A stretch of 36,189 bases of DNA from Candidatus Kapaibacterium sp. (GTDB lineage: Bacteria > Bacteroidota > Ignavibacteria > Palsa-1295), in NCBI GenBank assembly GCA_017882165.1, contig JADGPZ010000012.1, positions 1 to 36,189 of the forward strand, given 5' to 3'. The notes under the pieces are model-generated. The model saw only the letters and a program-made list of their open reading frames with translations. It was not told the DNA's origin and did no database searches. Made by a program: the position numbers and the translations under genes. Shown piece by piece: positions 1 through 36,189 of this stretch; within the stretch, counting starts at the first letter, position 1; every line of letters begins with the position of its first letter.

Positions 1-1
1 G

Positions 2-667
2 GTTGATCGCGCCCGGTTGCTGCGAAAAGAGAATTCGAAGATGATCAATCTTCAATTCGTCGATTGCGATCCGTGGGAGGCACCAAGCCTCGCGCTCATT
101 CGGCGTTTGCGCGCGGCGGTGGATATTCCGCTGGGGGTATCACTCGCCGAGGCGCCAAAGTCGAACGCCGAATGCCGGGCGGTGCTCGATGCCGGCGTTT
201 ACCGTCTTTTCCTTCCGCTGGATACGCCGGAAGAGTTATATCTTACGTACTGCGGTGCATTTACGTCGCGCAAGATCATCCCGACCGTGGATCTCACGTT
301 CGACTTCGCGGCCAAGCTGCCGATGTATCATGAGCGGAAAATCGAGCGGCTGGCGATCGACATCTCCCCGCGAGACGGACTCGAAACCGAGGGGATGGAG
401 TGGCAGCGTCTGGCCGCCATTGGCGAGTTGGCACAGAAGCACAATATCCATCTCACGATGCTGCACGGTGTGCGAGGCTATCCGGAGCTGAAGCACCTTC
501 AGGATTTGGGTGGCGCATTCGATTCGCTCGTGCTCTGCCGTGCGCTGAACGAGAACCGGTTTCCGTGTCAGCTCATCTGGCGCGAAGTCGAGGCAATGGC
601 GGCTTTCGAAACGTCACCGGCAAGTAACCTGTGGACGAACCCGCTCGAAGGCAGGCCGCACGTTTGA
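2..667 (+). CDS. Degenerate HisA-like TIM-barrel protein, 5'-truncated by window edge
   Basis: The frame is open to the left edge, so the true start probably lies outside; the first candidates inside are TTG at 17 and ATG at 41. The visible part aligns by eye with HisA (ProFAR isomerase of histidine synthesis) from about strand 2 onward: a LQFVDCD strand in place of LHVVDLDGA, then RAAVDIPL, an AVLDAGVYRLFL stretch, IPTVDLTFD, AIDISPRDG resembling TDISRDG, and FDSLVLCRALNENRF resembling VEGVIVGKALYEGRF. The GGGIR phosphate loop is replaced by SLAEA and the late SGG loop by HGVRG. I infer a HisA paralogue that has lost normal phosphate binding. It converges on the next gene with a 10-nt gap. 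The fold is fairly secure; the function is unknown. Confidence 0.6.
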   Translation, partial: VDRARLLRKENSKMINLQFVDCDPWEAPSLALIRRLRAAVDIPLGVSLAEAPKSNAECRAVLDAGVYRLFLPLDTPEELYLTYCGAFTSRKIIPTVDLTFDFAAKLPMYHERKIERLAIDISPRDGLETEGMEWQRLAAIGELAQKHNIHLTMLHGVRGYPELKHLQDLGGAFDSLVLCRALNENRFPCQLIWREVEAMAAFETSPASNLWTNPLEGRPHV

Positions 668-677
668 ATGCGGTTCG

Positions 678-3600
678 TTAGAAATCCTCGCCGAGCGAGA
701 TGATGTAATTGGGACGGGACCAGGTCGAGAGATTCGTGGTCCAGGCAATATCGAAGTGGGTATAGAAGCCGAGGAGATAGGTACGGATACCGGTCCCGGC
801 GGACATCAGGAGATCACGGGTTATCCAATTGCCATCTGGTCCGCGCTGGAAAAGGTACACGCTGTTGTTCCAAGCAGTGCCGGCATCGAGGAAGCTATCG
901 CCAAAGAACGCAAGCGGGAAGCCGCCAACGATGATCGGGAATGGATAGCGGAGTTCCAGATTGGCAATCGCGTAATGTGTTCCGATCTTCTCATCGTAGG
1001 CGAATCCGCGCAAGGGAAGACCCGGAGTGAAGAAGGCAAAATCCTGCGGATCGTTGATCGGGAAGCCTTGCGTTTTATAGAATCGGTTGATCCAGTTGTC
1101 GACGCCGCCGATGAAGAAGTGCTGCGGCGTCGAACCAAAACTTGCAGCTCCGGTGATCCGAGTGGCAAAAGAGAAGGAGTTGGTTATTTTCAAGTAATGC
1201 CTGAGATCGAGCGAAGGCGTAACGAAGCCGAGCCAGTTATTGGCGATGGGCGGCGCGGCGGCAAGCCCGATGTTAAACCGCGAACCGCCGATCGGATAGA
1301 AGTAGCTGTAGAGCGCATCGTCGTGGACGTAGTTAACTTGCGGGAAAACCGCGTAGGCATTCTTCGTCGGCACATTTTCCGAAACAATGAGATCCTTCTG
1401 GAACACGGCGCCGGTCACGGTGAAGTCGACCCGCGAAAATCGGCTGAGAGGATAGGAGGCCATAGCGGCGAGGCCGGTCGAAGTAAAACGGGCAACGGGA
1501 TACAGTTCAAGCGGCGCATCGGGATCGGAGGCCTCCTGCAAGAATGCTGCGCTGTGGTAGCCTTGCAGACCCCAATTGACACGATTCGCGAGATTGTAAT
1601 ACGCAAGCAAATAATCGGAATTACGGAGATCGAGTATCAGATTCGTTGCGAAGAAAATCTGCTGATTGCCAAGCTCATCCGAGAAGAGCATCTGCGTCGT
1701 CCCCTGGAGGCCATAATATCCGGTATAGCCCGCCGAGCCGATGATCACGTCGGGTGTGAAGACCGTCCGGTATGGGTGGACATAGTAGCGGCCGCTCGAA
1801 TCCTTGTAATTCGTTACAACTTCGGCCGGCATTCGTTGATCGCGGAGACCATGGGTGCCACGCTCTATTGCTGGATTTTGGCTAAAGACATAATCGTGCA
1901 GATCGACGCCGACATTCCCGTAACCTTTGGCGGTGTCTTGGTCCTTGCCACTCTTGAGCGACGTATCGATGCGCGAGACGAGGTGGCCGCCGTTGTTTGT
2001 GCGATACTCCGTCAGGGGCAGCGTATCGACGTGGCGCTCCAGCGGACTACGGAGCATGAAAATATCATAGCCGCCTTTGTGCATGGTGGAAAAACAGAGC
2101 TTCGACCCATCGCTCGAGATCGAGATCTGATCGATCTTCGAGACGGAATTCGTGATCGGGTGCGCGTTAGAGCCGTCGGCATTGGCGGTGTAAATGTTGT
2201 TGATGCCATTGGCATTGCTGATGTAAAGAAGATGGTTATCCTTCGTCAGCAGGGGATAATACTCGTTCGCATTGGGAGTGGATGTGATCCGTGTCACGGT
2301 ATTCGCCGTCAGATCGTAGCGATAGAGATCGCGGTTCGGACTCTCGAAGTTCACACTTCCCGCCCGAGAGAGGGGGTATTGCCCAACGCCAAGGTTCACT
2401 TCGCGCTCGCTACTAAAGTAAATGGACTTCGAGTCGGCGGTCCAGGCGGGTTCGTGATCCGCGAACGCATCGTTGGTGAGATTGCGGAGTTGCTTCTGGT
2501 CGAGGTCGTAGATGTAGATGTCGCTCTGTCCATTCCGAATACCCACCAGTGCGATGAACTTTCCATCTGGAGACCACTTCAGTCCTTGAATGCCGTCGAG
2601 ATCGATGTTTGGGAGCCGTTCTTGTTTGCCACCGTTAATATCGAGCAGAAAGATCGCGTCCGACTCTCCGGCCTTCGATGCCAAGGCCAGCCGTTTGGCA
2701 TCCGGCGACCAACTCAGTCCTGGAGTGAGCAAATGTAGCTCCTCGAAATTCGCGCTCGTACCACCGCCGCCCAAAACCTTCTTAATGTCTTTGGGCTGGG
2801 AGAGGCTTTGGACGTAAACATCGTAGTAGCCGCTCCGGTCGCTAATGAACGCGACGAGATCACCCTGCGGCGAGATCTCTGGCGACACGTTCATAAAATC
2901 GTCGAGCTTCTTGTGATCCGCGATTGGATCGGCATAATCATTCGGATCGGCATATCGTGCGATGTCAGGAAAATAAAGGACTTTCAGGCCGGCCAAGAAC
3001 TTATCACCAAACTCGGAGACGCTCAAGCCAAACGTCGAGCGGAATCCGGCATCAACCGATCGGCTTGCCTTGATCCGCTGCAACAACTCGCCGACTTTGT
3101 CCGGGCCGTACCGCTCGTCGATGTACCAGTACATCGTCTGTCCAACGCGGTACTGCACGTATCCACCGAGTCGCGCAAGCGAAGGGACGGCCTCATTTAG
3201 CACGGCATCCCGCATGTACATGTCGGTTTCGATGTCAAGTCCGTGGAGTGAGTTATACTCGGCTAGCCCTTCATTCATCCAGGATGGGATTTCCATACCG
3301 CCTCCCGTCAAGAGAGACTGGTACGTCCCGCCGGCGAACATATCGTTGATGACGGCATGTGTCAACTCGTGGTGGATCACATGACGGAATAACTCGAAAT
3401 CGCCCTCGAAGGGAATCACAACGCGGTTCTTGAGCAGCTCTGTTACGCCGCCGACGCCTTCGGGTAGGAATTCGCCTACGGCATTCGTCTGCTGAAAATC
3501 GTTGTGGGAGTTATAGACGAGGATGGCGATGCGGTTCGTGATGTCGTACTTGACGACACGCTCGATCGAGTCGAGCGCGGACTCGGCATGATCAGCCGTG

Positions 3601-3803
3601 AACTCGGCCAACTCACGACCACCCTGATAGAAATACACGTCGAAGTGGGGCGACTGGATGAACTTCCAATCGAAATTCTTGTACTCGACTTTGTTCTTGC
3701 CGAAGATGGAGCCGACCTGAGCCTCGGCCGGACGCGCGCACAAAACACACAGGGCCAGAATGACCCATGGAGCGATGAGAGGAAGACGGCTGGCGCGTTT
3801 CAT
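678..3803 (-). CDS. Outer-membrane protein: HExxH metallopeptidase domain, TolB-like propeller and C-terminal barrel
   Basis: 1041 aa. A signal peptide (cleavage likely after AEA, residue 28) is followed by a peptidase-MA/gluzincin-like domain: HELTH at 145-149 supplies two zinc ligands and the catalytic Glu, and WMNEGLAEY at 175-183 supplies the probable third ligand, E178. Roughly residues 290-620 hold TolB/PD40-type blades (repeated SPDGK-like turns followed by D-I-Y strands). The rest looks like an Omp85/D15-type outer-membrane barrel and ends in Phe, the usual BAM signal. It is the last gene of the long minus-strand run, 6 nt after the DMT transporter. An intact zinc site suggests an active protease facing the periplasm, but the substrate cannot be told. 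Family members are often annotated as Tol biopolymer transport component or translocation protein TolB, which need not reflect function. Confidence 0.85.
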   Translation of the reverse strand: MKRASRLPLIAPWVILALCVLCARPAEAQVGSIFGKNKVEYKNFDWKFIQSPHFDVYFYQGGRELAEFTADHAESALDSIERVVKYDITNRIAILVYNSHNDFQQTNAVGEFLPEGVGGVTELLKNRVVIPFEGDFELFRHVIHHELTHAVINDMFAGGTYQSLLTGGGMEIPSWMNEGLAEYNSLHGLDIETDMYMRDAVLNEAVPSLARLGGYVQYRVGQTMYWYIDERYGPDKVGELLQRIKASRSVDAGFRSTFGLSVSEFGDKFLAGLKVLYFPDIARYADPNDYADPIADHKKLDDFMNVSPEISPQGDLVAFISDRSGYYDVYVQSLSQPKDIKKVLGGGGTSANFEELHLLTPGLSWSPDAKRLALASKAGESDAIFLLDINGGKQERLPNIDLDGIQGLKWSPDGKFIALVGIRNGQSDIYIYDLDQKQLRNLTNDAFADHEPAWTADSKSIYFSSEREVNLGVGQYPLSRAGSVNFESPNRDLYRYDLTANTVTRITSTPNANEYYPLLTKDNHLLYISNANGINNIYTANADGSNAHPITNSVSKIDQISISSDGSKLCFSTMHKGGYDIFMLRSPLERHVDTLPLTEYRTNNGGHLVSRIDTSLKSGKDQDTAKGYGNVGVDLHDYVFSQNPAIERGTHGLRDQRMPAEVVTNYKDSSGRYYVHPYRTVFTPDVIIGSAGYTGYYGLQGTTQMLFSDELGNQQIFFATNLILDLRNSDYLLAYYNLANRVNWGLQGYHSAAFLQEASDPDAPLELYPVARFTSTGLAAMASYPLSRFSRVDFTVTGAVFQKDLIVSENVPTKNAYAVFPQVNYVHDDALYSYFYPIGGSRFNIGLAAAPPIANNWLGFVTPSLDLRHYLKITNSFSFATRITGAASFGSTPQHFFIGGVDNWINRFYKTQGFPINDPQDFAFFTPGLPLRGFAYDEKIGTHYAIANLELRYPFPIIVGGFPLAFFGDSFLDAGTAWNNSVYLFQRGPDGNWITRDLLMSAGTGIRTYLLGFYTHFDIAWTTNLSTWSRPNYIISLGEDF

Positions 3804-3809
3804 AATATA

Positions 3810-4769
3810 TTAGCTCTTGATGAAACCCCACAGGCTCGGAAATTCCACCTGCGCAATAATGACACCAAGAATGATTAGTCCTCCGCCCAACATTTCGGGA
3901 AAACCCATTCGTTCAGTGAGAAAAATTTCAGCGATAATCGCCGCAACAACGGGCTCGATCATGTAGATGATCGAGGCGGTCGTCGGGCTAACATGGTGCT
4001 GATAGCGGCTCTGCAAATACCCCGTCACACAGGTAGCAAAAATGCCGGTGTAAAGAAGGACTCCGACGCTCATCGTCGTTGCATGGAAGTGCGGCCGCTC
4101 GATGAGTGGCATGAAGATCAGAAAAATAACGGAACCGGCCACGATCTGCGTTGCGGTCACCATCAGGGACGCTTCGTGCTCGTCTTTGGCAAATTCTTTG
4201 GCGCTGAGCATTGCACGATCGATCACGATGATATAGACACTAAACGCCAGCGCGCACGCCAGCGTGAGGATATCGCCGACAACAACACCTCCGGTCGCGA
4301 ACGGCTGAGTCAAGAAGTAAACGCCGGCAATTGTCACGGCGACAGCGGTCAGTATCTTGGGGGTGAGCCGTTCCCGGCCGAGCGCCCAGGCGGCAAGCGG
4401 AGTCCAGATGATCGTCGTTGATGTGAGGAAGGCGCACTTCGCGGATGTCGTCGTCAGGAGCCCGATCGTCTGGAGGATGTATCCACCACCGATCGCGAGG
4501 CCGAGAACGATCATGTCCCGTCGAAACCGGCGTTCATGCAGAGTGCTAGCGCGGAAGAGAAGAAGAATCCCTTTCCGAGCGGATTTGGAGATCGCAAGGA
4601 AGAACAGACCGGCCAGCCCGAACCGCATGACGACAAACGCCATGGGCGTTACGTCCGAAAGCGCGCGCTGGACCGTGGCGAACGTCGTGCCCCAGATGAT
4701 GGGAAGTGAAAAGACAGCAGCGATCGGAATGATGCTGCCTCGCTGGCGCGGCTCAGTTCGCATTGACAT
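3810..4769 (-). CDS. DMT-superfamily (EamA) inner-membrane transporter
   Basis: 319 aa with about ten hydrophobic segments arranged as two EamA repeats, the normal size and layout for drug/metabolite transporters. The first repeat begins with PIIWGTTFATVQRAL and MAFVVMRFGLAGLFF. The second contains ATCVTGYLQSRYQHHVSPTTASIIYMIEPVVAAIIAEIFLTERM, a strong EamA signature with the conserved Glu-Pro after the membrane stretch. The substrate is not predictable; relatives export amino acids, nucleotides or metabolites. The start overlaps the upstream gene by 17 nt (11 nt if the ATG at 4763 is used), so translation is probably coupled. The family call is very secure. Confidence 0.9.
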   Translation of the reverse strand: MSMRTEPRQRGSIIPIAAVFSLPIIWGTTFATVQRALSDVTPMAFVVMRFGLAGLFFLAISKSARKGILLLFRASTLHERRFRRDMIVLGLAIGGGYILQTIGLLTTTSAKCAFLTSTTIIWTPLAAWALGRERLTPKILTAVAVTIAGVYFLTQPFATGGVVVGDILTLACALAFSVYIIVIDRAMLSAKEFAKDEHEASLMVTATQIVAGSVIFLIFMPLIERPHFHATTMSVGVLLYTGIFATCVTGYLQSRYQHHVSPTTASIIYMIEPVVAAIIAEIFLTERMGFPEMLGGGLIILGVIIAQVEFPSLWGFIKS

Positions 4770-5238
4770 GCGCTGATTCGGTTCTCATCATCAACTCACG
4801 CACTTCGGCAGCAAGATTCGTATCCTGAGGTGCAAGCAGCTTCCGCTCGATCATTCCGAATGGTGATATTGATTCCAGAATTGAGCCGATCTTGAGTGTC
4901 GGCTTTGCATCTTGACCGTTCGCCGCTTGCCATTCCGCTCCACACGTATGTACGAGCACTTGTCCGAAGTACGCCGCAAGGACGTAAACTGTATCGTCTG
5001 TTACTTCAAGAACACCGGCAAAGCCCTGCTCAATTAACTCATCAAGCTTCGCGAGGCTATCCAGACTGTGATCGAGTTCGACATCGAAGGCGTCGGCGGC
5101 GGCTGCAATGCATATGCGCGATGCAAGCCCCATTTGCTCGGCAACGGAAAGTTGCCGTTTCCGAAATCCGCTGAAGAACAACCTCGCCAGCAATACGGCC
5201 GCGACTGTTGCAAGGAGCAGCAAGACGATCGTGAGCAT
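4753..5238 (-). CDS. Small membrane-anchored protein of unknown function
   Basis: 161 aa. An N-terminal hydrophobic helix (about residues 2-22, rich in Leu and Val, then FRKRQ) acts as an uncleaved anchor, leaving a soluble domain of about 135 residues. That domain is acidic in its first half and contains VLAAYFGQVLVHTCGAEWQ, which resembles the G/Y-x-G-E/Q-V-L ... G-x-x-W motif of small DUF3806/DUF6278-like domains; this comparison is tentative. It starts 13 nt downstream of accA and overlaps the transporter gene at its end, so it belongs to the same transcript. I do not recognise a function. Confidence 0.65.
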   Translation of the reverse strand: MLTIVLLLLATVAAVLLARLFFSGFRKRQLSVAEQMGLASRICIAAAADAFDVELDHSLDSLAKLDELIEQGFAGVLEVTDDTVYVLAAYFGQVLVHTCGAEWQAANGQDAKPTLKIGSILESISPFGMIERKLLAPQDTNLAAEVRELMMRTESAHVNAN

Positions 5239-5251
5239 GCGATCGTCCGGA

Positions 5252-6280
5252 TCAGTTGAGAGGTTGTGGGGCGGGTTCGGGCACCAGCGTCACCGACTCG
5301 TTAAGCGCGGCATCGAGTCCCTCTTGCCAGACTCCCATTCGGCCGAATTTTTCGGTTCGCCGGTCGAGGTTCGAGGCAGGATCGATGCGGTGAAGTTCGC
5401 GAAGAGCTAAGATCTCTTCGGTCAGAATCTCCTTCAACGTTTGGAAGATCACTTCTGGGGCTCGCTGCGCGCCGCCCAACGGCTCGGGAATAATCCGGTC
5501 GATGATGCCCTGACCGAGCATGTCAGTCGCCGTGAGTTTGAGTGCTTCGGCCGCCTGCTCTTTGTATTCCCAACTTCGCCAAAGGATGGAGGAGCAACTT
5601 TCCGGCGAGATCACACTGTACCACGCATTCTCCATCATGAGAATGCGATCGCCGAGCCCAATGCCCAGCGCGCCGCCGGAAGCGCCTTCACCGATGATGA
5701 CCACGACGATCGGTACATTCAGACGTGCCATCTCGAAGAGATTTCGCGCGATGGCCTCTGCCTGACCGCGCTCTTCGGCCTCGATACCCGGAAATGCTCC
5801 AGGCGTATCGAGTAACGTGATGACCGGCCGTCCAAACTTCTCTGCAAGCTTCATCAGACGGAATGCCTTTCGGTAGCCTTCGGGGTTCGGCATCCCAAAG
5901 TTGCGGAAAACATTTTGTTTGGTATCGCGGCCTTTCTGATGACCAATCCAGAGGATGCTCCCGACTTTGTCAAGCGTGCCGAAACCACCCACAATGGCCG
6001 GGTCGTCGCGGACCGAGCGGTCGCCGTGCAACTCGGTAAAGTCGGGACTGATCGCGTTGATGTAGTCCAATGAGTATGGCCGGTCCGGATGACGGGCAAG
6101 CTGGACGCGCTGCCAGCGCGTGAGATTCTGATAAATCTCCTGCTTCAGCAAATCGACTTTCGTCTCCATCTCCCGAATCTCATTCGTGAGATCGACGGTC
6201 TCCGAAAGCTTCCGCATCTCCTCGAGCTTCTGCTCGAGTTCTTCGATCGGTTTCTCGAATTCGAGTACAGTTTTGGCCAT
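5252..6280 (-). CDS. accA: Acetyl-CoA carboxylase carboxyltransferase subunit alpha
   Basis: 342 aa from the ATG at 6280. AccA with AccD moves the carboxyl group from carboxybiotin on AccB to acetyl-CoA, giving malonyl-CoA, the first committed step of fatty-acid synthesis in the cytoplasm. Visible signatures: N-terminal [17 protein letters not shown] coiled region, [75 protein letters not shown], and [17 protein letters not shown], the oxyanion/CoA loop. Length and order are typical. The frame stays open upstream to 6439, but those 53 residues overlap the previous gene and do not resemble AccA. Using 6280 gives a 7-nt gap to the upstream stop. accA lies directly behind glycosyltransferase genes with no sign of its own terminator or promoter. 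Confidence 0.97.
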
Positions 6281-6287
6281 GAGCGTA

Positions 6288-8309
6288 TTAGTGTGAGTGA
6301 GAGGCGCGATCGCGGTGAAGCAGGAGCGTCTTGAGCAGAATCTCGCAGTCCATGCCGAACGTGTGATTGCGCGCGTAATACTGGTCGAATTGATGAATGT
6401 CCTCGGCGCGCGCATCGCGTGGCGCGGCGACCGCGGCAAGACTTGTCAGACTTGGTTTGCTATAGTAGGCCGCCCGGGCCTCGCCGGAGGCGAACCCCAC
6501 GAGCGTCACCTTGCCGAGAAAGATCTGCTGCCACGTTGCGATTTCGCTTTGGCGGCGTGGCGCAAGAACCGCGCGGAAGGTTGCAACGGGAAGTGCCAGC
6601 CCGCTGACGATCAAATCGAGCGCACGTTTAGCAATGCGGTGGGAAATGCGATGCAGGCTCAGTTCGATCGGCATCAGCCCAAGACCGCTGTCTGGCTCGT
6701 TCGAAAGCAGTTCGATTTTCTGGCGACCCAACAAGATGTCTGTCGCTGAAGGCACCATGTTGAAATTCACCCGCATCGCGCTGGCTTCTCGAGCCACCCG
6801 CTGCATTGCGTCGAGCATGGCCGTATGTGGGACCGCGTCGCTCGCGAAAATGACCTCTTGGATGCGCTGTTCTCGGACGAGCCGAGGAAGCATATTAAGA
6901 TCACCAACGATCGCGATGCCCGGCAGCACTTGATTGCCCAGGCGCTCAAGAGAGTGGTCGATAAAACCGATCACTTCGTATCGCCGGAGGAATTCCGTAC
7001 GCTTGAGCAGACCCGCAATTCGGCTCGCCTCAGCACTGGTGCCCACGATAAGAGTCCTGCGCATCAGCGGACTTGCCGATTGCGCGCCGCCCCACCGGAA
7101 TCGGTCGATCAGTCGCATCGCCAGGCGGTTGGCGAGCAGCAGCAGGCTTGAGAGCACCGTCACGCCGAGGACAACTGAGCGACTCGCCGGATATTCCTTG
7201 AAAAAATACGTGAGTGATGAGAAGCCGATGAGCATCGCCGGCATGGCGAGCACGATCTGCCGCGAACTGTAACGCTCCGAGTTGCTATAGGCGCGCAGTG
7301 CCGCGAGCAGACCAACTGCGATGAGGGGCGGCAACAGCAGGGCGTTTGGATAATCGCGAGCCGGCAGCGCCAGCCAATCCCCAAGAACAAGTTTGCTCGC
7401 GAGCAGCACGCCGATTACGACCGTAAAATAGTCGATCGCGACAAAGAGCACAACGCCCCGGTATTTCTGGATGAACGCCAGGAGTGTGCGGCAAGCGATA
7501 CCAATACGAAGAAGTGCAAGGAAGAATGTCGATGCAGGATAATTCTTCTTGACGAAGATGTGCATCGCTTCATAGAAGACCGCGACTTCGTTCATCGCAC
7601 TTCGACGGGCCGATTCTCCTTTGAAGTGGACTGTTGCCGTGCTATGCACATAAAATACCTTGAAGCCTGCCCGCTTCGTCCGGTAACACAGGTCGAGGTC
7701 TTCGCCGTACATGAAGAAGTCCTCGTCGAACCCTCGCGTTACGTTGTATGCAGCACGGGACATCATCATGAAGGCTCCGCCGAGCGCATCCACTTCATAC
7801 GTTTGATCGACGGACAGGTAGGTAAGATTATATTTCGCGAAGAGTTTGGAGTTCGGAAGAAGCCGGGCGAGCCCAAACAATTTCGTGAAGCTTGCCCAGG
7901 GTGTCGGGAAACCACGGCGGCAACTCAGTTGGAACGAGCCATCACCATTAAGCAGCTTGCAGCCAGCGAGCCCTGCCTCAGGATGCGCGCGCATGAAATC
8001 GAGCATCACGCGGAGCGTGTCTTCCCCGACAACCGTGTCAGGATTGAGCAGAAGAAAACAATCTCCATGCGCTTCCCGCATTGCGAGGTTGTTCGCGCGG
8101 CCAAATCCAAGATTCTCACTGAGTGCAAACAGCCGCACGTCCGGAAATTCCAGGGCCACCATCTCGGCGCTCCGATCGGACGAATCGTTATCGACGACGA
8201 TAATCTCGCCAGTGACGTCACCGGCAGCCAGCGAGCGCTGGACGCTCACAATCGCGCCACGGAGAAACTCCTTGACATTGTAGCTGACGATGATGATGGA
8301 GAGATCCAC
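6288..8309 (-). CDS. GT2 glycosyltransferase fused to a degenerate polyprenyl glycosylphosphotransferase module
   Basis: 673 aa, GTG start. Residues 1-260 are a GT2 domain of rhamnosyltransferase type: [34 protein letters not shown] (87-92), GGAFMMMSR, and [13 protein letters not shown]. Residues about 262-400 hold four to five membrane helices, then a Rossmann-like CoA-binding_3 domain ([16 protein letters not shown], 420-435) as in WbaP/WcaJ proteins. From 560, [14 protein letters not shown] matches the start of the bacterial sugar-transferase domain, but the QxRVG and KFRSM region is absent. The LDELPQLWNVLKGDMSLVG block appears as [18 protein letters not shown] (588-605), with Ser in place of the catalytic Asp. 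I infer an active GT2 tethered to an inactive PGPT scaffold. It starts 4 nt after the Dpm1-type gene. Confidence 0.85.
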
Positions 8310-8313
8310 GTCC

Positions 8314-9057
8314 TTAGAGTTCGCCAGCGAGCGCTCGCGCTTTCAGCTTCCAGACCATTCCTACCGCCTCACGCACGATAGCCTTGCTCATTTTGCTCGA
8401 ACCGGCGTTGCGGTCCACAAACGTGATCGGGATTTCCTTGATGCGAAATCCTTTTCGCCATGTGCGGAAGTTCATCTCGATCTGGAAGGCATAGCCATTC
8501 GAACGAATGTCCCCAAGATCGATGGCCTCCAGAACTTTGCGGCGAAAACACTTGAATCCGCCCGTTGCATCACGGACGGGAATACCCGTGATTACGCGGG
8601 CATAAACGTTAGCATTATACGAAAGGAGCAGTCGCCGCCGCGGCCAGTTGTCCACGCGCGCGCCCGGAATGTAGCGTGAGCCGATCACGAGATCATAGTC
8701 CTGGATCTCCCGAAGGAAATTCGGGATCTCACGCGGGTCGTGCGAGAAATCGGCATCCATCTCGAAGATGTAATCATAGCCTTCGGCGAGTCCGAATCGG
8801 AAGCCGTCCACATAGGCGGTTCCGAGGCCCATCTTACCGGGGCGGGAGAGTAAATGCACACGCCGGTGCGCAGGATCTTCTTTTGCCTGGACTTCCTTGA
8901 CGACGAGTGATGTGCCGTCCGGCGAATTGTCATCGACGACCAGGATATTGAGCTCGACGTCCGGGCAGTTGGGCTGCTGGGCGAAGATCTCGTGGACAAG
9001 TCGCTCGATATTCTCGTGCTCGTTGTAGGTGGGGATAATGAGTAGCGCGCGCGACAT
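8314..9057 (-). CDS. Polyprenyl-phosphate sugar synthase (Dpm1-type GT2)
   Basis: 247 aa, ATG start. It is predicted to move a sugar, probably mannose from GDP-Man or glucose from UDP-Glc, to a polyprenyl phosphate on the cytoplasmic face of the inner membrane. Visible motifs: LLIIPTYNEHENIERL at the N terminus, ILVVDDNSPDGTS (38-50), KMGLGTAYVDGFRFGLAEGYD, the metal-binding DADFSHDP (101-108), VIGSRYIPGARVDNWPRRR, and TGGFKCFRRKVLE. There are no C-terminal membrane helices, as in the short soluble or peripheral Dpm1 class. Family assignment is very secure; donor and acceptor are inferred. The product could feed the GT-C-like protein at 15126-16736. Confidence 0.92.
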   Translation of the reverse strand: MSRALLIIPTYNEHENIERLVHEIFAQQPNCPDVELNILVVDDNSPDGTSLVVKEVQAKEDPAHRRVHLLSRPGKMGLGTAYVDGFRFGLAEGYDYIFEMDADFSHDPREIPNFLREIQDYDLVIGSRYIPGARVDNWPRRRLLLSYNANVYARVITGIPVRDATGGFKCFRRKVLEAIDLGDIRSNGYAFQIEMNFRTWRKGFRIKEIPITFVDRNAGSSKMSKAIVREAVGMVWKLKARALAGEL

Positions 9058-9079
9058 AGGCGTGGTATTAAGCTTGTTG

Positions 9080-9107
9080 ATCGTGGGCGATCAATCGTGG
9101 GCGATCA
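9080..9107. repeat. Perfect 14-bp tandem duplication across the aminotransferase stop codon
   Basis: ATCGTGGGCGATCA occurs twice head-to-tail (9080-9093 and 9094-9107). The stop codon of the minus-strand aminotransferase gene is the last three bases of the first copy. With only one copy, the reading frame would go on for three codons (Gln-Gln-Ala) before TAA. The duplication therefore seems to have shortened the protein slightly and lengthened the gap to the next gene. Confidence 0.9.
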
Positions 9108-10227
9108 AAAGACCTGCGATTACTTCTCCTGCAATATACGCAACATCCTCGCTCGTGAGCTCGGAATGCATTGGCAGCGAAAGGATGTGCGAGGCGGCGT
9201 GCTCGGTATGCGGGAAATCACCGAGCTTGCCATCTCCGTAAGCTTTTTGCAAATGGAGCGGTACCGGATAATAGATATTGAACGGGACGCCGGCACTCTT
9301 CAGGTGTGCCGCGAGCGCTTCGCGAGGCCCCGAGAGCATCACAGAGTACTGATGCCAAATCGGCGTGGCCCGCGAATCAACGCTTGGAGTGCGGAGCAAT
9401 GCGGGATACTCCGAGAAGATACTTGTGTACATGCGTGCCGCCGCTGCGCGCGCCTCGTTCCACTCGTCCAGATACTGAAGCTTTACATTCAGAATGGCTG
9501 CTTGAATGGCATCGAGACGTGAATTCACACCAAGACGGTCGTGATAATACGCCCGCTCAGAACCGTGGTTCGCGATTGTGCGGACGGCGTGTGCAAGCTT
9601 GTCGTCATTCGTTGTTACCATGCCAGCATCGCCAAATGCGCCAAGGTTCTTCGATGGATAGAATGAGATTGCGGCCATATCGCCGATACCGCATACCATT
9701 TTCCCTTCCCATTTCGCTCCGACCGCTTGCGCCGCATCTTCGATCACGACGAGACCATGCTTGTGGGCAATCTCGTTGATCCGCGTCATGTTTGCCGGCT
9801 GGCCAAAAAGATGGACCGGCACAATCGCGCGTGTACGCGGAGTGATCTTCGATTCGATCTGCTCGACATCCATATTGAATGTCTCGGGGTCAATATCAAC
9901 ATACACGGGCACTCCGCCGAGGAGCACGATTGTCTCCGCGGTTGCCGCAAAGGTAAACGGGGTGGTGATGACTTCGTCGCCTGGTTTGATCTCGATTGCC
10001 ATGAGCGCGAGCTGGAGTGCATCGGTGCCGGATGCGCATGCGATGGCGTGCTTGACACCAAGATAACTCTCCATCGCGCGCTCGAACCTCGCGACGTACG
10101 GGCCATTGATGTACTTGCCGCTGCGTACGACCTCGAGTACCGCGCTGTCGATTTCGTCCTGATAGCGATGATACTGTCCGAGTACATCGACCATTTGGAT
10201 CGGCCTGCTAAGAATTTCTGCTTCCAA
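9091..10227 (-). CDS. DegT/DnrJ/EryC1 sugar aminotransferase, WbpE-like
   Basis: 378 aa from TTG at 10227, or 367 aa from ATG at 10194. The longer form keeps RPIQMVDVLGQY, which matches the usual family start. PLP-dependent aminotransferases of this family aminate nucleotide-linked keto-sugars. Conserved parts: SGKYINGPYVARFE, CASGTDALQLAL, GDEVITTPFTFAATAETI, YVDIDPETFNMD, IVPVHLFGQPANM, IEDAAQAVGA, SFYPSKNLGAFGDAG with PLP lysine K193, and NSRLDAIQAAIL. From memory the pattern is closest to WbpE, which makes UDP-GlcNAc3NA in Pseudomonas. With the epimerase and dehydrogenase at 26.5-29.0 kb this fits a 2,3-diamino-mannuronic-acid sugar. The WbpB- and WbpD-type partners are not in the window. 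Substrate is inference. Confidence 0.88.
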   Translation of the reverse strand: MEAEILSRPIQMVDVLGQYHRYQDEIDSAVLEVVRSGKYINGPYVARFERAMESYLGVKHAIACASGTDALQLALMAIEIKPGDEVITTPFTFAATAETIVLLGGVPVYVDIDPETFNMDVEQIESKITPRTRAIVPVHLFGQPANMTRINEIAHKHGLVVIEDAAQAVGAKWEGKMVCGIGDMAAISFYPSKNLGAFGDAGMVTTNDDKLAHAVRTIANHGSERAYYHDRLGVNSRLDAIQAAILNVKLQYLDEWNEARAAAARMYTSIFSEYPALLRTPSVDSRATPIWHQYSVMLSGPREALAAHLKSAGVPFNIYYPVPLHLQKAYGDGKLGDFPHTEHAASHILSLPMHSELTSEDVAYIAGEVIAGLLIAHD

Positions 10228-10259
10228 GTTAACGTCTGCCTTTCTGTGTTGCGAAACTG

Positions 10260-11210
10260 CTATGACTGAATAAGACCCCGCTCCCGGAGTCCTTGCGCAC
10301 CCCGGTAACCCCGTAAGAAATCAAAAATGCCCCAAAGGGTTGCCCATCCGGCGCGGCTATTTCTTTTTCGAATGTCCCAGAGGCTCCGGTAGATCAATTC
10401 CATCGGGAAAAGTAACCAAAATTTGAGTCGCCCGAAGCCATGCTCATGGACACTTGCAAAGATAAATCCGTTTCGGCAATGGAGATAATTATGAATGGGA
10501 GACTCCCGGCCGGGATCGCCACTCCGATAGTTATGATAGATGATACTCGACGGTTCGTAGAACGCGACATATCCTGCATTCCGCGCTCGCTGGCACCAAT
10601 CTGACTCCTCCCAATACGCGAAGTAGTCGTCTGAGAGCAGACCAATTTCGCGAATGGCCGTACCTCGCAACAGCATTTCGGCGCCAGATGCGTAGGAGAC
10701 TTCCTTCGGCTTGTCATACCTGCCTTGGTCCTTCTCGTCAATTCCAAAATGACTGAAGCCTTGCCACCACTTCCGAAACGACCCGGCGTACCAAAGAATG
10801 TCCGATCGTCCGTTTTGCGCCGAACGAGTATAATAGATTTTGCCGCTGAGAGCAGCGATCCGGGGGTCGGATTCGAGCCGGGCCACAAGTGGATCGAGGA
10901 AGCCGGGCGTTACGATCGTGTCGTTATTGAGGAGCAGCACGTGATCGCAGCCAGCAGCAAGCGCGTGCTCGATGCCGAGATTATTACCCCCCGTAAAGCC
11001 AAGATTCGTCTCGGAGCGGATTTGCGTCACAAGCGGAAACGCTGCTTGCAATCGAGCGCCCGAGCCATCGCGAGAGCCATTGTCAATCAGAATGATCTCA
11101 ACATTCTGATATGAGATCGTCTCAAGAGACTTCAGGCATAGCGCGGTATCCTCATAGGAGTTGAGATTGATGAGGACGATGCCGATCCGAGGCTTGGCCG
11201 TTGTTGTCAT
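10260..11210 (-). CDS. GT2 glycosyltransferase, rhamnosyltransferase-like (paralogue A)
   Basis: 316 aa, ATG start, overlapping the PGPT gene by 4 nt (ATGA). GT2 motifs: GIVLINLNSYEDTALCL, IILIDNGSRDGSG, NLGFTGGNNLGIEHAL, HVLLLNNDTIVTPGFL (metal/nucleotide site around NND), GAEMLLRG, and YFAYWEESDWCQRARNAGY. It should act on the cytoplasmic face, adding one sugar to the lipid-linked repeat unit. A close paralogue lies at 16759-17712; both end in an RGYRG-x-QGLRE-x-GLI-x-S tail. Sugar and acceptor are not predictable. Confidence 0.9.
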   Translation of the reverse strand: MTTTAKPRIGIVLINLNSYEDTALCLKSLETISYQNVEIILIDNGSRDGSGARLQAAFPLVTQIRSETNLGFTGGNNLGIEHALAAGCDHVLLLNNDTIVTPGFLDPLVARLESDPRIAALSGKIYYTRSAQNGRSDILWYAGSFRKWWQGFSHFGIDEKDQGRYDKPKEVSYASGAEMLLRGTAIREIGLLSDDYFAYWEESDWCQRARNAGYVAFYEPSSIIYHNYRSGDPGRESPIHNYLHCRNGFIFASVHEHGFGRLKFWLLFPMELIYRSLWDIRKRNSRAGWATLWGIFDFLRGYRGAQGLRERGLIQS

Positions 11211-12682
11211 GCCTGCCCCTTTCCGCGTACCATAATGTAGGCCGTACGAAATAGAATTTTAACATCGAGCCGGAGCGAGATCGACTCGATATACATGAGA
11301 TCGTGCTTCACGCGCTGCCTGACATCGTCCAAATTTTCATCGTACTTATCGAACATGGCTTGATAGAGTCCCGTGATGCCGGGTCGCACTTTGTGCCGCC
11401 GGTTGTAGTACGGAATTTCCTGAATTAGTTGCTTCACAAAAAACTCTCGCTCGGGCCGCGGGCCGACGAGCGACATGTCTCCCTTGAGTACGTTCCAGAA
11501 CTGAGGAACCTCGTCGAGATGTGTCTTTCGCATGAACCACCCGATCCGCGTGACACGAGGATCGTTGCGGACAGCATAGACCGGCACGCCACCCTCCGCG
11601 TCTTGCTGCATCGAACGGAACTTGTGCATATTGAAAAGCTTGCCGCCCTTGCCAACGCGATCCTGAGAGAAAAGGACCGGACCGGCGGACGAAAGTCTGA
11701 TTGCAAGAGCAAGCAACAGCCAAACGGGAAGTCCAAGTACCAAAACCACAGCGCTAATTACAACATCGAGCGCTCGCTTTGCGGTCTCTTCCCATGGTCG
11801 AAGCAGGATCGGGTTGATATCGATCAGCGGGAATCCGTAGATCTGCCGCGTTCGAGCCTGGCCCGAGACGATGTCATAAAGATCCGGCACGATCTTCAGT
11901 CCGGCGTTTGATTTCGAGGCTCGCGCGATTACGTCCATCAGTTTTTCATGCTCATTCGAACCAACCGTGATGAGCACCTCCTTGACGTCGTGCCGATCGA
12001 TCACGGCCTCTAATTCGGCGGTGGTTCCGAGTCTGGGGATTGACCGAAGTTGCGTCGTGCCTGTGTGCCGTCTGTTCCTTCGCTCGATCGAGAGAAGATC
12101 CGGTCCGATACCAAGGGAATCCGCAGTGACAAATCCGACGACGTTGTAACCGAGTCTGGGATGCTTCTCGATCATCGAGGCGAGTTCTTTCGCGTTCTCG
12201 GCATCGCCAATCACAATCGAGGCGCGCGTGCCGATGCCAGACTCAAGCAGCCGGCGCTGGCTGTACCGTAGCAGGGAGCGGGTCCCAACGCAAAAGATGG
12301 ATGTGATAAACCAGTAGGTCAGTCCCAGTATTCGGGGATCGTTCGAAGCAGCACTTGCCGTATTCGTCGGATCCCACCAGATGATGAGCGAAAGGAGGAG
12401 CGTTCCAACACCAAGCGTTTTGAGCAGGGTAATGATCTCGTCCGAGGGCGCGCGAACATACCAGGGACGATACAGCCCGAAGAAGAGAAAAACGATCGTC
12501 CAGTAGCCATAGAGGAATAACGCCGAGAGCGGCAGTTGCTCGAGCGTCACGTCCGTGAGACCCGCGTGATGGGATAGGAACCACCCCGAATGAATCCGAA
12601 GCCAATAGAAGACCACCCACGCTGCATTGAGCGCGAGAAAATCGCCGATTACAAGAAAGACTATTTCTTTTCGGTGGCTCAC
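11207..12682 (-). CDS. Polyprenyl glycosylphosphotransferase, WbaP/WcaJ type (repeat-unit initiation)
   Basis: 491 aa, GTG start overlapping the upstream stop (GTGA). The enzyme moves a sugar-1-phosphate from a UDP-sugar to undecaprenyl phosphate, starting the repeat unit at the inner membrane. Order: membrane helices in residues 6-135, Rossmann-like CoA_binding_3 domain (ASIVIGDAENAKELASM, 154-170), a further hydrophobic re-entrant segment at 305-330, then the catalytic domain. Intact signatures: GPVLFSQDRVGKGGKLF, KFRSM (354-358), THLDEVPQFWNVLKGDMSLVGPRPE with the catalytic Asp-Glu pair D390/E391, and VRPGITGLYQ. Length is typical of the long class. It serves as an internal control for the degenerate copy fused at 6288-8309. 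Sugar specificity is unknown. Confidence 0.95.
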   Translation of the reverse strand: MSHRKEIVFLVIGDFLALNAAWVVFYWLRIHSGWFLSHHAGLTDVTLEQLPLSALFLYGYWTIVFLFFGLYRPWYVRAPSDEIITLLKTLGVGTLLLSLIIWWDPTNTASAASNDPRILGLTYWFITSIFCVGTRSLLRYSQRRLLESGIGTRASIVIGDAENAKELASMIEKHPRLGYNVVGFVTADSLGIGPDLLSIERRNRRHTGTTQLRSIPRLGTTAELEAVIDRHDVKEVLITVGSNEHEKLMDVIARASKSNAGLKIVPDLYDIVSGQARTRQIYGFPLIDINPILLRPWEETAKRALDVVISAVVLVLGLPVWLLLALAIRLSSAGPVLFSQDRVGKGGKLFNMHKFRSMQQDAEGGVPVYAVRNDPRVTRIGWFMRKTHLDEVPQFWNVLKGDMSLVGPRPEREFFVKQLIQEIPYYNRRHKVRPGITGLYQAMFDKYDENLDDVRQRVKHDLMYIESISLRLDVKILFRTAYIMVRGKGQA

Positions 12683-13899
12683 GATCCCTCAATACCCGTG
12701 GCGAACATACTTCGTTTCTTGCTCGCGGGAGACGTTCTCATGTGTCGCCAGAACTTTCGCTCCCGTTTGAACAGATACCGATACATTCCCACCAAACAAG
12801 CGAGGTTCATGGCGCCAAACCAATAGAGGTGTGTAAGAATCGGGTGACTGCTGGCACGGCGGCCTAAAATCAACGCAATCACGACAAAAAGGCCAAAAGA
12901 CACCAACTCGAGGTACAGAAGCGCTGGCATCCAGAACGCTGAATGATGAACGGCACCCAAGAATGTCGCAACGGCGAGCAGGATCAGCATCCAAGGGCTG
13001 AGCCACCGAAACAATCGATGGGACCAGAGCATGAGTGCGATCCACCCTTTGGCCGGGTTCATCAGGGATCGGAACATTGCAAGGGTAGCCAGTCCTCGGG
13101 AGGCGAATCGTGTTCGGCGGGCGAATTCGTCTGACATGGATCGATCGGAGTATTCTTCCGCGATCGCCTCTTCCTCAAAGACCATCCGGTGACTGGACTG
13201 AACGATCGTGAGTGCTACGCACAACTCATCGAGGAGCGGTTCGTTCGGCACGTCCTTCCATAACGAACGGCGAATGCTATAGTGGCCTCCGAATATCCCG
13301 ACCGTTGAGTGGAGTTGAGCTTCATGCTTTCGCAAAAGGTTTTCAACCGTCAGGTATGACTGTTCCGGCTTCAGCGAACCGGCAGTCGGGGCTCCGTGCC
13401 CGAGTAAGCGTAGCGTCGCCGCAACCCCCCCGACTTTCGGATCGGCGTAGTTGCGAACATGCATTCGGAGGCTGGAAGGTTTCACGATGACGTCGGAATC
13501 GGCAAAGAACAAGATCTCACCTCGACTGTATGCAACGAGCTCGTTTACCACCGGCACCTTGCCGCGCCGCTCCTGAAACGAGTATGGCGTTACCAGCGGG
13601 TGCGCCGCTGCATAGGCGCTCAGGATTTCCGGGGTTCGGTCTGTCGATCCGTCGGAACCGACAAGTACTTCGATCTTTGCCTGCGGATACTCAAGTTTCA
13701 AAATCGAGTCGAGACAGCGTTCGATGACCGATTCCTCGTTGTAGGCGGCGAGTATTACAGAAACGGTCGGTGTCTCGCTGCCATCGATTTTCCAGGGTTT
13801 CCCAAACAGCCGAGCCAACAATCCAATCGCGCGCGGATAGAGCACGTACGTATACCCGAGCAGCAGGAAAGTGCCGATTACGAGAACTTGTTCTATCAC
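12679..13899 (-). CDS. Membrane-bound processive-type GT2 (hyaluronan/chitin-synthase-like)
   Basis: 406 aa, GTG start. One N-terminal helix (about residues 3-25) is followed by a GT2 domain: VSVILAAYNEESVIERCLDSIL, VLVGSDGSTDRT, RGKVPVVNELVAYSRGEILFFADSDVIV (DSD metal site), GGHYSIRRSLW and DELCVALTIV. RRTRFASRG probably occupies the place of the QxxRW-type acceptor motif. Three to four C-terminal helices (about 290-365) follow, as in NodC/HAS/IcaA-type enzymes. It may make a polymer or add a single sugar. It shares a GTGA overlap with the PGPT and has a 6-nt gap from the upstream GT4. Family secure, product unknown. Confidence 0.9.
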   Translation of the reverse strand: MIEQVLVIGTFLLLGYTYVLYPRAIGLLARLFGKPWKIDGSETPTVSVILAAYNEESVIERCLDSILKLEYPQAKIEVLVGSDGSTDRTPEILSAYAAAHPLVTPYSFQERRGKVPVVNELVAYSRGEILFFADSDVIVKPSSLRMHVRNYADPKVGGVAATLRLLGHGAPTAGSLKPEQSYLTVENLLRKHEAQLHSTVGIFGGHYSIRRSLWKDVPNEPLLDELCVALTIVQSSHRMVFEEEAIAEEYSDRSMSDEFARRTRFASRGLATLAMFRSLMNPAKGWIALMLWSHRLFRWLSPWMLILLAVATFLGAVHHSAFWMPALLYLELVSFGLFVVIALILGRRASSHPILTHLYWFGAMNLACLVGMYRYLFKRERKFWRHMRTSPASKKRSMFATGIEGS

Positions 13900-13905
13900 C
13901 TCGGT

Positions 13906-15129
13906 TTACGAAACAGGGGGCCGCGCCGTCCCCAAAAGAACCTCTTCGTATAAGTGCGTCACCATGCGTACGATGCTCGGCCACGAGTACTTTCGTTCGG
14001 CCAGCAATCTTGCGTTCACGCCAAGCGATGACCGCAGACCAAGCTCGGAAAGCAATCTCAAAACCGCATCGGCGAACGGTACGGCACCGTCGCGGATCAG
14101 GAGATGAATTCCGTCCTGAGCCTCGTTGCCCTCGGCGCCGATGGAAGTAGATACTATTGCCTTTCCAGCCGCAAATCCTTCGAGCAGTTTCAGTCTCATT
14201 CCACCACCGACTCTGAGCGGCACCACCAGAACGGCGGTCCGGGCTAAATAGTCGCGCACATCGGGTACCCGGCCATGGACCTGAACGGCGCTGCCAAACG
14301 GCTTCGCAAATGGCAGAATCCGGTGTTCGGCAGCCCCAACAATATGAAAAACGGTTGCCGGGCGCTTCTTGAGAATCAGCGGAAAAATGGATTCGAGAAA
14401 GTACCGGGTTGCGTCGTAATTCGGATCCCATGACATGGGGCCAAGGGAGAGGATCGAGTTGGGATCCACGGGAGTATCGGTCGGGTGGAAGTAGTCCGAA
14501 TCGACACCGGCAGGGATGATGCGGTAGTTACCGTGCGGCGCAACATGCTTCATCGCTGCAACATCTTCCGCGCTGATGGCCGCAACGGCATCAAAATTGG
14601 CCAGGAAACGCGCCTCCTCTTTCCGGAGCCGCTTGCTATGCAGCCGCGCCACAAAACTCTTGAGCGGATTCCTTTCGGTCTCGGCAAAACGCTCGTAAAT
14701 CATTGTCTCGAAATTGTGCTCGCGTAGAACGATCGGAACCCCGAACCGCTCTTTGATCCACAATCCGTATGGTCCCATGTGGGAATGATCGACATGAACG
14801 ATGTCGAAGGCACGATCCTGAATAATCCGCTCGATGAGTCTATACATCTCCGCCGTTTGACGGCGCTCGATGGGATAAGCTCCCCGGAAGACGGTACGTA
14901 ACAGAACTCTCCAGCGCTTGGGGAGCGGCTTCGAAACCAAATGCACGTCCGCGAATTGCCTTAGCGCGCGGAGTCCTTCCGCCGTTGCTTCCGGGGTTTC
15001 GAGTGGGAATGTGAGCAGCGTGACCTCGTGGCCTTGCAGGCTTAGGTGTTTCGTGATATTGTAGATGCCAATCGCCCCCCCGTCCGTTAACGGATATGGC
15101 ATGCGCGGAGCGATCTGTAGGATGGTCAC
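13906..15129 (-). CDS. GT4 glycosyltransferase
   Basis: 407 aa, GTG start in a 4-nt GTGA overlap with the upstream gene. GT-B fold: the N-terminal acceptor domain opens with LQIAPRMPYPLTDGGAIGIYNI (glycine-rich loop), then VHVDHSHMGPYGLW and REHNFETMIYERF. The C-terminal donor domain begins near IIPAGVDSDYFHP and carries SLGPMSWDPNYDATRYFLE, VHGRVPDVRDYLA and VPLRVGGGMRLKLLEGFAAG, the region of the GT4 EX7E-type motif. It resembles the GT4 subgroup linked to EpsH/PEP-CTERM exopolysaccharide loci. It should act in the cytoplasm on the lipid-linked oligosaccharide. Specificity is not predictable. Confidence 0.92.
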   Translation of the reverse strand: MTILQIAPRMPYPLTDGGAIGIYNITKHLSLQGHEVTLLTFPLETPEATAEGLRALRQFADVHLVSKPLPKRWRVLLRTVFRGAYPIERRQTAEMYRLIERIIQDRAFDIVHVDHSHMGPYGLWIKERFGVPIVLREHNFETMIYERFAETERNPLKSFVARLHSKRLRKEEARFLANFDAVAAISAEDVAAMKHVAPHGNYRIIPAGVDSDYFHPTDTPVDPNSILSLGPMSWDPNYDATRYFLESIFPLILKKRPATVFHIVGAAEHRILPFAKPFGSAVQVHGRVPDVRDYLARTAVLVVPLRVGGGMRLKLLEGFAAGKAIVSTSIGAEGNEAQDGIHLLIRDGAVPFADAVLRLLSELGLRSSLGVNARLLAERKYSWPSIVRMVTHLYEEVLLGTARPPVS

Positions 15130-16736
15130 GGCAGTTCGTGTCGAAGAAGAAGGAAATGCTCCGTTGAATCCGAATAGTGCTGACTGCGGAAGTAGCTGGA
15201 GATGCTTCTCCAGGATATTCCGGAGGTCTCATTTTCAATCCAATAGTCTGTGGCACCCGGGGAAGCAGCCAACAAGGACTTGTTCACCCAGACCGCGCCT
15301 TGCTCACTCCAGCACTCCTTCTCGGTGCGTTCAAACCGGGGCAACCAAAATCGCATGCTGTCTTCTATGCTTCCCATTAAGGGATATGGACGAAGATGAT
15401 TGGATTGATTGTATGTATGTAATGGGTGAATTCTCTGAAACAAGACGAGTCCGTCCTGGATGTTCAGTACAGTCACCATCGAATGCTCATTCAGTCTAGG
15501 CCAGATCTCACCGATTTGGGCAGCCACCCGGCCCTCGGTCGTAGCCGCAGTGGCATACCACATGGCCCCGGCATTCAAGAGGAGAGCGACAAGACTGACG
15601 ACCAAAAGCAGCGATCGCACATATTTGGATCCATATGCAAATCCAAGGGCAAACGCAACGAACAGGAATGGTTCAAGCGGCATATGCCGCTCCAATGCCG
15701 CGCCATCCCACTGCAAGGATAAGACGATAGTCGGTATGATTCCCGCCGTGATAAAGAGCAAGTACTTCCGCGTCGCTTTTGTGTGCCAAATAGTGAAGAA
15801 GGCAAGAACTAGCGAGACATAGAAGAGAGCGATCTTCCAGAGCCCCAGGCTAAGTAGTGTGGCAACTGAGACAGGATTGTATGGATCGTGGTACAAGAAT
15901 CGCTTAACATAGAGTCCATCGTCTCCAAGGTAAAAAAGCAACTTCGGGAGGCCGAAGAATGTCCTCAGAGGGCCGGCGTTGTAGCGAATTTGTCCGGGGT
16001 GAAGCATCCAATTTACGAATCCCATGGGAGTGAGTCTCAGATAGGCAGCAGTCGGCAAGAGGAGGATCGCAGCGGCCATGCCCACTATCATCGAGAGCTT
16101 CAATGATGCCATGATGTTCTTTCGTGTCCAGCCGTTCACGAAAGGGAATACCAGAACCGCCGCAGGAAGGGCGAGCAGGTATGGCACCCAGAGCAATGGA
16201 GCGAGAGCAAGTAACAACCCGGGAAGAATCAACCGTCTCGCAGTCGGAAGGCTCTGCGCTGCGGTAAAAACATAGTATAGGCCGACAATCAGTGTGCTGA
16301 TCCCTGCCATGTAGCTGGTTCCGGTTCGACTAAAGTTCATCACACACTGTGAAGCAACAAAAAGCAGCGCCATCACCTGTACCGAGCTCTCAGGAATGGG
16401 AAGAAGCCGAAGTAGGCGGTAGAAATAGACGATTCCAATCAAAGTCAGAACGACCGAAATGAGAATCAGCGAAAGACTCACTTGCGCAAATCGCGCGGGA
16501 CCAAACCCGTGTGTGAGGATTGGCGCGAGCACGAAGTGAACAACGAATCCCAATGGGCGCCAGATCAAATGAGAGGCTTCAAGGAACATTGGCGGGGACT
16601 TGCCGTCCTCTTGATCCATAATACACTTTGTGTACTCGAACGAATCTGCGTAATAGTAGGGTCGTGTGAGCAGCGCGATCAAAGCGAATAAGAGCAATGC
16701 AGGAAATCGCAAGAATAATTGCTTTAATGTTGCCAT
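15126..16736 (-). CDS. Polytopic membrane protein, possible GT-C-type glycosyltransferase
   Basis: 536 aa, ATG start. About ten to twelve membrane helices fill residues 10-395, followed by a soluble C-terminal domain of about 140 residues. The first extracytoplasmic loop carries YYADSFEY (D31, E34) and HLIWRPLGF, an acidic-loop arrangement typical of GT-C enzymes that use polyprenyl-phosphate sugars. A later RHMPLEPFLFVAFALG segment resembles the R-x-x-x-P helix end seen in this class. No family could be named with certainty. A Dpm1-type synthase at 8314-9057 could supply its donor. Alternatives are a Wzy-like polymerase or an uncharacterised membrane protein. It lies in the block between the two paralogous GT2 genes. 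Confidence 0.6.
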   Translation of the reverse strand: MATLKQLFLRFPALLLFALIALLTRPYYYADSFEYTKCIMDQEDGKSPPMFLEASHLIWRPLGFVVHFVLAPILTHGFGPARFAQVSLSLILISVVLTLIGIVYFYRLLRLLPIPESSVQVMALLFVASQCVMNFSRTGTSYMAGISTLIVGLYYVFTAAQSLPTARRLILPGLLLALAPLLWVPYLLALPAAVLVFPFVNGWTRKNIMASLKLSMIVGMAAAILLLPTAAYLRLTPMGFVNWMLHPGQIRYNAGPLRTFFGLPKLLFYLGDDGLYVKRFLYHDPYNPVSVATLLSLGLWKIALFYVSLVLAFFTIWHTKATRKYLLFITAGIIPTIVLSLQWDGAALERHMPLEPFLFVAFALGFAYGSKYVRSLLLVVSLVALLLNAGAMWYATAATTEGRVAAQIGEIWPRLNEHSMVTVLNIQDGLVLFQRIHPLHTYNQSNHLRPYPLMGSIEDSMRFWLPRFERTEKECWSEQGAVWVNKSLLAASPGATDYWIENETSGISWRSISSYFRSQHYSDSTEHFLLLRHELP

Positions 16737-16758
16737 AGCGTGATGAACTTCGATGGAG

Positions 16759-17712
16759 TTAGGATTTGATTAGACCGTGTTCACGAAGCCCCTGGCCCCC
16801 GCGGTAGCCGCGAAAGAAATCAAGGACTCCCCAAATAATCGCTTTGGCACCTGAGTGATTTTTAACGCGAAGATCCTGAAGTAATCGGTAAAGCACGACC
16901 AACGGATAAAAAGACCAAAATCTTAGTCGCTTTAGACCCGAATAATATTTCTGAGCATAAATAAATGCATTTCGGAATTGCAAATAATTATGGAATGGAG
17001 TTTCCATTCCGAGGTTGCTGCTGCGGAAATTGTGATAGATAATACTGCGAGGCTCATAATAGCTTTGATATCCGGCCACTCTTGCTCGTTCGCACCAGTC
17101 CGCCTCATCCCAATAAATAAAATAGTCATCGGATAGCATACCAATTTGATGGATGATGCCTCCACGCATTAACATCAGACAGCCACATGCATACGCTACG
17201 ACGGAAGGAGTGTCATGTTGACCAGTGTCTATTTCGTCCAAACCCCTGTGGTTGAACGCCATATGCCATCTCTGATAGGATCCAGCATACCAAATCACGT
17301 TTGAACGCCCTTTCTTAGCCGCCGGACCGTAGAGAATTTTTCCGCTGACTGCCGCAACCGAAGAATCCGACTCAAGTCTCGCTACCAGAGGCTCAAGAAA
17401 TCCCGGCGTGACAATTGTGTCGTTATTGAGTAAGAGTACATGATCGAAGCGGGATCGAAGGGCATATTCAATTCCAAGATTATTGCCACCGGTAAATCCT
17501 AAATTTTCGGCAGACTGAATATGCATCGCTTCGGGAAATTCGGCTCGTAACCGCGAAGCCGAATTATCTGTTGATCCATTATCGACAACGACCACCACCG
17601 CATGCGGATATGTGATCGACTTGAGCGATGTCAAACATGCGGACGTATCCTCGTATCCATTGAGGTTTATAAGAATGATCGCGATGCGAGGAATATTGTG
17701 TGCAGTGTTCAC
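16759..17712 (-). CDS. GT2 glycosyltransferase, rhamnosyltransferase-like (paralogue B)
   Basis: 317 aa, GTG start. It is a close paralogue of 10260-11210: both share LINLN-x-YEDT, NLGFTGGNNLGIE, DHVLLLNNDTIVTPGFL, PLVARLESD, VSGKI/LSGKI, YFxYWxExDWC and the RGYRG-x-QGLRE C terminus. The DNA of this copy is visibly more AT-rich than its relative and most neighbours (many aat/ata codons), which suggests a different history, such as divergence after transfer. It should add one sugar to the lipid-linked repeat unit on the cytoplasmic side. Donor and linkage are unknown. Gaps to neighbours are 22 and 17 nt. Confidence 0.9.
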   Translation of the reverse strand: MNTAHNIPRIAIILINLNGYEDTSACLTSLKSITYPHAVVVVVDNGSTDNSASRLRAEFPEAMHIQSAENLGFTGGNNLGIEYALRSRFDHVLLLNNDTIVTPGFLEPLVARLESDSSVAAVSGKILYGPAAKKGRSNVIWYAGSYQRWHMAFNHRGLDEIDTGQHDTPSVVAYACGCLMLMRGGIIHQIGMLSDDYFIYWDEADWCERARVAGYQSYYEPRSIIYHNFRSSNLGMETPFHNYLQFRNAFIYAQKYYSGLKRLRFWSFYPLVVLYRLLQDLRVKNHSGAKAIIWGVLDFFRGYRGGQGLREHGLIKS

Positions 17713-17729
17713 TTTAACTTATATTTTTA

Positions 17730-18698
17730 TTACGCCCACCGAAGTAGTCCATAGTACCATCGCCGCAGTCCCCAGACTTGTTTCCATGTCAGCTTTGGCT
17801 GGTTGCGAAGGAACGGCCGCATCCCCTTGAATCCATCAATAAGGCCTTTGGCATTATAACGCGCTGACTTGCGGTGTGTCGCCATGGCCAATAAGCGCCG
17901 AATCACTACAGCCGCCATCAGCGGAATCGCAGCCGGCCACGGCCAGTGCTTTGCGATGACCCAAATCATCTGGCGGGAATTCACATAGACGCGGCGGCCT
18001 GGGATTCGCATCGAGGGTGAAATGAAGTGCAGAGTCAAAAACCACGGGCAAAAGTAAGTGGTAAACCCTTTTTTGAATAGTTGAAGTCCCAGGTCCATTC
18101 CTTCGCACCCTGGCCATGCAGGATCATAGCCTTCGACTATTCTCAGAGAATCGAGACGAAAACAAACCCCGCCTTCGACGATATACTGCCCCTCAAATCC
18201 TTTCACGGAATCGCCCCGAAATCGATAGATTTCCCATCCCTTGGTTTCCAGCAACCCCGTGATCGGTCGATAGTATGAGGCGCTCAACGCATCAATATCA
18301 GGATACGCCTCCATGTGCTGCACGATACGCAGGATCATCGCGGGCGTGCCAGGACACGTATCGTCATCGAAATGAAAAAGGTATTTCCCGTGCGCCTTGT
18401 TCGTCATGATGTTGCGCGCTGAGACGCCAAGATTCCCGCCGGCCTCGTGCAGCCGAACTTGCGGATATTCTGATCGGACCATCTCGATGCTGCCATCGGT
18501 TGATCCGTTATCGATCACAATAATTTCGTAGTACGGGTATTGTACCGCGCGTGTTAACACGTCGAGGGTTTGACGCAATTCGACGCAACGATTGTAATTC
18601 AGCACGCCGAGCGAGATCATTGGCAACACTGGATTCTTCCATTCCTCCTCGGAAACGGACCAGTTTTCGCCTGCCCATGGGTTCCATTGTGACTTCAT
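17730..18698 (-). CDS. GT2 glycosyltransferase
   Basis: 322 aa, ATG start, overlapping the Wzx-type gene by 4 nt (ATGA). An N-terminal extension of about 28 residues rich in Trp and Glu precedes the GT2 fold: ISLGVLNYNRCVELRQTL, IIVIDNGSTDGSIEMV, GNLGVSARNIMTNKAHGKYL, the metal site FHFDDDTCPG, and GGVCFRLDSL. EGMDLGLQLFKKGF stands in the usual ED acceptor-base position. The C terminus is basic with a short hydrophobic stretch (PWPAAIPLMAAVVIRRLLAM) that may associate with the membrane. It is distinct from the paralogue A/B pair. Specificity unknown. Confidence 0.9.
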   Translation of the reverse strand: MKSQWNPWAGENWSVSEEEWKNPVLPMISLGVLNYNRCVELRQTLDVLTRAVQYPYYEIIVIDNGSTDGSIEMVRSEYPQVRLHEAGGNLGVSARNIMTNKAHGKYLFHFDDDTCPGTPAMILRIVQHMEAYPDIDALSASYYRPITGLLETKGWEIYRFRGDSVKGFEGQYIVEGGVCFRLDSLRIVEGYDPAWPGCEGMDLGLQLFKKGFTTYFCPWFLTLHFISPSMRIPGRRVYVNSRQMIWVIAKHWPWPAAIPLMAAVVIRRLLAMATHRKSARYNAKGLIDGFKGMRPFLRNQPKLTWKQVWGLRRWYYGLLRWA

Positions 18699-20224
18699 GC
18701 GTTTGTTCTACCAGCAGTCGGACGAATTCGTTTCAAGAGTGAGACCACCTCCGCGAATGGGAGCACCCGCGTGAAATGGACGACTACGTAATATACGGCA
18801 AGCATTGCGATAGCTGAAGGTATTTGACCAAGCCACCATGCCCTCGTTGCCCAAAACACCCCGAGGGCCACCACCGCAGCAAGCCCTGTTCTCAGCGAAG
18901 CTGAGGCAAAGTGACGCGCGTCCAAATGACCGGCATTTCGAGAAAGCCAAACCATTAATCCGGCTCCGAGCGTCACAGCAATCAACTTTGAGGCCATTGC
19001 TCCTGCGGCACCGTTTGAAGGGATGAGAATCAGATCGCCCACGATCACCGTAACCATGCAGAGGCCGGCATTGGCCGTCATATACCAGGCAAACCCCGCA
19101 GCGATGCTCAGATCCATTAGCAAAGTTGCAGCAAAAATTGGAATGAGCATCCAGCCTGTCCAGATAAGGAGCGAGCTTGCCGAATTATATTGCCCTCCGA
19201 GCATGAACGGGACGATAATGTCCGCGAGTGCTGTCACGAGAAGTGCAATTGCTGTCCCTGTAACAAGAAGCATCCGAAGCGAAATATCGGTTAATTTGAG
19301 AGCTCGCGAGAGGTCCTCACGGCGGAGGAGCCGGGTAAGTTCTGGTGCAGTCACGGCGGCAAGGACCAATGAGAACGGCGCCATTGCTGCGCTCAACCGC
19401 ATAGTAGCGCCATAGCTCGAGACTTCAATCGGTGTACTCAATCTATAAAGCAGGAGGCTATCGATCTGGGTATGGACGGTGAGGAAGATCGACCCAAGAC
19501 AAAGCGGCAACGAAACGCGGAATAATTCCCACGCCAATTTAACGTCAACTCGGAGCAAGACCTTTTCTCGCTTTGCCCAGCGTACAATCCAAATCACAAC
19601 GAAACCAAAACCAGGCAGATTGCAAAGCGAGTAAATCCAAAGGATGCCCTCAAGTCGTAACGTCTGATGACGGCTCAGGAACAACAATAGCGCAAAGGCG
19701 ACAGCATCGAGCATCGCAAAGAGTGCGACGAGATAATACTTTCCTTGGCTTCTAATAATCGATTCAGCAGCCGATCGAACGGCCAGGATACGCGATGAAA
19801 TCAAAAGTGTCACAAGCAGGATCAAGAAATTCCTGACCATGGAGGGCGGATAGAGCAACGGACCGATCGAGATGACGACAAGAGCAACAATCATCGAAAG
19901 GATGATCCTAAGTGCGAGCGACGTTCCAAGCAGTCGTCCTCGAATGTCGCTTCTCCCAAGTGAGGCATCCTCTTCCGCCTGCGCCAGTCGTCGCACAATC
20001 AGGGGATTCATACCAAGATCTGCTATCATGGCCATGAGTGCGATGAAACTGATCGTGACGGTGAACTCCGCGTACTCTGTACGTGTGAGTATCCGTGGAA
20101 TCAGCAGTTGACCCACGAACAGGAACAGATTCCCCGCTGCATTGATAACGAGGCCTGCGGCAGCTCCTCGAAGAATGCGGGATCCGAGCGGGGATGCCGA
20201 CAGATGCAAATACTGCTTAGTCAT
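18695..20224 (-). CDS. Wzx-type polysaccharide flippase (MOP/MVF superfamily)
   Basis: 509 aa, ATG start, with about 12-14 predicted helices over its whole length. The N terminus (GSRILRGAAAGLVINAAGNLFLFVGQLLIPRILTRTEYAEF) is the classic start of Wzx/RfbX-type transporters, and LADLGMN/LIVRRLAQ follows as in other members. Wzx moves undecaprenyl-diphosphate-linked repeat units across the inner membrane. Its position between a GT2 gene and the O-antigen ligase/polymerase gene, with 4-nt overlaps on both sides, supports the role. Family assignment is strong; repeat-unit specificity cannot be read. Confidence 0.92.
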   Translation of the reverse strand: MTKQYLHLSASPLGSRILRGAAAGLVINAAGNLFLFVGQLLIPRILTRTEYAEFTVTISFIALMAMIADLGMNPLIVRRLAQAEEDASLGRSDIRGRLLGTSLALRIILSMIVALVVISIGPLLYPPSMVRNFLILLVTLLISSRILAVRSAAESIIRSQGKYYLVALFAMLDAVAFALLLFLSRHQTLRLEGILWIYSLCNLPGFGFVVIWIVRWAKREKVLLRVDVKLAWELFRVSLPLCLGSIFLTVHTQIDSLLLYRLSTPIEVSSYGATMRLSAAMAPFSLVLAAVTAPELTRLLRREDLSRALKLTDISLRMLLVTGTAIALLVTALADIIVPFMLGGQYNSASSLLIWTGWMLIPIFAATLLMDLSIAAGFAWYMTANAGLCMVTVIVGDLILIPSNGAAGAMASKLIAVTLGAGLMVWLSRNAGHLDARHFASASLRTGLAAVVALGVFWATRAWWLGQIPSAIAMLAVYYVVVHFTRVLPFAEVVSLLKRIRPTAGRTNA

Positions 20225-21723
20225 TTGACCGCTAAGACAGCCTTGGCATGTTCGGGCAGCATTGAATCAGCCTGTACCCCAAGCTTCTTCTCGAGTGCGA
20301 GAAAATAGCCCCACATAAGTCCGACCCAGATTAAGTCCGTCTTTGAACTCAACAACGTATCCGTGTACATGCAGATGAGGAACATGACCAGATAGGCAAC
20401 GCAGGCGCGAACCATAACGCGAGCGAGCGGCGAAAGTAATTCGGAGCTAAGAAGACGGAACCCCTTGTGAAGGAAAATCGCCCAAGCTGCGAAGAGCAGG
20501 AACGCTCCAACAAATCCAGTCTTGAAGACAATGAAGAGATAGCTACTGTGGCTGAATGCGACCCATGAGTGGTGATGTAGGGCGAGGTCGAATGTTCGAT
20601 AAAACGAGCCAAACCCGTACCCGAGAATTGGTGAATGGATAATCCACTGCCACTCGTTTGCCCATTCGGTGTAGCGCATTCGTAATGAAAGATCGCTAGC
20701 AACGTGGTGAGTTGTTATGAATCGCAACCCATAATTCAATGCGAGAAGTCGCACGAGGCGCGAAGTATAGTAGACCGGAATCAGCGCCAGAATGCCAATC
20801 AAGCTGGAGCCAGCGATGCGTCTCAATCCTTGTCGCCGCTCTTGACTTTTGCTGAGGAACAGCAAAAAAACAACGGAGACAATAGTCGCAACGTAGAGCA
20901 TCCGGGAGAAGGAGACGACAACACCAAGGATCGCGAAGAGGAACAGCAGACCCACGAGAATGTTTTTCCAAGCGAGCCGCCGTACCGACACGAACATAGA
21001 GGTCGCAAGCAGAACCAAGAATGCAGAAAGGCTTTCATCTGAGTTTCCTCTGCTTGTCTCGTACATATAGACCGCTTGTAAAGCACTGCTTCGAACGCGA
21101 TAGAAATTCCAAGCCAACACTATCAACCCCACTACAAAGACAGAGAGGAATATGGCTCGTTCAGGCTTCGAATCGGGCTCGACGAATCTCTCGTAGAGTA
21201 TCGGCAAAATCACCAACGGTGACAAGTTCAGCATCTCACGAATTCCAATCCCAAGTGAGTTATTGCCGCCAGTCAGAAACCCGATGACCGTAACGAAGAT
21301 ACTCCAAATGGCGAATAGAATTATGAGGAACTGGCTGGTGGAGTGGCTCAGAGGCTGATTCTCAACAACTCGGAGTCTTAGCAACCAGTAACACATAACC
21401 GCGCCAAGGAACAATCCGAGAAATAGATCAAGGGGAGTCGGAGCGCCCCCGGCAAGCACTTGCTTTGGCCGGAGAATGAGAACGACATTGATCACCACGA
21501 AGGCCAGAATGGAATGAATTGGATCGCGAACGAAGAGGAGACCAAGAAGTAGAGCGAAAACAGCGCCGAAACCGATGATGGGACCGGCAAGAAAGAAAGA
21601 GCCGGCCAGCAGGAGGAGGATCGCTGCCCCAACTATGGCCATTTGCGCGAACGAAAGGCGCAACATCCTTTCGGTCGCAAAGCCAAAAGTCGTTCGGTTT
21701 CCGGTCACAAAAGTAGCACCCAT
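20221..21723 (-). CDS. O-antigen ligase/polymerase family protein (Wzy/WaaL-like)
   Basis: 500 aa, ATG start, about eleven to thirteen helices. The family's large periplasmic loop and following helix are visible: RMRYTEWANEWQWIIHSPILGYGFGSF, then HSSYLFIVFKTGFVGAFLLF, matching the Wzy_C pattern of R-x-x-x-W ... hPxxGxGxG ... H/S-x-Y ... GxxG. Such proteins polymerise repeat units at the periplasmic face or ligate the chain to a lipid acceptor. With Wzz and export genes alongside, polymerase is the more likely role. The start is 1 nt from the Wzz stop, so translation is probably coupled. Confidence 0.88.
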   Translation of the reverse strand: MGATFVTGNRTTFGFATERMLRLSFAQMAIVGAAILLLLAGSFFLAGPIIGFGAVFALLLGLLFVRDPIHSILAFVVINVVLILRPKQVLAGGAPTPLDLFLGLFLGAVMCYWLLRLRVVENQPLSHSTSQFLIILFAIWSIFVTVIGFLTGGNNSLGIGIREMLNLSPLVILPILYERFVEPDSKPERAIFLSVFVVGLIVLAWNFYRVRSSALQAVYMYETSRGNSDESLSAFLVLLATSMFVSVRRLAWKNILVGLLFLFAILGVVVSFSRMLYVATIVSVVFLLFLSKSQERRQGLRRIAGSSLIGILALIPVYYTSRLVRLLALNYGLRFITTHHVASDLSLRMRYTEWANEWQWIIHSPILGYGFGSFYRTFDLALHHHSWVAFSHSSYLFIVFKTGFVGAFLLFAAWAIFLHKGFRLLSSELLSPLARVMVRACVAYLVMFLICMYTDTLLSSKTDLIWVGLMWGYFLALEKKLGVQADSMLPEHAKAVLAVK

Positions 21724-21724
21724 C

Positions 21725-22933
21725 TTAACTATCGAGTCGCAAACGATCGCGCTGGAAACTGGCTCTGACGCGTCGCAGATTCACGGATAGTATCACGAAG
21801 ATCGAGCATGTCACCATACTCCCGATCAGCGCACTCAAGAGCAGGGTCGACCGGTGCGGTCCCGCCTTTTTGACGGGTGGTACTGCGTGGTCCATAGTGA
21901 CAAATCCATACAGGTTCCTGTTCTCGTCAAGCTTGGCCTGCTCGAATGAAGGAAGAAGGAATGCCTTGAGTTTGCTCTGGATCTCGACCTCGCGCATGAG
22001 TCGAAGATAGTTCAATGCCACATCGGGTAGCTGGCTCGTCGGCACGAAAGAGGTTGCCTTTGAATCCATTCCGGCTTGCATTTCGCCGAGCTTCGAACTC
22101 AGTTGCTCGATCATGTTTCGATATTGCGAGGCTTCATTCGAATTCGATCCATAGGATTGCTCGGCGTTCCGGAGTCCGATTTCCGCCATGTACTTCTGCT
22201 GTCCGAGTTCAGCAAGCGCGCTCATTTCGGCCCGAGCTTGGTCGGTGATGGAAAAGACGCCGTACTTCCGCTGAAACGCTCCAAGCGCTCGCTCCACCGA
22301 ATCGAGGTCCGCGAGATTGCTTCGGTACCGCTGTTCAACATATGTAAGATTATGCTGGGCCTCCTCCTTGGCGAGGCGGCTGTTCATCTCATTGATCCCG
22401 TCGGTGACGGCGTTTGCGACATCTGCGGCGCGCTGGCGGCTTGTATCCGTGAAGCTTATGATGAAGTTACCCTCTTCAGTCAGCTCTCCGTCCAGATTCC
22501 CAGCAAACGACTTTAGGGCATCCTCCATCGTCGGCACATCATACACCTTCTGGAAGTTGAACTGCCGGATAACCTTCTCCTGCAATTCGCGGCTTTGCAC
22601 GAGCGAGAGCGGGCTGTAGCTCTCTTCGCCGCCCTTCAACTTGGCGAGTCCAATATCCTTGAGCGTGCTGGAAATACCGGAGGTCACGGCATCGAGCCCA
22701 CCACCGCCAGCATGTCGCGCGGGAAGGATGATGGCGCGAGCCTTGTAAAAATTTGGCATCGCGACGAAAGCGTAGATCCCGGTTGCAACGACAACAATCG
22801 CGGTCACGGTGAGGATGAGCCACTTGTGCAACATCACAATCGTGATGTTTTCTATCCATGCACGCCGCGCCGGGGTGAGCGGCGGATCTGCCTCCAGGCG
22901 TTGCGGATATACTTCAGGAATGTTCGGTGTCAT
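21725..22933 (-). CDS. Wzz-type chain-length determinant without kinase domain
   Basis: 402 aa, ATG start. A short cytoplasmic N terminus is followed by TM1 (about residues 35-58, KWLILTVTAIVVVATGIYAFVAM) and a Wzz domain with PNFYKARAIILPA. A helical periplasmic region (about 165-345, repeated Glu/Gln/Leu-rich stretches likely to coil) ends in a Pro-rich VPPVKKAGP segment before TM2 (about 370-392). The C terminus stops some 15 residues later, so there is no Walker-type BY-kinase as in Wzc. Wzz oligomers set chain length with the Wzy polymerase. The organism must either have a separate kinase elsewhere or do without one. Confidence 0.9.
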   Translation of the reverse strand: MTPNIPEVYPQRLEADPPLTPARRAWIENITIVMLHKWLILTVTAIVVVATGIYAFVAMPNFYKARAIILPARHAGGGGLDAVTSGISSTLKDIGLAKLKGGEESYSPLSLVQSRELQEKVIRQFNFQKVYDVPTMEDALKSFAGNLDGELTEEGNFIISFTDTSRQRAADVANAVTDGINEMNSRLAKEEAQHNLTYVEQRYRSNLADLDSVERALGAFQRKYGVFSITDQARAEMSALAELGQQKYMAEIGLRNAEQSYGSNSNEASQYRNMIEQLSSKLGEMQAGMDSKATSFVPTSQLPDVALNYLRLMREVEIQSKLKAFLLPSFEQAKLDENRNLYGFVTMDHAVPPVKKAGPHRSTLLLSALIGSMVTCSIFVILSVNLRRVRASFQRDRLRLDS

Positions 22934-22955
22934 GTACTACTATTAATTCGGAACT

Positions 22956-24683
22956 CTAAAACAACGCTCGCGCGCCGAAGGCGATCAGCGTCTCCGGTAA
23001 TTCGCGAGGCGCAAGCGATACGGCGTGACCGTTGAGATTGATGCCAGGAGTAACCGGAGCTTCGTCTAAGTAATCGACGCTCTTCTTTGTTCCACTCGCA
23101 AATACAACGAGCCCGCGCCAGGGTTCAAATTCAACGGTGGCTGTGAGCGTCAGAATATTCACACGGCGGCCATTCAGCAAATTTGTTTGCGTCAGGTTCG
23201 ATGTCGAGTCCGTCGGTATGGTCCAATCCGCGCCAGCATTATAGAGAAGCCTGCCGGTCGAATCGTAAACATTTTCTCCTCTCTCCATGAGTTGTGCGTC
23301 GAGCGTAAACGTCCACTTCGGGGAAGGCACCCAGCGAGCCGCCGACCAGTAACTCGTTGCGTTCGGTCCGATTTGGGCACCGAGCAGCGATCCGGAATTT
23401 GAAAAACGGTTGGTGCTTTCCCAATGGGAATAGGTGTATGGCTCCACGCGAATCCATTCTGCGGAAACATCGAGATCTCGAACTCCGAATGCTCCGGCCC
23501 ACATGCCTCCGAACTGCCAAGCCCACTTATTTTGCGCCCAGCCCGTTCCGATTTTGCTCGCCAATAGGTCATCCAGCAATCCTTGTCCGCGCACCTCGAA
23601 TCCGGGCGCAATCCGCCAGCGGAGATGCGTGCCGAGCAGACCATTGTCATGGTTTTGATCGGCCGATTGCTCCTCAACCGATTTAAGAAAGGAGAATGGA
23701 TTCAGATAGGCAATCTCCAATCGCCGCGAGAAGACCATCATGTCCGTAAATCCAAATTCGAAATCACGCCCAATGCCAACGGTCAGATCGTGCATTGCAA
23801 GAGACTTGAGCGGAAAATCAGACCCAATGACCGTGTCGGCGACGAGCGAGGCATACATCGCCTGATAACGCACCGGGCCGATATGCGCGGCGAGGCTCAG
23901 GAAATCGTAAGGAGTGACATTCGGCGAAAGGAGGATGTTGTCGTTCTGATAGCCACCGCCAATGGCGAGGGATTCGCGCGCGATCTTCCCAGTAAACCAG
24001 TCGTTGTTGTAGGCAAGTTCAGCGGTCGTGTAGTCGAAGAACTGGTGCGTATAAAGAGCGAGATTACGATTTTTGCTCAGCAGAGGGTCTTCCAGAACGA
24101 GTGCGGAGTCTCCGTACTTCTGGCCATTTGTCGTCTGCATGAAATATCCGACGTGCCCGTCGAGCGTCCCCGAAAATCGGCCACCATAATTCAACAGGAT
24201 GACTGAAGCGGTAGTCGGGCTCGATTTGTGGCGTCCCTCTATACTTGCGACCCCATGAACGAAGAGATCGGAATTTGTCGAATCACTCATCCATCGGTAG
24301 AGGTATTTGTCACTGTCTGTGAAAATACCATTCCAGAATAATGGCGTGGCATCCCGCGATGAAAACATCGTGACAACATCTCGCGGCTCGTGGGTATAGG
24401 TCTTGAGGTACTTATGTAGCAACTCGAATTCGGCGCCCGAAAGTTTGCCGGCCTCCGCCTGATGGAGAAATTGTGCAATGTCATATTCCGAGAGCGGGAG
24501 CTGTGACTCGGAGTAACCTTCGATCACGCCGCGCACGGAAAGATGCCGCAGGAAAGCATAGACGTCATCGCCGATGGGCACTTGCTCGACACCAACGTGC
24601 GGACGTGGCGTCAGCACCTGCGCGCGCAGTATCGCACACGGGATCAGTAGAATGAGGAAAACGGCAAGCCGGCCAACGCGCAT
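22956..24683 (-). CDS. Wzi-like capsule-assembly outer-membrane barrel
   Basis: 575 aa from ATG at 24683. The frame extends 13 codons further, but that would overlap the SLBB gene; 24683 gives a clean signal peptide (MRVGRLAVFLILLIPCAILRAQ) and a 7-nt gap. After it comes a helical stretch with VEQVPIGDDVYAFLRHLSVRG, resembling the helical bundle that precedes the barrel in Wzi. Many alternating strands with aromatic girdle residues follow (for example TAELAYNNDWFTGKIARESLAIGGGY), and the chain ends in ALF, a BAM-type signal. Wzi-family proteins are lectin-like barrels that hold or organise exported polysaccharide at the cell surface. Placement between export and chain-length genes supports this. 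Confidence 0.85.
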   Translation of the reverse strand: MRVGRLAVFLILLIPCAILRAQVLTPRPHVGVEQVPIGDDVYAFLRHLSVRGVIEGYSESQLPLSEYDIAQFLHQAEAGKLSGAEFELLHKYLKTYTHEPRDVVTMFSSRDATPLFWNGIFTDSDKYLYRWMSDSTNSDLFVHGVASIEGRHKSSPTTASVILLNYGGRFSGTLDGHVGYFMQTTNGQKYGDSALVLEDPLLSKNRNLALYTHQFFDYTTAELAYNNDWFTGKIARESLAIGGGYQNDNILLSPNVTPYDFLSLAAHIGPVRYQAMYASLVADTVIGSDFPLKSLAMHDLTVGIGRDFEFGFTDMMVFSRRLEIAYLNPFSFLKSVEEQSADQNHDNGLLGTHLRWRIAPGFEVRGQGLLDDLLASKIGTGWAQNKWAWQFGGMWAGAFGVRDLDVSAEWIRVEPYTYSHWESTNRFSNSGSLLGAQIGPNATSYWSAARWVPSPKWTFTLDAQLMERGENVYDSTGRLLYNAGADWTIPTDSTSNLTQTNLLNGRRVNILTLTATVEFEPWRGLVVFASGTKKSVDYLDEAPVTPGINLNGHAVSLAPRELPETLIAFGARALF

Positions 24684-24690
24684 GAGCTTC

Positions 24691-26496
24691 TTAGGGCTTC
24701 TTAAGAACGTAGAGATACACATTCAGAAGCAGCCCACCAATGGCAGCGAACATAGCGACAAGCGCCGTGGTCTGATTCTGTTTGACGTCGGCAGGAACGG
24801 CTGGCTCCCGAGGAACATAGATTTCATCTCCAGCTTCGATCAGAGTATTCCCAGGATCCATCCAGGCCTTCGTTCCCACTTTCACTACCACCGTCTTCGA
24901 CTGAACGGACCCTTCAGCATATCCTCCCGCCTGCGCGATGTAGTATGAGAGGGATGCCCCTGGTTCAAACGGCACGTAGCCACTTCGGCGTACAAAGCCA
25001 TACACATAGACTGTCGTCGGACGTTCCGGTATGAAGATCTCATCGCCATCCGACAAAGGGATGTCGGCAGATTTGTCACCCTTTGCCAAGACTCGGTCCA
25101 AGTCCACGACAAGATCCGTTTGCCGCATCTCAGTTTGTCGAAGGTAACTCGAAGTGTCCTCGACCGTGAGATTTGCGAGCCGGGAGGCGCGCAGGACTTC
25201 TTCTTGCGATCCAGCCGTGAGCTGTTCGGTGTGGCCATGGCGCAACACTCGTCCTGCGCGAGCGTATGCGCTTGGCGTCAGTCCGCCGGCCTCTCGAATC
25301 ACATCGCTGATATGCGTTACACCGTCATCGATCGGGAACACGCCAGGTTGTACAACCTCGCCACGGACGGCCACAACGGCTGCATGCATCTTCTCACGTT
25401 TGCCGCGAAGGATAACGCGGTCCCCACGCATCAATGGCACGTCCGGCGCCTGCCCAGCGCTAATCGCGCGCAAATCGTAGACTTCCGTCTTCGGATCGCC
25501 TTCGGACAGAGCACGCGTCAGTTCCACATGATCCAATTCAGCCTGCGCGGTTGGGCCAAACGCATACTTGATCGAAGAAGAGAGCGAATCGCCCTCGACG
25601 AACTCGAACTCTCCCGGTGCGCGTACCGCGCCATAGACACCGATCACGCCGGCCGTCACATCACGAAACGGCACATAAATCACATCGCCTTCGCGAAGGA
25701 GTGGCGAAGCCTTTGGATCGTGCGTCCCACCATAACGAACAAGATCGAGCCGCTCCATCGATCCATCAGAATGAGAGATTGTAATATTTCGCTGACTGGC
25801 TGGCTCGGCTTCTCGCTTCCCGAAAGCCGATTCGATCCGCTGATGTTGCTCGCGCTCGTTCCTCATCTGGCGCTCCTGAGCCTGATCGCGCCCCGCTCCG
25901 GCATCCGCCGGTGGTTTATTGGCAAGATCGACTGCGACATCCGCGCGAGTCGAAGCCAGAAGCGCGAACCCACTTGGCAGCATGACGTCGCCTTGCACCT
26001 TCACATAAATTCGGCGCGGCTGGTATAGCGAGAGGCTCAGCGGCGTTTGCGAGCTTGAAGATTCTTTCCGTGCTTTATCATTCGCAAACCTCTGAAAAAG
26101 ATCCGCAGCCTTCTTGTATACTTCGTCGCGTAAATCGGCGAGTGTCTTGCCGTGCGTCGAAAACGCGCCGACATGGCTGACGATCAGGATTTCGTCAGAT
26201 GAGACGACAGGATAATACGACTGATCGCTCGTCCAGAACCGGCACTGAAGCACATCGCCCGGCCCGAGGTGATAATCGGCGGGATCGACGGCACTCGCGA
26301 AGACTTGTGCCTCCATGGAGGATGGTGGTGTCAGAGCCTTATCCGGTACACTGCCACCGGCTCCTCCGAGCGCGGGGATTGGCGATGGGGCCGTCAATTG
26401 TCCGCGTACCGGCACAGACACCGCCACGCAAGCGACGATGGTGAGTAGACAGAGTAGGCGCCCGACTCGCAGAGTTCTATTTGAATTTCGTTTCAC
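24691..26496 (-). CDS. Polysaccharide export protein with several SLBB domains (Wza/OPX family)
   Basis: 601 aa, GTG start overlapping the epimerase stop by 4 nt. The N-terminal signal region contains IVAC (Cys23), a possible lipobox; cleavage after RGQ is the alternative. YHLGPGDVLQCRFW (75-88) begins the Poly_export domain. Three SLBB-type repeats start at IGVYGAVRAPGEFEF, VAVRGEVVQPGVFPI and VYVYGFVRRSGYVPF, each followed by an AGG/AFG-type turn and a GD-x-I-x-x-P strand. A charged, Gln/Arg-rich insertion (about 195-230) interrupts the first part. The protein ends with a hydrophobic helix (about 576-598) and KKP. It should form the outer-membrane export portal with Wzz and Wzi. Confidence 0.92.
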   Translation of the reverse strand: MKRNSNRTLRVGRLLCLLTIVACVAVSVPVRGQLTAPSPIPALGGAGGSVPDKALTPPSSMEAQVFASAVDPADYHLGPGDVLQCRFWTSDQSYYPVVSSDEILIVSHVGAFSTHGKTLADLRDEVYKKAADLFQRFANDKARKESSSSQTPLSLSLYQPRRIYVKVQGDVMLPSGFALLASTRADVAVDLANKPPADAGAGRDQAQERQMRNEREQHQRIESAFGKREAEPASQRNITISHSDGSMERLDLVRYGGTHDPKASPLLREGDVIYVPFRDVTAGVIGVYGAVRAPGEFEFVEGDSLSSSIKYAFGPTAQAELDHVELTRALSEGDPKTEVYDLRAISAGQAPDVPLMRGDRVILRGKREKMHAAVVAVRGEVVQPGVFPIDDGVTHISDVIREAGGLTPSAYARAGRVLRHGHTEQLTAGSQEEVLRASRLANLTVEDTSSYLRQTEMRQTDLVVDLDRVLAKGDKSADIPLSDGDEIFIPERPTTVYVYGFVRRSGYVPFEPGASLSYYIAQAGGYAEGSVQSKTVVVKVGTKAWMDPGNTLIEAGDEIYVPREPAVPADVKQNQTTALVAMFAAIGGLLLNVYLYVLKKP

Positions 26497-27620
26497 AGTG
26501 TTTCCCTAAGTACGCTTACGATTCGCTCCGATGCATGGCCGTCCCACAAATCGGGCACCGATGCTTTCTTCCACTTGCCCGCGAACGCCTTCTCCACGTA
26601 TGACATAATCTGCGCAGGGTCCAGACCGACAAGCTCGTTCGTCCCAACCTCGATCGTCACAGGTCGCTCTGTATTTGGCCGGAGTGTGATGCATGGAACT
26701 CCGAGCGCAGTTGTTTCCTCCTGTACGCCACCCGAATCGGTCAGCACAAGGCGTGCATGGGCCTGGAGCGCAACAAAATCGAGATAGCCAACGGGATCGA
26801 TGAGCACAAGCTGGCCATTGGTTTGAATGCGCGACATGAGACCGTACTCGGCAAGCATTTTCCGGGTCCGCGGATGGATTGGAAAAACGATGCGGGTTGC
26901 AAACGACCGCATGGCCTCGAATAGCTCCACGAATGTCGTGAGCGAAGCGGGATCGTCCACGTTGCTCGGTCTGTGTAGCGTGACCAGTGCGTAGCTATCA
27001 GCCTCAATGCCAAGTTGCTCCGCCAAACCCGGAAAGCGCGCGCGCGCGCGATCGACATACATGAACAGAGAGTCGATCATGGTATTGCCGACGTAGAATA
27101 CTCGGTCTGTTGCGATTCCTTCCTGCGACAGATTCTCGAGACCGCTTGGCTCTGTCACGAAGCAATAGCGTGAAAATTCATCAGTCACGATGCGATTGAT
27201 CTCTTCCGGCATCGAACGGTCGAACGAGCGGAGTCCGGATTCAATATGGCCAATCGTTCGTCCAGCCTTAGCTGCGACAATCGTGGTTGCCAGTGTTGAA
27301 TTAACATCGCCCGGCACGAGAATCAAGTCGGATGGCTCCTTCGCGAGCAGCGCTTCCATTGCGATCATCACACGCGCCGTCTGTTCCGCATGAGTCCCCG
27401 AGCCTGCGCCAAGGAACACATCGGGCTGCGGCATTTCCAGATCGCGGAAGAAAACATCGGACATATTCGCGTCATAGTGCTGGCCGGTGTGGACGAGCAG
27501 CACGTCGAATTCATCCGGCGCCAATCGTTTCATTGCCTCGATGACCGGCGCGACCTTCATAAAGTTAGGTCGTGCGCCAACGATGACAATGATCCGTTTT
27601 CGAATCTGGCTAACGCCCAT
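26493..27620 (-). CDS. wecB: UDP-N-acetylglucosamine 2-epimerase (non-hydrolysing)
   Basis: 375 aa from ATG at 27620; a GTG at 27632 would add four residues. The enzyme interconverts UDP-GlcNAc and UDP-ManNAc in the cytoplasm. Visible motifs: IIVIVGARPNFMKVAPVI, VHTGQHYDANMSDVFF, GDVNSTLA, GHIESGLRSFDRSMPEEINRIVTD (catalytic acid region), TLHRPSNVDD, PIHPRTRKML, and TDSGGVQEETTALGVPCITLRPNTERPVT. Length is normal. The DRSMPEEINR form is shared with WbpI/WecB-type enzymes. It overlaps the dehydrogenase gene by about 11 nt and the export gene by 4 nt. If WbpE-type modification occurs, the true substrate could be UDP-GlcNAc(3NAc)A, as for WbpI. The wecB symbol reflects the family, not a proven substrate. 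Confidence 0.93.
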   Translation of the reverse strand: MGVSQIRKRIIVIVGARPNFMKVAPVIEAMKRLAPDEFDVLLVHTGQHYDANMSDVFFRDLEMPQPDVFLGAGSGTHAEQTARVMIAMEALLAKEPSDLILVPGDVNSTLATTIVAAKAGRTIGHIESGLRSFDRSMPEEINRIVTDEFSRYCFVTEPSGLENLSQEGIATDRVFYVGNTMIDSLFMYVDRARARFPGLAEQLGIEADSYALVTLHRPSNVDDPASLTTFVELFEAMRSFATRIVFPIHPRTRKMLAEYGLMSRIQTNGQLVLIDPVGYLDFVALQAHARLVLTDSGGVQEETTALGVPCITLRPNTERPVTIEVGTNELVGLDPAQIMSYVEKAFAGKWKKASVPDLWDGHASERIVSVLRETL

Positions 27621-29043
27621 AAGCGTGGGCACTGGGCTTGGCTCCAGATCCTAAGAGTACGATTTTCTCACGATGAAGCGGGTCGGTAATGTGCTTCGTT
27701 GCATTTCGAGTGTCAATCACAACTTGCGAATGCTGCACGATGAAATCGTAATCGTAACTCGAGTGATCGGTTGTGATAACAACCACGTCTGCGGCATCGA
27801 GGGTCTCTTTGGTCGGTGCTTGTGCCGTAAACTCGCAATCCTTGACCCAGAGACTCGGGACGAAAGGGTCGCAGTAGGCGATATTTCGGACACCATCGTC
27901 CATCAGGATTTCCATGACACGAATGGCGGGTGAGTGGCGCGTGTCATCGACATCGCGTTTGAACGCAACGCCCAGCATGAGCACTTTGGCATCGCGCAAT
28001 CGCACCGGCAGATCCGCAACCGCTCGGAAGACGAGGTCTTTGACATAGAATGGCATCGACTCGTTCGTTTCGGCGGCAAGCGTGATGAAGTTTGTCTCGA
28101 AATCGTGCGCGCGAGCCTGCCAGGCGAGATAGTAGGGATCGATCAATATGCAATGCCCGCCAATACCCGGCCCCGGATAGAAGGGCATGTAGCCGAACGG
28201 CTTCGTGCCCGCCGCGTCGACGACCTCCCACATGTTGATTCCGCCCATTCGGTCGCAGAGGCGTGCCAGTTCATTGACAAGCGCGATGTTCACCGAGCGG
28301 AAGATATTCTCCAGCAGCTTTTCCATCTCGGCGACCTTCGGCCCGCTCACGGCAACGACTTGCGTGATGATCTGTTCGTTTGTCAGAACGGCAAGTCGCG
28401 TACATGCCGTTGTGACACCGCCGACCACGATTGGCGTGTTCGATGTTGTAAACTTTTGGTTGCCCGGATCAATCCGCTCGGGCGAAAAGGCAAGGAAGAA
28501 GTTTACGCCGACCTTTTTGCCGGTCGCCTCCAAAATCGGGAGCACGACACCTTCCGTCGTGTTCGGAAAGGTCGTCGATTTTAGAATAATGAGCTGCCCA
28601 TCGCGGAGCTGCGATGCGATCGACTCGGCCGCGCTCACGATGTAGGAGATGTCGGGATCCTTATTCGTGGTGAACGGTGTCGGAACGCAGATGTAGAGTA
28701 CATCGAGGGCGCCTGCGCCATCATAATTTCGCTGTGCCCGAAGTTCTCCACTCTTGAGGCAGCCCTCGACCACTTCGTCTCGGAGATCCTGGATATAGTT
28801 CTTACCGGCGTTGAGGGAGTCAATCTTATTGGGATCCAGGTCGATTCCGACGGTCTCAAAGCCCTTGACGGCGAATTCAACCGCAAGCGGAAGACCGACG
28901 TAGCCCAAGCCGATCACGCCGATCTTGGCCGTCTTGTCGCGCAGCTTTTGCTCCAGCATCGCAGCGAAATTGCCCACGCCCTTGCTCGATTGGTTAGTCA
29001 CGATCTCGTTTATCCCTTTGGTCCGTTTGGTCACTGCGTCCAT
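27610..29043 (-). CDS. UDP-N-acetyl-hexosamine 6-dehydrogenase (WbpA/WecC family)
   Basis: 477 aa, ATG start and first gene of the long polysaccharide transcript. It is predicted to oxidise C6 of UDP-GlcNAc or UDP-ManNAc with two NAD+. The NAD fold shows IGVIGLGYVGLPLA (GLGYVG 45-50) and VGIDLDPNKI. Downstream lie LYICVPTP, STTFPNTTEGVVLP, AFSPERIDPGN, and LLENIFRSVNIALVNELA. The catalytic Cys is C298 in GPGIGGHCILIDPYYLAW, followed by VLMLGVAFKRDVDDTRHSPA. The GGHCI-Leu form is unusual; most members have GGHCIP. An N-terminal extension of about 38 residues precedes the Rossmann fold; ATG codon 29 is an alternative start. The FSPER and DxRHSPA signatures favour WbpA/WbpO-type enzymes, but specificity is not fixed. 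Confidence 0.9.
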   Translation of the reverse strand: MDAVTKRTKGINEIVTNQSSKGVGNFAAMLEQKLRDKTAKIGVIGLGYVGLPLAVEFAVKGFETVGIDLDPNKIDSLNAGKNYIQDLRDEVVEGCLKSGELRAQRNYDGAGALDVLYICVPTPFTTNKDPDISYIVSAAESIASQLRDGQLIILKSTTFPNTTEGVVLPILEATGKKVGVNFFLAFSPERIDPGNQKFTTSNTPIVVGGVTTACTRLAVLTNEQIITQVVAVSGPKVAEMEKLLENIFRSVNIALVNELARLCDRMGGINMWEVVDAAGTKPFGYMPFYPGPGIGGHCILIDPYYLAWQARAHDFETNFITLAAETNESMPFYVKDLVFRAVADLPVRLRDAKVLMLGVAFKRDVDDTRHSPAIRVMEILMDDGVRNIAYCDPFVPSLWVKDCEFTAQAPTKETLDAADVVVITTDHSSYDYDFIVQHSQVVIDTRNATKHITDPLHREKIVLLGSGAKPSAHAYGR

Positions 29044-29423
29044 AAAATAGCCAGGGAGAATGGCAAATGCCCCTATACTGCCCCGCCCGCGCTGAGTTTC
29101 GGGCTAACGCCGATGGGGACCAAATACTTCCCTCCCAGCTAGGAAGGAGGCCTAAGGGCAGCGAAGAATGACCTGTTGTCTTTAAGGCCTGAGGATCCAG
29201 CGCTGGTCGAGGATGTCAATGGCACTCAGGTGCAATACTACCGGCGTCCTGCAATCATCAGCAAGGGTTGCCGTCCGTCGAGGTACTCTTTCACTTAGCC
29301 CGATTCTTGTATGACATGATTGCTGAAAGTAATTTGCATGAATTACTCGTTGAAACAATTATTATAGCACAGCGTAATGGTTGTTGTAACGATCATTAGG
29401 CTTTCTCATTGATGGAGGTAACT
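29044..29423. other. 380-nt intergenic region between divergent wecC-like and yceI genes
   Basis: This is the only gap over 300 nt and must hold both divergent promoters. No gene with a convincing start was found. On the minus side, 29128-29150 can form an imperfect 7-bp hairpin (TCCCTCC with GGAAGGA) in the presumed leader of the polysaccharide operon, without a T-run. On the plus side AT-rich DNA (29330-29367, with TATTAT at 29360-29365) may hold the yceI promoter, but no canonical -35/-10 pair stands out. A stopless plus-strand stretch runs 29143-29296 (about 50 codons, no ATG). It may be a gene remnant or a dispersed repeat. Confidence 0.5.
29414..29418 (+). promoter_or_regulatory. Strong Shine-Dalgarno site for yceI
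   Basis: GGAGG lies 5 nt before the ATG at 29424 and decides this start over the upstream in-frame TTG at 29409 and ATG at 29412. Clear sites of this kind are rare in the window, so yceI may be translated strongly. Confidence 0.85.
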
Positions 29424-30026
29424 ATGAACTCAAACGTAAAAGTATTGGACAGCCCCAAAACAGGGCTAGCGGCAACCGTGCCGAGTGTGGAATCCGCACA
29501 GCTTCAGAAGTGGACCCTTGACCCGACGCATTCAAGCGCCGGATTCAGCGTGAAGCATCTGATGATCTCGAACGTCAAAGGGGAATTCCGCGACGTGACG
29601 GGCGAGCTAACATACGATCCGCTGAACGTCGAGCAGGCAAGCATCACGGCGCTCATCAAAGTGGAGAGCATCGAGACGCGCGAAGCCAACCGCGACGCAC
29701 ATTTGAAGAGCGCGGACTTTTTCGACGCCGTGACCTATCCCGAGCTAACATTCCGCTCGACGAAGTGGCAGCACAAGTCGGGTGACGAACTGATCGTGAC
29801 CGGCGATCTCACGATCCATGGTGTCACGCAGCCCGTCAAGCTGAATGTCGAGGCGACGCAGATTATCAAGGATCCCTGGGGCGGAAGCCGCATTGGATTC
29901 AGCGGACGCACGAAAATCAAGCGATCGGACTTCGGGCTGACGTGGAACGCTGCGCTCGAAACCGGCGGATTCGTGGTCGGCGACGAAGTGACGATCACGC
30001 TCGAAACGGAATTCGTGAAGGCCTAA
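29424..30026 (+). CDS. YceI-family lipocalin-like protein, cytoplasmic form
   Basis: 200 aa from the ATG with the strong ribosome site. YceI-family proteins form an extended lipocalin-like barrel that binds polyisoprenoid or amphiphilic molecules. Signatures: WTLDPTHSSAGFSVKHLMISNVKGEF, ALIKVESIETREANRDAHLKSADFFD, YPELTFRSTKW, VTGDLTIHGVTQPVKLNVE, and a late RTKIKRSDFGLTWNAALETGGFVVGDEVTI. No signal peptide is present; a polar N-terminal tail of about 28 residues leads straight into the barrel, so this is the cytoplasmic type. It has its own terminator and is probably monocistronic. A link to the undecaprenyl-based pathway next door is tempting, but the divergent gap gives no proof. The ligand is unknown. 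Confidence 0.93.
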   Translation: MNSNVKVLDSPKTGLAATVPSVESAQLQKWTLDPTHSSAGFSVKHLMISNVKGEFRDVTGELTYDPLNVEQASITALIKVESIETREANRDAHLKSADFFDAVTYPELTFRSTKWQHKSGDELIVTGDLTIHGVTQPVKLNVEATQIIKDPWGGSRIGFSGRTKIKRSDFGLTWNAALETGGFVVGDEVTITLETEFVKA

Positions 30027-30057
30027 ATAGAATTAGCGAATTCCAATTGTATCGGAC

Positions 30058-30083
30058 AAACCCTCTCGTTCAGAGAGGGTTTT
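30058..30083 (+). terminator. Intrinsic terminator after yceI
   Basis: A perfect 10-bp stem AAACCCTCTC/GAGAGGGTTT with loop GTTCA is followed by a T-rich tail (TTTT, then CTGTTTT). It starts 32 nt after the yceI stop and separates it from the channel gene. Confidence 0.92.
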
Positions 30084-30154
30084 CTGTTTTGCTGGATTTG
30101 AACTACCCGCATAACTTGTTTCGGGCGCGGTAGTTCTTCACGTACGGGACCATT

Positions 30155-30931
30155 TTGAACATTCTCAACAAGCTTCGCGCAGAATTTCGAGCTGCCCGGC
30201 ATGAACCGGAAAGCATTACTCGCCTGCGCGAGTTTAGTCCGCTTTCCTGGTTCTTCGAGCGGCTGCTGTTTTGGGCCGAGTTTGGCTCGTTCTCGATCCT
30301 CTTCATTCCAACGCGCTCGCTCATTCATTCGGCCCTTCACGATCTCAACGACCCGCGCGAAAAGGAATCCTATATCATCGAGCACATGCTCCACCGTGCT
30401 CGGCATGTGGATCTGTATATCATACTTTGGATCGTGTTCGAAGTAGTGCTGGCATTAGCCCTGAACGTGGAGAATGCGCTGTGGCTCCTCGTTGTGGTTC
30501 GTGTTCTCATGGCCCTGCGCATCGTCGACATCGCGCAGGCCAACATCAACCTCAACGTGTTCGACCGTCTCCGTTTTGCCGAGACCAGCCACGTGACGGT
30601 CTCGGTCACTCGCAACCTGATCCTGGCCGTGATCACATACGTCGAACTGGTTGTGGTCTTCGCAGTCACATATGCGACTATGCCAGCGAACGTCCATGGC
30701 GTGATGCATCTGTACGATTGCCTCTACTTTAGCATGTCGACCCAGCTTACGGTGGGCTACGGCGATCTGCATCCAATTGGCGTTGCGCGCTATATCGCGA
30801 CCGTGCAGGGCATGATTGGATTCTTCTTCAGCCTGCTCATCATGAGCCGCTTCGTCTCACTGTTGCCGGCAGTGCGAACTGTTTTCGGGGACGACTTGCA
30901 ACACGACAAGAAGCCGGGTCATCCAGTGTAA
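30155..30931 (+). CDS. Potassium-channel-like membrane protein (Ion_trans_2)
   Basis: 258 aa, TTG start; an in-frame stop at 30131-30133 and no earlier ATG make TTG at 30155 the likeliest choice. About five hydrophobic segments are seen: LYIILWIVFEVVLALALNV, ALWLLVVVRVLMALRIV, a segment near 150-175 (LILAVITYVELVVVFAVTY), the pore loop FSMSTQLTVGYGDLHPIG with the K+ selectivity filter TVGYGD, and the inner helix GMIGFFFSLLIMSRFVSLLP. There is no RCK/KTN or cyclic-nucleotide domain and no Arg-rich S4, so gating is unclear. A short soluble N terminus rich in Arg/Glu precedes the first helix. Its end overlaps the convergent murB gene by 13 nt. Confidence 0.88.
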   Translation: MNILNKLRAEFRAARHEPESITRLREFSPLSWFFERLLFWAEFGSFSILFIPTRSLIHSALHDLNDPREKESYIIEHMLHRARHVDLYIILWIVFEVVLALALNVENALWLLVVVRVLMALRIVDIAQANINLNVFDRLRFAETSHVTVSVTRNLILAVITYVELVVVFAVTYATMPANVHGVMHLYDCLYFSMSTQLTVGYGDLHPIGVARYIATVQGMIGFFFSLLIMSRFVSLLPAVRTVFGDDLQHDKKPGHPV

Positions 30932-32040
30932 CGCGCAATTTCCTCCTCGTTGAATCCATACCCTCTCAGCTCTTCCGCAGAAAATCCAATCAACTCCGGC
31001 TCGGTGTAGAGGTGAAGCCCTGTCTTTTCCTCCACGATCGCGCGCACTTCTTTGACGAGGCAGAGAACTTCATCCGCTGTCGCTTTGCCAGTCACGTTCA
31101 GCACAACGACAGGCTGGGTGGGGTTGAGCATCACATCACCGCGCCGGAAGCCCTTGAGGCCACAGGCTTCGAGGATGAACGCGCTTGGAATTTTGATATG
31201 GGATGAAAGATGAGGGATGAAGGATGAAGGTTTGTATTTGAGGAGTCGATCGAGATAATCCGGCAGATGCTTTTTGAAGTTACTCTCAACTTCTTCGAAC
31301 TGCTCGCTTGAGATCAACGAGTTCTTGAAGAATGAGCCGGCGTTGCCTTGGGTGGACTCCGCCGGGAATGGGAATTTCTTGTCGCGGATCTCCTTGATGG
31401 CCTCGCGGATTTCTTGTTGTGTCGGCTCCGGATTGCCTTCGAAGCGCTTCTTCACGTCAGGATAGGAGAGATTTCGCTTCGGCTCCGCGCTGAGTTGCAA
31501 GATTGTGGAAAGAATCACATGTCGATTCTTCTCCGTTGTGTTGAAGATGCTCTTCCGATAGCTGAATCCGCACTCGTCGTTCGAGAGCGTTCGAAAAGTA
31601 TTCGTCTTCCGGTCATACACTTCAACATTCACGAGCACCTGGCTGACCTCTTGCCCGTATGCACCAACATTCTGCACGGCGATGGCGCCTGTTCGTCCCG
31701 GAATGCGCGAGAGATTCTCGATGCCCCAGAGTCCTTGCTCGACGGCAAACTTCACGACGTTATCCCAAATCTCACCGGACGCGATGTTGATCTGGTTATC
31801 GCCTAACTCCGCAATTCCTTGATTCCTGACGTTGATGACAAGACCGTCAAAGCCATTGTCGCTCACAAGCATGTTGCTGCCGCCACCGAGGACGAGTGTC
31901 TTGAGGTGGTATGATTCGGCATACGACAGAATCTCGGAGATGTCGTTCAGGTCACTCAGTTCAACAAACTCGCGCGCTGGTCCGCCGATCTTGAAGGTCG
32001 TCAGAGGCTTGAGCGGGCGATTGCGTTCGATGTGCATCAT
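30919..32040 (-). CDS. murB: UDP-N-acetylenolpyruvoylglucosamine reductase
   Basis: 373 aa from ATG at 32040, which overlaps the alr stop (ATGA). An open stretch of 61 codons upstream lies inside alr and is not MurB. MurB reduces UDP-GlcNAc-enolpyruvate to UDP-MurNAc with FAD and NADPH, a cytoplasmic step of peptidoglycan synthesis. Signatures: KPLTTFKIGGPA, TLVLGGGSNMLVSD (FAD), GLWGIENLSRIPGRTGAIAVQNVGAYGQEV, DECGFSYRKSIF, GNAGSFFKN (catalytic Ser) and YTEPELIGF (catalytic Glu). The YRKSIF loop and extra C-terminal part mark a type I, E. coli-like enzyme. Residues about 271-280 are encoded by a heptanucleotide repeat, in a loop before the conserved KIPSAFILEACGLKG. Confidence 0.96.
   Translation of the reverse strand: MMHIERNRPLKPLTTFKIGGPAREFVELSDLNDISEILSYAESYHLKTLVLGGGSNMLVSDNGFDGLVINVRNQGIAELGDNQINIASGEIWDNVVKFAVEQGLWGIENLSRIPGRTGAIAVQNVGAYGQEVSQVLVNVEVYDRKTNTFRTLSNDECGFSYRKSIFNTTEKNRHVILSTILQLSAEPKRNLSYPDVKKRFEGNPEPTQQEIREAIKEIRDKKFPFPAESTQGNAGSFFKNSLISSEQFEEVESNFKKHLPDYLDRLLKYKPSSFIPHLSSHIKIPSAFILEACGLKGFRRGDVMLNPTQPVVVLNVTGKATADEVLCLVKEVRAIVEEKTGLHLYTEPELIGFSAEELRGYGFNEEEIARYTG
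31201..31228. repeat. Four-copy heptanucleotide tandem repeat inside murB
   Basis: On the plus strand the units are GGATGAA, AGATGAG, GGATGAA and GGATGAA. On the coding strand they give a Ser/Phe/Ile/His/Leu-rich loop (PSSFIPHLSSH). Because the unit is 7 nt, gain or loss of one copy would shift the murB frame. Confidence 0.85.
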
Positions 32041-33158
32041 GATTCGACTTCCACACGCGGCACGCGCGCTGCGATGCCTGTGAGAATTTCGTATGGGATT
32101 GTGCCGATCGCGCTCGCCAGTCTCCAGGCATTGAGGCCACCCATTGTTGGCGTGATAAAATAAACGCTGTCGCCAGTTTTCACGTCGTCCTCGCCAACAT
32201 CGATCATGATCTGGTCCATGCATATTGTGCCAACGACCGGATACCGCTTGCCGCGAATGATTGCCTCGGCGCGTCCCGTCAGCAAGCGAGGATAACCATC
32301 GCCATAGCCAATCGGCACCGTTGCGATCTGCGTATTGCGCGGCGCATGCCAGCGGAGATTGTAGCTCACGCCTTCGCCGGCTTTCACGCGCTTCGTGAAG
32401 ACGATGGTGCTTACGAGTCCGAGTGCCGGCTGGAGTTCTGCGCCAAACTTCTCTTGCAATTCGGAGCTCGGAGCATAGCCATAAAGCATGATGCCGGGTC
32501 GCACCATGTCGTACGCGCTTTCCTTTGGTAGTTGCAGAATAGCACCACTGTTCGCGGCGTGGACGAGCGGAATCGTGATGCCCGCACCTTTCGCTTCACG
32601 GACGACAGCATCGAAGGCTCCCAATTGTCTCCGAAAGAACGTCTGATCGAGTTCGTCGCTCGTCGCGAAGTGCGTTGCGAGTCCGACAAGTTCGACCGAT
32701 TCGTGGAGCGCTACGATCTCTCGCAAAAATGGAATCGCGTCTTCCGGTTCGATGCCCATGCGGCGCATCCCGGTGTCCACCTTGAGATGCACTCTCGCTC
32801 TCGCGCCGGTTGCCCGCGCCTGCGCCGCAATCGCATGAAGCGTCTCGCGATCGGTAAGGGTGAAATCCAGTTGATGCTGCAAGAAGAAGTCGGTCTCATC
32901 CGGCGTGACACCGGTGAGAACGAGAATCGGAAGCGAAGTGAGACGGCGAAGCCTTGCCCCTTCTTCTTCCGTCGCGACGCCAAAGTAGCTGATCTCCTCA
33001 CTTTTGATCGCAGCGTGCGCGATGAGATCAAGGCCGTGGCCATAGGCATTCGCCTTTACGATCGGCATGATCTGCGCCCGCTCGCCGATCTTGCTCCGCA
33101 CGATCCGAAGATTGTGCAGGAAGTTCTCGACATGAATCTCCGCGCGTGTGGGACGCAT
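32037..33158 (-). CDS. alr: Alanine racemase
   Basis: 373 aa, ATG start. Alr is the PLP enzyme that converts L-Ala to D-Ala for peptidoglycan. The fold-III barrel carries MPIVKANAYGHG with PLP lysine K35; FGVATEEEGARLR; HLKVDTGMRRMG; HFATSDE; HAANSGAIL; RPGIMLYGYAP; GEGVSYNLRW with catalytic Tyr266; PIGYGDGYPRLL; and GTICMDQIMIDVG. Length is standard and all key residues are present. It starts 4 nt after the elbB stop and overlaps murB by 4 nt, making a short cell-wall operon. Confidence 0.97.
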   Translation of the reverse strand: MRPTRAEIHVENFLHNLRIVRSKIGERAQIMPIVKANAYGHGLDLIAHAAIKSEEISYFGVATEEEGARLRRLTSLPILVLTGVTPDETDFFLQHQLDFTLTDRETLHAIAAQARATGARARVHLKVDTGMRRMGIEPEDAIPFLREIVALHESVELVGLATHFATSDELDQTFFRRQLGAFDAVVREAKGAGITIPLVHAANSGAILQLPKESAYDMVRPGIMLYGYAPSSELQEKFGAELQPALGLVSTIVFTKRVKAGEGVSYNLRWHAPRNTQIATVPIGYGDGYPRLLTGRAEAIIRGKRYPVVGTICMDQIMIDVGEDDVKTGDSVYFITPTMGGLNAWRLASAIGTIPYEILTGIAARVPRVEVES

Positions 33159-33162
33159 TCGT

Positions 33163-33858
33163 TCAGGCTTCCGCTAACGCGACTTTCCGCAGGGTGCGGT
33201 TAGCGGCGAGCGAAACGATCTCATCCACCAAGCTCTGGATACCTTCGAAAACTTCGTGGAGAGGAGCATCGTCATACATGTAGGCCGGAGTGGTGACGAT
33301 GCGATGTGTGCGGTCGATGTGGATCTCGTGTGCCTTGGTGGCAATGTGTGTGTGGCCGAGTTTTTCGATTTCCATAGAGGCGTCGCCGGGCGCCCCAACG
33401 GTTAGCTCGATCTTCTTTCCGGGAAATGCGAGCGCCAGAACCGCCGGAGCGATACAGATGGCGCCGATGGGTTTCTGCGCTTCATAGAATTGGTGCAGAA
33501 TATATCCCAACTCTGGCAGGACCGTCCCGCTCGAGCCATCATGGGCGAATGTGGAGAGGTTCTTCGCCGCTCCGAACCCTCCGGGCATGATGAGTGCATC
33601 GAACTCGCTCGCGCGAAGCTCCGCCAGTGGCCGTACCTTGCCCCTGGCGATACGAGCGGACTCCACGAGTACCTCACGGCGTTCGGCAACCGGTTCGCCG
33701 GTCAGATGGTCCATGACATCGCGCTGATCGATGTCGGGCGCGAAGCAGTGGGCTTCCGCGCCGACTCGGCTTAGTGCCCACAAAACGCCGACGGCCTCGC
33801 GGATCTCGGAGCCATCGAGATAGCCCGAGCCTGACAAAATAACTGCGATCTTACTCAT
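33163..33858 (-). CDS. elbB: ElbB-type DJ-1/PfpI glyoxalase
   Basis: 231 aa from ATG at 33858; a TTG at 33873 would add five residues. Matches to E. coli ElbB from memory: IAVILSGSGYLDGSEIREAV (E. coli has SGCG), AHCFAPDIDQRDVMDHLTGE, VESARIARGKVRPLAEL, DALIMPGGFGAAKNLSTFA, CIAPAVLAL with the DJ-1-type Cys, and HRIVTTPAYM. ElbB homologues show glyoxalase activity in vitro and are linked to isoprenoid metabolism; the true role is uncertain. It is the first gene of the elbB-alr-murB set, so it shares a promoter with cell-wall genes. Confidence 0.93.
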   Translation of the reverse strand: MSKIAVILSGSGYLDGSEIREAVGVLWALSRVGAEAHCFAPDIDQRDVMDHLTGEPVAERREVLVESARIARGKVRPLAELRASEFDALIMPGGFGAAKNLSTFAHDGSSGTVLPELGYILHQFYEAQKPIGAICIAPAVLALAFPGKKIELTVGAPGDASMEIEKLGHTHIATKAHEIHIDRTHRIVTTPAYMYDDAPLHEVFEGIQSLVDEIVSLAANRTLRKVALAEA

Positions 33859-33884
33859 ACTCGTTGTTAGCAATATTTCTGCCG

Positions 33885-33904
33885 TGTCAACAATCGCTTT
33901 GACA
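33885..33904. promoter_or_regulatory. Inverted repeat with TTGACA in both orientations, between elbB and purE
   Basis: TGTCAA, 8 nt, then TTGACA form perfect 6-bp arms in the 130-nt divergent gap. On the minus strand TTGACA is a consensus -35 about 26 nt before the elbB ATG, though the best -10 (TAACAA) is only 15 nt away. On the plus strand no good -10 follows. It may be a -35 element, an operator, or chance. Confidence 0.35.
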
Positions 33905-33988
33905 GGGCGAATCCCTCAATCAGTGGACAGCATCGGCCCCGGAAGCCTGAAACCACGTCAAGACCCGCCCTGTTAGGCGCGAACGAAT

Positions 33989-34477
33989 ATGCAAGCGCCA
34001 ATTGTCGGTATCATCATGGGCAGCGCCTCCGACTGGGACACGATGCGGGAGACGCACAACGTCCTGGAGGAATTCGGTGTCCCCCACGAGTATAGAGTCC
34101 TTTCCGCCCACCGCGCGCCTCGTGCCGTGACGGAGTATGCTGAAAGTGCGGAACAGCGCGGTCTGAAAGTTATCATTGGCGCGGCTGGCGGCGCGGCGCA
34201 TCTGGCCGGAGTGCTCGCGGCGCAGACGTTGCTGCCCGTGCTCGGCGTCCCGATCGAGAGTCAGGCACTCAAAGGTATGGATTCGCTTCTTTCGACGGTG
34301 CAGATGCCCGGCGGCATACCGGTCGGCACGCTCGCCATCGGTAAGGCCGGCGCAAAGAACGCCGCATTGCTTGCCATAGCCATGCTCGCCACAACCGACC
34401 CAGCCCTCCGCGAGAAGTTGCTCGTTTATCGCGAAAAGCAGACACAAGCGGTCCTCGACGCAAAGTTAGAAGGATAA
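33989..34477 (+). CDS. purE: N5-carboxyaminoimidazole ribonucleotide mutase (class I PurE)
   Basis: 162 aa, ATG start. PurE moves the carboxyl group of N5-CAIR to carbon to form CAIR in purine synthesis. The signatures are all present: GIIMGSASDWDTM, YRVLSAHRAPRAV (catalytic His), VIIGAAGGAAHLAGVLAAQT, PVLGVPIES, and MPGGIPVGTLAIGKAGAKNAALLA. Length is typical of class I enzymes, which normally work with PurK; purK is not in the window. It is divergent from elbB and probably heads a transcript with the next one or two genes. Confidence 0.97.
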   Translation: MQAPIVGIIMGSASDWDTMRETHNVLEEFGVPHEYRVLSAHRAPRAVTEYAESAEQRGLKVIIGAAGGAAHLAGVLAAQTLLPVLGVPIESQALKGMDSLLSTVQMPGGIPVGTLAIGKAGAKNAALLAIAMLATTDPALREKLLVYREKQTQAVLDAKLEG

Positions 34478-34482
34478 CACCG

Positions 34483-35148
34483 TTGCGCGTTCAACTGATC
34501 ACTGACGAAGTCTACCGCGATGGTTTTGTGCGGTATCTCTCCGCACAGTCAGGGATTGAGATCGTCGTTGATGCGCCCGATGTGATTCTCGACGCCATCT
34601 TTCTCGACCGCGACAAGAAGCTTGCCGTGCTTGCGGAGCTTGCTCCATCTGTGCCGGTTCTGACGAACACACTCACGATGGCCGCCACAACTGTGGCCCA
34701 AGCGCTGGGAGGATCGACCACAGTGCTTGGCATGCCGATCTTTCCTCACCACTTCGAGGGACAGAAGACCGTCGAGATTTCGCTACCGCTTGGAGCCACC
34801 TATTCTACCGAAGTTGCGACGAATTTCCTGTCTTCTCTTGGCAAAACCGGCGAGCAGATCGGCGACTGCGTTGCCGGTATATTTGCCCGAACGCTGGCGA
34901 TGATCGTCAACGAAGCGGCCTTTGCTGTGCAGGAATCGGTGGCTCTGCCGAAAGACATTGACACCGCAATGAAGCTTGGTACGAACTATCCGAAGGGGCC
35001 TTTGGCCTGGTGTGACGAAATCGGTGCGGAGGCAATTGTTGCTGTGCTAGATGCGCTGGCCGGTGAATATGGGCCTGAGCGATACCGAGTCGCGCCGCTG
35101 CTCCGACGTCATGCCGAGGCCGGGATGAAATTTATTGAGAATAATTAG
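34483..35148 (+). CDS. Truncated 3-hydroxyacyl-CoA-dehydrogenase-like protein, probable pseudoenzyme
   Basis: 221 aa, TTG start with a good ribosome site (AGAAGGA, 8 nt ahead), 5 nt after purE. The C-terminal half matches the 3HCDH C-terminal domain well: MIVNEAAFAVQESVALPKDIDTAMKLGTNYPKGPLAWCDEIG, then YRVAPLLRRHAEAG. The N-terminal part keeps only the later half of the Rossmann domain: the GxGxxG motif is missing, TNTS is TNTL, the catalytic His of GMHFF is Pro85 in GMPIF, and the Asn of the FxxNR motif is Ala135. Glu98 of the catalytic dyad remains. At about 280 residues normal enzymes are some 60 longer. I infer a CoA-binding or structural protein without normal dehydrogenase activity. 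The frame is intact, so it is not decay. Confidence 0.8.
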   Translation: MRVQLITDEVYRDGFVRYLSAQSGIEIVVDAPDVILDAIFLDRDKKLAVLAELAPSVPVLTNTLTMAATTVAQALGGSTTVLGMPIFPHHFEGQKTVEISLPLGATYSTEVATNFLSSLGKTGEQIGDCVAGIFARTLAMIVNEAAFAVQESVALPKDIDTAMKLGTNYPKGPLAWCDEIGAEAIVAVLDALAGEYGPERYRVAPLLRRHAEAGMKFIENN

Positions 35149-35186
35149 GTTTGAGCTAGCCTCATTCATCACTGATCGACTGTTCC

Positions 35187-35738
35187 ATGCTTATTTCGCT
35201 CGAAAATCCCCAATTCTTTGGTGTCGCTGAGGTCACAGAACTCCGTTCGCTTGGCCTCTGGCAAGATTCTCATACTACGCCCTCGAAGCTCGCGTTCGCC
35301 GGGTTGTTGTTGGCTCCGATCATGCAAATCGTCGTCCGCGACGATGCAACCTCGACCGCCGAATTCCAGATGATGCAGGAATACCTGGAAACGCTCCAGC
35401 GTGGATTCGCGCTGGCTACGCATTCCGACCTGGAATCCATCGGCACCGATATGGGGCTGCTACCGATGCTCCGCGGCACCTGGGACACTGCGAGGTTTCA
35501 ACGGGCTCGCTCCCTCCTCGCGGCTGTGGTTGGCCGCCTCACGGAGCGAGAAGCAGACGATGTTCGGAATGCTGTCGCGCACGCTGCGCTTGCGGCGGTG
35601 AAGGCTGGCAGTCCGCATATGATCAGCTTCCATTTGGTCGATGACGAAGAGCGCGCGATGGTACAGGACCTGATCCGCGACCTTAAGCTCGAGCGCTCAT
35701 CCGAAGGGCTGAACCTGCTGAATAAGGCGCAGAACTAA
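35187..35738 (+). CDS. Hypothetical helical protein
   Basis: 183 aa, ATG start, 38 nt after the preceding gene. No signal peptide or membrane helix. It looks mostly helical with two similar acidic-basic stretches, [29 protein letters not shown] and [24 protein letters not shown]; the D-D/E-R-E spacing recalls TerB-like helical domains, but this is only a resemblance. I do not recognise the family. Its stop codon overlaps the stop of the convergent fbp gene (shared bases 35736-35737). Confidence 0.6.
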
Positions 35739-36189
35739 CGGCTGGCCGAGCGGTTCAAAAATCGCTCGACTTCTTCAACATTCTTAGGGCTGCCAACAAT
35801 GAGCGGCGTCCGCTGGTGCAAGTGCTCGGGCTCGATCTCGAGCACGCGCCGTGAACCATCGCTTGCCTTGCCGCCTGCCTGCTCGACAACGAACGACATC
35901 GGATTTGCTTCATAAAGCAGACGCAGCTTGCCTTTGTGACTCTTCACGTCCGCCGGATAGAGAAATACTCCTCCGTAGAGCAGCGTCCGGTGTACGTCGG
36001 CGACCATGGAGCCAATGTAGCGTAGCGTGTACGCTTTTTTGTCTTCTGCAGGCACGTCCATCTTCGCCCAATCAATGTAGTGTTGGACGCGCGGATCCCA
36101 CTTATGGTAGTTGCCCTCGTTGACACTGTAAATCGTCCCATGCTGCGGGATGCGAATGTCATCATGCGAGAGCAGGAACTCGCCGATGC
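35735..36189 (-). CDS. fbp: Fructose-1,6-bisphosphatase class I, C-terminal part (5' end outside window)
   Basis: About 151 codons are visible; the frame runs off the right edge. Class I FBPase hydrolyses fructose 1,6-bisphosphate to fructose 6-phosphate in gluconeogenesis. Signatures: [51 protein letters not shown] (substrate-binding Tyr, Arg and Lys region), [21 protein letters not shown], and [21 protein letters not shown]. The C terminus is complete. The first Met inside the window (36061) is internal, not a start. Confidence 0.97.

Follow-up and report, generated by a model that had tools for sequence, protein, structure and literature searches.

The C-terminal 3HCDH domain is the dimerisation domain in HBDH and PaaH. 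In the alpha subunits FadB, FadJ and MFE-1 the 3HCDH domain is duplicated and fused with a hydratase, and the second, non-catalytic copy stands in for the dimer mate. PaaH itself has been described as two dehydrogenases fused into one chain, only one of which works. It is a mimic of the HBDH dimer, in which the second Rossmann domain has neither the catalytic residues nor the NAD cleft (PMC4498308). The literature searched held no description of a split PaaH and nothing relevant on split or inactive 3HCDH partners. The gene described here, paaH_C, has an ordinary ancestry but an unusual arrangement: it encodes one half of a split PaaH whose halves are unlinked.

The gene was found in a Candidatus Kapaibacterium genome (G000), in a window of 36,189 nucleotides, the whole stretch of DNA analysed (Table 1). 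It starts 5 nt after the end of purE, with which it is probably co-transcribed. The preliminary description was right that the frame is intact and the ribosome site good. Orthologues in five genomes of the same genus are 59-69% identical, near-equal in length and have the same start, and the form of about 220 aa is common to all genomes of this family (f1) that have the gene. As purE occupies the upstream DNA and the orthologues share the start, there is no hidden N-terminal extension; this rules out a frameshift hiding a longer N-terminus, or a truncated HBDH. The downstream 183-aa reading frame adjoins paaH_C elsewhere only in the sister genome G001 (82% identity). A polysaccharide/O-antigen type cluster and an ion channel gene lie further upstream in the window.

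Table 1. Features of the window (positions counted from its first letter)
Feature	Position	Strand	Remarks
Polysaccharide/O-antigen type cluster	6288-26496	-	Glycosyltransferases, sugar transferase with CoA_binding_3, Wzy_C ligase, SLBB export protein
Ion channel protein (Ion_trans_2)	30155-30931	+	GYGD selectivity-filter-like motif
purE	33989-34477	+	TIGR01162, 1.9e-62
SD-like AGAAGGA	34468-34474	+	Inside the end of purE, 8 nt ahead of the TTG; read from sequence
paaH_C (PaaH second-half protein, stand-alone)	34483-35148	+	221 aa; TTG start, TAG stop
Reduced Rossmann region	34483-34782	+	Spans residues 1 to roughly 100; retains strands and helices but lacks GxGxxG (AlphaFold2 model, alignments)
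3HCDH C-terminal domain	34882-35124	+	Residues 134-214; PF00725; most conserved part
Open reading frame	35187-35738	+	183 aa; no recognised family

The only Pfam domain in the protein is PF00725 (2.4e-17, 63.7 bits against a cut-off of 22.1); the same search gave no match to 3HCDH_N. Identity to the family orthologues is 64-85% over residues 131-221, against 25-52% over residues 1-66. The 3HCDH domain is thus well kept, as first described, and the Rossmann half cut down. In NCBIfam the protein aligns to positions 361-504 of the 507 in PRK08268 (4.2e-35), and it scores 118.1 bits against TIGR02279 (PaaH), covering only 392-498 of 503 and missing the model cut-off of 669.4 bits. Its top sequence match in the PDB is E. 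coli PaaH (3MOG), mainly the second domain (358-467).

The missing motifs were all verified in the window sequence. There is no GxGxxG, Pro85 (codon 34735-34737) stands at the position of the catalytic His of GMHFF, and Ala135 (codon 34885-34887) at that of the Asn. Of the His-Glu pair, the Glu remains (E98), as in 26 of the 29 aligned second-half sequences. The catalytic His was present in all 20 comparison HBDHs, but the Asn varies even among intact dehydrogenases: half of those HBDHs (10 of 20) have Thr at that site. Ignavibacteria HBDHs with Thr (TTR) for the catalytic Asn (NR), and with the His and NAD motif intact, include L007, L014, L021, L026, L033 and L036. Neither the GMHF-type His motif nor the NR motif occurs in any of the second halves (0/29 for each); the His position is P, S, A, N, G, R or a gap, and the Arg following the lost Asn and an NE pair are invariant. 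The absence of the motifs across all 29 sequences means that the loss is old and family-wide. A regular-expression scan picked up GxGxx[GA] in two second-half sequences, both distant (L004 and L011), which are at most putative NAD binders.

E. coli K-12 PaaH was cut into halves and placed in a 90-row tree with the short forms, tandem and dispersed partners, fused forms and ordinary HBDHs. All second halves, including those from the window and from E. coli, formed one group of 38 rows (100/100), recovered in 200 of 200 bootstrap trees, although the E. coli row is long-branched and its place inside the group unsure. The first halves (PaaH_N) formed a second group of 34 rows (100/99) that includes E. 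coli and a protein from elsewhere in G000 (contig C157). Ordinary HBDHs, among them the G000:C101 protein, fell outside both. The single clade rules out separate invention of the short forms through loss of the N-terminus; as the trees are unrooted, the direction may have been fission of a fused PaaH or fusion of older separate genes. By sequence, then, the window protein is the orthologue of the second, non-catalytic half of E. coli PaaH, encoded as its own gene. It is not the minimal 3HCDH relative it had been taken for, but a known degenerate module.

The predicted structure is consistent with this. An AlphaFold2 model built from an alignment of the window protein and 34 relatives (pLDDT 92.6, pTM 0.89) has a cut-down beta-alpha N-domain followed by the 3HCDH helices. 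Foldseek matched the model to HBDHs (TM to query up to 0.83), and against 3MOG chain C it showed 39% identity at 2.0 A over 155 columns. The modelled fold fits the second (dead) half of PaaH.

The C157 protein (291 aa, G000:C157:5141-6016) is the matching first half. It covers positions 5-289 of PRK08268 and scores 415 bits with the PaaH-type model against 315 bits with the HBDH type. It and the window protein complement each other as the two parts of a single enzyme, both encoded in G000.

In some relatives the two pieces lie in tandem, PaaH_N then PaaH_C (G014, G016, G026, G033, G035, G042, G051, G060, L001-L005 and L030), in other members of the class, several named MAGs, Paludifilum and one Bacteriovoracaceae MAG. 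Several tandem loci have enoyl-CoA hydratases or paaF/paaG ahead and paaJ behind (L128, L130, L030, and L004 with paaABCDK). Where the halves are separated, PaaH_N is found with paaF/paaG (L194, L196, L197, L200-L202) and PaaH_C with a PcaF/PaaJ thiolase (L112-L125, L139). As the E. coli gene order is F-G-H-I-J, the separated arrangement suggests a break in the operon inside paaH. Fused forms of 390-409 aa also occur (L144 6326-7498, L145 6414-7595, L066 2651-3877), with the second 3HCDH domain following the first half and little or no reduced Rossmann region between. Four f1 genomes have a 3-hydroxyisobutyrate-dehydrogenase-like gene between paaH_C and paaJ (L116 2724-3581, L117 8477-9334, L118 6247-7098, L119 9115-9966). 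Stand-alone second-half-like proteins of about 220 aa were seen in Bacteroidia, Flavobacteriales, Flavihumibacter and Ignavibacteria (L008-L011, L013, L015, L053), and no PaaH first half was detected beside them within the stretches examined.

Our preferred reading, to which we give a probability of roughly 0.7, is that PaaH_C is the dead half of a two-piece PaaH, the NAD-dependent 3-hydroxyadipyl-CoA dehydrogenase of the phenylacetate pathway, and acts as its pseudo-dimer subunit. This role agrees with published work, in which PaaH mimics a dimer and one of its halves is dead. PaaH_C would bind PaaH_N through the 3HCDH helical domain, replacing the second subunit of an HBDH-type dimer. It may keep the acyl-CoA cleft of PaaH_N in its proper shape, fix the oligomeric state and influence activity, with all the chemistry on PaaH_N. 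PaaH_C could instead partner another dehydrogenase, either the ordinary HBDH encoded on C101 in the same genome or a 3-hydroxyisobutyrate-dehydrogenase-like protein; a NAD_binding_2 protein does lie between PaaH_C and paaJ in G007, G008, G010 and G012. We consider this unlikely, as that neighbour is missing beside PaaH_C in the remaining genomes of the family, the C101 type belongs to a different clade and is nowhere in tandem with PaaH_C, and the consistent tandem mate is PaaH_N.

The distribution of PaaH_C follows that of the phenylacetate pathway protein PaaA. A profile of the 29 second halves separated PaaH_C (at least 203 bits) from HBDHs (at most 186 bits) across 61 genomes, of which 36 had PaaH_C and 33 had PaaA over its cut-off. 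Both were present in 30 and neither in 22, with PaaH_C only in 6 and PaaA only in 3 (Fisher 3.6e-8, a figure that overstates the evidence, the genomes being related). Two of the three PaaA-only genomes have the fused form and the third is a fragmented assembly. By family, PaaH_C occurs in 11, 10 of which have PaaA; among the six families without PaaH_C, PaaA was found only in f10, which has the fused form.

The pathway context in G000 itself is less complete. PaaA is present over its cut-off and a paaJ orthologue lies elsewhere in the genome (G000:C1:91618-92820), but no paa gene adjoins paaH_C within the window. No phenylacetate-CoA ligase (PaaK) scored over the TIGR02155 cut-off in G000, the best PaaG homologue has only 37% identity and no PaaZ fusion was found there; by the searches made, the phenylacetate pathway in this genome is incomplete. 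The natural substrate here might therefore be a dicarboxylic 3-hydroxyacyl-CoA supplied by some other route. Similarly, the six PaaH_C genomes without PaaA over the cut-off, together with G012 (92% complete), which has PaaH_C and no clear match to PaaH_N, make another substrate or partner possible.

The preliminary description drew attention to purE, and suggested a role other than that of a dehydrogenase, such as CoA-thioester sensing or a structural partner. The linkage is real within family f1, where 11 of the 12 genomes with the gene have purE close by: paaH_C directly follows purE in G000-G005, G008 and G012, and follows purE-purK in G007, G010 and G011. The exception, G009 (67% complete), has no purE near the gene. 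Beyond f1, paaH_C had no purE next to it, which rules out functional coupling to purE as a general rule. As paaJ has moved away in G000 and its sister G001, the window shows none of the old neighbours but purE. The linkage reflects hitch-hiking or co-expression particular to this lineage and gives no evidence of a new function; purE is at most a candidate functional partner.

PaaH_C might still function without a partner, as a pseudoenzyme or regulator that forms homodimers and binds CoA thioesters, perhaps with a tie to purine synthesis; both the purE linkage in f1 and the strongly conserved helical domain would suit such a protein. We think this improbable, given that outside f1 the neighbours are paaJ and PaaH_N, and that Pfam and NCBIfam revealed no DNA-binding or signalling domain. 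PaaH_C is no dehydrogenase by itself, and of the two suggested roles the structural partner is favoured. Nothing supports a CoA-thioester sensor serving purine synthesis, because the purE link is limited to f1 and the wider neighbour is a PaaJ-type thiolase.

The suggestion that selection maintains paaH_C is borne out: pN is 0.19-0.28, well under a saturated pS of 0.73-0.78, dN/dS is about 0.12-0.13 where computable, and length is constant among the orthologues. PaaH_C is therefore very unlikely to be a decaying relic left by the splitting of paaH, for although it evolves faster than PaaH_N by branch length and its N-terminal region is poorly conserved, the gene is intact and of equal length in 12 of 12 family genomes that have it and its fold is predicted with high confidence.

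If the pseudo-dimer reading holds, the enzyme might go further and be an obligate two-subunit 3-hydroxyadipyl-CoA dehydrogenase with its halves at unlinked loci and the pseudo-enzyme half in a purine-synthesis transcript. A non-catalytic subunit, co-expressed with purE, would then set the limit on phenylacetate or dicarboxylate oxidation. We regard this as speculative and rather doubtful. Genomes with separate PaaH halves allow a direct question to be asked: does the catalytic half need the dead half, and is the dead half more than a dimer mate? There is also a consequence for annotation: a protein of this kind, of about 220 aa, would be labelled a broken 3-hydroxybutyryl-CoA dehydrogenase, and a PaaH would be overlooked by pathway tools.

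Among known systems, HBDHs (PRK05808; for example 4KUG and 4PZC) share the overall fold (TM 0.73) and the 3HCDH domain, but the window protein lacks the GxGxxG motif, the catalytic His and about 60 residues of the Rossmann half, and lies outside the HBDH groups of the tree. Similarity to FadB, FadJ and MFE-1 is low. Among the 390-409-aa forms of PaaH, L144 and L145 combine PaaH_N with a second 3HCDH domain of the PaaH_C clade; in these and in L066, however, the halves are fused and the reduced Rossmann region is absent or much shorter. The second half of E. coli PaaH (b1395, 3MOG; TIGR02279, PRK08268), residues 283-475 or thereabouts, has in common with the window protein the reduced Rossmann region followed by the 3HCDH domain, the missing His, Asn and NAD motif, and the clade. 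Unlike its E. coli counterpart, the window protein is a separate protein with a gene to itself, which adjoins purE and lies apart from the gene for the catalytic half.
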